From the NCBI GenBank assembly GCA_020161335.1, contig JAIUOJ010000008.1, forward strand, positions 1 to 55,080: a stretch of 55,080 nt of DNA. Reading direction: 5' to 3'. Shown one piece after another: positions 1-55,080 of the stretch. Below the pieces are notes generated by a model. It saw nothing but the letters and a program-made list of their open reading frames with translations, was not told where the DNA came from and made no database searches. Source of the DNA: Pseudomonadota bacterium. Lineage in GTDB: Bacteria > Pseudomonadota > Gammaproteobacteria > Xanthomonadales > Xanthomonadaceae. Every line of letters begins with the position of its first letter. Position 1 is the first letter of the stretch. The translations under genes were made by a program, and so were the position numbers.

Positions 1-885
1 CTGTTCCGCTTCCCTTCCTCCCTCGACTTCTCGACGCTCGACGCGCTGCTGGCCGACCACCCGCTCAAGCCGGTCGGCGCGCTGGAGCTGTCCTCGCGCG
101 GCTTCGTATCGCCGTTCGGGCGCGACGGCGAGGCGCTGTCGCACCGCATCGGCGAGGCGATCTGGCTCACCGTCGGCGGCGAGGACCGGCTGCTGCCCTC
201 GGCCGTGGTCAACGACCTGCTGGCCAAGAAGCTGGCCGAGATGGAGCAGAAGGAAGGTCGCAAGCCCGGCGGGCGCATGCGCAAGCGCATGAAGGAAGAC
301 CTCGTCCACGAACTGCTGCCGCGCGCCTTCGTGCGCCCCTCGCGCACCGACGCCCTCATCGATCTCGAGCACGGGGTGTGCGTGGTCGACACCTCCAGCC
401 GCAAGGCCGGCGAAGCCGTGGTAGCGGAAATCCGCCACGCGCTGGGCAGCTTCCCGGCGCTGCCGCTCAACGCCGAGGTCGCGCCGCGCAGCGTGCTCAC
501 CGGCTGGATCGCCGGCGACCCGCTGCCGCACGGCCTGTCGCTGGGCGAGGAGTGCGAGCTCAAGGACCCGGCCGAACACGGCGCGGTGGTGAAGTGCCAG
601 CGCCAGGACCTGCAGGGCGACGAGATCGCCAAGCACCTCGAATCCGGCAAGCAGGTGACGCGGCTGGCGCTGACCCTGGACGACCACGTGTCGTTCGTGC
701 TCGGCGAGGACCTGGTGGTGCGCAAGTTCAAGCTGCTCGACGGCGCGGTGGACCAGCTCGAATCGACCGAGCGCGAGGACATCCGCGCCGAGCTCGACGC
801 GCGCTTCGCGCTGATGAGCGCCGAATTCCGGCGCCTGTTCGCGGTGCTCGAGCCGGCGCTGAAGCTGTCGCGGGTCGACGCCTGA
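1..885 (+). CDS. rdgC: Recombination-associated protein RdgC (5' end missing)
   Basis: RdgC is a ring-forming dimeric DNA-binding protein that binds double-stranded DNA without sequence preference and restrains RecA. The frame is open from base 1. The first visible residues, LFRFPSSLDF, match the conserved RdgC start region, so only about five to ten codons are missing. The 294 visible residues are close to the usual length of about 300. Conserved stretches such as FGRDGEALSHRIGEAIW and the C-terminal VVRKFKLLDG are present, as is the typical Glu-rich end. The first internal GTG/ATG codons are not real starts because the homology begins upstream of them. The next gene follows after 64 bases. 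The family call is from recalled sequence similarity and I consider it secure. Confidence 0.95.
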   Translation: MFRFPSSLDFSTLDALLADHPLKPVGALELSSRGFVSPFGRDGEALSHRIGEAIWLTVGGEDRLLPSAVVNDLLAKKLAEMEQKEGRKPGGRMRKRMKEDLVHELLPRAFVRPSRTDALIDLEHGVCVVDTSSRKAGEAVVAEIRHALGSFPALPLNAEVAPRSVLTGWIAGDPLPHGLSLGEECELKDPAEHGAVVKCQRQDLQGDEIAKHLESGKQVTRLALTLDDHVSFVLGEDLVVRKFKLLDGAVDQLESTEREDIRAELDARFALMSAEFRRLFAVLEPALKLSRVDA

Positions 886-938
886 ACCGCGTGCGCGAAG
901 CCCGGTCCGGCGTGCGGCGCGACGGCATGCGCGCGGAG

Positions 939-950
939 TAGCATGGCGCA
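939..950 (+). promoter_or_regulatory. Candidate -10 box of a leaderless promoter
   Basis: The hexamer TAGCAT (939-944) lies so that the expected start of transcription, about 6-7 bases downstream, falls on the ATG of the YgjP-like gene at 950. No Shine-Dalgarno sequence precedes this ATG. No convincing -35 box is visible. Confidence 0.3.
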
Positions 951-1735
951 TGCGTTCGCTGTTCCGCCTGTCGCCCCCGTCGCCGCCGAAGCCCTCGCGG
1001 CTGCAGCGCGATTCGATCCCCTTCGTGCTCGGTGACGGCCGCCGCATCGACGTGCTGCGCGTGCGCGACCCGCGCGCGCGCCGGATCAAGCTCAGCGTCG
1101 GCGAGCGCGGCGCGCGCCTCACCCTGCCGCTGCGCGCCAGCCTGCTGTCGGGCGAGCGCTTCCTGCACGAACACCGCGACTGGCTGGCCGAGCAGCTGCA
1201 GGCGATGGCCGGCGGGCAGGCGCCGCTGGTGCCGGGCGAAACCGCGCGGCTGCCGCTGCGCGGCGAGCACCTGCCGCTGCACTGGGACGCGGGACGCTTC
1301 GCACGCGCGCGGCTCGAGGGCGACGGCGTGGTGCTGCAGCGCCCGGCGAACGCCGGGCCGGCGGCGGTGTCGCGCGCGCTGCGCGACTTCTACGAGGCCG
1401 AGGCGCGCGCCGACATCGCCGCGTGGATGCCCAGGTACCTGTCGGGCCTGCCGCGGCCGCCCTCGCGCATCCGCCTGCGCGTGCTGTCCTCGCAATGGGG
1501 CTCGCTGGCGCCCGACGGCACGCTGACGCTCGACCTGGCCCTGGTGCTCGGCCGGCCATCGGCATTCGAGTACGTGCTGGTGCACGAGCTGTGCCACCTG
1601 ATCCACGCCGACCATTCGCGCCGGTTCTGGCGCGAGGTGGAGGCGCGCTGCCCGGACTGGCGGCTGGCGCGCGACTACTTCCACGCGCAGGGTCGGCGCC
1701 TGAAGGCCGACCTGCACGCACTGCTGGCCGGCTGA
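950..1735 (+). CDS. YgjP-like zinc metalloprotease (DUF45, SprT-like fold)
   Basis: A putative cytoplasmic zinc-dependent peptidase of the YgjP/DUF45 (M48-like) family, 261 residues, which is normal for the family. The zinc site is visible as HELCH at residues 212-216, with a third candidate ligand at His222 in HADHSRRFW. The SSQWGS motif before it (about 180-185) is also typical. The N-terminal half carries the beta-rich WD-like region seen in these proteins. There is no signal peptide or membrane segment. The ATG at 950 is the first in-frame start with family-like sequence after it. It has no Shine-Dalgarno but sits just behind a -10-like box, so its mRNA may be leaderless. The physiological substrate is unknown. 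Confidence 0.85.
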   Translation: MRSLFRLSPPSPPKPSRLQRDSIPFVLGDGRRIDVLRVRDPRARRIKLSVGERGARLTLPLRASLLSGERFLHEHRDWLAEQLQAMAGGQAPLVPGETARLPLRGEHLPLHWDAGRFARARLEGDGVVLQRPANAGPAAVSRALRDFYEAEARADIAAWMPRYLSGLPRPPSRIRLRVLSSQWGSLAPDGTLTLDLALVLGRPSAFEYVLVHELCHLIHADHSRRFWREVEARCPDWRLARDYFHAQGRRLKADLHALLAG

Positions 1736-1830
1736 CCTCGCCGCGCCGGGCCGGTCCTGTCCGGGCGCCTGCACGGACCGCGTTCTCCCCAAGGTCGAGG
1801 AAACCCGCCGGACCGCGCACAGGGGGTGCG

Positions 1831-2391
1831 ATGAGTGGACGCCCAATGCGTGTGTCGCAAACGGACCGCCCGCGGCGACGTGTCGCCCTGGCCTGGCCAC
1901 TGCTGGCCGGGCTGGCGCTGGCGCTGGCGGGCTGCCAGCGCACGGAGGACGGGCTGACCAAGGCGGCAATCGAACAGGCCACGCGCGCCCAGGCCGGCCT
2001 CGGCTACGAGGCACGGTCGGCGGCGACCGGTGACGGGCCGCTGGTGGCCGAGGCCGGCGCGTCACTGCCCCTGCCGAGCGATTTCCCGCAGGACGTGTAC
2101 CTGCCCGAGCGCTATGCGGTGAACAGCGTGATGGACCTGCCCGACGTGAGCGTGGTCAACCTGAGCGCGCCGGGCGAGGTCTCGGCCCTGTTCAGCGCCG
2201 CGCGCGCCCGCATGCAGGCGCAAGGCTGGACGCAGACGCTGGCCGCGCAGCATTCGACCGATGCGGCCATGCTCGCGTTCGAGAAGCCGGTCGACGGCGC
2301 GCGCCGCGGCGCAACGCTGTCGTTCAACCGCAGCAACGGCGGTGGCCAGGTGGTGGTGGGCGTGCAGCTGCGGCGGCCGCGCCTGCAGTAG
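1831..2391 (+). CDS. Putative lipoprotein of unknown function
   Basis: A predicted 186-residue lipoprotein. The arginine-rich start (RPRRR) is followed by a hydrophobic stretch and a clear lipobox, LALAGC, so acylation is expected on the Cys near residue 31. The mature part has a segment PSDFPQDVYLPERYAV and ends with a short beta-rich region (ATLSFNR, VVVGVQL). I recognise no catalytic motif. The frame stays open upstream into the previous gene, but only the ATG at 1831 gives a signal peptide. A second ATG at 1846 would also work. It faces the alpha/beta hydrolase gene convergently across a repeat-bearing spacer. Function is not assigned. Confidence 0.7.
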   Translation: MSGRPMRVSQTDRPRRRVALAWPLLAGLALALAGCQRTEDGLTKAAIEQATRAQAGLGYEARSAATGDGPLVAEAGASLPLPSDFPQDVYLPERYAVNSVMDLPDVSVVNLSAPGEVSALFSAARARMQAQGWTQTLAAQHSTDAAMLAFEKPVDGARRGATLSFNRSNGGGQVVVGVQLRRPRLQ

Positions 2392-2432
2392 GTCGCCCGC
2401 TGCGTGCGTGGCCGTGGACGGATTCCACGCCG

Positions 2433-2505
2433 TGTCATCCCCAACGCAGTGGGGGCTCTGGCACCGGCCTGCGGAAGCGTATCCCCCCCTGCGTGCGGGA
2501 CGACA
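2433..2505. repeat. Inverted-repeat element, degenerate copy of the element at 40324-40405
   Basis: The left arm (2433-2460, beginning TGTCATCCCCAACGCAG) is inverted by the right arm (2481-2505, ending CGTGCGGGACGACA). The same arms, better conserved, occur at 40324-40405. Both copies lie between the 3' ends of convergent genes, so a bidirectional terminator role is likely. Confidence 0.55.
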
Positions 2506-2535
2506 GGCTGCAGGGACATGCGACGCGGACCCGGC

Positions 2536-3402
2536 TCACGTCGCCCGTGACGGTGCACCGCGCAGGAATGCGCCGATCGCCGCGGCCACCGCCGCCGGCT
2601 GCTCCATGTGCAGGTGGTGGCTGCCGGGCATCACGATGCAGTCGCCGTTTGGCAGCAACGCGGCGTGTTCGCTGCGCCGCGGCTCGGGCAGGTAGGGCTG
2701 CGGCGGATCGGCGTAGATCACGCGGGTCGGGCACTCGATGCCCGCCACCAGCGCGCGCACCTGCGCCTCGGTCATGCGCACCATCGTCGGCAGGGTCAGG
2801 CGCGGATCGCTGCTCCACACCCAGCCACCGTCGACCGCGCGCACGCCGCGCTCCACCAGCAGCCGCGCCGCGGCTTCCGACACCGCGACCACGTGGCCGA
2901 GCGTGCGTGCGCGGACCGGCGTGTCGAGGTCGGCGAACACGCGCAGGCGCTTGCCCGGCAGCGCGCGTCCGGCGGCGACCGCCTCGCGCATGCGCGCCAC
3001 CGTGTGCTCCGGTGCTTCGGGCAGGGCGCCCAGGGCCTCGATCGCCACCAGCCGCTCGATCCGCTGCGGGCAGGCGGCGGCGACCAGGCTGGCGATGCCG
3101 GCGCCCATCGAATGCCCGAGCAGGGCGAAGCGCTCCCAGCCCAGCGCATCGGCGATGTCGAGCACGTCGTGCACCGCGCCGGCGAATGAGTAGTCGGCCC
3201 CCGGCGGCAGGTGCGCGCTGCGGCCGTGGCCGGGCAGGTCCGGTGCGACCAGTTCGATGCCGGGCAGGTGCGCGGCCAGCGGAATGAAGCTGGCGGCATT
3301 GTCGAGCCAGCCGTGCAGCGCCAGCACGCGCGGCTGGCCGGCCTCGCCCTGGCGCAGTCCGTGGATGCGGCCCAGCGGCGCGGCCAGCGCGAACTCGCGC
3401 AT
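2536..3402 (-). CDS. Alpha/beta hydrolase (serine nucleophile)
   Basis: A 288-residue hydrolase of the alpha/beta fold. The oxyanion region LALHGWLDNA, the LPGHGRS motif and the nucleophile elbow GHSMG are all visible. The catalytic His is likely in the C-terminal GSHHLHMEQP. There is no signal peptide, so it is cytoplasmic; the ester or amide substrate is unknown. Its ATG (3402-3400) shares one base with the TGA of hemH (3404-3402, TGATG), so the two genes are very probably translationally coupled. The frame runs open far upstream, antisense to nothing and overlapping hemH, but that extension has no family similarity and was excluded. Confidence 0.88.
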   Translation of the reverse strand: MREFALAAPLGRIHGLRQGEAGQPRVLALHGWLDNAASFIPLAAHLPGIELVAPDLPGHGRSAHLPPGADYSFAGAVHDVLDIADALGWERFALLGHSMGAGIASLVAAACPQRIERLVAIEALGALPEAPEHTVARMREAVAAGRALPGKRLRVFADLDTPVRARTLGHVVAVSEAAARLLVERGVRAVDGGWVWSSDPRLTLPTMVRMTEAQVRALVAGIECPTRVIYADPPQPYLPEPRRSEHAALLPNGDCIVMPGSHHLHMEQPAAVAAAIGAFLRGAPSRAT

Positions 3403-4424
3403 CAGGCCGTGCCGTCCGTCCACGCCGCCAGCTCGCGCCGTGCCAGCGCGGCCAGCGCGTCGGCGTGCGCCGGCGCCTCGTTGAGGCAGGGGATGTAGCG
3501 CAGCGCCTCGCCGCCGTGTTCGCGGAACAGCTCGGCGTTCTGCATCGCGATTTCCTCCAGCGTCTCCAGGCAGTCCGCGGCGAAGCCCGGACAGACCACG
3601 TCGACCTGGCGCACGCCGGCCTCCGCCAGTTCGCGCAGGGTGGCGTCGGTGGCCGGCAGCAGCCAGCGTTCGCGGCCGAAGCGCGACTGGTAGGTCAGCC
3701 GGTACGCCTCCGGGGCCAGCGACAGCGCGCGCGCGATCGCGGCGACACTGGCCTCGCACTGCGTCGCGTAGGGGTCGCCGGCATCGACCAGCCGCTGCGG
3801 CAGGCCGTGGAACGAGAACAGCAGCCGCTCGCCGCGCCCGTGCGCCTGCCAGTGCGCGCGGATCGAATCGGCCACCGCGCCGACCCAGCCGGCGTCGGTG
3901 GCGTAGTCGTCGACCACGCGCGTGGCCGGCACCGCCGGCGTGCGCGCCACCACGTCGGCCACGGTGCCGGTGGTGGTGGTCGAGAACTGCGGATACAGCG
4001 GCAGCACCAGCACCCGGCGCACGCCGCCGCGCTGCAGCTCGCGCAGCGCCTCGGCCAGCGCCGGCGCGCCGTAGCGCATCGCATGCAGCACCGCGACCCC
4101 CGGCAAGCGCTGCTGCACGGCGGCGGCCAGGCGGCGCGTGTGCACCGCCAGCGGCGAACCTTCCGCCATCCAGATCTCGGCGTACTTGCCGGCGACGCGC
4201 GACGCGCGCAACGGCAGGATCACGCCATGCAGCAGCGGCCACCACAGCAGCTTCGGGATCTGCACCACGAACGGATCGGACAGGAATTCGGCGAGGTAGC
4301 GACGCACCGCCGCCGGCGTGGGCGCATCGGGCGTGCCGAGGTTGACCAGCAGCACGGCCGTGTCGGGCGACGGAACGGCGGGCATGGCGATGCCGGGCAC
4401 GGAGGCGGGAAGCGTCATCGGCAT
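3402..4424 (-). CDS. hemH: Ferrochelatase
   Basis: Ferrochelatase inserts Fe2+ into protoporphyrin IX, the last step of heme synthesis, at the inner face of the membrane. The protein is 340 residues, typical for bacteria. The N-terminal [13 protein letters not shown], the [10 protein letters not shown] motif with the metal-site His206 and the acidic patch around Glu287-Glu290 (ADCLETLEE) are all present. I took the ATG at 4424; an ATG six bases further in (4418) is equally possible, because neither has a good Shine-Dalgarno. It is the first gene of a two-gene unit with the alpha/beta hydrolase. hemD, hemX and hemY are elsewhere in the window at 33.8-37.4 kb. Heme from this route would also feed the heme oxygenase at 19.9 kb. 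Confidence 0.96.
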
Positions 4425-4566
4425 AGGATGGCAGGCCGCGCGCCGCTTGGCACCGTCGCGTGCGCCGCGCCGCGATGCGCGGCCACAACTCATCCGCGAT
4501 TCATCGCGTCGTCACTAGCCTGAGCCGTCGCCGCGGCGCGTGGCGCCCAGCCTTCCGGAGTTGCCG

Positions 4567-5469
4567 ATGTCCGAGTCCACCCTGCCCCGTCCCCGCCTGC
4601 CCCGGTCGCGCCGTGCGCTGCTGGCGTCGCTGCTGGCGCTGTCCCTCGCCACCGGCACCGCGGTCGCGGGCCCGGACGAGGACGCGCGTGCGCAGAACGC
4701 CCTGCGCGTGCTCAACGAAGTGCAGTCGATCCCGGAAGCGGCGATCCCCGACAAGCTGCTCGACGAGGCGCGCGCCATTATCGTGGTGCCCGACACGCTC
4801 AAGGTCGGCCTCGTGCTCGGCGGCCGCCGCGGCCACGGCCTGCTCTCGGTGAAGTCGGCCGACGGCACCTGGTCGAACCCGAGCTTCGTCAAGATCACCG
4901 GCGGCAGCATCGGCTTCCAGGCCGGCGTGCAGTCGTCGGACGTGGTGCTGGTGTTCCGCAACGACCGCAGCCTGGAGTCGATCGTCAACGGCAAGGTCAC
5001 GCTCGGCGCGGATGCCGGCGTCGCCGCCGGCCCGGTCGGCCGCAACGCCACCGCCGCCACCGACGGCCAGCTCAAGGCCGAGATCTGGTCGTGGTCGCGC
5101 GCGCGCGGCCTGTTCGCCGGCGTCGCGCTCGACGGCGCGGTGCTGCAGATCGACAACGACGCCAACCAGTCGGTCTATGGCGCCAACACCACGCCGCGGA
5201 TGATCTTCGAGGGCCGCGCGCCGCACGCGCCCTCCAATGCCGTGGTCGCCTTCCGCGACCAGCTCGAGGAGTCCACCGCCGCGGCCCGCGCCGCGCGTGG
5301 CGGCCAGGCCGCACCCGCCGCCGCCGCGAGCCCCGCCACGGCCACGCAGGCCGACGGCGCGACGACCGCTCCGCTGTCGTCCGACACCGCCGGCGACGCC
5401 CGCCCGCAGCCATTCGAGAACGTCGAGGACAATCCGGCGAAGGTCGAGCCGCTGCCGGAAACGCCCTGA
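4567..5469 (+). CDS. SYLF (Ysc84-like) lipid-binding domain protein, exported
   Basis: A 300-residue protein with a Sec signal peptide ([18 protein letters not shown], cleavage after the AVA near residue 36). A SYLF/Ysc84 domain follows at about residues 45-235. Conserved pieces are [39 protein letters not shown] and a glycine-rich [13 protein letters not shown]. In eukaryotes this domain binds phosphoinositides; in bacteria it is usually periplasmic and of unknown role. The last 65 residues are a low-complexity Ala/Pro/Thr tail. The ATG at 4567 has a good ribosome-binding site (CGGAG, 6-base spacer), which decides against the ATG 27 bases upstream. It is divergent from hemH. Confidence 0.82.
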
Positions 5470-5552
5470 CCGGCCGCCGCGCCCGCGTGCCGGGGCCGGA
5501 CCTTCGGCACGGTCGCGGCCGGCGGCGTGGAGTATCCTGAGCGTTCCTCACG

Positions 5553-5564
5553 GTTCCCGGGAAC
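5553..5564. promoter_or_regulatory. Perfect 12-bp palindrome directly upstream of tatA
   Basis: GTTCCCGGGAAC ends five bases before the tatA ATG. It could be an operator or could fold over the ribosome-binding region; no other Shine-Dalgarno is present. A -10-like TATCCT lies just upstream at about 5533. Confidence 0.3.
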
Positions 5565-5569
5565 ACGCA

Positions 5570-5803
5570 ATGGGTAGTTTCAGCATCTGGCATTGGCTGA
5601 TCGTGCTGGTCGTCGTGCTGCTGATCTTCGGCACCAAGCGCCTGCGCGGCGCCGGTCGCGACCTCGGCGAGGCGGTGAAGGGCTTCAAGAAGGGCATGAG
5701 CGACGACGACAAGCCCGCCGGCGAACTCGACGACCAGTCGCGCCCGTCGGGCGACGCGGCTGCGTCGGGCAAGTCCCGGCAGGACGACCACGTCCCGCGC
5801 TGA
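5570..5803 (+). CDS. tatA: Twin-arginine translocase subunit TatA
   Basis: TatA forms the size-adaptable pore that moves folded, cofactor-bearing proteins across the inner membrane. The 77-residue protein has one N-terminal membrane helix (residues 7-20, [12 protein letters not shown]) and the hallmark [16 protein letters not shown] hinge. An amphipathic helix (KGFKKGM) and an acidic, disordered tail follow. It is the first gene of tatABC, with 24 bases to tatB. A 12-bp perfect palindrome lies immediately before the start. The order, spacing and sequences make this assignment secure. Confidence 0.96.
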
Positions 5804-5827
5804 CGCCGCGCGTCCGCGGCCCGCGCC

Positions 5828-6388
5828 ATGTTCGACATCGGCTTCACCGAACTGCTGCTGATCGCAGTGGTCGCACTGGTCGTGCTCGGCCCCGAACGGC
5901 TGCCCAAGGCCGCGCGGTTCGCCGGGCTGTGGGTGCGCCGTGCGCGCGCGCAGTGGTACTCGGTGAAGTCGGAACTGGAGCGCGAGCTGGCCGCCGACGA
6001 ACTCAAGCGCAGCCTGCACGACGCCCGCCAGGCGGCGCAGGACCTGCAGCAGGCCCTGCACGACACCGAAACCGGGGTCGAGGCGCAGGTGCGTGCGGCG
6101 GAGGCCGAGGCGCGTCGCGAGATCGAGGGCCTGCGCCGGCAGGCAGGCGCCGGCCTGGCCGGCGACGCCACCACCCGCCCGGACGCCGTCACCGCGGATG
6201 CTGCAGCCGACAACGAGGCCCCGACCGGCGATGTGCCGACGGGCGATGCGCCGACGGACAACGCGCCGATGACGGCGCCCGCGGGTGCCCTGTCGCACGC
6301 CGGCGTGCACGACGACGACGCTTCGCCGCACCAGCCCGACCTGCTGCCTGCGCACGACACGGACCGGAACGATGGCCGCCGGCGCTGA
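5828..6388 (+). CDS. tatB: Sec-independent translocase subunit TatB
   Basis: TatB works with TatC as the receptor for twin-arginine signal peptides. The start MFDIGFTELLLIAVVALVVL and the LGPERLPKAAR motif after the single membrane helix are diagnostic. The amphipathic, coiled-coil-prone region runs over about residues 30-110. The tail (about 115-186) is a degenerate Ala/Pro/Thr/Asp stretch with a short repeat unit, (P/S)TGD(V/A)PTG-like, probably disordered. At 186 residues it is slightly longer than the E. coli protein. Its 3' end overlaps the tatC start by 17 bases, which argues for coupled translation. Confidence 0.95.
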   Translation: MFDIGFTELLLIAVVALVVLGPERLPKAARFAGLWVRRARAQWYSVKSELERELAADELKRSLHDARQAAQDLQQALHDTETGVEAQVRAAEAEARREIEGLRRQAGAGLAGDATTRPDAVTADAAADNEAPTGDVPTGDAPTDNAPMTAPAGALSHAGVHDDDASPHQPDLLPAHDTDRNDGRRR

Positions 6389-7148
6389 GCACGACGAGGG
6401 CGAAGGCAGCCTGATCGAGCACCTGATCGAGCTGCGTTCGCGCCTGATGCGCGCGCTCGCCGGACTGGGCGTCGCCCTGCTGGCGCTGCTGCCGTTCGCC
6501 AACCGCCTGTACGGCTGGTTCGCGCAGCCGCTGCTGGAAAAGCTGCCGCAGGGCGCGCACCTGATCGCGGTCGAAGTGGCCTCGCCGTTCTTCGCGCCGC
6601 TGAAGCTGGCGCTGTTCGCGGCCGTGCTGGTCACCATGCCGTGGCTGCTCTACCAGGCCTGGGCCTTCGTTGCGCCGGGCCTGTACAAGCGCGAGAAGAA
6701 GCTCGCCCTGCCGCTGCTGGTCTCGGCGGTGGTGCTGTTCTACGCCGGCTGCGCATTCGCGTTCTTCGTGGTGCTGCCGGCGGTGTTCGGCTTCCTCACC
6801 GCGGTCACGCCGGCCGGCGTGGCGATGATGACCGACATCAATGCCTACCTGAACTTCGTGCTGGTGATCTTCCTCGCCTTCGGCATCAGCTTCCAGCTGC
6901 CGGTGGCGCTGGTGATCCTGGTCCTGCTGGGCTGGGTGACGCCGGCGCAACTGCGCGAAGGCCGCGGCTACGCCATCGTCGGCATCTTCGTGCTGGCCGC
7001 GATCATCACCCCGCCCGACGTGATCTCGCAGCTGTTGCTCGCGATCCCGATGTGCCTGCTGTACGAAGCCGGGATCGTCGCCGCGCGCATGCTCGCCCGC
7101 CGCGAAGAAGGCGACGCCGACGCCCGCGAGGACGGCGGCGCGCGGTGA
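6372..7148 (+). CDS. tatC: Sec-independent translocase subunit TatC
   Basis: TatC is the six-helix membrane core that recognises RR signal peptides. The family signature LIEHLIELRSRLMRAL is near the N-terminus, the FVAPGLYKREK loop follows the second helix, and ITPPDVISQLLLAIPMCLLYE marks the last two helices. Length is 258 residues, as expected. The ATG at 6372 was chosen because upstream in-frame sequence is tatB antisense-like and has no TatC similarity. It overlaps tatB by 17 bases. Its TGA overlaps the GTG of the following RDD gene (GTGA), extending the operon to four genes. Confidence 0.96.
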   Translation: MAAGAEHDEGEGSLIEHLIELRSRLMRALAGLGVALLALLPFANRLYGWFAQPLLEKLPQGAHLIAVEVASPFFAPLKLALFAAVLVTMPWLLYQAWAFVAPGLYKREKKLALPLLVSAVVLFYAGCAFAFFVVLPAVFGFLTAVTPAGVAMMTDINAYLNFVLVIFLAFGISFQLPVALVILVLLGWVTPAQLREGRGYAIVGIFVLAAIITPPDVISQLLLAIPMCLLYEAGIVAARMLARREEGDADAREDGGAR

Positions 7149-7840
7149 ACGCCACGATGCCGGCGCGCTTCGCGCACCGCTGCGCGGCGTGGTCGCTGGA
7201 CGCGGTGGTGCCGGGGCTGGCGACCATGGCCCTGTGCTGGCCACGCCTCTCGGCCGGTGCGACGCGCATGACGCAGGCGCTCGACCAGCTCTCGGCGGCG
7301 CTGGCGCGCGCGATGGACGCGATGATGATGGGCACGCTGACGCCGCTCGAACTGACCCGCGCCTGGGTCGCCGATCCCGCGCAGCGCGCCGCGGTCGAGG
7401 CGCTGTCCGATGCCATCGGCGCGTTGCTGATGCCGCCACTGCTGGTGTTCCCGCTGCTGGCGCTGGCGTGGTTCGTCGGCTTCGAGGCCTCGTCGCGGCA
7501 GGCAACGCCCGGCAAGCGCCTGCTCGGGCTGCGCGTGGTCGACGTCGACGGACGCGGCATCGGCCTGCTGCGCGCGGTGCAGCGGCACCTGGCCGGCACG
7601 CTGTCGTGGCTCACGCTCAACATCGGCCATCTGCTGGCGGCGCTGCCGCCGCAGCGGCTCGCGCTGCACGACCGCATCGCCGGCACGCGCGTGGTGCAGG
7701 TGGCCGGCACCGGCGCATTGCCGGGCTGGGCGCGCGCGTGGCTGGGGCTGCTGGCCGTGGCCAGCGTCGGCGCGCTGGCATGGCTGTTCGTGGTCGCCAG
7801 CGCCGCGATGCAGCGCGCGTTCGAGGCGATGCTCTACTAG
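7145..7840 (+). CDS. RDD family membrane protein
   Basis: A 231-residue inner-membrane protein with an RDD domain. The early RFAHRCAAWSLDAVVPG carries the conserved Arg/Asp pair, and the family block ATPGKRLLGLRVVDVDG follows about residue 120. A second hallmark, LHDRIAGTRVV, is near residue 180. Three to four hydrophobic helices are visible. Some RDD proteins act as Na+/H+ antiporters, but most are uncharacterised, and I do not assign a transport substrate. The GTG at 7145 overlaps the tatC stop by four bases; an ATG at 7157 is the alternative. Its linkage to tatABC may be operonic rather than functional. Confidence 0.85.
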   Translation: MNATMPARFAHRCAAWSLDAVVPGLATMALCWPRLSAGATRMTQALDQLSAALARAMDAMMMGTLTPLELTRAWVADPAQRAAVEALSDAIGALLMPPLLVFPLLALAWFVGFEASSRQATPGKRLLGLRVVDVDGRGIGLLRAVQRHLAGTLSWLTLNIGHLLAALPPQRLALHDRIAGTRVVQVAGTGALPGWARAWLGLLAVASVGALAWLFVVASAAMQRAFEAMLY

Positions 7841-7856
7841 GGCATTCGCCGGAGGT

Positions 7857-8024
7857 CGCTTCCCCCGCTTGCGGGGGAGAGCCTGCCCTGTACTCGATAC
7901 GGGGTGCCGACGGCGGACGGGGATGCGCCGCAGACGTGCAGGATGGCGCCCCCTTCCGCCGCATCGGGGGCATCTTCGACCCGTGAAGGGTGCAATGTCC
8001 CGCGAACGGGAGAAGGGCGCACTT
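7857..8024. repeat. Mosaic intergenic repeat, family A (reverse orientation)
   Basis: This 232-base spacer between convergent genes holds perfect hairpins TCCCCCGC/GCGGGGGA (7861-7878) and TCCCG/CGGGA (7998-8011). In reverse complement the order (a TTCTCCCG hairpin, then a CATCC-CCGTC-CGCC segment, then a CTCCCCCGC hairpin) matches the copies at 32628-32746 and 46198-46322. Confidence 0.5.
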
Positions 8025-8072
8025 GAATGCGTGATGCTGCGCAGGAATCCGGTCGCCTGCGCAGCGTGTGGA

Positions 8073-8999
8073 TCACAGCTCGACGCGATCGCCCGGCAGC
8101 GCCGGCGGCTCGGCCGGCCCGGCGCAGATGTCGCGCCACATGTGGTACATCACGCCGAACATCACCACGTACATCAGCAGGATCATGCCGGCGTAGACCG
8201 GCAGCGCCAGCAGCGCCGCCAGCACCGGGTGCACCAGCCCGCCGACGAGCATCAGCAGGCCGCCGGCGATGGTCACCACCAGCACCAGCGCCAGCATCGC
8301 GACCACCGACAGGATCGCCAGCACGATGATCGGCAGCAGGTTCTTGAGCGCACCGGCGAAGCCGTCGGCCAGCGCCGCGAACACGCCGCGGCCGCCAAGC
8401 GCGACCTGGCCGAAACCGATGCCGTAGGCGCCGCCAAGGAACAGGCCGGCCAGCGCACACAGCGCCATCACCACGCCCAGCCCGGAGGGCGGCATCGGGA
8501 TCTGGTCCGGCGACGGCGGCTTGCCGCCCGCCTCCATGCTCCGCTGCACCACCTCCATGTACTGCCCGTACCATTCCGGCAGGCCGGTGCCGAACGCGGC
8601 GATGATGCCGCCGAACACCAGCAGGTAGATCGCGGTCATCGCGAGGCCGAAACCGATCAGCCGCCCGCTGCCGCCACCGGCGCGGAACGCCTGGAACACG
8701 TCGCCCGGACGCGCCGGCTGCCCACGCTCGACGGCGTCGATCACCCGCAGCGCGCCGCCGATCAGCGGCGGGAACACCAGCAGCGACACCAGCGTGGTCA
8801 GGCCGATGACGGCCAGCAGCGCATCGGGACTGCCGGGCAACGCCTGTTGCGCCAGCATCTGCACGAGGCTCGGCAGCAGTGCGACCAGCGCGACCAGCGC
8901 GATCCCGCCGATCACCGCGCGCGCGTTGTTGCGCCCGAGGTTGACCGCCCGCGCCAGCCACGACCAGCCGTGGCCCGGCCCCATTGCCCGCGTCGACAT
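8073..8999 (-). CDS. BPSS1780-family multispanning membrane protein
   Basis: A 308-residue integral membrane protein resembling the BPSS1780 family of uncharacterised proteobacterial proteins. After a short cytoplasmic start (GWSWLARAVNLGRNN) there are about six hydrophobic helices, at about residues 28-50, 62-85, 117-138, 168-190, 222-262 and 265-290. The segment FPPLIGGALRVIDAVERGQP and the VFQAFR motif after it are the conserved parts I recognise. There are no catalytic residues or known ligand sites. The ATG at 8999 is the only start that keeps the family N-terminus. It is a single gene, convergent with the RDD gene and 124 bases downstream of the ubiB stop. Confidence 0.7.
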   Translation of the reverse strand: MSTRAMGPGHGWSWLARAVNLGRNNARAVIGGIALVALVALLPSLVQMLAQQALPGSPDALLAVIGLTTLVSLLVFPPLIGGALRVIDAVERGQPARPGDVFQAFRAGGGSGRLIGFGLAMTAIYLLVFGGIIAAFGTGLPEWYGQYMEVVQRSMEAGGKPPSPDQIPMPPSGLGVVMALCALAGLFLGGAYGIGFGQVALGGRGVFAALADGFAGALKNLLPIIVLAILSVVAMLALVLVVTIAGGLLMLVGGLVHPVLAALLALPVYAGMILLMYVVMFGVMYHMWRDICAGPAEPPALPGDRVEL

Positions 9000-9123
9000 G
9001 ACCCTGATTCCCGCTTCGATGTGGCACCCGCCACGATGGCGACATGCTACTGCATGGGCCGCGCGGCAGGCGTGGGCACCGCGCCTTTCGATCGAACCGC
9101 GAGGCTGGAAGTCCGCCGCGCGC

Positions 9124-10791
9124 TCAGCGCCGCGGCAGTGCCGCCAGGATCGCCCACAGGCCGCCGACGCCTGCCACCCAGGAGGACAACGGCACGCCGA
9201 GGAGCGCGGGGCCACCGGCCTCCAGCGCGTACAGCACGGCGGCCACGATCAGCAGGCCGACGCCGAGGATCGCGGCGACCACGCGCCGCTGCATCGACTT
9301 GAGCGTCTGCGTGAGCTCGACGATGTCCCGCGAACGCATGCGCAGTTCGTGGCGGCCCTCGACCTGCTGGCGCAGCCAGGCGTGCAGCAGGCGCGGCATC
9401 TCCGGCGCCTGGGTGACGATCTCGGGCAGTCGCTTGCGGAACTCCGCGGCGAGCTTCTGCGGGCTGTAGCGCTCGACCAGGATGCGTTCCAGCACCGGCC
9501 GCGCCACCGCCCAGATGTCGATCTTCGGGTCGAGCAGGCGGCCGATGCCCTCGATCGTCAGCAGCGTCTTCTGCAGCAGGATCAGCTGCGGCTGCAGGGT
9601 CAGCTCGTAGCGCTGCGCGGTGCGGAACAGCTTGCCCAGCACCTCGCCCAGCGAGATTTCAGACAGCGGCCGCGTGAAGTACGGCTCGCACACCGCGCGC
9701 GCGGCGGCTTCCAGCTCGTCGATGCGGATCGTCGCCGGCATCCAGCCGGCCTGCACGTGCAGTTCGGCGATGCGGCGGTAGTCCTTGTTGAAGATCGCCA
9801 TGAAGTTCTCGGCGAGGTAGTACTGGTCCTCGCTGGAGAGCTGGCCCATGATCCCGAAATCGAGCGCGATGAAGCGCGGGTTGTCCTGTCGCGCAGGATC
9901 GACCCATATGTTGCCGGCATGCGCGTCGGCATGGAAGAAGTTGTCGCGAAACACCTGGGTGTAGAACACGCGCACGCCCTTGGCCGCGAGCGCCTTGCGG
10001 TCGATGCCGGCGGCGTCGAGCGCGGCGATGTCGTCGCTGTTGATGCCGCGCACGCGCTCCAGCGTCAGCACGCGCTGGGTGGTGTGCGACCAGATCGGCT
10101 CGGGCACGTACAGGTCGGGCGAATCCAGCCAGAAGCGCCGCAGCACCGAGGCGTTCGCACCCTCGCGCTGCAGGTCGAGCTCGGCGGCCAGCGTGTTCTC
10201 GATCTCGGCAACGATCTCGCGCGGGCGGATCTTGTCGGCGTTGGGATGCGCGCGGTCGACCAGCGAGGCCAGCGTGTTGAGCAGCGCGATGTCGCCGGCG
10301 ATCTGCTTCTCCACGTCCGGGCGCAGCACCTTGACCACCACCTCGCGCCCCGGCGTGCCGTCGCGCGCGGGCAGCGTGGCGGCGTGCACCTGGGCGATCG
10401 AGGCCGATGCCAGCGGCACGGTGTCGAACGCGGCGAACAGCGTGTCGATGCCCGCGCCGAGTTCGCGTTCGACGATGGCGCGCGCGACCGCGCCGTCGAA
10501 CGGCGCCACCTGGTCCTGCAGCAGCGCGAGTTCGTCGACGATGTCCGGCGGCAGCAGGTCGCGCCGTGTCGACAGGATCTGGCCGAACTTGACGAAGATC
10601 GGGCCGAGGTCCTGCAGCGCCAGGCGCAGGCGCTCACCGCGCGGCCGCGCCGCGATCTCGCGCGAGGCGCCGGGCACGAACGGCCGCATCAGGCGCAGCC
10701 AGCGCTCGGCCGGCGTGTCGTCGAACAGGTCGTCGAGGCGATAGCGCAGCAGCACGCGACCGATGCGCGTGGCCCGCAGCATGGTGCTCAA
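9124..10791 (-). CDS. ubiB: Ubiquinone biosynthesis protein UbiB (atypical ADCK-type kinase/ATPase)
   Basis: UbiB is a membrane-anchored protein-kinase-like ATPase needed for coenzyme Q synthesis. It is thought to extract or present lipid intermediates to the Ubi complex. At 555 residues it is full length. The diagnostic KxGQ motif is at residues 68-71 ([16 protein letters not shown]), followed by the alanine-rich nucleotide loop [10 protein letters not shown]. The catalytic segment has HADAHAGN and LDFGIMG. Two C-terminal hydrophobic helices (about residues 505-550) form the membrane anchor. The start ATG lies inside the 4-base overlap with ubiJ (10788-10791), so the two are coupled, the order found in many gammaproteobacteria (there usually ubiE-ubiJ-ubiB). 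Confidence 0.95.
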
Positions 10792-11423
10792 GCGGCGATC
10801 CCCTGCGTGGCCAGGTGCGCCACGCGCGCGGCCAGGCGTTCGGCGTCGTCGCGCAGCTGGTCGACGTCGTCGAGGAAGGCGTGGAGTTCGTCGCGACCGA
10901 CCACGTCACGCGATTCCTCGGTCACGTACTCGGCCGCGCTGCGCGCGAGGTTGCGGCCCAGCTCGCGGGTCTGGCGCAATGCACCGGCGAAGGCACTGGC
11001 CACCTGCACGCCCACCACGTCGCCGAAGGTGGCCACGAACGGCTGCTGCCAGTCCGGGTCGAAGCGCTCGGCCAGGCGCTGCAGCTGGCGCGCCAGTTCG
11101 GCGTCGCCGGAGACGCGCACCTTGCCCACCGGCGGCGCGTCGTCGCGACGCAGGAACGGCAGCTGCGACAGCATGCCGGCCAGCGTGCTGCGCACGGCCA
11201 GGTCGGGTTCCTGGCCCGGGTCCGCCGGGCCGACCACCAGGCGCTCGCCCTCCACCCGCAGCTGCAGCGCCAACGGCGGCGATTCCAGGGTCAGTTCGAT
11301 GCGCCGGCCGTCGAAGCGGCGCAGCGAGGCGCGGGCATCGGCATCCAGTGCCAGCGCGCGGTTGAGCGCCATTTCCAGCGCGCGTCCGGCGATCGGCTTG
11401 AGGGCATCGAAGGGCGAGGTCAT
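10788..11423 (-). CDS. ubiJ: Ubiquinone biosynthesis accessory factor UbiJ (SCP2 domain)
   Basis: UbiJ carries an SCP2-type lipid-binding domain (about residues 15-110). With UbiK it scaffolds the soluble ubiquinone-synthesis complex. The 211-residue sequence has the expected layout: an N-terminal helix ([19 protein letters not shown]), a beta-rich SCP2 fold ([36 protein letters not shown]) and a long C-terminal helical region ending in a coiled coil ([22 protein letters not shown]). It overlaps ubiB by four bases, which supports the assignment although the sequence family is divergent. No ubiE precedes it here; the next gene upstream is the DUF1328 peptide on the same strand, behind a hairpin. 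Confidence 0.85.
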
Positions 11424-11486
11424 GGCGGCATTCTACCCGCAGGCGATAGCCTCGCCCGCCGCCGGTGGTGCCGGACGCCAACGAAC

Positions 11487-11512
11487 GACGGCCCGCCTCT
11501 CGGCGGGCCGTC
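11487..11512 (-). terminator. Hairpin terminator between the DUF1328 gene and ubiJ
   Basis: A perfect 11-bp stem GACGGCCCGCC (11487-11497) / GGCGGGCCGTC (11502-11512) with a four-base loop. On the minus strand it lies 21 bases after the DUF1328 stop and is followed by a T-rich CGTTCGTTGG, so it probably ends that transcript. Confidence 0.6.
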
Positions 11513-11533
11513 GGCGGTGTCGCCGCGGGCGGG

Positions 11534-11689
11534 TCAGCGCCTGCCGCGCAGCATCGACACCACCGCCAGGATCAGGAAGATCACGAACAGGATCCAGGCG
11601 ATGTTGGTGGCGGCGCCGGCGATGCCGCTGAAACCGAGCACGGCGGCAACGATGGCGATGACGAAGAAGATCACGGCATAGCTGAGCAT
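11534..11689 (-). CDS. DUF1328 (YtjA-like) small membrane protein
   Basis: A 51-residue peptide starting [20 protein letters not shown] and ending VVSMLRGRR. It is almost entirely two hydrophobic helices (residues 3-20 and 28-46) separated by SGIAGAATN, the exact pattern of the DUF1328/YtjA family. These peptides sit in the inner membrane and are often induced by envelope or oxidative stress; no molecular function is known. The gene is short but the family match is very clear. It has its own hairpin terminator. Upstream on the minus strand lies the gene-poor interval with the epimerase fossil. Confidence 0.9.
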
Positions 11690-12007
11690 GGGGCGTTCTC
11701 CATTCCTGGGCATTCGGATGTCGGCGCCAGCCTATCCAGCGCACGGTCGTCGGCAGGTGATGGCAGGTGCACGCCGCTGCCCTGCTTCAGCGTCGTGACG
11801 TTGGCGTGAGGCCAGGCGCTCAGCCCCGCGGCTCGCGTCCCGCGTCCGCGGCCAGCCGGCACAGGCCCTCTTCGATGGACACGCGCGGCCGGTCGCCGAA
11901 GTCGCGCGTGGCCGGCGCCACGTCGCACCGCGCCGCAATTGGGCCTGCTTGCGACCGTGCCGGAACGTGCCGCCGCGCGCATCGACAATGGCTTGTCATC
12001 CGTTGCA
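11690..12007. other. Gene-poor interval of 318 bases behind oleD
   Basis: Between the oleD stop and the DUF1328 start I see only the epimerase-like fossil at 11820-11921. The remaining 130 bases before DUF1328 should hold its promoter. No hairpin terminator for oleD is apparent. Confidence 0.4.
11820..11921 (-). pseudogene. Fossil C-terminus of an extended-SDR epimerase/OleD paralogue
   Basis: Read on the minus strand, this stretch encodes VAPATRDFGDRPRVSIEEGL followed by a short tail and a stop. That is the typical C-terminal end of NAD-dependent epimerases. It aligns with the end of the neighbouring OleD ([19 protein letters not shown]) at about half of the positions. Nothing upstream of it (11922-12007) resembles the rest of such an enzyme, and oleD with its own stop lies directly before it. 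It is therefore a remnant, either of a tandem oleD-like gene reduced by deletion or of the original 3' end of a different epimerase. It is unlikely to be expressed as a protein. Confidence 0.55.
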
Positions 12008-13003
12008 TCAAGCGTGATGCAGCGATGCGCGCAATCGCTCCAGCCCCTCTGTAACCGTCACCTTAGGCGCGTAGCCAATGTCACGTGTGGCGGGTTCCAT
12101 GGAATACCAGTGCGTGGTGCTGAGCTGCTCCGCCAGGAAACGCGTCATCGGCGGCTCGCCCTTGAGCCGCAGCAGTGGCCACAGGCCTTCGCACACCGCG
12201 CCGATGGCATAGGCCGCGCGGAATGGAATCGTCCTGGTGACCTGCGGTGCGCCGGCGGCGGCAAGCAGCGCGTTGACGATCTCGCGCACTGCCTTGGGCT
12301 CGCCGTTGCTGATGAAATACGCCTTGCCGGCGCACGCGGCACCGGGCGCGAGGTGGTCGAAGGCATCGAAGTGCGCCTGCGCGGCGTTGTCGATGTAGGT
12401 GGTGTCGATGCGGTTGTTGCCGTCACCGACGAAGCGCAATCGTCCGGCTTTCGCACGCTCCACCAGCCGCGGCAGCAGTTGCTGGTCGCCCGGCCCCCAG
12501 ATCAGGCGCGGGCGCAACGCGATGGTGGCGAGGTCGGCATTGTTCGCCGCCAGCACCGCCTTCTCGGCGATGGTCTTGGTGGTGGCATAGGGCGCCTGGA
12601 AATTCTCGCCGTAAGGCACGGTGTCGGCGGTGCCGCCTTCGACCGGATGCGTGGCGCGATGGGTGACGCTGGGCGTGGAGGTGTAGATGAGTTTGCCGAT
12701 GCCATGCGCGTGGCAGGCATCGAGCACGTTCTGGGTGCCGGTGACGTTGGCCGCGTAATAGCTGTCATAGCGGCCCCACGCGCCGGCCTTGGCGGCGTTG
12801 TGGAAGATCGCATCGACGCCGCGTGCCGCCGCCAGCACGGCATCGCGGTCGGCGAGGTCGCCACGCAACTGGCGCACGCCCAGCGGCTCGAGTTCCGGGT
12901 AATGCCCGCGATTGAAGCTGGCCACGTCGTGGCCGCGTTCGACCAGGCCACGGCACAGCGCCTGCCCGAGGAAACCGCCGCCACCGGTGACGAGGATCTT
13001 CAT
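12008..13003 (-). CDS. oleD: OleD, 2-alkyl-3-oxoalkanoate reductase
   Basis: OleD is an NADPH-dependent extended short-chain dehydrogenase. It reduces the beta-keto acid made by OleA to the 2-alkyl-3-hydroxy acid used by OleC. The 331-residue protein begins [20 protein letters not shown] with the TGxxGxxG dinucleotide site. Asn/Ala-rich IFHNAAKAG follows, and the catalytic Tyr139-xxx-Lys143 lies in [12 protein letters not shown]. The C-terminal [12 protein letters not shown] is typical of epimerase-like members. Its ATG overlaps the stop of a small upstream ORF by four bases (ATGA). It is separated from oleC by a plus-strand hydrolase gene and the minus-strand regulator, unlike compact ole operons. 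The call rests on family similarity plus oleA, oleB and oleC nearby. Confidence 0.88.
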
Positions 13004-13197
13004 GGTGCGTGCTCCATGGTCGCGCGGGTATCCATCCGGCCATCGCCGGGCCGGCCGTGTGGATTGGCGACGATGTGCGGGGTCGTGGCGTAGCGCGCCC
13101 CATGCCGCGCAACCAATTGTTTCGCAAGAGCTTCATTTTTCTTCATCCGCATATCATGCACTTCATTTCCGTTGTTGCTGGACTGGGTGCTCTTCAT
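13000..13197 (-). CDS. Possible small protein translationally coupled to oleD
   Basis: A 65-codon frame whose TGA overlaps the oleD ATG (ATGA), the best evidence that it is translated. The sequence is basic, with [18 protein letters not shown] in the middle and an Arg/Asp/Met-containing end. There is no membrane segment or recognisable domain. The start is uncertain: ATG at 13197, 13152 or 13146, none with a strong Shine-Dalgarno. The 5' part is unusually AT-rich and may instead be the promoter region shared with the divergent hydrolase gene, which starts at 13212. If real, it could serve as a leader peptide or a coupled start for oleD. I do not recognise a homologue. Confidence 0.4.
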
Positions 13198-13211
13198 GAG
13201 CGGAGCGTACA

Positions 13212-14324
13212 ATGCGTTTGTCACGACAGAGGTTGTCGATCCTGTTGCTGTTGGCGTCGTTGCCGGCCATGGCCGTGGCCGGCATGCACGGCGATGACTG
13301 GAAGGTGCTCGACCCCGCCCGCGCCGGTTGGGATGCCGGCAGGCTTGCGGCGATGGATGCAGCGATCGAGGGCGATGCAGCCCCCGCCACCACCAGCGTG
13401 CTGGTGATCCACCGCGGCGCGCTGGTCCATGAGCGCTACTTCAACGGTGCCGATGCCGACACCTTGCACAACACCCGTTCCCTGACCAAGAGCGTGACCG
13501 CGCTGCTGGTCGGTGCGGCCATCGACCGCGGCCTGATCGATGGTGTCGACGCGCCGGTCTACGATTTCTTCGCCGACCGTGGCTGGGCCAACCCGGCGCC
13601 GGCCAAGGCGCGGTTCACCGTCGAGGACCTGCTGACGATGAGCGCGCAATGGGAGTGCAACGACGACAACCAGTTCTCCGCCGGCAACGAGGAACGGATG
13701 TACCTGAGCGCGGACTGGGTGCAGTTCGCGCTGGACCTGCCGATGAAGGGCTACGCTGCCTGGTCGCCAAGGCCGGAAGAAAGCCCGTATGGCCGCGCCT
13801 TCTCTTATTGCACCGCCAACCCGGTGGTGCTTGGCGCCATTCTCGAGCGCAGCAGCGGGCAATCGCTGGCGCGTTTCGCGGCCGATGCGCTGGAAGGCCC
13901 GCTCGACATCACCCGTGCGCAATGGCAGCTCACGTCCGAAGGCGTCGGCATGGGCGGCGGCGGTGCCGCGTACCGCAGTCGCGACCTGGCCCGCCTCGGC
14001 CAGTTGCTGGTCGATGGCGGGCGCTGGCAGGGCAGGCAGATCGTCCCGGAGCGCTGGATCGATGCGATGACCACGCCGCATGCGCAGGCGCGCGAGGATG
14101 CGGATTACGGATACCTGACCTGGCGCTTCCGCTTCGACGTGGGTGGAACCCTTCGCGATGCATGGGCGATGTCCGGCAATGGCGGAAACTACGTGTTCGC
14201 CCTGCCCGAGGAAGCGTTGGTGGTGGTGATCACGCGCACGCGCTACAACCAGCGTGGCATGCACCAGGAATCGCAACGCCTGATGACCGATTACATCCTC
14301 AAGGCGTTGCCGCCGCGTCGATGA
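13212..14324 (+). CDS. Exported serine hydrolase (class C beta-lactamase/PBP fold)
   Basis: A 370-residue beta-lactamase-family hydrolase with an N-terminal signal peptide (LSILLLLASLPAMAVAG, cleavage near residue 24), so it acts in the periplasm. The catalytic Ser-x-x-Lys is S90-L-T-K93 in NTRSLTKSVTALL. The second motif is FSYCTAN, where the usual Tyr-x-Asn tetrad is loose. The third, normally Lys-Thr-Gly, is replaced by the SGNGG near residue 320. Such proteins are usually esterases or peptidases rather than true beta-lactamases. The ATG has a good ribosome-binding site (GGAG, 6-base spacer). Its 3' end overlaps the convergent regulator gene by 26 bases. It splits oleD from the rest of the ole genes. 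Confidence 0.85.
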   Translation: MRLSRQRLSILLLLASLPAMAVAGMHGDDWKVLDPARAGWDAGRLAAMDAAIEGDAAPATTSVLVIHRGALVHERYFNGADADTLHNTRSLTKSVTALLVGAAIDRGLIDGVDAPVYDFFADRGWANPAPAKARFTVEDLLTMSAQWECNDDNQFSAGNEERMYLSADWVQFALDLPMKGYAAWSPRPEESPYGRAFSYCTANPVVLGAILERSSGQSLARFAADALEGPLDITRAQWQLTSEGVGMGGGGAAYRSRDLARLGQLLVDGGRWQGRQIVPERWIDAMTTPHAQAREDADYGYLTWRFRFDVGGTLRDAWAMSGNGGNYVFALPEEALVVVITRTRYNQRGMHQESQRLMTDYILKALPPRR

Positions 14325-15915
14325 GTCCCGGCGTAAGCAGCCCCTGCGCACCTGCACGCTCGCGTTCCTGCGCGATGGCCCGGTCGATGCCTACGAGTAC
14401 GGCGGCAAAGGCAGGATCACCATGCAGGGACGCGAGCAGCGGCGTGGCGCGCAGGTAGCCGACGTCGCGATGGCCGCTCTCGACAGCCGCCTGCAGGGCC
14501 GACAGGGCTGCAGGGCGGTCGCCGGCCAGGAGCTGGAGCGCCGCCGCATCCACGCCGCCGATGGGATCGCCGCCTTCGCGCAGGCTTTGCAGCAACGTGC
14601 GTGCGCGTGCATGGAGGAGGTCGGCGTCCGGGACGGGTTCGGCCCCCGTGGCCCATGCCAGCGTCTGCGCGAGGCTGCCCTGCGGACGCAGCACCAGTGC
14701 GCGGCGGCTTGAGTGCCGGGCGGCATCGGTGTCCCCGCGTCGCAGTGCCAGTTCGGCTGCCAGCACGTGCAGGCCGGCATGCTCTGTGCCGCGGGAACTC
14801 GCCTCGTCCAGCGCCGCCTGCGCCTCGCCGTCGCGACCCTGTGCGAACAGGAAGGCCGGCAGCGCGAGGTTGGAAAACACGTTGTCCGGATACAGGCGGA
14901 AGCTGTCGCGATAGCGCGCCTCCGCCGCAGCGACGTATCCGAGCAAGTCGAGGTTGGACGCGATCTGCAACGGCAGGAAGCGCACCTTGGCCGGTGCGCG
15001 CACCGCGAGATTGGCCGCCAGCGCATCGGCCAGGCGACCACGTCGCGCGTACAGGTAGGCTGCCGACGCACGTGCGGCATCGGCATCCGGATCCAGCATC
15101 ACCGCCCGCTCGTACTGCGCCAGTGCGCCATCGACATCGCCGCGGCAATCCATCGCGTAACCCAGCGCCGCATGGGCGGTGGCGTCGTCGCCGTTTCGTG
15201 CCAGCACGGCTTCGGCGAAAGCACGCGCTTGCGCTGCGTCTTCGCCCGTGCCGTTGTAGAGGCACACGCGCGCGGAATAGGCGCGGCTCAGGCCGACCAG
15301 TGCACGCGGATCGTCCGGTGCTTCCTGCAATCGCTGTCTGAACAGCGAGATGGCGCGTTCGTTGTTGTCGGCCTGGCCGATGCCCGCGTAGTACGCCGCA
15401 CGCTGCAGCAACGGCGTATCCGTTGTAGCCGATGGCGCTGTTTCGTCGCGCGGCCACCACCAGGCCGCGATTGCCAGTGCGGACAGGGCGACGCTTGCGG
15501 GCAACAGCCAACGCCATGCGCGCGCGCGGCGCGGGACTTGATGTGGCGCAGCCTTGGCGTCCGACGGCGACGACGCATCCGCAGGCAGCGCTTGCGGCGA
15601 ACTGCACAACTGGTATCCCTGCCCGCGCACCGAGCGCAGGTAGCGGGGCTGGCGACCATCGTCGCCCAGAGACTGCCGCAACAACCGCACGCGCTGGGTC
15701 ACGGTGTCCTCGCCGACCACGGCCGGCGCCCAGACGCGTTCGATGAGTTCATCGAAGCCCACGACCCGCGTGTCCTGCTGCAACAGGTAGTGCAGCAGGC
15801 GGAAGCTCAATCCCGTGACTTCAAGCGGTTCGCCGCCATCGCGGCAGACCTGCTGGCGCGCCACGTCGATCCACAGGTCGTCCAGCCGGTATCGCACGGG
15901 AGGGTGGGAATCCAT
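14299..15915 (-). CDS. CadC-like transcriptional regulator: winged helix, membrane helix, TPR-like sensor
   Basis: A 538-residue one-component regulator. Residues about 8-105 form an OmpR/PhoB-type winged helix (LEVTGLSFRLLHYLLQQ, VWAPAVVGEDTVTQRVRLLR, YLRSVRGQGYQL). A basic linker and one membrane helix follow at about 138-158 (WRWLLPASVALSALAIAAWWW region). The remaining 370 residues are a periplasmic helical region with TPR-like units, for example HAALGYAMDCRGDVDGALAQYERAV. The topology is that of CadC/ToxR-type regulators. Its ATG lies one base after the oleC stop, so it is almost certainly cotranscribed with oleC. That makes it a strong candidate for controlling the ole locus; the signal is unknown. 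The 3' end overlaps the convergent hydrolase gene by 26 bases. Confidence 0.85.
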   Translation of the reverse strand: MDSHPPVRYRLDDLWIDVARQQVCRDGGEPLEVTGLSFRLLHYLLQQDTRVVGFDELIERVWAPAVVGEDTVTQRVRLLRQSLGDDGRQPRYLRSVRGQGYQLCSSPQALPADASSPSDAKAAPHQVPRRARAWRWLLPASVALSALAIAAWWWPRDETAPSATTDTPLLQRAAYYAGIGQADNNERAISLFRQRLQEAPDDPRALVGLSRAYSARVCLYNGTGEDAAQARAFAEAVLARNGDDATAHAALGYAMDCRGDVDGALAQYERAVMLDPDADAARASAAYLYARRGRLADALAANLAVRAPAKVRFLPLQIASNLDLLGYVAAAEARYRDSFRLYPDNVFSNLALPAFLFAQGRDGEAQAALDEASSRGTEHAGLHVLAAELALRRGDTDAARHSSRRALVLRPQGSLAQTLAWATGAEPVPDADLLHARARTLLQSLREGGDPIGGVDAAALQLLAGDRPAALSALQAAVESGHRDVGYLRATPLLASLHGDPAFAAVLVGIDRAIAQERERAGAQGLLTPGLIDAAATP

Positions 15916-15916
15916 G

Positions 15917-17554
15917 TCAGCGGCTTCTGGATCCGGCCCACGCGGCGAGCTTCTCGCGCCCGATCTTGGCGTTGTGGCGGATGTCGACCGGGAAGTCGTC
16001 ATGGAACAGGAAGGTGTCGATGCGTGCGGTGTGCGGGAAGCGCTGGCCGATGGCGCGCAGCTCGCGTTCGATGCGCGCGTTATCGGCGCGGCCGACACCG
16101 GCATTGGCTTCGACGCACAGCATCGGTCGTTGCGTGCCGTGTGCGCCGATACCGACCAATGCGGTGCGGCGCACGTCGGGATGGGTGTTGAACACAGGCT
16201 CCACTTGCTCGGTGTACAGCGGGCCATCTGCGGTTTCGACGCGATGCGACTTGCGGCCGCAGAACCACAACCGGCCTGCTTCGTCGAACCAGCCGACATC
16301 GCCCATGCGATGGACGATGCGCTCGCCGCCGTCGGGCAGGCGTTCGCGGATCTTCGCCAATCGCGTCTGCGCATCGCGGTTGAAGTACGCATCGGTCGCG
16401 CTGGGCCCGGCGACGGTGATCTCGCCAACGATGCCCGGCGCGACCCGCAGGTCGTCCGACCACGCGGTGATGGCATCGTCGCTGATGCGGATGACGCGCA
16501 CGTCATTCGGCGGCACCGGGCGGCCCACGCAGGTGCCTGCGCCGTGTTCGGTGCGTTCGCGCAGCGCCAGCAGTTCGCGGCCTTCGATCACCGCGACCGG
16601 CAGGCATTCGGTGGCGCCGTACGGCGTCCAGAAACCGGCATCGTCCGGCAGCAGGTCCAGCATCTTCGCCACGACCTCTGGCGGCACTGGTGCGCCCGCG
16701 GAGGTGACGCGATTGAGCGTCGGCAAGGGCGCGCCGTGATCGGCCAGCACGCGCATCAGCGCAGGCGATCCGAACAATTGGTCGACGTCGAAGCGTGCGA
16801 TGGCGGCATGCAGCTTGCGTGGATCGGCCTTGGCGGGGCGCGTGGGATCCATGTCAGGGATGATCGAAGTCAGCCCCAGCGCGGGATCGAACAGCGCAAA
16901 TGGCGGGAAGGTCGGAAAGTCGATGCCGCCCGCCGCGATGCCGAACGCATCGCGCAGCATGTCGATCTGCGCGACGAAATGGCGATGGCGATACACCACG
17001 CCCTTGGGCACGCCGGTGCTGCCGCTGGTGAACAGCAGCGCGGCCACATCGTCGGGTTGCGTATCGCTCAGTTGCGGCCCCGCGCCCGCGCCATCGCGCT
17101 CGACCTGCGCCAGCGTCGCATCAGCCAGCACTGCGAAGCGCCCGGTAGTGATGCGCATGCGTGCCGACGTCGCCCAACCCAGCAGCACGCGCGCGACCTG
17201 CGCGAGCGGGATGCCGATGAAGGCCTCCGGCTGCGCCTCGTCCAGGCACTGCTTCAACGCACGCCTGTCAATGCCCGGATCGACCAGCACCGGCACCGCG
17301 CCAGCCTTGAACAGCGCGAACATCAGCAGGAAGAAGTCCGGCGTGGGCCGCACCATCAGCACCGTGCGCGTGCCGCGGACGATGCCGCGCTTCGCCAGGC
17401 CGGCGGCGATGGCATCGCTGCGGGCGTCGAGTTCGCCGTAGGTGAGCGCCACGGCGTAGCTGCCATCGCGGCCCGGGCAGCGCATCGCGATGCGGTCCGG
17501 GGCATCGGCGGCCAGCCGCGGCAGCGCGGCGGCGATGTTGCAGGAATCGCTCAT
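15917..17554 (-). CDS. oleC: OleC, beta-lactone synthetase (acyl-adenylating family)
   Basis: OleC uses ATP to convert the 2-alkyl-3-hydroxy acid from OleD to a cis-beta-lactone. It belongs to the acyl-CoA synthetase/luciferase fold and acts with OleB and OleD in a large assembly. The 545-residue protein has the AMP-binding P-loop at about residues 174-185 (LLFTSGSTGVPKG). FWTPYGATECLPV (the acyl-adenylate A5 motif) and the GDVGWFDEAGRLWFCGRKSH hinge region follow. The frame continues past the ATG at 17554 to a TTG at 17584, but the ATG fits the family start. A perfect palindrome abuts this ATG. The regulator gene follows after one base. Confidence 0.92.
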   Translation of the reverse strand: MSDSCNIAAALPRLAADAPDRIAMRCPGRDGSYAVALTYGELDARSDAIAAGLAKRGIVRGTRTVLMVRPTPDFFLLMFALFKAGAVPVLVDPGIDRRALKQCLDEAQPEAFIGIPLAQVARVLLGWATSARMRITTGRFAVLADATLAQVERDGAGAGPQLSDTQPDDVAALLFTSGSTGVPKGVVYRHRHFVAQIDMLRDAFGIAAGGIDFPTFPPFALFDPALGLTSIIPDMDPTRPAKADPRKLHAAIARFDVDQLFGSPALMRVLADHGAPLPTLNRVTSAGAPVPPEVVAKMLDLLPDDAGFWTPYGATECLPVAVIEGRELLALRERTEHGAGTCVGRPVPPNDVRVIRISDDAITAWSDDLRVAPGIVGEITVAGPSATDAYFNRDAQTRLAKIRERLPDGGERIVHRMGDVGWFDEAGRLWFCGRKSHRVETADGPLYTEQVEPVFNTHPDVRRTALVGIGAHGTQRPMLCVEANAGVGRADNARIERELRAIGQRFPHTARIDTFLFHDDFPVDIRHNAKIGREKLAAWAGSRSR

Positions 17555-17571
17555 GCGGGGATTATCCCCGC
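17555..17571. promoter_or_regulatory. 17-bp perfect palindrome abutting the oleC start codon
   Basis: GCGGGGATTATCCCCGC (8-bp arms around one base) occupies positions -1 to -17 of oleC, exactly where the ribosome-binding site should be. It may be an operator or an mRNA hairpin that limits OleC translation. It could also end transcription from the OsmC gene upstream, whose stop is 33 bases away. Confidence 0.4.
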
Positions 17572-17603
17572 TTGCCGCCGACAAACCGAGCCCTCCTGGC
17601 CGA

Positions 17604-18014
17604 TTACGCCTCGAGCGTGGTGTCGATGCGGACTTCGCCGGTCAGCAGCTTGTGCACCGGGCAGGCGTTGGCGACCTGCAGCAGGCGCTCGCGCTGGGCG
17701 TCGTCGAGCGGGCCATGCAGGGTGACGCTGCGCACGATGTCGTTGCCCGCCGCCGGCTTGCCGGCCGGGTTGAGCGAGAGCTGCACGTCCACGCCCAGCA
17801 GCGGCCACTGCTTGCGCGCGGCGTACATCTTCAGCGTGATCGAGGTGCAGGCGCCGAGCGCCGACAGCAGCAGCTGGTCGGGCGTGGGCGCGGTGTCGCC
17901 CCCACCCAGCGGCGCCGGCTCGTCGGCGTGCCAGGCGTGGCCCGCCGCATCCGACAGGTCGACCCGGAAGTCGGTCTCGCGCAAGGTGGCGTGGACGGCG
18001 GGAACATCGGTCAT
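17604..18014 (-). CDS. OsmC family peroxiredoxin-like protein
   Basis: A 136-residue OsmC/Ohr-family protein, of the group related to YhfA/OsmC, which reduces organic hydroperoxides with a Cys pair. Both cysteines are present: Cys56 in [18 protein letters not shown] and Cys118 in [11 protein letters not shown]. The fold's beta strands ([19 protein letters not shown]) are in order. The ATG at 18014 was preferred over an upstream alternative start because it begins directly before the conserved N-terminal strand. It is cytoplasmic and stands upstream of oleC on the same strand with a 49-base gap. A role in protecting unsaturated lipids is conceivable but only inferred from position. Confidence 0.85.
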
Positions 18015-18347
18015 GGCGAGGCCTGTCGCGGCGGCGGGCACGGGCCTGGCATGTTAGGGCCTGTGGACGCGGATGGCATGCGCGGCATGGCGTTCCGATG
18101 GCCGTCGGCGGGTGTTGTATGGCGCAGCGCCTGACGGGCCGCCAGGCCAGGCGGCGCGGGCGCCCGCGGCGACGTCATCACTGCGCTGCGTATCGGCATG
18201 CGCGCCGTCGCGCTTGCTTGCCGCGCATGCCCGTGCAGAGCGCGCGGCATCTGCCCTCCAGGTTGCCCGGCCCCAGTGGATATGGGCCTTGTGCCGGCCG
18301 CCCGCCGCCGCAAGAATGCGCTCCCGTCCATCCTGCCGGCGCGCGCC
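18015..18347. other. Divergent 333-base intergenic region (OsmC gene / YkgJ gene)
   Basis: Holds the promoters of both divergent genes and a copy of dispersed repeat family B (about 18056-18215). I see no additional gene; short frames here are low-complexity shadows. Confidence 0.5.
18056..18215. repeat. Dispersed repeat, family B, copy 1
   Basis: Starts TAGGGCCTGT and contains GGCATGGCGTTCCGATGGCC and TGGCGCAGCGCCTGAC, all shared in the same order with 45946-46125. Similarity continues weakly (GCGCTGCG blocks) for another 60 bases. No terminal inverted repeats or transposase are visible. Confidence 0.6.
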
Positions 18348-18734
18348 ATGCCGCATCCCTGTCTGACCTGCGGCGCCTGCTGCGCGTTCTTCCGGGTCAG
18401 CTTCCACTGGTCGGAGGCGGATCCCGCGCTCGGCGGGCAGGTGCCCTTTGAACTGACCGAGCCCCTGCGCGTGCACGAGCGTGCCATGCGCGGCACCTCG
18501 CAGGCGCATCCGCGCTGCATCGCGCTGGACGCGCGCATCGGTGAGTACTCGCGCTGCACCATCCACGACCGCCGGCCTTCGGTGTGCGCGCTGGTACCCG
18601 CCAGCTACGAGTTCGGCTCCGCGAGCGCGCAGTGCGACAAGTCGCGCATCGCGCACGGCCTGCCCGCGCTCACGCCCGACGACTGGATCGGCGTGGCCGA
18701 GGCCGAGAAGAATCCGCTGCCGCGCCAGACGTAA
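18348..18734 (+). CDS. YkgJ family cysteine-cluster protein
   Basis: A 128-residue protein with the YkgJ/CxxCxxxCC zinc- or iron-binding cluster. The N-terminus PCLTCGACCAFFRVSF supplies four cysteines. HPRCIAL, YSRCTIHDRRPSVC and AQCDKSR add five more. The conserved CTIHDRRPSVC fits the family pattern of a Cys-rich metal site. It is cytoplasmic with no membrane segment. The ATG at 18348 puts the cluster at the very N-terminus, as usual; a longer start at about 18282 is possible but would add an unconserved Arg-rich stretch. It is oriented against the flanking ole genes. Function is unknown for the family. Confidence 0.85.
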   Translation: MPHPCLTCGACCAFFRVSFHWSEADPALGGQVPFELTEPLRVHERAMRGTSQAHPRCIALDARIGEYSRCTIHDRRPSVCALVPASYEFGSASAQCDKSRIAHGLPALTPDDWIGVAEAEKNPLPRQT

Positions 18735-18815
18735 CCCGTCGATCCATCGCGGATGGGCGCGTCGCCACGCGCGGGCAAGGCCAAGCGCGCGCAATGATCC
18801 GATCGCGCCGAGCGC

Positions 18816-19733
18816 CTACAGCGGATTGCGATCGAGGAAATCCCGGATCGCCGGCACCAGCACCTCGTGCTTGTCTTCCAGCACGTAGTGGCCGGCATCG
18901 TCGAAGGCATGCACCTCCGCCTGCGGCAACGCGGCGCGGAAGCCGTCGAGGAAGTCGCGGTCGAACACGAAATCCTTCAATCCCCAGCCGAGGAAGGCGG
19001 GACGGTCGGCGAACTCGTGCAGGCGGCGCCCCGACTCGGCCACCAGCGGCCAGGCGCGGTCCCGCTCCGACAGCGGGATGTCCTGCATGAAGCGGATGGT
19101 GGAGATGCGGTTGCGCCACGAGTCGTAGGGCGCCACGTAGGCGCGGCGCACGTCGCGCGGCATCCTGCGTTCGACGCCGAAATACGATGCGCCGCCCGAG
19201 AAGGCATTGAAGCCGCGGATCACCAGTTCGCCAACGTGGAAGTCGCGTCCGAGCGCGATCTGCCACGGCATCGGCTTGCCCGCCGGCATCGGGAACGCGG
19301 CGGTGTTGGTGACGACCAGTCGCCGCACCTGCGCCGCGTGCGACAGGGCCCAGCCGAACCCGATCATGCCGCCCCAGTCGTGCACCGCGAGCGTGATCGG
19401 CCCGTCGATACCCAGGTGCGCGAGCAGCGCGGCGAGGTCGTCGACGCGCGACTGCAGGGTGTAGTCGTAGCGCGGCAAGGCGTTCACGTCGTCGTCGGGC
19501 TTGTCCGACAGGCCCATGCCGACGTGGTCGGGCACGATCACGCGATAGGCCTGGCCCAACGCCGGGTCACGCAGGCCGCGCACCAGGTGCCGCCAGTAAT
19601 AGCTCCACGACGGATTGCCGTGCAGTGCGACGATCACCTCGCCATCACGCGGGCCCTCGTCGAGGTAATGCATGCGAATGCCGGGCCGCACCTCGACATG
19701 GTGCGCGGCGAAGTCGTAGTCGGGGAATTGCAC
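18816..19733 (-). CDS. oleB: OleB, beta-lactone decarboxylase (haloalkane dehalogenase-like)
   Basis: OleB decarboxylates the beta-lactone from OleC to the cis-olefin, the last pathway step. It has the alpha/beta-hydrolase fold with an Asp nucleophile, like haloalkane dehalogenases. The 305-residue protein shows HGNPSWSYYWRHL (oxyanion loop), the nucleophile Asp119 in AVHDWGGMIGFGW and the catalytic His282 in DDAGHYVLED. The VPDHVGMGLSDKP segment is also characteristic. The start is GTG at 19733; a stop lies ten codons upstream and there is no other start between. It stands alone here, flanked by plus-strand genes on both sides. Assignment rests on sequence type plus the other three ole genes. 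Confidence 0.9.
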   Translation of the reverse strand: MQFPDYDFAAHHVEVRPGIRMHYLDEGPRDGEVIVALHGNPSWSYYWRHLVRGLRDPALGQAYRVIVPDHVGMGLSDKPDDDVNALPRYDYTLQSRVDDLAALLAHLGIDGPITLAVHDWGGMIGFGWALSHAAQVRRLVVTNTAAFPMPAGKPMPWQIALGRDFHVGELVIRGFNAFSGGASYFGVERRMPRDVRRAYVAPYDSWRNRISTIRFMQDIPLSERDRAWPLVAESGRRLHEFADRPAFLGWGLKDFVFDRDFLDGFRAALPQAEVHAFDDAGHYVLEDKHEVLVPAIRDFLDRNPL

Positions 19734-19841
19734 GCCGTTCGGGACAGGTTCGTGAAGGCCCTAGTGTAACCGCGGCCTTCACAAGCCCGAACCGCTCAGC
19801 TACCTGAATGCAGGCGCGTGTGGCAGGGCGCGCGCGTTGGC

Positions 19842-19854
19842 TATCCTGCCTGCA
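19842..19854 (+). promoter_or_regulatory. Candidate -10 box of a leaderless bphO promoter
   Basis: TATCCT (19842-19847) is placed so that transcription would begin at or next to the ATG at 19854. There is no Shine-Dalgarno before that ATG. The -35 region is not recognisable. Confidence 0.35.
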
Positions 19855-20474
19855 TGGCCTCGAACGCATCCGCGCTCGGCAAGGACGCCACTCCCCGCAC
19901 CGCCCCCGTCCCGCCCGCCACGCCGGCGCGGGCAGGGGCGTCGCACGCCTGGCTGCGCGCCGCGACCGCCGACCTGCACGCCCAGGTCGACGGCCTGTTC
20001 CCGGACGGCATCGACTCGGCGCAGACCTACCGCCGCTACCTGCTGGGCATGCACCGCTTCACCGCCGACTGCGAAGTCGCCACGGGCCACGGGCCGCGCG
20101 CCTCGTCGTGGCTCGCCGCCGACCTGGCCGCGCTCGGCGTGCCGCCGATGCCGACCCGCCGCCCGCGCCGCGCGCTGCTGGACGACGCCCGCCGCCTCGG
20201 CTGGGAATACGTGCTGGCCGGCAGCAGCCTCGGCGCGCGGGTGCTGCTGCGCGCGGTGGCGCGGCTCGGACTGGACGACATGCGCGGCGCGGCCTTCCTC
20301 GCACACCACGCGGCCGGCGAGGACTGGTCGCGCCTGCAGCCACGCCTGGCCGCCCTCGACGAGGGCGACGCCCGTCGCCGCGCCAGCGTCGCGTCCGGCG
20401 CGCGCGATGCGTTCGCCCACGTCCGCGCGTGCTTCGCGCGCAGCTTCGACGCCCTTTCAACCGACACTCCCTGA
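19854..20474 (+). CDS. bphO: Biliverdin-producing heme oxygenase BphO
   Basis: BphO opens heme to biliverdin IX-alpha, carbon monoxide and iron, supplying the chromophore for the phytochrome encoded next. The 206-residue protein has the bacterial heme-oxygenase core. The proximal heme ligand is His42 in LRAATADLHAQVDGLF. The distal-helix glycine region is YVLAGSSLGARVLLR. The first 25 residues are a Pro/Ala/Thr-rich leader with no signal character. The ATG at 19854 is the first that fits, and a -10-like box lies just before it. bphP starts 10 bases after the stop, so the two form an operon. Both are inserted in opposite orientation between oleA and oleB. Confidence 0.9.
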   Translation: MASNASALGKDATPRTAPVPPATPARAGASHAWLRAATADLHAQVDGLFPDGIDSAQTYRRYLLGMHRFTADCEVATGHGPRASSWLAADLAALGVPPMPTRRPRRALLDDARRLGWEYVLAGSSLGARVLLRAVARLGLDDMRGAAFLAHHAAGEDWSRLQPRLAALDEGDARRRASVASGARDAFAHVRACFARSFDALSTDTP

Positions 20475-20484
20475 AGGCTTCCGA

Positions 20485-22209
20485 TTGATTCCCGCTTCCG
20501 TGCTCGAACACGCGCTGCAGACCTGCGCCCGCGAACCGATCCACCAGTCCGGCGCGATCCAGCCCCACGGCGTCCTGGTCAGCTGCCGATTGCCCGACTG
20601 GACGATCCAGCACGTCTCGGCCAATGTCGAAGCGCTGTCGGGTGCCGCCCCCGACGCGATGCTGCAGCGGCCGCTGCGCGAGTTCTTCGACGACAACGTG
20701 ATCCAGGCGATCGCCGAGACCCTCGGCTTCGGCGAGCCGGACACGCCGCCGCAGCGCGCGGTGGTCGCGAACATCGGTCCGCTGGCCACCCTGTGCGACG
20801 TCAGCGTGCACGTGGGCGCGGGCCTGGCGCACATCGAGATCGAGCCGCAGCCGCGCGGCGTGGGCGACCGCTCGCCCACGGTGATGGCGCAGGCGATGAT
20901 CGCGCGCGTCGCCGGCAGCGGCCACGCCGCCGATTTCCACCAGCGCGTCGCCGAGCAGGTGCGCCAGTTGACCGGCTACGACCGGGTGATGGTGTACCGC
21001 TTCCGCCACGACGATTCCGGCGAGGTGGTGGCCGAGTCGCGCGACACCGCGCTGCCGGCCTACCTCGGCCTGCGCTATCCGGCGTCCGACATTCCCGAGC
21101 AGGCGCGCCGGCTGTACCTGCGCAACCGCATCCGCGAGATCCCCGACGCGCAGTACGCGCCGGTGCCGGTGCTGCCCGCGCACACCGCCCGCGGCGAGCC
21201 GCTCGACCTGGGCCAGGTGATGCTGCGCAGCGTGTCGCCGGTGCACCTGCAGTACCTGGCGAACATGGGCGTGGCGGCGTCGATGTCGATCTCGATCATT
21301 TCCGGCGGCCGCCTGTGGGGACTGATCGCCTGCCACCACCGCAGCGTGCGCCAGCTGCCGCCCGCGGTTCGCGCGGCCGCGGACCTGTTCGGGTTGTTCG
21401 TGTCGATGCGGATCGCGGCGCGCGAGCAGCACGACGCGACGGTGCTGGAGGACGGCGCGCGCGCCGTGCGCGACACCCTGGCCGTGCGCCTGGACAGCGC
21501 CAGCGACGCGCGCCTGGCGCTCGCGTCCGAACTCGACCTGCTGCGCCGCGCCGTGGATTGCGACGGCATCGCCCTGCTCCAGTCCGGGCACTGGCACGGC
21601 GCCGGCCGCACGCCGCCGCCGGAACGCAAGCACGACCTGCTGGCCTGGCTGCACCGCGGCGCCCAGGCCTCCGGCGTGGCCTGCACCGACGCCAGCCTCG
21701 ACTGGAGCCCGTCGCCGGACGCCGCCGACGGCATCGCCGGCGTGCTCGCGCTGCCGCTCGATCCGGGCCGGGACGAGTGGCTGCTGTTCTTCCGCTGCGA
21801 ACAGGTGGAGGACGTGCGCTGGGCCGGCCGCCCGGATGAACCCTTCGTGGTCAGCGACGACGGCCAGCACATCGGCCCGCGCGCCAGCTTCGCCGCCTGG
21901 CACGAGACGGTGCGCGGCAGCAGCACGCCGTGGTCGCGGACCGACCTGCGCATCGCCGGGCGCCTGCACCTGATGCTGCGCGAGCACTACCGGCGCAGCG
22001 CGGCCCTGCCCGAGCTCGGCGACCTGCTCGCCCGTCGCGCGCGCCAGGACGTGCGCGACCACCGCGCGCGCCTGCTCAAGCTGTCGGAGCTGTTCGACGG
22101 CCTGGTCCACCTCGGCCCGGACGCGACCGTGCAGTTGTCCGAACGCATCAGCCGGCTCGAGGAGGAACTGCAGTCGCTGATCGAGACGGTGAGCGTGGCC
22201 GCCGACTAG
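20485..22209 (+). CDS. bphP: Bacteriophytochrome photosensory module without output domain
   Basis: A red/far-red light sensor that binds biliverdin. The 574-residue protein has PAS (about 15-120), GAF (about 140-315) and PHY (about 325-495) domains. The chromophore-attaching Cys14 is in QTCAREPIH. The GAF motif RYPASDIPEQARRLY, the His-rich IACHHRSVRQLPP and the PHY tongue PRASF (HIGPRASFAAW) are present. The chromophore-pocket lead-in reads IHQSGAIQPHG instead of the usual IHIPG. After PHY there is only a helical tail of about 75 residues (LSERISRLEEELQSLIETV). There is no histidine kinase, GGDEF or PAS9 output. The start is TTG at 20485, supported by GAAGG with a 7-base spacer. Its stop codon is the first triplet of a family-B-like repeat. 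Confidence 0.9.
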   Translation: MIPASVLEHALQTCAREPIHQSGAIQPHGVLVSCRLPDWTIQHVSANVEALSGAAPDAMLQRPLREFFDDNVIQAIAETLGFGEPDTPPQRAVVANIGPLATLCDVSVHVGAGLAHIEIEPQPRGVGDRSPTVMAQAMIARVAGSGHAADFHQRVAEQVRQLTGYDRVMVYRFRHDDSGEVVAESRDTALPAYLGLRYPASDIPEQARRLYLRNRIREIPDAQYAPVPVLPAHTARGEPLDLGQVMLRSVSPVHLQYLANMGVAASMSISIISGGRLWGLIACHHRSVRQLPPAVRAAADLFGLFVSMRIAAREQHDATVLEDGARAVRDTLAVRLDSASDARLALASELDLLRRAVDCDGIALLQSGHWHGAGRTPPPERKHDLLAWLHRGAQASGVACTDASLDWSPSPDAADGIAGVLALPLDPGRDEWLLFFRCEQVEDVRWAGRPDEPFVVSDDGQHIGPRASFAAWHETVRGSSTPWSRTDLRIAGRLHLMLREHYRRSAALPELGDLLARRARQDVRDHRARLLKLSELFDGLVHLGPDATVQLSERISRLEEELQSLIETVSVAAD

Positions 22210-22240
22210 GGCCCGTTGACACTCGTGGCACATGTCGCAT
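22207..22240. repeat. Short family-B repeat fragment at the bphP stop
   Basis: TAGGGCCCGTTGACACTCGT and the following GGCACATGTCGCAT match the start of the family B copy at 45946-45979 at about three quarters of positions. The TAG is the bphP stop codon. After GTCGCAT the similarity ends. Confidence 0.45.
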
Positions 22241-22345
22241 CCGCCGCGCGGGCGGGCGCGGCAAGCAAGGGCGCCGGCGCGCCGGGCCGCCCGGCGGCTG
22301 GCCGACTGGGACTACCATGCGCGCACCCCATCGCCGGCGCATGCC

Positions 22346-23086
<741 letters not shown>

Positions 23087-23191
23087 GGCTGGCCTGGTAG
23101 CGGCTACCGGCGAGTGTGCCGGGGACGTCCGTCATGGCCGGTGACTCTTTCGGGCATCGTCAAGCTTTCCCTGCCAGGCAGGAACGACAGC

Positions 23192-23250
23192 ACAAGGAAA
23201 GATTGATAGCGTTTTTTTCCTAAGGTTCCAGAGGGGCTGGACAAGGAAAG
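23192..23250. repeat. AT-rich spacer with a direct repeat of ACAAGGAAAG
   Basis: ACAAGGAAAG occurs at 23192-23201 and 23241-23250, on either side of a run of seven T (23212-23218). This is the most AT-rich spot of the ole region. No stable GC hairpin precedes the T run, so it is not a normal terminator. It might hold a promoter or a small RNA. Confidence 0.3.
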
Positions 23251-23284
23251 CTCGCCGATCGACAAGCACGGCCACCGGACACGA

Positions 23285-23309
23285 CGAGGGCCGGACGGGC
23301 CGGCCCTCG
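23285..23309. terminator. Hairpin behind oleA
   Basis: CGAGGGCCGG (23285-23294) and CCGGCCCTCG (23300-23309) form a perfect 10-bp stem with loop ACGGG. It lies 28 bases beyond the oleA stop on the minus strand and also ends the YecA transcription unit. No U tract follows on either strand. Confidence 0.5.
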
Positions 23310-23336
23310 CGAATCGTCAGCGGCGGCGGTGGCGGC

Positions 23337-24353
23337 TTACCAGACCACTTCCGCCATCGAGCAGTTCAGGCCGGAACCGATCCCGAGCAGGGCCACGCGG
23401 TCGCCCTTCTTCAGGCGGCCCATCTCGCGCAGCTTGCTGAGCACGATCGGCACCGAGGCCGGGCCGATGTTGCCGTGTTCGCCGAAGATGGTCATGACCT
23501 TCTTGGGATCGATGCCGATCGCCTTGGTGAAGGCGGCGGTGTGCACCTTGCTGACCTGGTGGATGACGAACTGGTCCAGTTCCTCCACCACCCAGCCCAG
23601 CGCCTGCTTGGCGGCGCCGAAGGTCTTCTGCGACAGCTTGATGCCCTCGATCAGCAGCATGCGGGTGTCGGTGATCATGCCGTCGAGGTTGCCGCGGCAC
23701 AGCTTGTTCCACTCGGTCGCGGCGCGGGTCACGCCACCCTTGTAGCGCGGCGCGCCCGGGGCGAGTTCGGCGCGGGCCAGCACCATGGCGGCGGCACCGG
23801 AGCCGAGGGTGAGCGTGGCCAGTTCGTTGCGGAACTGCTCCTCGGTGGCGTCGGCGCGGGCCAGGCGCTCCATGGTCTTTTCGTAGGCGAGGTTGGCGGT
23901 TTCGCCGTCGACGATCAGGGCGTAGTCGATCTCGCCGCGCTCGATCATGCGGCTGGCGATGTCCATGCCGTTGATGAAGGCCAGGCAGGCATTGGCCACG
24001 TCGAAGTTCTGGCAGGTGTCGGGCAGGCCGAGGTTGCCGGAGACGATGCTGGCCGTGGACGGCTCCAGGTAGTCGCGGCTGACCGAGGTGTTGACCAGCA
24101 GGCCGACCTTGTCGGGGTCGATGCCGGCGTCGGCCAGCGCCTTCACGCCGGCCAGGGTGGCCACTTCGGACGCCTGCACGCCCTCTTCCCACAGGTAGCG
24201 CGAGTGGATGCCGGCGATCTCGCCGAGCACGTCGGTCTTGATCCCGAGGCGGTCCAGGGTCGGCTTGAGCCGGGCGTTGATCTCCTGGGAGGAGAGCCGG
24301 CGCGGCGCGTCGATGTGGGCGAGGCCGGCGATGGCGACGTGTTGGAAGAGCAT
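23337..24353 (-). CDS. oleA: OleA, thiolase-type acyl-CoA condensing enzyme
   Basis: OleA performs the head-to-head Claisen condensation of two long-chain acyl-CoAs to a 2-alkyl-3-ketoacid, the first step of long-chain olefin synthesis. The protein is 338 residues, the length of the Xanthomonas campestris enzyme, to which it looks very close. The nucleophile Cys123 (DVANACLAFINGMD) and Glu97 (YLEPSTAS), with His265 (FVIHQVS) and Asn295 (GEHGNIGPAS), correspond to Cys143, Glu117, His285 and Asn315 of the crystallised protein. The ATG at 24353 gives the family start MLFQHVAIAGLAHIDAP. It is about 3.6 kb from oleB because bphO, bphP and the YecA gene lie between on the other strand. Confidence 0.96.
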   Translation of the reverse strand: MLFQHVAIAGLAHIDAPRRLSSQEINARLKPTLDRLGIKTDVLGEIAGIHSRYLWEEGVQASEVATLAGVKALADAGIDPDKVGLLVNTSVSRDYLEPSTASIVSGNLGLPDTCQNFDVANACLAFINGMDIASRMIERGEIDYALIVDGETANLAYEKTMERLARADATEEQFRNELATLTLGSGAAAMVLARAELAPGAPRYKGGVTRAATEWNKLCRGNLDGMITDTRMLLIEGIKLSQKTFGAAKQALGWVVEELDQFVIHQVSKVHTAAFTKAIGIDPKKVMTIFGEHGNIGPASVPIVLSKLREMGRLKKGDRVALLGIGSGLNCSMAEVVW

Positions 24354-24678
24354 GGGCGGGCGCCGGTGGCAACGGAGGGAGCCGCATAGGGTACCGGCTT
24401 CCGCCCGCGGACGCATGAAATGGCCCGGGGGCCGGGGGCGCGGCACCGGCGGGCGACGGCGGGAATGCGGGCCCGCACGCCTGCCGCGAGGCACGCCCCA
24501 CCTCCGACCCGTCCCGCTGGCGGAGAAGGGGGCGAGTCCAGCGGCGTCGAGGGCGGGAGGCGGCGCCTGGCCTGTCGTCAGCGCCCGCAGCGCCGCGCCA
24601 CATCGCGCGTGCGGACCCGCCGCTGCCGAACGCGCCGCCGCGCGCCACGAACGGCGGGCGACGAGGCTGCTTGCCTCG
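24354..24678. other. 325-base spacer upstream of oleA
   Basis: Extremely GC-rich. It contains the oleA promoter region, the DUF4156 hairpin and a 20-base duplication: GTCAGCGCCCGCAGCGCC, the 3' end of the DUF4156 gene, occurs both at its proper place (from 24678) and about 100 bases further downstream (about 24577-24596). I see no gene here. Confidence 0.45.
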
Positions 24679-24680
24679 TC
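24660..24680 (-). terminator. Hairpin overlapping the DUF4156 stop codon
   Basis: GACGAGGC (24660-24667) and GCCTCGTC (24673-24680) form a perfect 8-bp stem with a 5-base loop. The stem includes two bases of the stop codon. Confidence 0.5.
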
Positions 24681-24996
24681 AGCGCCCGCAGCGCCAGGCC
24701 GCGAAGCGCTGGCTGCCGCCCGACGGCTCGCCGAGCGGGTGGATGGTGTTGGCCTGCAGCCCGGGCGCCTCGTTGCGGGCGAGCGTCTCCAGCTCGTCGC
24801 GGACCTTGAGCGCGTTGCGCTCGATGAAGGCGAGGTTGTGCTTGACCGACACCTCGACCTCGCCGCGCTTCTCGCAGCCGGTGGGGGCGGCGGACACGAC
24901 CTTCACCGCGCTGGCGCCGGGGGCCATGTGCACCCAGGTGCAGGCGGAGGCGGCCAGGGCAAACGGGACGACCAGCGCGATTCGGAACGGGCGCAT
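24679..24996 (-). CDS. DUF4156 lipoprotein
   Basis: A 105-residue lipoprotein. The signal peptide ends in the lipobox AASAC (Cys19). The mature part carries the DUF4156 pattern: VKVVSAAPTGCEKRGEVEVS, then KHNLAFIERNALKVRDELET, then LARNEAPGLQANTI. A second Cys pair (CEKRG and the terminal WRCGR) may form a disulfide. The expected site is the inner leaflet of the outer membrane; no function is known for the family. The ATG at 24996 has a purine-rich GAGGAGAT just before it. It is followed by a hairpin that overlaps its stop. The last 20 bases are duplicated downstream. Confidence 0.85.
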   Translation of the reverse strand: MRPFRIALVVPFALAASACTWVHMAPGASAVKVVSAAPTGCEKRGEVEVSVKHNLAFIERNALKVRDELETLARNEAPGLQANTIHPLGEPSGGSQRFAAWRCGR

Positions 24997-25115
24997 CGGG
25001 ATCTCCTCAGGCTGAAGGCACGATGCCCGCCATTGTGGCGGGCATCGATGGGCGGCGGATGGCGACGCGCGGTGCGTGTGGCGCGCCGTTCATCCTCGGC
25101 AACGGCCGCGGGCGA

Positions 25116-27980
25116 TCACTCGCCGACGGCGTTCCCGTCCGCGTCGAGCACCTTCACCTCGCCCAGGTTCAGGGCGCGCACCGGCGCCTCGGTCTGCTTG
25201 AGGTCGCCGACCACGATCCAGGTCAGCGCGCCCGGGGCGATGGTCTTCGCCGCTTCGGCCACCTGCGCCGGGGTCATCGCCTCGACCTCGGCCTTGCGCT
25301 TGAACACGTAGTCGTCGGGCCGGCCGTAGCGGACGATGCCGCCGATGGTCGACATCACCGACCAGGCGGTCTCGTAGGCGCCGGGCAGGCTCAGCGTTTG
25401 GATGTTCTTGACGCGGGTCACCTCGGCTTCGGTCGCCGGCCGCTCGCCGCTGGCGAACTCGGCGATCTCGCGGCGCATCTCGGTGATCGACTCGCCGGTC
25501 TTGTCGATCTGCACCGGCGCCGACGCGGTCCAGCGGCGCTGGCCCAGCGCGCCGCCGAGCGCGCTGCGGGCGCCGTACGACCAGTGCTTGTCCTCGCGCA
25601 GGTTCATGTTGAGGCGCGCGGTGAAATCGCCGCCGATCACCCCGTTCGCCATCTCCAGCGCGGTCGCGCCGGCGTCCTTGGTCGACGGGGCCAGCTGCGC
25701 GGCATAGAGGTTGGCCTGCACGGCGCCGGGCTGGTCGATCAGGAACACGCGCGGCGACGACGGCAGCGCCACCTCGGGCACGGCCACCGGCGCGCGCGCC
25801 TTGCCCGTGCCCTTCCAGTCGCCGAGGTGGCGATTGAGCAGGGGCACGATCTCGGCCAGCGTGGTGTCGCCGACGACGATGACGGTGGCGCTCTCCGGGC
25901 GCACCCATTCGCGGTGGAACGCGACCAGGTCGTCGCGGGTGAGCGCGGCGATCGAGGCCTCGTCGCCGCTGCCGGTGGCCGGCGCGGCGTAGGGATGGCC
26001 GGCGCCGTACAGCAGGCCCGGCACGACGCGTGCGGCCAGCGCCTGCGGCTGCGCCTTCTCTTGCTTGATGCCGGCGATCCAGCTGGCCTTGATGCGGTCG
26101 ACCTCGGCCTGGTCGAAGTTCGGCCGGCGCAGCATGTCGGCGAACAGCGCCAGCGACGGATCGAGGTTCTCCTTCAGCGCCGAGAGGTAGGCGTTGCCGC
26201 CGTCCAGCGACGCGCCCGCGCCCAGGTTCGCGCCCAGCGCCTCGGCCTTGTTGGCGAACTCGAGCGAGCCGACGCCACCGGCGCCCTCGTCGAGGATGCC
26301 CATGGTGAAGCTGGCCAGGCCGGTGCGGTCGCCGCGGTCGGCGCTGTAGCCGCCGTTGAACTCGTAGCTCACCTGCACCACCGGGATGTCGTGGCGCTCG
26401 GCCAGGATCAGGGCGCTGCCGTTCTTCAGCGTGGCGCGCTGCAGCTCGGGGAACTTCAGCTCGGGGAAGCTGGTGGTCTGGGGCACGCCGAGGCTGCGGT
26501 CGACCGTGCCGGGCGTGGTGGTGTACTTCGCGTCGGCCTTCGGCGGGGTGAACGGCTTCGGCGTCGCCGCCGGCGCCTCGGCCAGCGGCGTGCGCTCGCC
26601 CGGCTCGACCACCAGGGTGTGGCTGCCGGCGCCCAGCCATTTCGCGCCGACCGCCTTGACGTCGTCGGCGCTGGTCGCGGCGTAGTTGGCCAGCGCGGTG
26701 CGGAAGCAGCCCGGGTCGCTTTCGTACACGGTGCACTCGGCCAGCACGTCGGCCTTGCCGCCGAAGCCGCCGATGCGCTCGACGCCGCGGATGAAGCCGG
26801 CGCGGATCACGGTCTTGGCGCGGTCCAGTTCGTCGGCGCTGGGGCCCTCGGCGACCAGCTTGCGGATCTCCTCGTCGATGATCGCCTCGACCTTCGCCGG
26901 GTCCACGCCCTGCTTGACGGTGGCGACGATGCCGAAGTTGGACCCGAGCTGCGACGCCCAGGCGCCGGCGCTGATGTTGTCGACCAGCTTGTCGCCGTGC
27001 AGCAGGCGCGCGTCGAGGCGCGAGGACTTGCTGCCGCCAAGCACGAAGGCCAGCACGTTGAGCCGGTCGATGTCGACGGTGCCGGTCTGAGGCACGTTCC
27101 ACAGGCGGTACACGCGCGCCTGCGGCACCTTGTCCTGCATCACCTCGCGGGTGCTGGCGGCGCGCGGCGCCACGTCGACCGCCGGCTGGGCCATGGTCGG
27201 GCCGGCCGGGATGTCGCCGAAGTACTTGGCCACCTTCTCCTTCGCCGTGGCCAGGTCGATGTCGCCGGCGAGCACCAGCACCGCGTTGTTCGGGCCGTAC
27301 CAGGTGCGGAACCAGGTCTTGACGTCGTCCAGCGAGGCGGCGTTGAGGTCGTTCATCGAGCCGATCACGCTGTGCCCGTAGGGATGGCTGGCCGGGTACA
27401 TCGCGCGCGTCAGCTTTTCCCAGACCTGGCCGTAGGGCTGGTTCTCGCCCTGGCGCTTCTCGTTCTGGACCACGCCGCGCTGCTCGTCGAGCGCGGCCTG
27501 GTCGACCGCGCCGAGCAGGTGGCCCATGCGGTCCGACTCCATCCACAGCGCCATGTCGAGCGCGGTGGTCGGCACGTTCTGGAAATAGTTGGTGCGGTCG
27601 GTGTTGGTGGTGCCGTTCTGGTCGGTCGCGCCGACGGCGCGGAAGGGGTCGAAGAACTCGCCCTTGTGGTTCTCCGACGCCTGGAACATCAGGTGCTCGA
27701 ACAGGTGCGCGAAGCCGCTGCGGCCGGCCGGCTCGTCCTTGCTGCCCACGTGGTACCAGATGTTCACCGCCACGATGGGTGCCTTGCGGTCGGTGTGCAC
27801 CACCACGCGCAGGCCGTTGGGCAGGGTGAAGGTGTCGTAGGCGATGTCGACGGCGGCTTCGCCTTGGTTGGCGGCGGCCGCGGGCAGGGCGACGAACCCG
27901 GTCCCCAGGACGAGCCCCAGCGCGGCGGACAGCAGGGCACGGCGCACGGGACGGCGGAACGAAGCGGCGGGCATCGGCAT
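25116..27980 (-). CDS. Exported M16 (pitrilysin/insulinase) zinc protease, fused double unit
   Basis: A 954-residue periplasmic metalloprotease. A signal peptide (LLSAALGLVLGTGFVALPAAA) ends near residue 37. The first M16 unit has the inverted zinc motif HLFEH (His92, Glu95, His96) and the conserved GRSGFAHLFEHLMFQ context. The second unit, from about residue 500 (LKNGSALILAERHDIPVVQV), lacks the zinc residues and should be the structural partner. Both units carry the paired M16_C domains. Of three nearby ATGs I chose 27980, because AAGGA lies six bases before it; the ATG at 27986 is too close to that site. Such fused pairs degrade peptides in the periplasm. It is a single gene with a 119-base spacer on its 3' side. 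Confidence 0.92.
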   Translation of the reverse strand: MPMPAASFRRPVRRALLSAALGLVLGTGFVALPAAAANQGEAAVDIAYDTFTLPNGLRVVVHTDRKAPIVAVNIWYHVGSKDEPAGRSGFAHLFEHLMFQASENHKGEFFDPFRAVGATDQNGTTNTDRTNYFQNVPTTALDMALWMESDRMGHLLGAVDQAALDEQRGVVQNEKRQGENQPYGQVWEKLTRAMYPASHPYGHSVIGSMNDLNAASLDDVKTWFRTWYGPNNAVLVLAGDIDLATAKEKVAKYFGDIPAGPTMAQPAVDVAPRAASTREVMQDKVPQARVYRLWNVPQTGTVDIDRLNVLAFVLGGSKSSRLDARLLHGDKLVDNISAGAWASQLGSNFGIVATVKQGVDPAKVEAIIDEEIRKLVAEGPSADELDRAKTVIRAGFIRGVERIGGFGGKADVLAECTVYESDPGCFRTALANYAATSADDVKAVGAKWLGAGSHTLVVEPGERTPLAEAPAATPKPFTPPKADAKYTTTPGTVDRSLGVPQTTSFPELKFPELQRATLKNGSALILAERHDIPVVQVSYEFNGGYSADRGDRTGLASFTMGILDEGAGGVGSLEFANKAEALGANLGAGASLDGGNAYLSALKENLDPSLALFADMLRRPNFDQAEVDRIKASWIAGIKQEKAQPQALAARVVPGLLYGAGHPYAAPATGSGDEASIAALTRDDLVAFHREWVRPESATVIVVGDTTLAEIVPLLNRHLGDWKGTGKARAPVAVPEVALPSSPRVFLIDQPGAVQANLYAAQLAPSTKDAGATALEMANGVIGGDFTARLNMNLREDKHWSYGARSALGGALGQRRWTASAPVQIDKTGESITEMRREIAEFASGERPATEAEVTRVKNIQTLSLPGAYETAWSVMSTIGGIVRYGRPDDYVFKRKAEVEAMTPAQVAEAAKTIAPGALTWIVVGDLKQTEAPVRALNLGEVKVLDADGNAVGE

Positions 27981-28110
27981 GGGCATTCCTTTCGGGTGGA
28001 GATGAACCGGAAAGTGTAGCGGTGGGCCGGGCCCGCGCCGCAGGCCGGAAGTCCCGGGCCCTGCCCGCGGACTGACGAAACCTGAACCTGTGCGGGCGCA
28101 CACTGGCGGC

Positions 28111-28830
28111 ATGCGCTTCCGCCATGCCCTCGTCACCGGCGCCAACCGCGGCCTTGGCCTGGCCTTCGTGCGCCAGCTGCTGACCGCCGGCAGCCACGTG
28201 GTCGCGGCCTGTCGCCATCCGGGCAAGGCCACCGCCCTGAACCTGCTGGCCGGCGAGCATCCCGGCCGCCTGCACGTGCTGCCGCTGGACGTGGCCGAGC
28301 CGAAGTCGCATGCCGAGCTGGCGCGCGAACTGCCGCTGGTGCTGGGCGAAGGCGACGATGGCGCCAGCCGCCTCGACCTGCTGGTCAACAACGCCGGCGT
28401 GCTGCATTCGGGCGAGCGCTTCGGACACCTGTCCGCGGCCAACTTCGACGACAGCTTCCGCACCAACGCCACGGGCCCGCTGCTGCTCACGCAGGCGCTG
28501 GCGCCGTGGCTGGCCGATGGCGCGCGCGTGGTCAACCTGTCGTCGCGGCTGGGCTCGATCGCGCTCACCACGCGCTTCGGCACGCCCAGCTACAACCTCG
28601 GCAAGGCCGCGCTGAACATGGCCACGGTGCTGCTGGCACAGGCGCTGGCCGAGCGCGGCATCGTGGTCGTCGCGCTCAGCCCGGGCTGGGTCCGCACCGA
28701 CATGGGCGGCAGCGACGCCGAACTCGACCCGGCGCAGGCGGTGGCCGGCCTGCTGCGCGTGGCCGAGGGCCTGCAACCGGGCGACAGCGGCCGCTTCCTC
28801 GACTGGCAGGGCGAATCGATCCCCTGGTGA
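28111..28830 (+). CDS. Short-chain dehydrogenase/reductase
   Basis: A 239-residue classical SDR oxidoreductase. The nucleotide site TGANRGLGLAF is at residues 9-19. LLVNNAG is near residue 90, the catalytic Ser lies in VVNLSSRLGS, and Tyr-xxx-Lys is in SYNLGKAALN. The Arg in ACRHPGK at about residue 40 suggests NADPH preference. The C-terminal half, LSPGWVRTDMGG, is of the C-factor-like/carbonyl-reductase subgroup. The substrate is unknown. The ATG at 28111 begins directly at the first beta strand; an in-frame GTG at 28090 is an alternative. It precedes trmL by 76 bases on the same strand. Confidence 0.88.
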   Translation: MRFRHALVTGANRGLGLAFVRQLLTAGSHVVAACRHPGKATALNLLAGEHPGRLHVLPLDVAEPKSHAELARELPLVLGEGDDGASRLDLLVNNAGVLHSGERFGHLSAANFDDSFRTNATGPLLLTQALAPWLADGARVVNLSSRLGSIALTTRFGTPSYNLGKAALNMATVLLAQALAERGIVVVALSPGWVRTDMGGSDAELDPAQAVAGLLRVAEGLQPGDSGRFLDWQGESIPW

Positions 28831-28906
28831 CGGCGGCGCTGGCACGCACACGGGCCGCGCCATCGCTGCGCGACAATGCCGCCACCGCCGTTGCCCCGCA
28901 CCGCCC

Positions 28907-29371
28907 GTGTTCGACCTGCTGCTCTACCAGCCCGAGATCCCGCCCAACACCGGCAACGCCATCCGCCTGTGCGCCAACACCGGCGCGCGCCTGCACCTGA
29001 TCGCGCCGCTGGGCTTCGACCTCGAGGACCGCAACCTGCGCCGCGCCGGGCTGGACTACCACGAGTACGCCACGCTGCAGGTGCATGACTCGCTCGAGGC
29101 CGCGCTCACGGCGATCGCGCCGCCACGCCTGTTCGCGCTGAGCACGCGCAACAGCGTGCGTTACGACGCACCGCGCTATGCCGAAGGCGATGCCTTCCTG
29201 TTCGGCCCGGAAACCCGCGGCCTGCCCGACGCGGTGCTGGCCACGATCCCCGACGGCCAGCGCCTGCGCCTGCCGATGCGCCCCGGCAACCGCAGCCTCA
29301 ACCTGTCCAACGCCGTCGCCGTGGTCGCGTTCGAGGCGTGGCGCCAGCTGGGCTTCGCCGGCGGCGCCTGA
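28907..29371 (+). CDS. trmL: tRNA (cytidine(34)-2'-O)-methyltransferase TrmL
   Basis: TrmL is a SPOUT-class enzyme that methylates the ribose of the wobble base of tRNA-Leu isoacceptors, using S-adenosylmethionine. The 154-residue protein begins with the diagnostic LLYQPEIPPNTGNAIRLCAN. The C-terminal trefoil knot is visible as FLFGPETRGLP, RLPMRPGNRSLNLSNAVAVV and the final FEAWRQLGF. The start is GTG at 28907; there is no ATG before the conserved N-terminus. No Shine-Dalgarno is apparent. It follows the SDR gene and may be cotranscribed with it. Confidence 0.95.
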   Translation: MFDLLLYQPEIPPNTGNAIRLCANTGARLHLIAPLGFDLEDRNLRRAGLDYHEYATLQVHDSLEAALTAIAPPRLFALSTRNSVRYDAPRYAEGDAFLFGPETRGLPDAVLATIPDGQRLRLPMRPGNRSLNLSNAVAVVAFEAWRQLGFAGGA

Positions 29372-29526
29372 GGCAGCGGCCGCTGAGCCACCGGTCGCTG
29401 CCGGGGACACGCGTGCGTGGCGCGCACCGCGACCGGAGCGAACCGGAAAAGTTCCTGAACCGATGAGTTCAGTATTCAGGCCCGGTTGCAGGCCCGGGCC
29501 GAGAATGCGCGCACCGGTCCCGGGAG

Positions 29527-29546
29527 CCATCGCCCACCGGCGATGG
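29527..29546 (+). promoter_or_regulatory. 5'-UTR stem-loop upstream of the Ax21-family gene
   Basis: CCATCGCC (29527-29534) and GGCGATGG (29539-29546) form a perfect 8-bp stem with loop CACC, about 50 bases before the ATG. A second GC palindrome (CGGTCCCGGGAGCC region) lies just upstream. It may stabilise the mRNA or regulate it, as is common for abundant outer-membrane proteins. Confidence 0.4.
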
Positions 29547-29598
29547 TCCCTCCCCTCCCGGGACGGCCCATACAACGAGAAACCACAGAGGTCCCCCG

Positions 29599-30159
29599 AT
29601 GAAGCGTTCCTTGCTTGCCCTGACCCTCGCCGCCGCCCTGCCGTTCGCAGCCTCGGCCGCCGAAGGGGTGTCGTACAACTATGTCGAAGCCGGCTACACC
29701 GCCACCAACCTCAGCGACGGCCTGCCCGACGCCGATGGCTGGGCCGCGCGCGGCTCGGTCGCGTTCCACCCGAATTTCCACGTGTTCGGCGATTACGCCA
29801 AGCAGGACATCGACAACACCAGCCTCGATTTCGACCAGTGGCGCCTGGGCGTGGGCTACAACCACCAGATCTCGCCGCGCGCCGACCTGCTGACCCGCGT
29901 CGCCTACGAGAAGGTCGACTTCGGCAGCCTCGGCAACGCCGACGGCTGGAGCGTCGAGGCCGGCGCCCGCGGCGCGCTCACCAACCGCCTGGAAGGCTAC
30001 GCGCTGGCCGGCTACGAAGACGGCGACCAGGTCGACGGCGACTTCTACGGCCGCCTCGGCGCCACCGTGAAGTTCAACCAGAACTGGGGCGTCAGCGGCG
30101 ACGTGAAGTTCAGCGACGGCGACACCGCCTGGTTCGTCGGCCCGCGCTTCACCTGGTAA
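29599..30159 (+). CDS. Ax21-family outer-membrane beta-barrel protein
   Basis: A 186-residue exported protein resembling Xanthomonas Ax21, which is now understood to be a secreted outer-membrane barrel/vesicle protein. The signal peptide KRSLLALTLAAALPFAASAA ends at residue 21. The mature start GVSYNYVEAGYTATN is typical. Eight amphipathic strands alternate aromatic and small residues (GWAARGSVAFHPNFHVFGDY, WRLGVGYNHQISPRADLLTR, GRLGATVKFNQNWGVSGDVK). The C-terminus ends in FTW, the aromatic signal recognised by the BAM machinery. It is monocistronic: a 227-base leader region with a stem-loop precedes it and a textbook terminator follows. Confidence 0.9.
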   Translation: MKRSLLALTLAAALPFAASAAEGVSYNYVEAGYTATNLSDGLPDADGWAARGSVAFHPNFHVFGDYAKQDIDNTSLDFDQWRLGVGYNHQISPRADLLTRVAYEKVDFGSLGNADGWSVEAGARGALTNRLEGYALAGYEDGDQVDGDFYGRLGATVKFNQNWGVSGDVKFSDGDTAWFVGPRFTW

Positions 30160-30229
30160 TCCGCACGAGCGATCCCCATATCTGCGTGCAACGCGGCGTC
30201 GTCCCCCTCTCTCCCGACGTCGCACCATG

Positions 30230-30258
30230 GCCCGGCTGGCAACAGCCGGGCTTTTTTT
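30230..30258 (+). terminator. Rho-independent terminator of the Ax21-family gene
   Basis: GCCCGGCTG (30230-30238), loop GCAA, CAGCCGGGC (30243-30251), then seven T (30252-30258). It is the clearest intrinsic terminator in the window. Confidence 0.95.
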
Positions 30259-30340
30259 GGTGTGTGATCGGCGGGCGGTGCCGGGGAAGGTGCCGCGGGC
30301 AGCGCAGGGCGCGGGGGCCCCTCATCCGGCGTTTCGCGCC

Positions 30341-30444
30341 CCCTGCTCCCACCAAGCGGGAGCAGGGAACGGCAGGGCTGTTCTCCAAGCAGGAGAAGTG
30401 ACGAGCGGGAGCAGGGAACGGTTTGGCTTTTCCGCAATGGCGGA
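30341..30444. repeat. Tandem hairpin cluster with a 17-bp direct repeat (family A variant)
   Basis: Three hairpins in a row: CCCTGCTCCC/GGGAGCAGGG (30341-30367), TTCTCC/GGAGAA (30381-30397) and TCCGC/GCGGA (30431-30444). The 17-mer GCGGGAGCAGGGAACGG occurs exactly at 30356-30372 and 30405-30421. The base composition and position resemble family A elements. Confidence 0.55.
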
Positions 30445-30504
30445 GACCGTGCGGGGGAAGGAATCGGCCATCGGCCAGGCAAACGCGGCGCGTTTCGGGC
30501 CGAG

Positions 30505-31530
30505 TTACTCGAACAGCGCGTCCGGGTATTCGGGCTTGCGCTCACGCGCCATCAGGCGGGCGAGGCCCTCGGCCGGGGTGATGTCGCCGTGCAGCACGTC
30601 GCGCACGTTGCTGGAGATCGGCAGTTCCAGGCCGTAGCGATCAGCCAGCCGCATCACTTCGTCGGCGGTCTGCACCGATTCGACCACCTGGCCGATCTCG
30701 CGCACGGCCTCCTGCACGCTCTTGCCGCGGCCGAGCGCGAGGCCGAGGCGGCGGTTGCGCGAGAGGTCGCCGGTGCAGGTCAGCACCAGGTCGCCCAGGC
30801 CGGCCAGGCCCATCAGGGTTTCCGGACGGCCGCCGATCGCGGCGTTGAGCCGCAGCATCTCGTTGAGGCCGCGGGTGATCAGGCCGGTGCGGGCGTTGAG
30901 GCCCAGTTCCATGCCGTCGGCGACGCCGGTGGCGACCGCCAGCACGTTCTTCATCGCGCCGCCGAGTTCGGCACCGCGCATGTCGTTGCCGGTGTAGGCG
31001 CGGAATTCCGGGCCGTGCAGCGCGTCGGCGACCTGCTGCACGAAGGCGGCGTCGTCCCCTTGCACGGTCAGCGCGGTCGGTAGGCCCTGCGCGACCTCCT
31101 TGGCGAACGAGGGGCCGGTGACCACGGCCAGCGGCACGTCATCGCCGAGCAGTTCGCCGGCGACCTCGTGCAGGAAGCGGCCGGACCCCGGCTCGAAGCC
31201 CTTCGCCGCCCAGGCCACGCCGGCGCCGGCAGGCCGCAGCGGCGCCAGCGCGCGCAGGGTTTCGGTGAAGGCGTGCGAGGGCACCACCACCAGCACGAAA
31301 TCGACGCCGCGCACGGCGGCGGCAAGGTCGGTGGTGGCGCGCAGCGCGTCCGGCAGCGGGATGCCGGGGAGGTAGCGCGGATTCTCGTGGCGGCGGTCGA
31401 TGGCCTCGACCACCGCTTCGTCACGGCCCCACAGCGTGGTCGCGACGCCATGCCGCGCGATCAGCGCGGCGAGCGCGGTGCCCCACGAGCCCGCGCCGAG
31501 GACGGCGACCGCCGCGGTCGTGCCGGCCAT
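30505..31530 (-). CDS. gpsA: NAD(P)-dependent glycerol-3-phosphate dehydrogenase
   Basis: GpsA reduces dihydroxyacetone phosphate to sn-glycerol-3-phosphate, the entry to phospholipid synthesis. The 341-residue protein has the Rossmann start [14 protein letters not shown], the substrate-lysine region [17 protein letters not shown] and [14 protein letters not shown]. The [17 protein letters not shown] signature is also present. It lies three bases after secB on the minus strand, the conserved secB-gpsA order of gammaproteobacteria. The start ATG at 31530 directly follows the secB stop. Convergent with the Ax21 gene. Confidence 0.97.
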
Positions 31531-31533
31531 GGC

Positions 31534-32055
31534 TCAGGCGTTGCCGACCGTCTCGCTGCTGGCCAGGTCGCCGCCGCCCTGGGCCTGGCGCTGGCGCAGG
31601 CCTTCGGCGTACAGCGCGTCGAAGTTGATCGGCTGCAGCAGGAACGGGGCGAAGCCGCCGGCCTGGATCAGCTCGCCGATCAGCTGGCGCGCGTACGGGT
31701 ACAGCACGTTCGGGCACTGGGTGCCGAGCAGCGCGTCGAGCACGTTCGGCTCGAAGCCGGCCAGCGCGAACACGCCCGCCTGCTGCACTTCCACCACGTA
31801 CACCGAGTTGCCCTCGCCTTCGCCGGCGGTGCAGGTCAGGTTGATGCCCAGCACCACCTCGAACACGTTGTCGCCCAGGCGCTGCACGCGCTGGTTGAGG
31901 TTCATGTTGATCTGCGGCTGCACCTGCTCGTTGAACACGTGCGGGGTCTTCGGCGACTCGAAGGACACGTCCTTGACGTAGATCTTCTCGACGCTGAACT
32001 GCGGGCCGTTGGCCTGCGCCGGCTCGGCGCCGCCGTTGAGGGCTTGCTCGGACAT
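31534..32055 (-). CDS. secB: Protein-export chaperone SecB
   Basis: SecB is a cytoplasmic homotetrameric chaperone that keeps preproteins unfolded and hands them to SecA. At 173 residues it has the usual fold. [19 protein letters not shown] is the signature start, LNLTCTA-type strands follow ([16 protein letters not shown]), and [20 protein letters not shown] with [15 protein letters not shown] completes it. The N-terminal 18 residues and C-terminal 20 are variable, as expected. The gene is the second of the rhodanese-secB-gpsA group, 55 bases after the rhodanese frame begins in the other direction of transcription order: secB lies downstream of the rhodanese gene's neighbour and upstream of gpsA on the minus strand. 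The call is secure. Confidence 0.97.
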
Positions 32056-32110
32056 CTTGGGACTGCTCCAGGCGGAATGCGGAAAAGAGGGCGATTATGG
32101 CATTTCAGGC

Positions 32111-32548
32111 TCAGCCGCGCCCCTTGGCCAACGGCAGGTCGGCCTGCTGCCAGCCGCCGATGCCGCCGTCGAGCACGTAGACCTGCTCGAAGCCGGCCTT
32201 CTTCAGCCGCTTGGCGGCATCGCCGGCGGTCTGCCCGGTCTTGCACACCAGCACCACCGGCAGCGCCTTGGCCGCGGCCAGCTTCTTGTTCTCCGGGTCG
32301 AACTGGCTCATCTGCACGTTCTTGGATCCCGGGATGTGGCCCTTGTCGAAGTCGGCGATGGGCCGCAGGTCCACCACCAGCGCGTTGTCGCGGTTGACCA
32401 GCGCGGTCAGCTCGGCCGGGCGCAGCACCTTGAAGCCACGGAACAGGCCGGCGAACTCGTTCAGGACGATCCCGACGGTCAGGGCCGCGAAGATCAGCGA
32501 CAGCATCTGGTGGCGGCCGGCGAAGGCCATCAGTTCCTGGAAGTCCAC
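32111..32548 (-). CDS. Membrane-anchored rhodanese-like protein
   Basis: A 145-residue protein with one N-terminal membrane helix (about residues 12-32, HQMLSLIFAALTVGIVLNEF) and a cytoplasmic or periplasmic rhodanese domain. The domain has VVDLRPIADFDKGHIPGSKN, the active-site Cys102 in VLVCKTGQTAGDA, and YVLDGGIGGWQQADLP at the end. This type often sits upstream of secB or grxC in gammaproteobacteria (YibN), and the order rhodanese-secB-gpsA seen here fits that. The start is uncertain: GTG at 32548 matches the family N-terminus best, ATG at 32530 is the alternative. Neither has a good Shine-Dalgarno. Likely a sulfur-carrier or persulfide role. Confidence 0.88.
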   Translation of the reverse strand: MDFQELMAFAGRHQMLSLIFAALTVGIVLNEFAGLFRGFKVLRPAELTALVNRDNALVVDLRPIADFDKGHIPGSKNVQMSQFDPENKKLAAAKALPVVLVCKTGQTAGDAAKRLKKAGFEQVYVLDGGIGGWQQADLPLAKGRG

Positions 32549-32627
32549 GGCGGGGCGAATCCGGCAGAAAACGGGGCGCGATTGTCGCACAGGGGACCGT
32601 CTGGACGGCCCCCATCCCCATGCGGGC

Positions 32628-32746
32628 CTGCTCCCGTTCCATGGGAGCAACTGCCCCGAAGGGGCGGACGAACGCGATTTTCATGCGCCTGCGACGCGCG
32701 CCCATCCGCCTTCGGCCTCTTCCCCCGCAACGCGGGGAAGGGACAA
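32628..32746. repeat. Mosaic intergenic repeat, family A
   Basis: Hairpin GCTCCC/GGGAGC (32630-32648), then TGCCCCGAAGGGGCGGA (32652-32668), then a CCCATCCGCCTTCGGCC segment, then CTTCCCC/GGGGAAG (32719-32740). The same order and nearly the same core 17-mer occur at 46198-46322. Unlike the other copies, it lies between genes transcribed in the same direction. Confidence 0.6.
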
Positions 32747-32774
32747 TCGTTGAATGCCCAGCCCCTCGCTGCGA

Positions 32775-33191
32775 CTACTCGCCGGCCCAGAAGTCCGGCA
32801 GGCCGTCTGTGATCCACCAGGTCTTGCCGGCGGCGTCGTAGCGCCAGTGCTCGCGATAGCGCATGGTGCGCTCGGTCATGGTGTGGCGGTTGATCAGGCC
32901 GATCTCGATCTCGCGGCGGGCCTCGGCCTCGCCCGGCTCGCTGGCCAGTTCGCGGTAGTGCGACACCTGTACCTGCTTGTAGCGCTCGAACTGCAGGTCG
33001 GTGGTGGGGTGCGCGTCGCGGTACGCCGGGTCGACCAGGTTCCAGGCGCCTTCGAAATCGCCCCAGCGGATCGCCGCGGACCAGGCGTACTGCGCGCGCT
33101 CCAGTTCCGACATCTGCTTGCCGGTGCTGGCGCAGCCGGCGAGTGCGAGCACGGCCAGGCCGGCCAACAGGATCGATTTCCATGCGCGCAT
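32775..33191 (-). CDS. Putative lipoprotein with NTF2/SnoaL-like domain
   Basis: A 138-residue lipoprotein. The signal peptide KSILLAGLAVLALAGC gives a perfect lipobox with Cys20. The mature protein starts ASTGKQMSELERAQYAWSAA, then WGDFEGAWNLVDPAYRD and an aromatic-rich C-terminus (YREHWRYDAAGKTWWITDG). This helix-then-sheet pattern resembles NTF2-like proteins, but I do not know a specific homologue. The ATG at 33191 is the only start that gives a signal peptide; the frame continues far upstream as a shadow. It may be cotranscribed with the thioesterase gene, 59 bases upstream on the same strand. Confidence 0.75.
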   Translation of the reverse strand: MRAWKSILLAGLAVLALAGCASTGKQMSELERAQYAWSAAIRWGDFEGAWNLVDPAYRDAHPTTDLQFERYKQVQVSHYRELASEPGEAEARREIEIGLINRHTMTERTMRYREHWRYDAAGKTWWITDGLPDFWAGE

Positions 33192-33250
33192 CGACGGCAC
33201 CCCGGGCTGTGGACGCGCCATGCTAGCAGCGCGCCGCGGTGGCCGCCGGG

Positions 33251-33718
33251 TCAGCCGGGCTTGCGGATCGCGGCGTAGCGCGCGCTGGCCTCGGTGGCGA
33301 CGCCACCGTCGGGCAGCAGCACCTGCGACAGCAGCCGCGCGCGGGCACGACCGCGGCCGCGCAGGGTGTCGAGAAAGCTCGCCCAGTCCTCGCCGTCGGC
33401 CAGCCAGGCCTCGGCGTGCAGGTCCGCGAGCAGCGGCGCGCGATAGCGCACGTCGGTATCGGCGACGTACACCTCCGCCGGCACGCCGGCCTGCTGCAGG
33501 CGCAGGGTGACCAGGCCCCAGGCGGCGAGGGTCATCAGCGACACCAGGCTGCCGCCGAACGCGGTGCCCTTGTCGTTGACGTTCGCCGCCAGCGGCGCCG
33601 CGAGCCGCAGCCGGCCATCGAGGCAGCCGACCACGCGCACCTGCAGCGCGCGCACCGGCGGCATCGCCAGCAGTTGGGTTTCGAGCGCGCGCAGGGCGTC
33701 GTCGTCGGGATCGATCAT
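33251..33718 (-). CDS. Thioesterase-like protein (YiiD C-terminal domain, hot-dog fold)
   Basis: A 155-residue hot-dog-fold protein of the YiiD_C family. The helix-bearing block NDKGTAFGGSLVSLMTLAAWG, with GTAFGG, is the family hallmark. The strands AEVYVADTDVRYRAP and a long C-terminal sheet (RARARLLSQVLLPDG) complete the fold. A thioesterase function is inferred from the fold only. The ATG at 33718 was chosen because residues before it lack conservation; no Shine-Dalgarno is seen. It is divergent from hemD, with a 61-base spacer that must carry both promoters. Confidence 0.75.
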   Translation of the reverse strand: MIDPDDDALRALETQLLAMPPVRALQVRVVGCLDGRLRLAAPLAANVNDKGTAFGGSLVSLMTLAAWGLVTLRLQQAGVPAEVYVADTDVRYRAPLLADLHAEAWLADGEDWASFLDTLRGRGRARARLLSQVLLPDGGVATEASARYAAIRKPG

Positions 33719-33779
33719 GGGGCACCGGCATGGGAGGGGCGCGCTTGCGGCATGGATGGCGAGGCACCAAGCTGGAGTC

Positions 33780-34532
33780 ATGTCGCCGCATGCCGCCCCG
33801 CCGAAGCTGCACGGATGCTACGTGATCTCGCTGCGCCCGGTGGGCGGCCATGCGCCGCTGCGGCGCGCGGCCGCGACGCTGGGCGCACGCACGCTGGCCC
33901 TGTCGCCCTGGCGGATCGCGCCGCGCGACGACGCCGAGACCCGCCGCGCGCTGCGCGACGCGCTGCGTGCCGACACGGTGGTGTTCACCAGCCCGGCCGC
34001 GGTCCGCGCCACTTCCGCGCTGCAGGCCCTGCGTCCACGCCGCGGGCAGGCCTGGCTCGCGGTCGGCGCCGGCATCGACGACGTGCAGGCGCCGGCGCGC
34101 ATGGACAGCGAAGGCCTGCTCGACCTGCCCGCGCTGCGCGACGTGCGCGGCAGGACGATCGCCCTCGTCACCGCGCCCGGCGGGCGTGGCGTGATCGCGC
34201 AGGCGCTGCAGGCGCGCGGCGCGACGCTGCAGCGCGCCGATGTCTACGCGCGCGTGCCGGTGTCGCCCGCGGCCGCCGCGGTCGCGCGCCTGCGCACGCT
34301 GGGCTCGACCCCGCTGCTGCTGGCGCTGAGCAGCGGCGAGGCCCTGCTCGGCGTGCTCGCGGCGCTGCCGTCGGACGCGGCGACGCGCCTGCGCGGCGCG
34401 CGCGTGCTCGCCGCCAGCGAACGCCTCGCCACCCTCGCGCGCGACCACGGCTTCGGCGACGTCGTGGTCGCCGCCGACGCGCGCCCGCGTTCGCTGCTGG
34501 CCGTGGCCGCGCCGCCGGTCGCGCCGCGTTGA
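33780..34532 (+). CDS. hemD: Uroporphyrinogen-III synthase
   Basis: HemD closes and inverts hydroxymethylbilane to uroporphyrinogen III, the branch point of tetrapyrrole synthesis. The family is poorly conserved, but the 250-residue length and several features fit. These are the two-domain layout, the VVFTSPAAVRATSAL block (residues about 62-76), the linker YARVPVSP (crossing residue after the second domain begins) and LLALSSGEALLGVLAAL. The following hemX and hemY genes confirm it. The ATG at 33780 has GGAG only two bases before it, too close for a normal ribosome-binding site, so the start may be slightly different. It is the first gene of hemDXY. Confidence 0.88.
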   Translation: MSPHAAPPKLHGCYVISLRPVGGHAPLRRAAATLGARTLALSPWRIAPRDDAETRRALRDALRADTVVFTSPAAVRATSALQALRPRRGQAWLAVGAGIDDVQAPARMDSEGLLDLPALRDVRGRTIALVTAPGGRGVIAQALQARGATLQRADVYARVPVSPAAAAVARLRTLGSTPLLLALSSGEALLGVLAALPSDAATRLRGARVLAASERLATLARDHGFGDVVVAADARPRSLLAVAAPPVAPR

Positions 34533-34590
34533 ACGCCCTCAGGTCGCAGCCATCGGATAGCATGCGCAGCCCGGCATCCCGCTCCCGCAC

Positions 34591-35565
34591 ATGAACGTGC
34601 CCGTCGACACCCCCCACCCGCCCCGCCGACGCACCTCCGCGCTGGCCTGGCTGCTGGTGCCGGTCCTGCTGCTGGGCGCGGCGGCGTGGGGCTGGCACCA
34701 GTGGCAGGCCCGGCGCGCGACCCAGGCGCAGGTCGCCAGCGCCGAGCAGCTGCGCGCCGACGCACTGGAAGCACGCCTCGACGCGCTGCGCCGCGACCAG
34801 CGCGCGCAGACCGCGCGCCTGCAGCAGGCCGAAGCCACCAACCGCCTGCTGCGCGATGAAGTGCTCGGCCTCGGCCAGCGCGCGGCGCTGGTGGAGGACA
34901 CCGTGCACAAGCTGTCCGATCCGGCGCGCAGCGGCGTGCAGGCGCTGCGCCTGGACGAAGTCGAACTGCTGCTCGCGCAGGGCCAGCAACGCCTGCTGCT
35001 GGCCGGCGACCTCGACGGCGCGCGCCGCGCCTACGCGCTGGCGGCGCAGGTGCTGGACGGCGTCGCCGATCCGGCCTGGCTCAACCTGCGCCAGGCGCTG
35101 ACCCAGGAACGCGCCGCGCTCGACGCGCTCGGCGGCGATCCGCGTGCCGTCGCCGCCGGCAGGCTCGAAGCCTTCGTCGCCGCCCTGCCGGCGCTGCCGG
35201 CGCAGGCACCCGCCGCCGCCGACGGCCAGGCGCCGTGGTGGGAACGCGCCTTCGACCGGATCATCGAAGTGCGGCCCAGCGCCGGCGCAGTGGCGGTGGA
35301 ACCGGCCGATCGCGCCGCCGGGCTGGCCGCGCTGCGCCTGGAGTTCACCCTCGCCCAGGCCGCGATCGAACGCCGCGACCGCGACGGCTACCGTGCCGCG
35401 CTGGCACGCGCCGACGGCTGGATCCAGCGCCTGTGGCCGGCCTCGCCCGCGCGCAGCGCGCAGCAGGCGACCCTGCGCACGCTGGGCGACCTGCCGCTGG
35501 CCGTCGAGCTGCCCACCCTGGGCAGCACGCTGGAGCAACTGCGCAAGCAGCGCAGCGCCGGCTGA
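34591..35565 (+). CDS. hemX: HemX, uroporphyrinogen-III C-methyltransferase-like membrane protein
   Basis: HemX is a single-pass inner-membrane protein found between hemD and hemY. It is annotated as a C-methyltransferase by name, but has no methyltransferase domain, and its role in heme synthesis is unclear. The 324-residue protein has a short cytoplasmic start, one membrane helix at about residues 17-36 (LAWLLVPVLLLGAAAWGW), then a long coiled coil (about 45-110, AEQLRADALEARLDALRRDQ) and the conserved HemX region LDEVELLLAQGQQRLLLAGD. The promoter-like TAGCAT at about 34557 suggests its own start of transcription as well. Its stop is only seven bases from the left boundary of the putative integron cassette. 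Confidence 0.9.
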   Translation: MNVPVDTPHPPRRRTSALAWLLVPVLLLGAAAWGWHQWQARRATQAQVASAEQLRADALEARLDALRRDQRAQTARLQQAEATNRLLRDEVLGLGQRAALVEDTVHKLSDPARSGVQALRLDEVELLLAQGQQRLLLAGDLDGARRAYALAAQVLDGVADPAWLNLRQALTQERAALDALGGDPRAVAAGRLEAFVAALPALPAQAPAAADGQAPWWERAFDRIIEVRPSAGAVAVEPADRAAGLAALRLEFTLAQAAIERRDRDGYRAALARADGWIQRLWPASPARSAQQATLRTLGDLPLAVELPTLGSTLEQLRKQRSAG

Positions 35566-35572
35566 GCGCGTG

Positions 35573-36072
35573 TTCAGCCTGCCGTGACACCCCCAAGACC
35601 ACTCTTCGTTCTTTCGCTGATCAGTCTGGTCGGCTGTGCGAGCGTCGCCACGCCCACCTTGAAAGGCAACTCATGGTCCGGGGAAGATGGTTCTCGACTC
35701 AGCGCGCAGATTCGCTCTACCTCGGAACAACTGCCAGTGGGGTGGCTTCACAAGGCCGGACAGGGCGATGCATTCGGCTCTTTCGCCTATCGCAAGCGAT
35801 CTGGCACATACGACTACTCAGAGCGCGGATACTTCGTGGTAGATCCGAAGTGGCAAAAGGATCGGCAGTATGTCGGCGTGCTCAATCCTGGAGGCGTTTT
35901 CTGCGTCGCCAACCCTCAGCAGCAAGCCAGCGAAGAAACGGGTTCTGGTGGAGATGTGAGCACAATTACGTATTGGACGGTCTATGACTACTGCGTTCAG
36001 TTGCACGGCCAATAGGCCCAACCATTCATTCAACCAGTCGAAGCCGCTTCGCGGCGCGGCTTAAATCAGGCG
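35573..36072 (+). mobile_element. Single integron gene cassette inserted between hemX and hemY
   Basis: A 500-bp segment bounded by two identical GTTCAGCCT sites (35572-35580 and 36072-36080); crossover between G and TT at both gives this length exactly. It has one ORF in the same orientation, starting 11 bases from the left boundary. The ORF stops one base before a site that looks like attC (36016-36078). GC content drops to about 50%. No integrase gene or second attC is in the window, so it would be a stray insertion at a secondary site. Confidence 0.75.
35584..36015 (+). CDS. Cassette-borne putative lipoprotein, unknown function
   Basis: A 143-residue protein with a short signal peptide and lipobox (FVLSLISLVGC, Cys18). 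The mature part is rich in Ser, Tyr and Gly (KRSGTYDYSERGYFVVDP, YVGVLNPGGVFCVANPQQ) and ends with two Cys near WTVYDYCVQLHGQ. I do not recognise a family. GC content and codon use (TCT, CGA, CAT, AAT, GGA) differ strongly from every neighbour, which shows recent transfer. Start GTG at 35584. It sits in the hemX-hemY gap, followed directly by the attC-like site, so it fits an integron cassette ORF. It is in the same direction as the hem genes and could be expressed from their promoter. Confidence 0.8.
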   Translation: MTPPRPLFVLSLISLVGCASVATPTLKGNSWSGEDGSRLSAQIRSTSEQLPVGWLHKAGQGDAFGSFAYRKRSGTYDYSERGYFVVDPKWQKDRQYVGVLNPGGVFCVANPQQQASEETGSGGDVSTITYWTVYDYCVQLHGQ

Positions 36073-36078
36073 TTCAGC
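36016..36078 (+). repeat. attC (59-base-element-like) recombination site
   Basis: Starts with GCCCAAC (36016-36022, fits RYYYAAC) and ends with GTTCAGC (36072-36078, a near match to GTTRRRY). Between them are ATTCATTCAA and the inverted pair GAAGCCGC/GCGGCTT around a TTC core (about 36040-36062), the layout of Xanthomonas-type attC sites. Confidence 0.75.
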
Positions 36079-36141
36079 CTGTCCACGCCGCGACCACATC
36101 GCCCGCGCGACCCTGTCGCCGCGACGAAGAGGAGCCCGACC

Positions 36142-37395
36142 ATGAACCTGTTCCGCAACCTGCTGCTGTGGATCGCGCTGGCCCTGGCCGGCGCCCTGCT
36201 GGCGCAACTGCTGCTCGCGCACGACCCGGGCTACGTGCTGGTGCGCTGGCGCGGCTACGACTACACCACCTCCGTGTTCAAGGGCGCGGCGGTGCTGTTC
36301 GCCATCGCCTTCGTGCTGTGGTTGCTGTGGACCCTGCTGGCGCTGCCGTTCCGCGCCTGGGGCCGGCATCGCGACCAACGCGCGCGCGCGCGCATCAACG
36401 ACGGTTTCGATGCCCTGCACCAGGGCCACTACGCGCGCGCCGAGAAACTGCTGGCGCAGGCCGCCGATGACGAGCGCGTCGAAGCCGCCGCGCGCATCGG
36501 CGCCAGCCGCGCGGCGCGCGCACGCGGCGACCAGGCCGCGGCCCGCGCCCAGCTCGACGGTTTCGGCGAACGCCATCCGGCAACGCGCGCGATCGCTGCG
36601 GCGCAGCTGGCGCTGGACGAGGGTCGCGCGTCCGATGCGTTGGCCGTGCTCGACGCCCCCGCCGCGCAACCGCTGCCGCCACGCGGACTGGCGTTGCGCG
36701 CCGACGCGCTGGCCGCCAGTGGCGAGGCCGCGCAGGCCTACGGGCTGCTCGGCGCGCTGCGCCAGCAGCAGGCGTGGCCCGAGGCCGCGCTGGCCGAACG
36801 CGAACGGCAGTGGGCGCAAGCCGCGCTGCTCGATGCCGCTGACGGCAACCTGCTGGCCGAACGCTGGGACGGCATCCCCAGGGCGCTGCGCAGCGACCCG
36901 GCCATTGCCCGCGCCTACGCCAGCCGCGCGGTGGCCTTCGGCTGGGACGAGGCCGCGCTGAAAACCCTGGAGCAGGCGCTGGACGCGCGCTGGGACGACG
37001 CGCTCGCGCTGCACTACGCGCAGCTGCCGGTCGGCCGCGTCGAAGAACGCCGCGCGGTGGTGGCGCGCTGGCAGCAGGCGCATCCGGCCAGCCCGGCGCT
37101 GCCGTTGGCGCTGGCGCGCCTGGCGGCGGCGAATGGCCAGTGGCCGCAGGCCGAGGCGCAGCTGCATCGCGCGTTGGCCCAGGGCGGCGGCGGCGACGCC
37201 TGGGAAGCGCTGGGCGAAGGCTACGCGCAGGCCGGCGACGAGGCGCGCGCGCGCCAGTGCTACGCCAATGCGCTGCGCGCGCTGCGCGGCGAGGCGGTGA
37301 CGCCGCTGGGCGTGCGCGACCTGCAGCAGCAGATCGCGGACGAGGCGGTGGTCGAGGACCGCAACGAATTCGGCTTCCCGCGCCTGCGCCACTGA
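36142..37395 (+). CDS. hemY: HemY, heme-biosynthesis-associated TPR membrane protein
   Basis: The proteobacterial HemY protein (not the protoporphyrinogen oxidase of the same name) is an inner-membrane protein with two N-terminal helices and a cytoplasmic TPR region. It is always near hemD/hemX. The 417-residue sequence has helices at about 6-28 (LLLWIALALAGALLAQLLLA) and 46-68 (GAAVLFAIAFVLWLLWTLLA). The family motif DPGYVLVRWRGYDYTTSV lies between them. TPR-like helical repeats follow (INDGFDALHQGHYARAEKLL, TRAIAAAQLALDEGRASDAL). A ribosome-binding site, GAGGAG, is 10 bases before the ATG. It is the third gene of hemDXY, cut off from hemX by the cassette. Confidence 0.92.
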   Translation: MNLFRNLLLWIALALAGALLAQLLLAHDPGYVLVRWRGYDYTTSVFKGAAVLFAIAFVLWLLWTLLALPFRAWGRHRDQRARARINDGFDALHQGHYARAEKLLAQAADDERVEAAARIGASRAARARGDQAAARAQLDGFGERHPATRAIAAAQLALDEGRASDALAVLDAPAAQPLPPRGLALRADALAASGEAAQAYGLLGALRQQQAWPEAALAERERQWAQAALLDAADGNLLAERWDGIPRALRSDPAIARAYASRAVAFGWDEAALKTLEQALDARWDDALALHYAQLPVGRVEERRAVVARWQQAHPASPALPLALARLAAANGQWPQAEAQLHRALAQGGGGDAWEALGEGYAQAGDEARARQCYANALRALRGEAVTPLGVRDLQQQIADEAVVEDRNEFGFPRLRH

Positions 37396-37421
37396 AGACC
37401 CCCGGCAAAGCCAGGGGCTTC
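37394..37421 (+). terminator. Hairpin terminator of hemY
   Basis: GAAG..CCCC-C-GGC, loop AAA, GCC-A-GGGG..CTTC spans the hemY stop region. It has one mismatch and no clear U tract. A second hairpin, CCCTCGC/GCGAGGG (37468-37495), follows in the same convergent spacer. Confidence 0.55.
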
Positions 37422-37534
37422 ATGGTTCGCGCCAGGCATCCGGCGCCGAACCACGGCGACTCCACGACCCTCGCTCCGCGCCCGCAGGGCGAGGGACCTC
37501 AAGGCCACCGGTTGCTCGCCCCGCCCGTTTCAGC

Positions 37535-38551
37535 TCAGCCCGGCTTCACCGCACGGTGCGCGCGACGCCAGCTGCGCAGCGCGATGGCCGCCACCGCTGC
37601 GGCCAGCCACAGCGGCCACAGCAGGGCGAGCGCCACCAGCGTGTCGAGCAGGCCGTACCAGCCGCTGCCCAGCGCGCTGCCCAGGCGCGCGAAGAAGCCG
37701 GGGCTGTGCTGCGCAAACACCGCCTCGACATCCACCCGCTCGGCGCTGCGCACCTGCGGCGCCTGCTGCAGCGACAGGCTGATCGTCGCGAAGGCCACCC
37801 GGTCCTCGAACTCGCGCTGCGCCACCAGCGCCTCGTCGCGCGCGGCCAGCGCTTGCGCGCGCGCCGCGTAGGCCTCGGCCTTGCGGTCGAGGCGATCGCC
37901 CGCCTGCACCGCGTCGCCCAGCGACGCCTGCAGCGCCTGCCCGCGCTGGTAGGCCAGCTGCTGGCGCAGCAGGTCGAACTGGGCGTCGTGTGCGCTGAAG
38001 TCGCGCCCGTCGAGGACGCGCATCTGCCCGGCCAGCTCGCGCAGGAACGCCTGCGCGCGGTCGCTGGGCACGCGCACGCTCAGCTCGCCGCGGGTGACGT
38101 ATTCGGTGAGCTCCAGTTGCTTGCCCTCGCCCATCGGCCGGCGCCGCACGCGCAGGGTGTCGGTGCGGATGCGGTTGCCGACCACGAACCCGCCCTGCGC
38201 AGCCACGAGGTCCTCGATCGCCAGCGCCGAGCGATAGACATCATCGACCTGGAACTGCACCTGCGCGGTGCGGATGAAGCGGCGCGCCGGGTCGTCCTGG
38301 CTGGCGATGGCCGACACCATCTGCTGCGGCGACGGCGGCGCCTCGGGACGGACGACGGCGTCGTCGCCCGGTGCCGCCGCGTCGGACTGCAGGCGCGCCG
38401 CGCCGGCGGCGGCCTCGGCCGGCGACGCGGGCGCGGGGGCGGCGTCGCTGCCCACGGATTCGGCGGCCTCGTGCGGCGACTGCGCGCAGGCGGCGAGCAG
38501 GGCCAGTGCCAGCACGGCAGGCAAGCGGCGGGGAAGGCGGGCGTGCAGCAT
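37535..38551 (-). CDS. DUF4349 lipoprotein with C-terminal membrane helix
   Basis: A 338-residue lipoprotein of the DUF4349 family. The lipobox is LALLAACAQ (Cys near residue 22). A low-complexity Ala/Pro region follows to about 70. The DUF4349 domain begins RRFIRTAQVQFQVDDVYRSA and includes GGFVVGNRIR, RGELSVRVPSDRAQAFLREL and the coiled coil YQRGQALQASLGDAVQAGDR. A membrane helix at about 300-322 (LVALALLWPLWLAAAVAAIA) and a basic tail end it. ATG at 38551 has GAGGA with a 7-base spacer. This layout, lipid anchor at one end and inner-membrane helix at the other, is normal for the family; its function is unknown. Divergent from the MgtC gene. Confidence 0.87.
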   Translation of the reverse strand: MLHARLPRRLPAVLALALLAACAQSPHEAAESVGSDAAPAPASPAEAAAGAARLQSDAAAPGDDAVVRPEAPPSPQQMVSAIASQDDPARRFIRTAQVQFQVDDVYRSALAIEDLVAAQGGFVVGNRIRTDTLRVRRRPMGEGKQLELTEYVTRGELSVRVPSDRAQAFLRELAGQMRVLDGRDFSAHDAQFDLLRQQLAYQRGQALQASLGDAVQAGDRLDRKAEAYAARAQALAARDEALVAQREFEDRVAFATISLSLQQAPQVRSAERVDVEAVFAQHSPGFFARLGSALGSGWYGLLDTLVALALLWPLWLAAAVAAIALRSWRRAHRAVKPG

Positions 38552-38630
38552 GGTGGCGTCCTCTGGGATGGCGGTGGTGGCCCCAGCACGAACGCGCGGC
38601 GGCGGCCGCCGGGGTTGGCGACGCGCGTGG

Positions 38631-38643
38631 CATAGTGCCGGCA
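38631..38643 (+). promoter_or_regulatory. Candidate -10 box of a leaderless promoter (MgtC/DUF4010 gene)
   Basis: CATAGT (38631-38636) ends seven bases before the ATG at 38643. There is no Shine-Dalgarno. Same geometry as before the genes at 950 and 19854. Confidence 0.3.
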
Positions 38644-39905
38644 TGCCCGAACCCCACGGCCTGCCGATCCTGTCGCTGACCACCGCGCTGGGCGCCGGGC
38701 TGTTGATCGGCCTGCTCTACGAGCGGCGCAAGCAGGACGATCCCGCCATCGCCGCGGGCCTGCGCACGCACACCCTGGCCGCGCTGGCCGGCGCGGTCGC
38801 GCTGTGGCTCGGACTGCCCGCCTTCCTCGCCGTGCTGGTGCTGATCGGCGGCTTCGCCGCGCTGAGCTACCTGCGCACCAGCCAGGTCGACGCCGGCACG
38901 ACGGCCGAACTCGCCCTGCTGTGCAGCGTGCTGCTGGGCGGGGTGGCGATGCGCTCGCCGGGGCTGGCCGGCGCGCTGGCGGTGGTGGTCGCGATCCTGA
39001 TCCAGGCCAAGTCGAAGCTGCACCGCTTCAGCCGCGAACTGGTGAGCGACCGCGAGATCGCCGACGGCCTGACCCTGCTCGCGTTCGCGCTGATCGTGCT
39101 GCCGCTGCTGCCGGACGAACCGATCGGCCCGTACGGCGCGATCAACCTGTCGACCGTGTGGAAGCTGGTGGTGCTGGTGATGGCGATCGGCGCGCTGGGC
39201 CACGTCGCGCTGCGCGTGATCGGCAGCCGCTGGGGCCTGGTGGTGTCCGGCTTCTTCTCCGGCTACGTGTCGTCGACCGCGGCGACCGCCGGCTTCGGCC
39301 AGAGCGCGAAGGCGCAGCCGGCGCTGCTCAACGCCGCGGTCGGCGCGACCATGCTCGCCAACCTCGCCTCGCTGAGCCTGTTCGTGCCGATCCTGCTCGC
39401 GGTGGCGCCGGCATTGCTGCGCGAGATCGCGCTGGAACTGGCCGCCGCCGCGGCGATGCTGCTGGCCGGCGCGACGCTGGGCTTCCATCGCGGCGAGCAG
39501 GCCGATGCGCCGCCGCCCAACAGCGACGCGCGCATGTTCCGCATCGGCCAGGCCGTCGGTTTCGCCGCCCTGATCGCCGGCGTGATGTTCGCCTCGCAGC
39601 TCGCCGCGCACTGGCTCGGGCCGAGCGCCGCGCTGGCCACCGCCTTCCTCACCGCGCTGGCGGAACTGCAGGCGGCCACCGCCACCGTGGCCACCCTGTT
39701 CCGCGACGGCACCATCGACGCCGAGGCCGCGCGCTGGGCGGTGGTGGGCCTGCTCGCGGCGAGTGCCCTGGCGAAATCGGTGGTGGCCTTCGCCAGCGGC
39801 GGCCGCGCGTTCGGCCTGCGGGTCGCGATCGGGCTGCTGGCGATGACCGCCGCGGCAGTGGTGGTGTCCATGTTCGGCAACGCATTCCCGGGAAGCACCG
39901 CATGA
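38643..39905 (+). CDS. MgtC/SapB-DUF4010 membrane protein
   Basis: A 420-residue polytopic membrane protein. The N-terminal MgtC/SapB-like domain (about 1-140) has ALGAGLLIGLLYERRKQDD and RTHTLAALAGAVALWLG, close to the family signature. The DUF4010 domain follows (about 150-410), with GFFSGYVSSTAATAGFGQSA and a conserved SSTA/T box. About 11 to 12 helices are predicted. MgtC proteins have been tied to Mg2+ limitation and to ATP-synthase control, but the DUF4010 fusion is not characterised. The VOC gene starts within its stop codon (ATGA), so the two are coupled. Confidence 0.87.
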   Translation: MPEPHGLPILSLTTALGAGLLIGLLYERRKQDDPAIAAGLRTHTLAALAGAVALWLGLPAFLAVLVLIGGFAALSYLRTSQVDAGTTAELALLCSVLLGGVAMRSPGLAGALAVVVAILIQAKSKLHRFSRELVSDREIADGLTLLAFALIVLPLLPDEPIGPYGAINLSTVWKLVVLVMAIGALGHVALRVIGSRWGLVVSGFFSGYVSSTAATAGFGQSAKAQPALLNAAVGATMLANLASLSLFVPILLAVAPALLREIALELAAAAAMLLAGATLGFHRGEQADAPPPNSDARMFRIGQAVGFAALIAGVMFASQLAAHWLGPSAALATAFLTALAELQAATATVATLFRDGTIDAEAARWAVVGLLAASALAKSVVAFASGGRAFGLRVAIGLLAMTAAAVVVSMFGNAFPGSTA

Positions 39906-40261
39906 CGTTCAACAACCTGATCCCCAAGGTCTTCTACGACCGCCTGCAGGATGGCCTCGACTTCTTCGTCGGCGCGCTCGGCTTCGAGGTGCTGCACCGG
40001 GATGCGACGCTGGCGGTGGTCGCGCGCGACGGCGCCAAGGCGTACATCGTCGAAAGCCCCGAGTACGCGGCCAAGGATCGCCCGGAACTGGCGATCGAGA
40101 CCGACGACATCGACGCCGTGCACCGCGAACTGTCGGCGCGCGCGCCGGAACGCCTGCATCCGAACCTGCCGCGCGTCATCGCGCGTCCCTGGGGCACGCG
40201 CGAGTTCGCGATGCTCGATCCGACCACGGTCTGCGTGGTGTTCCGGGAGTGGCCGGAGTAG
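39902..40261 (+). CDS. VOC (glyoxalase/bleomycin-resistance) family protein
   Basis: A 119-residue protein with one VOC fold of two beta-alpha-beta-beta-beta units. The start NNLIPKVFYDRLQDGLDFFV and LGFEVLHRD are typical. ATDDIDAV-like ETDDIDAVHRELSAR marks the second unit, and WGTREFAMLDPTTVCVVFREW the last strands. Metal ligands such as those of glyoxalase I are not clear (candidate Glu in REFAML). There is no signal peptide. Its ATG overlaps the stop of the MgtC/DUF4010 gene by four bases. The chemistry is unknown, and many such proteins bind rather than convert ligands. Confidence 0.85.
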   Translation: MTFNNLIPKVFYDRLQDGLDFFVGALGFEVLHRDATLAVVARDGAKAYIVESPEYAAKDRPELAIETDDIDAVHRELSARAPERLHPNLPRVIARPWGTREFAMLDPTTVCVVFREWPE

Positions 40262-40323
40262 GTGTTCTTCCGGAACGCCATGCGCGATCGCGAATGCTGC
40301 GCATGCCGGCCAGGCAGATTTTG

Positions 40324-40405
40324 CCTGTCATCCCGAGCGCAGCGAGGGATCTGCCTGGTCGGCTGCACGTACGGAGAGATCCCTCGCTGCGCTCGGGATC
40401 ACAGG
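40324..40405. repeat. Inverted-repeat element between convergent genes (family C)
   Basis: Left arm CCTGT-ATCCCGAGCGCAGCGAGG (40324-40352) and right arm CCTCGCTGCGCTCGGGATCA (40377-40405) form a stem of about 27 bp with one or two mismatches and a 24-base loop. It lies between the VOC and uup 3' ends. A degenerate copy is at 2433-2505. Bidirectional terminator likely. Confidence 0.8.
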
Positions 40406-40419
40406 CATGTCGCCCAGGC

Positions 40420-42288
<1,869 letters not shown>

Positions 42289-42372
42289 GCCGCCATTCTA
42301 CCGGTCGCCACGCCGGGCCTTCGCGCGGTGCGCTAAGGTGCCTGCCGACCCCGCACCTCCCCCAGGACCGTC

Positions 42373-43677
42373 GTGCTCCGTACCGACCTCGCCACCCGCG
42401 TCCACGACCACAACTGGCGGCTGGACCCGATCATCCGCAGCCTGCTCGACACCGACTTCTACAAGCTGCTGATGCTGCAGCTGATCTGGCGACGGTACCC
42501 GGACGTGCAGGCGACGTTCGAACTGATCAACCGCCACCGCGCCGTGCGCCTGGCCGACGACATCCCCGAAGCCGAACTGCGCGCCCAGCTCGACCACGCG
42601 CGCAGCCTGCGCTTCACCCGGCGCGAGCTGATCTGGCTGGCCGGCAACACGTTCTATGGCCGGCAGCAGATGTTCGCGCCCGACTTCCTGGCCTGGCTGG
42701 CCGACGCGCAGCTGCCGGAATACGAATTGTCGAAGCAGGACGGCCAGTACCTGCTGCGCTTCCCCGGGCCCTGGATGCTGACCACGCTGTGGGAGATCCC
42801 GGCGCTGGCGATCGTCAACGAACTGCGCAGCCGCGCCGCGCTGCAGGGCCGCGACCGCTTCGCGCTGGACGTGCTGTACGCGCGGGCGAAGGCGAAGCTG
42901 TGGGGCAAGGTGGAGCGCCTGCAGGCGCTGCCGGACCTGGTGCTGAGCGATTTCGGCACGCGCCGGCGGCACTCGTTCCTGTGGCAGCGCTGGTGCGTGG
43001 AAGCACTGAAGGAAGGCCTGGGTGCGCGCTTCATCGGCACCTCGAACGTGCTGCTGGCGATGGAGAGCGACCTGGAAGCGATCGGCACCAATGCGCACGA
43101 GCTGCCGATGGTGCTGGCCGCGCTCGCCGACGGCGACGACGCCCTGCGCGCCGCGCCCTACCGCGTGCTGGAGGACTGGCGCGAGCTGTATTCGGGCAAC
43201 CTGCTGGTGGTGCTGCCCGACGCCTTCGGCACGGCGGCGTTCCTGCGCGACGCACCGGACTGGGTGGCCGACTGGACCGGCTTCCGTCCCGACAGCCTGC
43301 CACCGGTCGAGGCCGGCGAGCAGGTGATCCGCTGGTGGCGCGAACGCGGCCGCGACCCGGCGAACAAGCTGCTGATCTTCTCCGACGGCATGGACGTCGA
43401 TTCGATCGAGAAGACGTATGCGCACTTCCATGGCCGCGTGCGCATGAGCTTCGGCTGGGGCACCAACCTGACCAACGACTTCCGCGACTGCGCGCCCTTC
43501 GCCGCCGACGGCCTCGACCCGATCTCGCTGGTGTGCAAGGTCACCGCGGCGGACGGCCGCCCCGCGGTGAAGCTGTCCGACAACCCGGCCAAGGCCACCG
43601 GCGACAAGGACGAGATTGCGCGCTACCTGCGCGTGTTCGGCGAGGCGGGGCGCGAAACGACGCCGGTCGTGGTGTAG
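42373..43677 (+). CDS. pncB: Nicotinate phosphoribosyltransferase
   Basis: PncB joins nicotinate to PRPP, with ATP, to make nicotinate mononucleotide in the NAD salvage pathway. The 434-residue protein has the family start [19 protein letters not shown]. The phosphohistidine region is [28 protein letters not shown] provides the phosphate-binding loop, and [12 protein letters not shown] is also typical. The start is GTG at 42373, supported by AGGA five bases before it; no ATG fits. A TAAGGT -10-like box lies at about 42333. The gene's 3' end is only 22 bases from the convergent thiolase gene. Confidence 0.95.
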
Positions 43678-43699
43678 CCGCGGCGCGGCGACCGCCGGC

Positions 43700-44977
43700 T
43701 CAGCGCTCCAGGATCGCCGCCACGCCCATGCCGCCGGCGGTGCAGATCGAGATCAGCGCACGGCCGCCGCCGCGGGCCTTCAGCTGCTTGGCGGCGGTGG
43801 CGACGATGCGCGCACCGGTCGCGGCGAAGGGATGCCCGGCCGCCAGCGACGAACCGACCGGGTTGATCTTCGCCGGGTCGATGCGGCCCAGCGGCGCGTC
43901 CAGCTTCAGCCGGCCCTTGCAGTAGTCCTCACTCTCCCACGCGCGCAGCGTGCACAGCACCTGCGCGGCGAAGGCCTCGTGGATCTCGTAGATGTCGAAG
44001 TCCTGCAGGGTCAGGTGGTTGCGCGCCAGCAGTTCCGGCACGGCGACGGTCGGCGCCATCAGCAGGCCCTCGCCATGCACGAAATCGACCGCGGCCACCT
44101 GCACGTCGCGCAGGTAGCACAGCACTTCGTGGCCGTGCGCGGCCGCCCAGTCGTCGCTCGCCAGCAGGCAGGCGGCGGCGCCGTCGGTGAGCGGCGTGGA
44201 GTTGGCGGCGGTGAGCGTGCCGCGGCCGGAGGTCTTGTCGAACGCCGGCTTCAGCGTCGCCAGCTTTTCCAGCGAGGTGTCGGGGCGCAGGATGTTGTCG
44301 CGCGAGACGCCACGGAAGCTGACCACCAGGTCGTCGAAGAAGCCCGCGTCGTACGCCGCGGCCAGCTTGTGGTGCGAGGCGACCGCCAGTTCGTCCTGCG
44401 AATCTCGGGAGATGTTCCACTCCTTGGCCATGTCCTCGCAGTGCTCGCCCATCGACTTGCCGGTGCGCGGCTCGGCCACGCCCGGGAAATCCGGCTTGAG
44501 CTCGCGCAGGCGGAAACCCTTGAACGCGGCCAGCTTGTCCTTCGTGGTCTTGGCCGCATTCGCCGCCAGCAGGCGTCGGCGCAGGCTCTTGCCGTACACG
44601 ATCGGCACGTCGGAGGTGGTGTCGGAGCCGCCGCCGATGCCCGACTCGATCTGGCCGGTGGCGATCTTGGTGGCGATCAGGTTGACGCTGTCCAGCGAAG
44701 TGCCGCAGGCGCGCTGCAGGGTGATGCCGGGTGTGAGCGGCGACAGTCCGGAGGACAGCGCGGCCTCGCGGCCGAGGTTCCAGTCGCTGCTGTGCTTGAT
44801 CACCGCGCCCATCGCCACTTCGCCAAGCTGCTGGCCGTGCAGGCCGAACTTCTCGACCAGCGCGCCGAGCGTGCGCACCGACATGCCGAGGTTGCCGACG
44901 TCCGAATACGCCGTGTTCTGGCGGCAGAACGGAATGCGGACGCCGCCCAGGACGGCGACGGAACGACCATGCAGCAT
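43700..44977 (-). CDS. fadI: Acetyl-CoA C-acyltransferase (FadI-like thiolase)
   Basis: A 425-residue thiolase, most like FadI, the beta-subunit of the anaerobic/long-chain fatty-acid oxidation complex. It cleaves 3-ketoacyl-CoA to acetyl-CoA and a shorter acyl-CoA. The nucleophile Cys91 is in LQRACGTSLDSVN. The signature pieces GSSLAAGHPFAATGARI and ISICTAGGMGVAA, with the second Cys, are at the C-terminus. An inserted loop of about 40 residues is typical of the trifunctional type. ATG at 44977 has GAGG eight bases before it. No fadJ neighbour is present, so another role, such as in lipid turnover, cannot be excluded. Confidence 0.88.
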   Translation of the reverse strand: MLHGRSVAVLGGVRIPFCRQNTAYSDVGNLGMSVRTLGALVEKFGLHGQQLGEVAMGAVIKHSSDWNLGREAALSSGLSPLTPGITLQRACGTSLDSVNLIATKIATGQIESGIGGGSDTTSDVPIVYGKSLRRRLLAANAAKTTKDKLAAFKGFRLRELKPDFPGVAEPRTGKSMGEHCEDMAKEWNISRDSQDELAVASHHKLAAAYDAGFFDDLVVSFRGVSRDNILRPDTSLEKLATLKPAFDKTSGRGTLTAANSTPLTDGAAACLLASDDWAAAHGHEVLCYLRDVQVAAVDFVHGEGLLMAPTVAVPELLARNHLTLQDFDIYEIHEAFAAQVLCTLRAWESEDYCKGRLKLDAPLGRIDPAKINPVGSSLAAGHPFAATGARIVATAAKQLKARGGGRALISICTAGGMGVAAILER

Positions 44978-45060
44978 CGTGGATCCTCTCGGGGCGAGCC
45001 CGCCAAGTCGCGGCGGCGGGCATAATCGGTGGATTCTAACGTACCGTGGCGCATGGGCCG

Positions 45061-45948
45061 ATGAACGACGATCACATTGCGCGCCTGGCCGCGCACGACG
45101 TGGCGGGCGTGCTGGCGCTGGAGCTGGCGCCGGGCCACGCACCCGCGCAGGCCGCCCTCGGCCAGGCCGATGCCGCCCGGCTGGCCGAACAGGTCGGACG
45201 CGACCTCGGCGCGCTGGTGCCGGACGCACGCGCGCTGGACCTGTGCCTGGCGGCGGCGCACTTCGATCCGGCCGAGGCACTGCGCCCCGGCTGGCCGCTG
45301 CACCGCCGGCTGGCCGAACTGCATGCGCGTGCCCCCGGCGGCAGCGACGCCCCGCGCCTGATCGCCTTCGGCGCCGACGCCGACGGCCAGGTGCCGCTGC
45401 CGCTGGTGGCCGATCCGACGCTGAAGGGCGGCTCGCTGCGGGTGGTGCCGTACCTGCTGCGCGGCGCACCGGAGGCCGCGCGCGCGGCGGGCGACGCCTT
45501 CGAATCGAAGCTGCTCGACGCCGGCATGGCGCAGGCCGGGACCGCCCTGCTCGCGCAGGAGGCGTTCGGCGCGCGCATCGAGCACGCGCGCTACCTCACC
45601 GTGCACGACCTCGCGGCGATGGTGTCGCTGCAGTACGGGCACCTCGGCCTGGCGCCGCTGTGGCCGCTGATCGAAACGGCGCTGCTGTCGCCCGCGGGCG
45701 ACGCCGTGCTCGATGCGCCGCCCGAGCCGCTGCTGCGCTACGCCGACGGCGAAGCGCGGATCGCGCTGCTGTCGCCGGCCGCCTGGCGCGCGCGCTACGC
45801 CGGCGACGTCGACGATGACGAGCGCCTGCAGCGGATGCACGCGCAGTTCGAGATGCGCCAGAAGCAGTTCGCCGCGGTGCTCGGCGCACACGGCGTGCCG
45901 GTGCAGTTCGTGCATTGCGACAACGCCGACGCGGACGCGCTGCGCTAG
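45061..45948 (+). CDS. Uncharacterised cytoplasmic protein
   Basis: A 295-residue, alanine- and leucine-rich acidic protein without signal peptide or membrane helix. I do not recognise a family. Blocks that look conserved are LKGGSLRVVPYLLRG, FGARIEHARYLTVHDLAAMV and YGHLGLAPLWPLIETALLSP. The C-terminus has MHAQFEMRQKQFAAVLGAHG followed by VQFVHCDNADADALR. Coding potential is good and codon use fits the neighbours, so it is a real gene. Start at ATG 45061; a GTG at 45046 is an option. CATAAT (45021-45026) may be its -10. Its TAG stop is the first triplet of repeat family B. Confidence 0.7.
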   Translation: MNDDHIARLAAHDVAGVLALELAPGHAPAQAALGQADAARLAEQVGRDLGALVPDARALDLCLAAAHFDPAEALRPGWPLHRRLAELHARAPGGSDAPRLIAFGADADGQVPLPLVADPTLKGGSLRVVPYLLRGAPEAARAAGDAFESKLLDAGMAQAGTALLAQEAFGARIEHARYLTVHDLAAMVSLQYGHLGLAPLWPLIETALLSPAGDAVLDAPPEPLLRYADGEARIALLSPAAWRARYAGDVDDDERLQRMHAQFEMRQKQFAAVLGAHGVPVQFVHCDNADADALR

Positions 45949-46125
45949 GGCCTGTCAACACGCATGGCAGACGTCGCATGGCGTTCCGATGGCCGTCAGG
46001 GGGGCACTGCGTGGCGCAGCGCCTGACTGGTCGTCGGGCCGAGCCGTGTGGCGCCGCATGGCGGCCATCGGGACGCCACCCGGCGAGGTGACCATGGCGC
46101 TGCGCAAGGCACTGACCGACATCCA
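45946..46125. repeat. Dispersed repeat, family B, copy 2
   Basis: Shares TAGGGCCTGT, CGCATGGCGTTCCGATGGCC and TGGCGCAGCGCCTGAC with 18056-18215. A 400-base segment starting here ends with a near-direct repeat: AGGGCCTGTCAACACG (45947-45962) and AGGGCCCGTCAACCCG (46347-46362). Confidence 0.6.
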
Positions 46126-46422
46126 GTACGGCCACGTGCCCGACCGCCACGGCTGGCGGGCCAGGCTGCGCCAGCTCCCAGGCGGTATCGACAACTTGCG
46201 GCTGTCCCTTCTCCCGTTTCACGGGAGAAGGTGCCCCGAAGGGGTGGATGAGGGTGCGTTTGCGTGTCTTCGGCACGCCCCCATCCGTCTTCAGCCCCTT
46301 CCCCCGCGAGCGGAGAAAGGAAGGACCCGTCAAGGTCGCTCAGCCCAGGGCCCGTCAACCCGACCAACGGAAACGACGCGGTCGCCCACGCCGTCCCGTG
46401 CCCCGCACATGGCGATGTCGCG
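45949..46422. other. 474-base gene-free spacer built of repeats
   Basis: Between convergent genes. Contains family B copy 2 and a family A element, then 60 bases before the adhesin stop. Short frames here are repeat-derived. Confidence 0.55.
46198..46322. repeat. Mosaic intergenic repeat, family A
   Basis: Perfect hairpin CCTTCTCCCG/CGGGAGAAGG (46207-46231), then TGCCCCGAAGGGGTGGA (46232-46248), then CCCCCATCCGTCTTCAGCC and CTTCCCCCGC. It corresponds segment by segment to 32628-32746 and, reversed, to 7857-8024. Confidence 0.65.
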
Positions 46423-49158
46423 CTACAGGTCGAAGCCGACGCCGCCGCCAACGGTGGACTCGCCGCTGCTGAAGCTCGCGCCCAGCGAGAACGAACCTCG
46501 ATCGCCGATGCGCCTGCCGTAGCCGATCGACAGCGCACCCTCGCCGCCCTGCGCGCCGAAGCCGACCGCAACGCGGCCCCGGTCGGAGCTGCCATTCGCC
46601 GCGTTCACCGCCATGTGGGTCATCGCCGCGCCCATCGCACCGATCCGGTCGATGCGGCGGTCGGTCTTCGCGAGGCGGAGATCCATGTCGCTGCGCAACG
46701 TATTGAAGTCGTCGTTCCAGCCGCCCAGCGTGATCTGCGAAATGCGCTGGTCGGTGTAGGCATTGGCCTGGTTCAGGGTCTGGGTATCGGCCTGGGTCAT
46801 CTGGCCCACGTTCACCGCATCGGTGGCCGCGGTGCCGGCGGCGACGTTGGTGATCTGGCGCTCGTTGCCGGCGCTGCCCACGGACACCGTGTAGTCGCGA
46901 TCGGCGACCGCGCCGTGGCCGATGGCGACGCTGCCGGTGGCCAGCGCCTGCGACTGGTAGCCGAACGCCGAACTCTGGCTGCCGCTGGCGGTGTTGCCGA
47001 AGCCGAAGGCGCTGCTCTGCTCGCCGCTGGCGGTGTTGTTGGATCCCATCGCGGTGCTGTTGCCGCCCTGGGCCACGTTGTAGCGCCCCACCGCGATGCC
47101 GCCGCCACCGCTGGCGGTATTGTCGTCGCCGAAGGCCATGCTCGACACGCCGCTCGCCTCGTTGTTGATGCCGAACGCGTGCGCGAACGTGCCGCTGGCC
47201 ACGTTGACCGCGCCGTACGCGCCGCTCCAGTCGCCGCTGGCGGTGTTGTGGATGCCGACGGCGGTGCTCTGGTCGCCGCTGGCGGTGTTGCCCACGCCCA
47301 GGGCCATCGCGTTGTCGCCGCTCGCGCCCTCGCCGTCGTAGTTGATCGCGGTGCTGTCGTCGGAATTGATGCCGACGAAGTGGCTGTCGCCAGCGCCGGG
47401 CCCGGCTGGACCCGCCGGTCCCTGGGGACCGGTTGCGCCGGCGATGCCCTGCTCGCCCTGCGGACCCACCAGCGAGGCCAGCCACTGCTGCTCGGTGCCG
47501 ACGAAACCGTTGTTCACCGCCACCTGGTAAGCACTGGCTCCGGCCGGTCCCTGCGCACCGCCGCTCCCGCTGGCCAATGCCGTCAGCCGGCTGTCCACGG
47601 CGTCGAAGGCCGCGCCGACACTGCCGTAGCTCGTGCCCTGGATGACGTAGGCAGGCGCGGTGAACACCCCGCCGCTGAAGCCGGCGCCACCGCCCAACCA
47701 GTCGATCACCGTGTTCAACTGGCCGACGTTGGCTGCATCGGTGTCGGCGGTGCCGGCCGCGACATGGATGATCTGCCGGGGCGCGGCGCCCGATCCCACG
47801 GCAACGGCGAAGTTCCGGTCCGCGACCGCCTGGTAGCCGATCGCGGTGCTGCCGATGTTGATTGCCTGTGAGTTGTAGCCGAAGGCGCTGCTGTAGGTGC
47901 CGCTGGCGACATTCCTCAAGCCGACGGCCGTGGCTGCGTCCCCCTGCGCGGCATTGTTGTAGCCAAAGGCAGTGGACACCTGCCCGTTCGCCACGCTCAG
48001 GACGCCTACCGCGGTGCTGCGCATGCCGTTGGCCACCACTCCATTGCCCAGCGCCACCGAATTGACGCCATTGGCAATACTTGTTTCGCCGGTTGCGACG
48101 AGCCCATCGCTGTTCGAGTCAAGCCAGCCACCCAGCGCCAGCGCACCGTCGGCGTTGGCCAGGGCGTGGAAGCCGATCGCGAAGCTGCCCAGCCCCGTGG
48201 CCCGTGCGCGATGGCCGAAGGCACTGCTGGACACGCCGGTTGCCAGGCTGTCGAAGCCGAAGGCGCTGCTGTTCGCTGCGATGGCGAAATTGCCCCAACC
48301 CATGGCACTGCTGCCCAGGCCTCCGGCGAAATTTCCGTTGCCGTACGCCGTACTGTCGATACCGAGCGCCCGGTTGGAGAAGCCGACAGCGCTGCTTGAT
48401 GCACCACTCGCGGTGTTGGAGAAGCCCACAGCGCTGCTTGACGTGCCGCTCGCGGTGTTGTCGACGCCGACAGCGCTGGCACGCGCCTCGGTCGCGGCCA
48501 CGCCCGAGCCCACGGCCACGGCACCTGGCCCGGTGGAAGAAGACGTTTCGCTGGAAGACTCGTTGACGCCGTCGCCATCAAGGTCAAGGTCAACGTCTAC
48601 CACGCCGTTACCGTTGCGATCGAACCAACCAGACACCACGACGCTGCCCTGGCCCGCGGCACGTCCGGAGTAACCGAATGCACTGCTGTTCTGCGCAAGC
48701 GCCCAGTTCCGATAGCCGATCGCACTGCTGTTTTCCCCACCAGAGACATTCATCACGCCAAGGGCCGAGCTGTATGTCCCGCTGTTGATGCGCGCTGCAC
48801 TGAACACCCCGTTGTCGAGGTTGCCCCCGGCGTCCCAGACATTGTTCTGGTAACCGATCGCCACGCTGTGGTCGCCATCCGCGAAACTCATGAAGCCGAA
48901 CGCGCTTGCGTAGTCGCCGATGACGTAGCTCTGTATGCCGTACAGGCTGCTGTAGTCGCTGTTGCTGGCACTGCCAGCCCCACAGGCGACCGAGGAGACC
49001 CCGCTCGCGGAAGTGCCGGCGGGCCCGCTTTCGCCCGCGGCATCCGTGTCGCAGACATCCCCTGCCCAGGTTGGCATCGACAAGGCCCCCAGCAGGGCCA
49101 GGCTCAGAAGGGACAGGACCGGCGCGGGCCGGCGGCGGATCAGGTTGCGGTTGCGCAT
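46423..49158 (-). CDS. YadA-type trimeric autotransporter adhesin with two head-neck modules
   Basis: A 911-residue surface adhesin (type Vc secretion). After a signal peptide (about 1-32), a YadA-like head of 14-residue repeats such as SSAFGYNNxAxG covers about 60-440. It holds two Asp-rich, calcium-binding-like loops (DRNGNGVVDVDLDLDGDG at about 178-200 and DSNSDGLVATGE at about 347). A first neck (QIIHVAAGTADTDAANVGQL) is at about 445-482. A collagen-like Gly-x-y stretch (GPQGEQGIAGATGPQGPAGP, about 562-592) follows. Then come a second shorter head (about 595-740), a second neck (QITNVAAGTAATDAVNVGQM) and the YadA anchor barrel (about 840-911). The final residue is Leu rather than Phe. It is divergent from the ECF sigma/kinase pair. 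Confidence 0.92.
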   Translation of the reverse strand: MRNRNLIRRRPAPVLSLLSLALLGALSMPTWAGDVCDTDAAGESGPAGTSASGVSSVACGAGSASNSDYSSLYGIQSYVIGDYASAFGFMSFADGDHSVAIGYQNNVWDAGGNLDNGVFSAARINSGTYSSALGVMNVSGGENSSAIGYRNWALAQNSSAFGYSGRAAGQGSVVVSGWFDRNGNGVVDVDLDLDGDGVNESSSETSSSTGPGAVAVGSGVAATEARASAVGVDNTASGTSSSAVGFSNTASGASSSAVGFSNRALGIDSTAYGNGNFAGGLGSSAMGWGNFAIAANSSAFGFDSLATGVSSSAFGHRARATGLGSFAIGFHALANADGALALGGWLDSNSDGLVATGETSIANGVNSVALGNGVVANGMRSTAVGVLSVANGQVSTAFGYNNAAQGDAATAVGLRNVASGTYSSAFGYNSQAINIGSTAIGYQAVADRNFAVAVGSGAAPRQIIHVAAGTADTDAANVGQLNTVIDWLGGGAGFSGGVFTAPAYVIQGTSYGSVGAAFDAVDSRLTALASGSGGAQGPAGASAYQVAVNNGFVGTEQQWLASLVGPQGEQGIAGATGPQGPAGPAGPGAGDSHFVGINSDDSTAINYDGEGASGDNAMALGVGNTASGDQSTAVGIHNTASGDWSGAYGAVNVASGTFAHAFGINNEASGVSSMAFGDDNTASGGGGIAVGRYNVAQGGNSTAMGSNNTASGEQSSAFGFGNTASGSQSSAFGYQSQALATGSVAIGHGAVADRDYTVSVGSAGNERQITNVAAGTAATDAVNVGQMTQADTQTLNQANAYTDQRISQITLGGWNDDFNTLRSDMDLRLAKTDRRIDRIGAMGAAMTHMAVNAANGSSDRGRVAVGFGAQGGEGALSIGYGRRIGDRGSFSLGASFSSGESTVGGGVGFDL

Positions 49159-49314
49159 GACGGGTTCCCCGGATCGGTGGTCGGCCGGCGCAATCCCGGC
49201 TCACCACAAGCAATGCGCAATCAGGCACGGATTCGTACACGGCCTGTCCGGTCGCCGCGGGCCTGTGCCACACTCGCGGCGGCGGGGCCGCGGGGGCCCG
49301 CGGGGGCAGCAGGC
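49159..49314. promoter_or_regulatory. Divergent promoter region: adhesin / sigma factor-kinase operon
   Basis: 156 bases that must hold both promoters. GGGGCCGCGGGGGCCCGCGG near the sigma gene is highly GC-rich and could fold. AATGCGCAATCAGGCACGG (about 49212) is the AT-richest stretch. I cannot define -35/-10 boxes. Confidence 0.35.
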
Positions 49315-49886
49315 ATGGCCGCGGATGCGGTGGGGGGGATACCGGTCACGCAGCTTCTGGCGCGCGCACGCGAGGGCGACCAGCGCGCGCTCGACGACGC
49401 CTATGCGGCGATCTACCAGGAGCTCAAGCAGGTGGCGCACCGCCAGTTGCGCCGGGAGCATGGCCCGCTGGAAACCACGGCGCTGGTGCACGAGGCCTAC
49501 CTCAAGCTGGCAGGCGACCGCGCGCTGGCGGTGAACGATCGCCGCCACCTGCTGGCGCTGTCGGCACGGGCGATGCGCCAGGTGCTGGTGGACGACGCGC
49601 GTGCGCGCAAGGCGGACAAGCGCGGCGGCGACGAGGCCCCGGTCCCGCTCACCCTGCTGCACGAGCAGTTGCCGTCCGGTCAGGCCGACGCGATCGACGT
49701 GCTGGTCGTCGACGAACTGCTGGAGTGCCTGCAAAAGATCGATCCGCGCATGGGCCAGGTGCTTGAGCTGCGCTGCTTCGGCGGCTACGACGTCGAGGAG
49801 ATCGCGGTGATGCTCGAACTGCCCGACTACACGGTGCGCCGCGACCTGCGCAAGGCGCGCGCGCTGCTGGCCGCGGACACGGCGCC

Positions 49887-49890
<4 letters not shown>
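49315..49890 (+). CDS. ECF-type RNA polymerase sigma factor (Sig-70_X6-like)
   Basis: A 191-residue ECF sigma factor of the group commonly found with Ser/Thr kinases (TIGR02999-like). Region 2 spans about 10-95 (LLARAREGDQRALDDAYAAI, TALVHEAYLKL, RRHLLALSARAMRQVLVDDA). Region 4 is about 125-188 (LQKIDPRMGQVLELRCFGGY, VEEIAVMLELPDYTVRRDLR), with a helix-turn-helix. The ATG at 49315 is the first that fits; upstream frame is shadow. No anti-sigma gene is present. Its stop overlaps the start of the kinase gene by four bases, so kinase and sigma are made together. This type is thought to be controlled by phosphorylation. Confidence 0.88.
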
Positions 49891-52739
<2,849 letters not shown>

Positions 52740-52820
52740 GCATCTGTCGCCCTTCACTGGTGGCGGCCCCGCGCACAACGCCGGCCTGCGCGGACCGCCG
52801 CCATCGGCGGACACCGCTGG

Positions 52821-53552
52821 CTACTGGCCGCCGGCTTCCAGCATCGCCGACAACGCCTGCAGGTCGGTGCCCAGGAACGTCCGGCTGAAGCCGGCGGCCA
52901 TCGTGCGGGCCTGTTCGACCTGCGCGGCATTACCCGTCTGCTTGCCGTCCACATAGATCACCAGGGGCAAGCCGGCGCCGGCCAGCAGCACGTTGTACAA
53001 CGCCGTCTTGTCCGCGTTCGAGGCGCGCGCGATCTCCGATTGCGCCAGCGTGGCGTTGAGCGCGGCGAACAGCCTGTCCTCGGCCGACGCCGTGGGTTGC
53101 CGGTCCGTGCTGACGATATGCGCGGAGACGATGAAGAAGGTCATTGCACCGGCGATCGTGTTGTCCCACTTGCCCTTGTACTTTTGCGCGAACAGCTCCT
53201 TGCCCGCGCCAGCCAGCTGCAGGATCTGCGCACGCTCCTCCGGCGTGTCGCCGAGGCTGTCGGCGAGGTTCTTCACCGAGGCATCGCCGGCCACCGGGCT
53301 GAAGCGGGTGGCCGTCGGCGAAGGCTGCGGCGCCACGGATGACGAGGCGTACTCCGCGCAGCCCGCGGGCACCTTGTCGCCCTTGCGCTTCCAGTCCTCG
53401 CACATGTTGCGCATCGCCATGTCGCTGTTGATGCGATCCATCATGATGCGGTTGTTGTCCATGAACACCTGGTAGGACGACCGTTGCGCGTTCGCAGCGG
53501 GCGCCATTGCGAGCAGCAGCACGAGCAGTGTGGCGACGACAGGCCTGGGCAT
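52821..53552 (-). CDS. Exported protein of unknown function (DUF6683-like)
   Basis: A 243-residue exported protein with signal peptide (VVATLLVLLLAMAPAANA, cleavage after residue 22). The mature part begins QRSSYQVFMDNNRIMMDRIN and has a Cys pair (MCEDWKR, VPAGCAEY). A linker with Pro and Ser follows. The C-terminal helical domain (about 90-240) contains KGKWDNTIAGAMTFFIVSAH, FAALNATLAQSEIARASNAD and KTALYNVLLAGAGLPLVIYV. I think this is a DUF6683 domain, at low confidence. ATG at 53552 has AGGAG with a 7-base spacer. It is 149 bases after the lipoprotein gene upstream on the same strand. Confidence 0.75.
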   Translation of the reverse strand: MPRPVVATLLVLLLAMAPAANAQRSSYQVFMDNNRIMMDRINSDMAMRNMCEDWKRKGDKVPAGCAEYASSSVAPQPSPTATRFSPVAGDASVKNLADSLGDTPEERAQILQLAGAGKELFAQKYKGKWDNTIAGAMTFFIVSAHIVSTDRQPTASAEDRLFAALNATLAQSEIARASNADKTALYNVLLAGAGLPLVIYVDGKQTGNAAQVEQARTMAAGFSRTFLGTDLQALSAMLEAGGQ

Positions 53553-53701
53553 GGCGATTCTCCTGTAGGGCTCATGGGACGAGTGCGCGAGAAGAGGCGA
53601 CGTCGGATGCGGGCGATTGACCTCCATGGATCCTGAAGGTGCCGGCCGGGACCACGCCGCGGAGGGAGCGCCATCGCGGCCGATGGGCCATGCCGCGGGA
53701 C

Positions 53702-54289
53702 TCATGGCTTGCAGGCCTCGACGGACGTCAGCACGAACCGTTCGCCTCCGCTCGTCGCACGCGACGTGGCGCCGGCCGCGGTGGTGCCGCCGCCTTCGGT
53801 GGTCATCGTGCCGGGCTTGTCCATGCCATCCGGAAACTCGATGTGGTAGCGCCCACCGGCCGTCCAGCGCACGCCGGGAACATCTGGCGTGCGCACGAAC
53901 TTGTAGGTGCCGTCCAAGCCACCGCTGAATTCCACGCCGAACAGTTTCCCGTCCAGCACGAAGGTCTTTTCGATGTCGCAGACGACCTGGTCGACCGGAT
54001 CGCCGCTGCCGCCGACCACGCGATACGCGCGTAGTGCAGGCGCTGCCGCCATGCCGCCGCAGCGCGGCCGCCGGTCGTGTTCATCGGTGCGCGGATCCTG
54101 CGCGCATGTCTGCGCCTCGTCCGTGGCCGGCGTGGCGGCGCTTGCAGGCGCAGGCGTGGACGACGGCCCCGCCGCGGATGCGCGATCGCCTCCGGGCGAA
54201 CACGCCGCCAGGGCCAGCAGCACCGATGCCACCACGCAAGCGGAGACGGCCGCGCACTTGCGCGTCGTGTTGTCGGACTCGTCGCGCAT
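53702..54289 (-). CDS. Putative lipoprotein with a VCD-x3-F-type beta domain
   Basis: A 195-residue lipoprotein. The signal part is VSACVVASVLLALAAC, with the lipidated Cys near residue 30. A Pro/Ala/Thr linker follows, then a beta-rich C-terminal domain: VVCDIEKTFVLDGKLFGVEF, SGGLDGTYKF, GRYHIEFPDG and a closing FVLTSVEAC. The same VCDx(3)F start and closing Cys recur in the protein at 54292-54582. The start is taken at 54289, because GGAG stands seven bases before it; an ATG at 54295, which overlaps the upstream stop (ATGA), is the alternative. Function is unknown. Confidence 0.7.
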   Translation of the reverse strand: MRDESDNTTRKCAAVSACVVASVLLALAACSPGGDRASAAGPSSTPAPASAATPATDEAQTCAQDPRTDEHDRRPRCGGMAAAPALRAYRVVGGSGDPVDQVVCDIEKTFVLDGKLFGVEFSGGLDGTYKFVRTPDVPGVRWTAGGRYHIEFPDGMDKPGTMTTEGGGTTAAGATSRATSGGERFVLTSVEACKP

Positions 54290-54291
54290 GG

Positions 54292-54582
54292 TCATTCTCC
54301 GCAGTCGTCGATCCGGGTCCAGGTCACGGTGCTCGGCTTCGGGGTCGCGCAGACGGTGCGACCGCCGGCGTGACCGCAGACCCTGCCGCTGACATAGGTG
54401 GCCGTCTTGGCCTCCTCCGGCCCGGCCAGGGTGTAACTTCCGGTGCTGTCGGCGAAGCCGCCGGCGCCCTGGAAGTTGAAGCGCCACGTGCCCCCCTTGT
54501 CATCGCGCGGGATGTGCGTGACGGTCGCCATGCCGCCGCACGCGGTGACGGTGAAGGGCCTGGTCACGTCGCAGACCCGCAT
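54292..54582 (-). CDS. Small beta-domain protein, possibly the severed C-terminus of the upstream gene
   Basis: A 96-residue frame starting MRVCDVTRPFTVTACGG and ending WTRIDDCGE. It has the same layout as the C-terminal domain of the lipoprotein at 53702-54289: VCDx3F, glycine-rich turns (GGTWRFNFQGAGGFADSTGS) and a terminal Cys. It lacks a signal peptide although such domains are extracytoplasmic. It is in the same reading frame as the gene upstream (stop TGA at 54606-54604), with only seven codons between the TGA and this ATG. It may therefore be the C-terminal domain of one protein interrupted by a nonsense codon. No Shine-Dalgarno is visible before its ATG. Confidence 0.5.
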   Translation of the reverse strand: MRVCDVTRPFTVTACGGMATVTHIPRDDKGGTWRFNFQGAGGFADSTGSYTLAGPEEAKTATYVSGRVCGHAGGRTVCATPKPSTVTWTRIDDCGE

Positions 54583-54603
54583 CCGTTCGCGACCGCCACC
54601 CGG

Positions 54604-55080
54604 TCACTGCGCGAACTCGATCGCGTATGACGCCCGCTTGGTATCGAATTCCAGCGTCGCCTTACCCACGCCGCGCTTGCTGCGCGATTCGAGATCGATG
54701 CTGGCGCGCTCGTCCTTCTTCTCGGGATTGGCGTAGTCGAACTTGGCGTCGGCCTTGACCTTGCCGGTCGGATTGAGCCGGCTCGCACCATTCAACGTGG
54801 CGGTGACCGTACCGCCAGCGGGCGCGCCGTCGGATTTCGCGCGCGGTTCGGCGAACAGGGTGTAGGCGGTGTTGGGCCTCGCGCCGGTGCGCTTGGCCGG
54901 GTCGCTGCGCACCTGCAGGTCGATGCACTGGCCCGATTGCCAGGCCTTCTGCGCCGCCAGCATGGTCTGGTACACGGCATAGCGCGCCATCCTGGACATG
55001 AACTGCGCGGCCTTCACGTCTTCGCTGCTGGCGCCGCCGCCCTGCCCGTTGACGTTCGATCCCATTTCGTCGCGGCTGGT
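54604..55080 (-). CDS. Ig-like domain protein, 5' end outside the window
   Basis: The frame is open to the window edge (159 codons incl. stop). An ATG at 55065 exists, but codons before it are also open and no ribosome-binding site is seen, so the gene most likely starts beyond 55080. The visible part begins with a Gly/Asn stretch (GSNVNGQGGG), then a helical segment (VKAAQFMSRMARYAVYQTML) and a beta-rich Ig-like domain: QCIDLQVRSDP, GGTVTATLNGASRLNPTGKV, KDERASIDLESRSKRGVGKA and a final YAIEFAQ. In similar proteins I recall, this domain is followed directly by a VCDx3F domain like that at 54292-54582. Confidence 0.6.
   Translation of the reverse strand, partial: TSRDEMGSNVNGQGGGASSEDVKAAQFMSRMARYAVYQTMLAAQKAWQSGQCIDLQVRSDPAKRTGARPNTAYTLFAEPRAKSDGAPAGGTVTATLNGASRLNPTGKVKADAKFDYANPEKKDERASIDLESRSKRGVGKATLEFDTKRASYAIEFAQ

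Follow-up and report, generated by a model that had tools for sequence, protein, structure and literature searches.

The window analysed here (the whole stretch of 55,080 nucleotides) carries hemD, hemX and hemY, each of which matched its own Pfam family in a Pfam search. Between hemX and hemY lies a 500-bp insert with one open reading frame (ORF), oriented in the same direction as the hem operon, and an integron attC site. The features of the locus, in window positions, are:

34591..35565, + strand: hemX, the left neighbour (Pfam HemX PF04375, E 1.5e-9)
35566..35572, + strand: left host flank GCGCGTG, up to the predicted crossover G (gap-free against five empty sites)
35573..36072, + strand: inserted gene cassette, 500 bp (absent at this locus in 13 of 13 relatives with the full spacer readable)
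35573..35581, + strand: opening nine bases of the insert, TTCAGCCTG, the same as in the host right border
35584..36015, + strand: ORF for a 143-aa putative lipoprotein (GTG start; LVGC lipobox, by eye)
36016..36078, + strand: attC site (covariance model R1, 52.5 bits, E 9.7e-12)
36073..36141, + strand: right host flank, resuming at the TT of G|TT (alignment with G035, G005, G028, G002 and G021)
36142..37395, + strand: hemY, the right neighbour (Pfam HemY_N PF07219, E 3.9e-19)

The hemX stop is at 35565, the predicted crossover G at 35572, host sequence resumes from 36073 and hemY starts at 36142; within the insert, the ORF runs from the GTG at 35584 to a TAG at 36013-36015, and R'' (GCCCAAC) follows from 36016. 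GC content was 0.54-0.58 in 250-bp windows wholly within the insert and 0.70-0.82 outside it, and GC3 was 0.62 for the cassette ORF versus 0.92 for hemX and 0.91 for hemY. A first-pass annotation of this DNA had described a 500-bp low-GC island between hemX and hemY, holding one ORF followed by a structured 63-bp site that starts GCCCAAC, and both descriptions stand, with the island at 35573-36072. It had also seen two copies of a repeat at the borders. These are indeed present at both borders, but the true repeat, GTTCAGCCTG, is 10 bp, one base longer than claimed; the window holds two copies of it on the + strand, at 35572 and 36072, and none on the − strand.

Used as a DNA query, the hem region matched numerous attC-like repeats in genomes from the genus. 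We built a covariance model (R1) from 30 attC sites in relatives' loci, the source genome contributing none. The pairs of its structure covary, with 32 cells altered on both sides, a count reached by none of 500 shuffles. Across the 55-kb window R1 gave a single match up to E 10, namely 36016-36078, and at 52.5 bits the site that had been proposed as an attC scores far beyond chance. Its last six bases, TTCAGC, are host-derived, and the rebuilt right end, GTTCAGC, has two mismatches with R'' GCCCAAC. Aligned to R1, the site has three non-standard pairs among 20, two of which involve the host-supplied end, and in addition a three-base insertion.

The DNA fold of the bottom strand of 36016-36078 was no better than that of shuffles (z +0.28), and two extra bases on each side (36014-36080) brought z to −0.81. 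The comparison covered a second single attC of the source genome, described below, and four other attCs, three from homologous cassettes and one from an array neighbour, with the degenerate attC of the G162 homologue left out; these four fold at z −4.89, −5.23, −5.61 and −5.51. The hairpin folding looked for in an integron cassette was not found in the cassette attC, and the insert is probably a cassette by descent with a dead attC. The poor fold is accounted for by the mismatched end supplied by the host, together with arms that are also off consensus, and it makes the cassette look locked in. Judged from these predicted folds, it is probably locked in and now an ordinary operon gene. In a passage of PMC2426708, insertion at a secondary site is described as leaving one recombination site, so that the chance of excision is lowered.

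We fetched 29 loci of relatives, of which 28 gave the hemY start (L021 was filtered out) and 13 the full hemX-hemY spacer, the remaining 15 being covered for the last 100 bases 5' of hemY. The cassette is absent from all 13 readable spacers; eleven of these are 52-95 bp long, and two are longer (564 and 758 bp) and hold other sequence. GTTCAG is present in seven of the 13 and absent from six, so the target motif is not shared by every relative, which counts against the insertion reading. Once joined, the flanks of the insert could be aligned over the junction, with no gap, to the spacers of the five best-matching relatives (G035, G005, G028, G002 and G021), all of which read TGAGCGNNNGTTCAG. 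The uninterrupted host sequence that the first-pass annotation had predicted for relatives lacking the ORF was therefore there in five of five. Joining restores G|TT, and the target GTTCA fits both GNT and GWTMW, consensus sequences that come from other integrases; in the part of PMC4618277 used here, GNT is given for secondary sites of IntI1 and GWTMW for those of the Tn21 integrase.

Both longer spacers have features of their own. That of 758 bp (L007, G026:C5) has an apparent acetyltransferase-like ORF, recognised by eye, beside GTTCAGCC, and contains an N with a repeated stretch; contig G026:C5 gave no attC model match at E<=1e-4. The 564-bp spacer (L008, G029:C43), in which the cassette is absent, opens with repeated ATCGGGA units and, by eye, holds further repeats.

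The source genome has the machinery to mobilize cassettes. On contig C105 an intI gene is open across the 338 codons read, its only stop (TAG) being at the end. It scored 472.5 bits against TIGR02249 (cut-off 265) over 314 of 315 profile positions, its score falling under the NF011946 cut-off of 435 bits, and beside it lie what appear by eye to be an attI and the first part of an array. Genome-wide, R1 matched 34 sites at E<=0.1; three array contigs (C9, C28 and C20) hold 31 of these, so that the search for intI and related attC sites that had been suggested for this genome found both. The hem-operon site is a single attC away from these, the sole R1 match on its 55-kb contig, with intI and the arrays on other contigs of a fragmented assembly. 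Some attC matches in the arrays of C9, C20 and C28 are longer (about 68 nt) or composite (103-109 nt).

The cassette ORF had no match in Pfam, NCBIfam or PADLOC, nor among PDB sequences, plasmids or viral contigs; genome contigs gave a single weak match, over 30 residues, in a planctomycete MAG, and an Rfam search of 35300-36400 found nothing. Going by attC type and gene content, the source genome would belong to the Xanthomonadaceae. Within the genus the ORF is encoded in two of 52 genomes, the source genome and G021, and in the family sample in seven of 395, the source genome counted. The four closest homologues, from four genera, all sit between attC sites: G021 (62%), G140 (64%), G162 (58%) and G112 (35%). 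The attC sites around the G162 homologue are degenerate, its own scoring 21.4 bits. G021 carries its homologue in an array, and its own hemX-hemY site is empty. The loci searched for the three weakest homologues (G343, G249 and G364; E 5e-5 to 3e-4) showed no attC, and a second cassette copy did not turn up in the source genome, whose assembly is 95% complete. The start register, 11 bases before the GTG, is the same in G021, G140 and G162. Pairwise against three of the four homologues, dN was 0.29-0.35 and dS 1.03-1.49, which suggests constraint on the ORF family and says nothing specific on the time since insertion.

We consider it highly probable from these comparisons that IntI inserted a circular integron cassette into the spacer between hemX and hemY, where GTTCA served as a secondary site of the attG type and the join falls at G|TT. 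IntI-mediated insertion at a secondary site, as the first-pass annotation had proposed, is well supported, because relatives have the empty site, the insert ends in a site recognised by the attC model, its homologues are array cassettes and the genome has an open intI and arrays. The 10-bp repeat lets the join fall anywhere within it, and G|TT is consistent with the data but unproven. The insertion would have taken place within the source lineage, by recombination of the circular cassette with GTTCA and presumably with IntI as the agent; the rebuilt attC would then have taken its right end from the host, the site would fold poorly and the cassette would be locked in. The ORF would now be read through from the hem operon. 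A simple promoter and terminator scan of 35400-36300 found none, and a private promoter for the ORF is therefore unsupported.

The left border is odd. All four homologous cassettes begin TTAGGCCTA, whereas the hem-operon cassette begins with the same nine bases as the host right border. At each of the three positions where it differs from the homologues' start (3, 4 and 9) it carries the host base, and the homologous start is itself like the host border at 6 of 9 bases. We compared 240 array starts (270 matches, less 29 without a readable GTT end and one antisense). A TTC start occurs in none of them, and none matches the host nonamer at more than 7 of 9 bases; 162 are strict GTTRRRY, while the left end of the hem-operon cassette, TTCAGC, does not fit TTRRRY. 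Five of the 240 cassettes start TTAGGCCTG, so perhaps only two left-border bases changed. Nine shared border bases are not predicted by a clean one-strand IntI exchange at G|TT. We also weighed a two-strand exchange with staggered overlap as their cause and set it aside, since the overlap would be on the wrong side, to the left of G|TT and not to the right. For the crossover of the top strand, passages of Escudero 2016 give the L box.

The first-pass annotation had held that single cassettes fixed in a core operon are rarely documented. This needs qualifying, as single attCs in themselves are not rare: at least 17 other single attC candidates were picked in 12 genomes of the genus, the source genome included, and lone attC sites (SALINs) have already been reported, as an excerpt of PMC12690207 has it. 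The matches listed are complete for 21 genomes and the source genome; 20 regions were fetched for single attCs, three near contig ends were set aside and weaker single matches were left out. Among the 18 single attCs listed, the hem-operon cassette is the only one with a border repeat, and empty sites were established for it alone. For the 17 others among the matches listed, the 1,500 bases upstream held no repeat of the right border (best 8 of 10). The source genome's second single attC (L070, G000:C26, 1263-1653) lies directly behind anmK. A 106-aa ORF goes with it, and the gene that follows has an IrrE-like Peptidase_M78 domain. The left end of L070 is G|TTAAGT and its attC still folds (z −3.16); the sequences after anmK in relatives were too divergent for comparison. 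By eye, the left flanks of several single attCs of the genus (L100, L087, L085, L083 and L084), set against L069, resemble the attI of the source genome, for example GGTCTACTAAGCG|TT versus GGTCTATTAGGCG|TT, and single attCs with such a flank are perhaps, going by sequence, one-cassette integron remnants. In G023:C1:2977647-2986615, three attC matches are repeated 6,983 bp on with identical scores, as though some 7 kb had been duplicated in tandem.

Two accounts of the border are variants within the explanation by IntI insertion. The first, to which we give somewhat better than an even chance, is that an ordinary IntI insertion was followed by two or three later changes, through short conversion between the near-identical borders or through chance mutation, which made the borders equal. 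The attC is off consensus in its three non-standard pairs of 20 and its three-base insertion, so the insertion may be old, and the right border reads CCTG in the source genome versus CATG in G035. Each left-border change falls on the host base, however, and repeats of 10 bp at a distance of 500 bp make poor conversion substrates, which counts against later change. The second account, which we regard as improbable although worth stating, is host-templated correction, in which mismatch repair would have converted the left border to host TTCAGCCTG ahead of the replication that resolves the junction; the first strand exchange would bring the host top strand and the end of the cassette side by side, and the similar stretches (6 of 9 bases) would pair. 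Correction is favoured by the host bases at all three differing positions, by the array sites (no TTC start among 240, best match 7 of 9) and by the 17 other single attCs listed, which have no right-border repeat (best 8 of 10). Against it, there is one case only, the five cassettes that start TTAGGCCTG may reduce the changed bases to two, and the passages of the literature cited here hold no description of such a process. It is very unlikely that the insert arose without an integrase, as a fragment of an array brought in through microhomology or in the manner of a transposon and duplicating 9-10 bp of the target, since, for all that the insert is flanked by a perfect 10-bp direct repeat with host sequence, it is one cassette unit that ends at the attC G and keeps the family start register, no transposase was recognised, and the ORF filling it is without a Pfam match.

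Under IntI insertion, then, this one case shows the before (empty sites), the likely source (array homologues) and the after (a poorly folding attC), and the border poses a mechanistic question, the fate of the cassette end at attG sites. A doubtful but general form of the second account would be that attG insertion can couple to host-templated correction of the cassette start, duplicating the target motif at both ends, while the copy at the right would impair the rebuilt attC and so make the insertion one-way. If true, correction-coupled attG insertion would be a route for integron cassettes into permanent membership of core operons.

A literature search on cassettes in hem genes returned no such paper by title. 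Reportedly, Loot et al. 2024 (Nat Microbiol) described IntI-mediated integration of cassettes at non-att genomic (attG) sites, and the hem-operon case would be alike in being an IntI-inserted cassette at such a site. The attG work concerned cassette libraries integrated in E. coli, as a passage of a citing paper has it (PMC12444791), whereas the hem-operon insertion is a natural one into a core operon and apparently locked; it would be the natural chromosomal counterpart of what those experiments predict, a cassette that left arrays and became a core-operon gene. Secondary-site insertions of aadB, in RSF1010/pIE723 and in an Acinetobacter plasmid, known here from titles in a reference list, likewise place a single cassette outside an integron, but going by those titles they are resistance cassettes on plasmids, whereas ours is a chromosomal cassette for a putative lipoprotein. 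SALINs, a named category reported with IntegronFinder in the excerpt of PMC12690207, share with it one attC without an adjacent intI; as described there they are defined by the attC alone, and the hem-operon case adds an empty site and a cassette family. The CALINs of Xanthomonas, a genus we take as related, are also cassettes away from intI, but in the sections of PMC12444791 that deal with them they need at least two attC sites, and the loci named there include no hem genes. Both the mechanism and the class are already known, and the hem-operon cassette is a further example of them, with an odd border.
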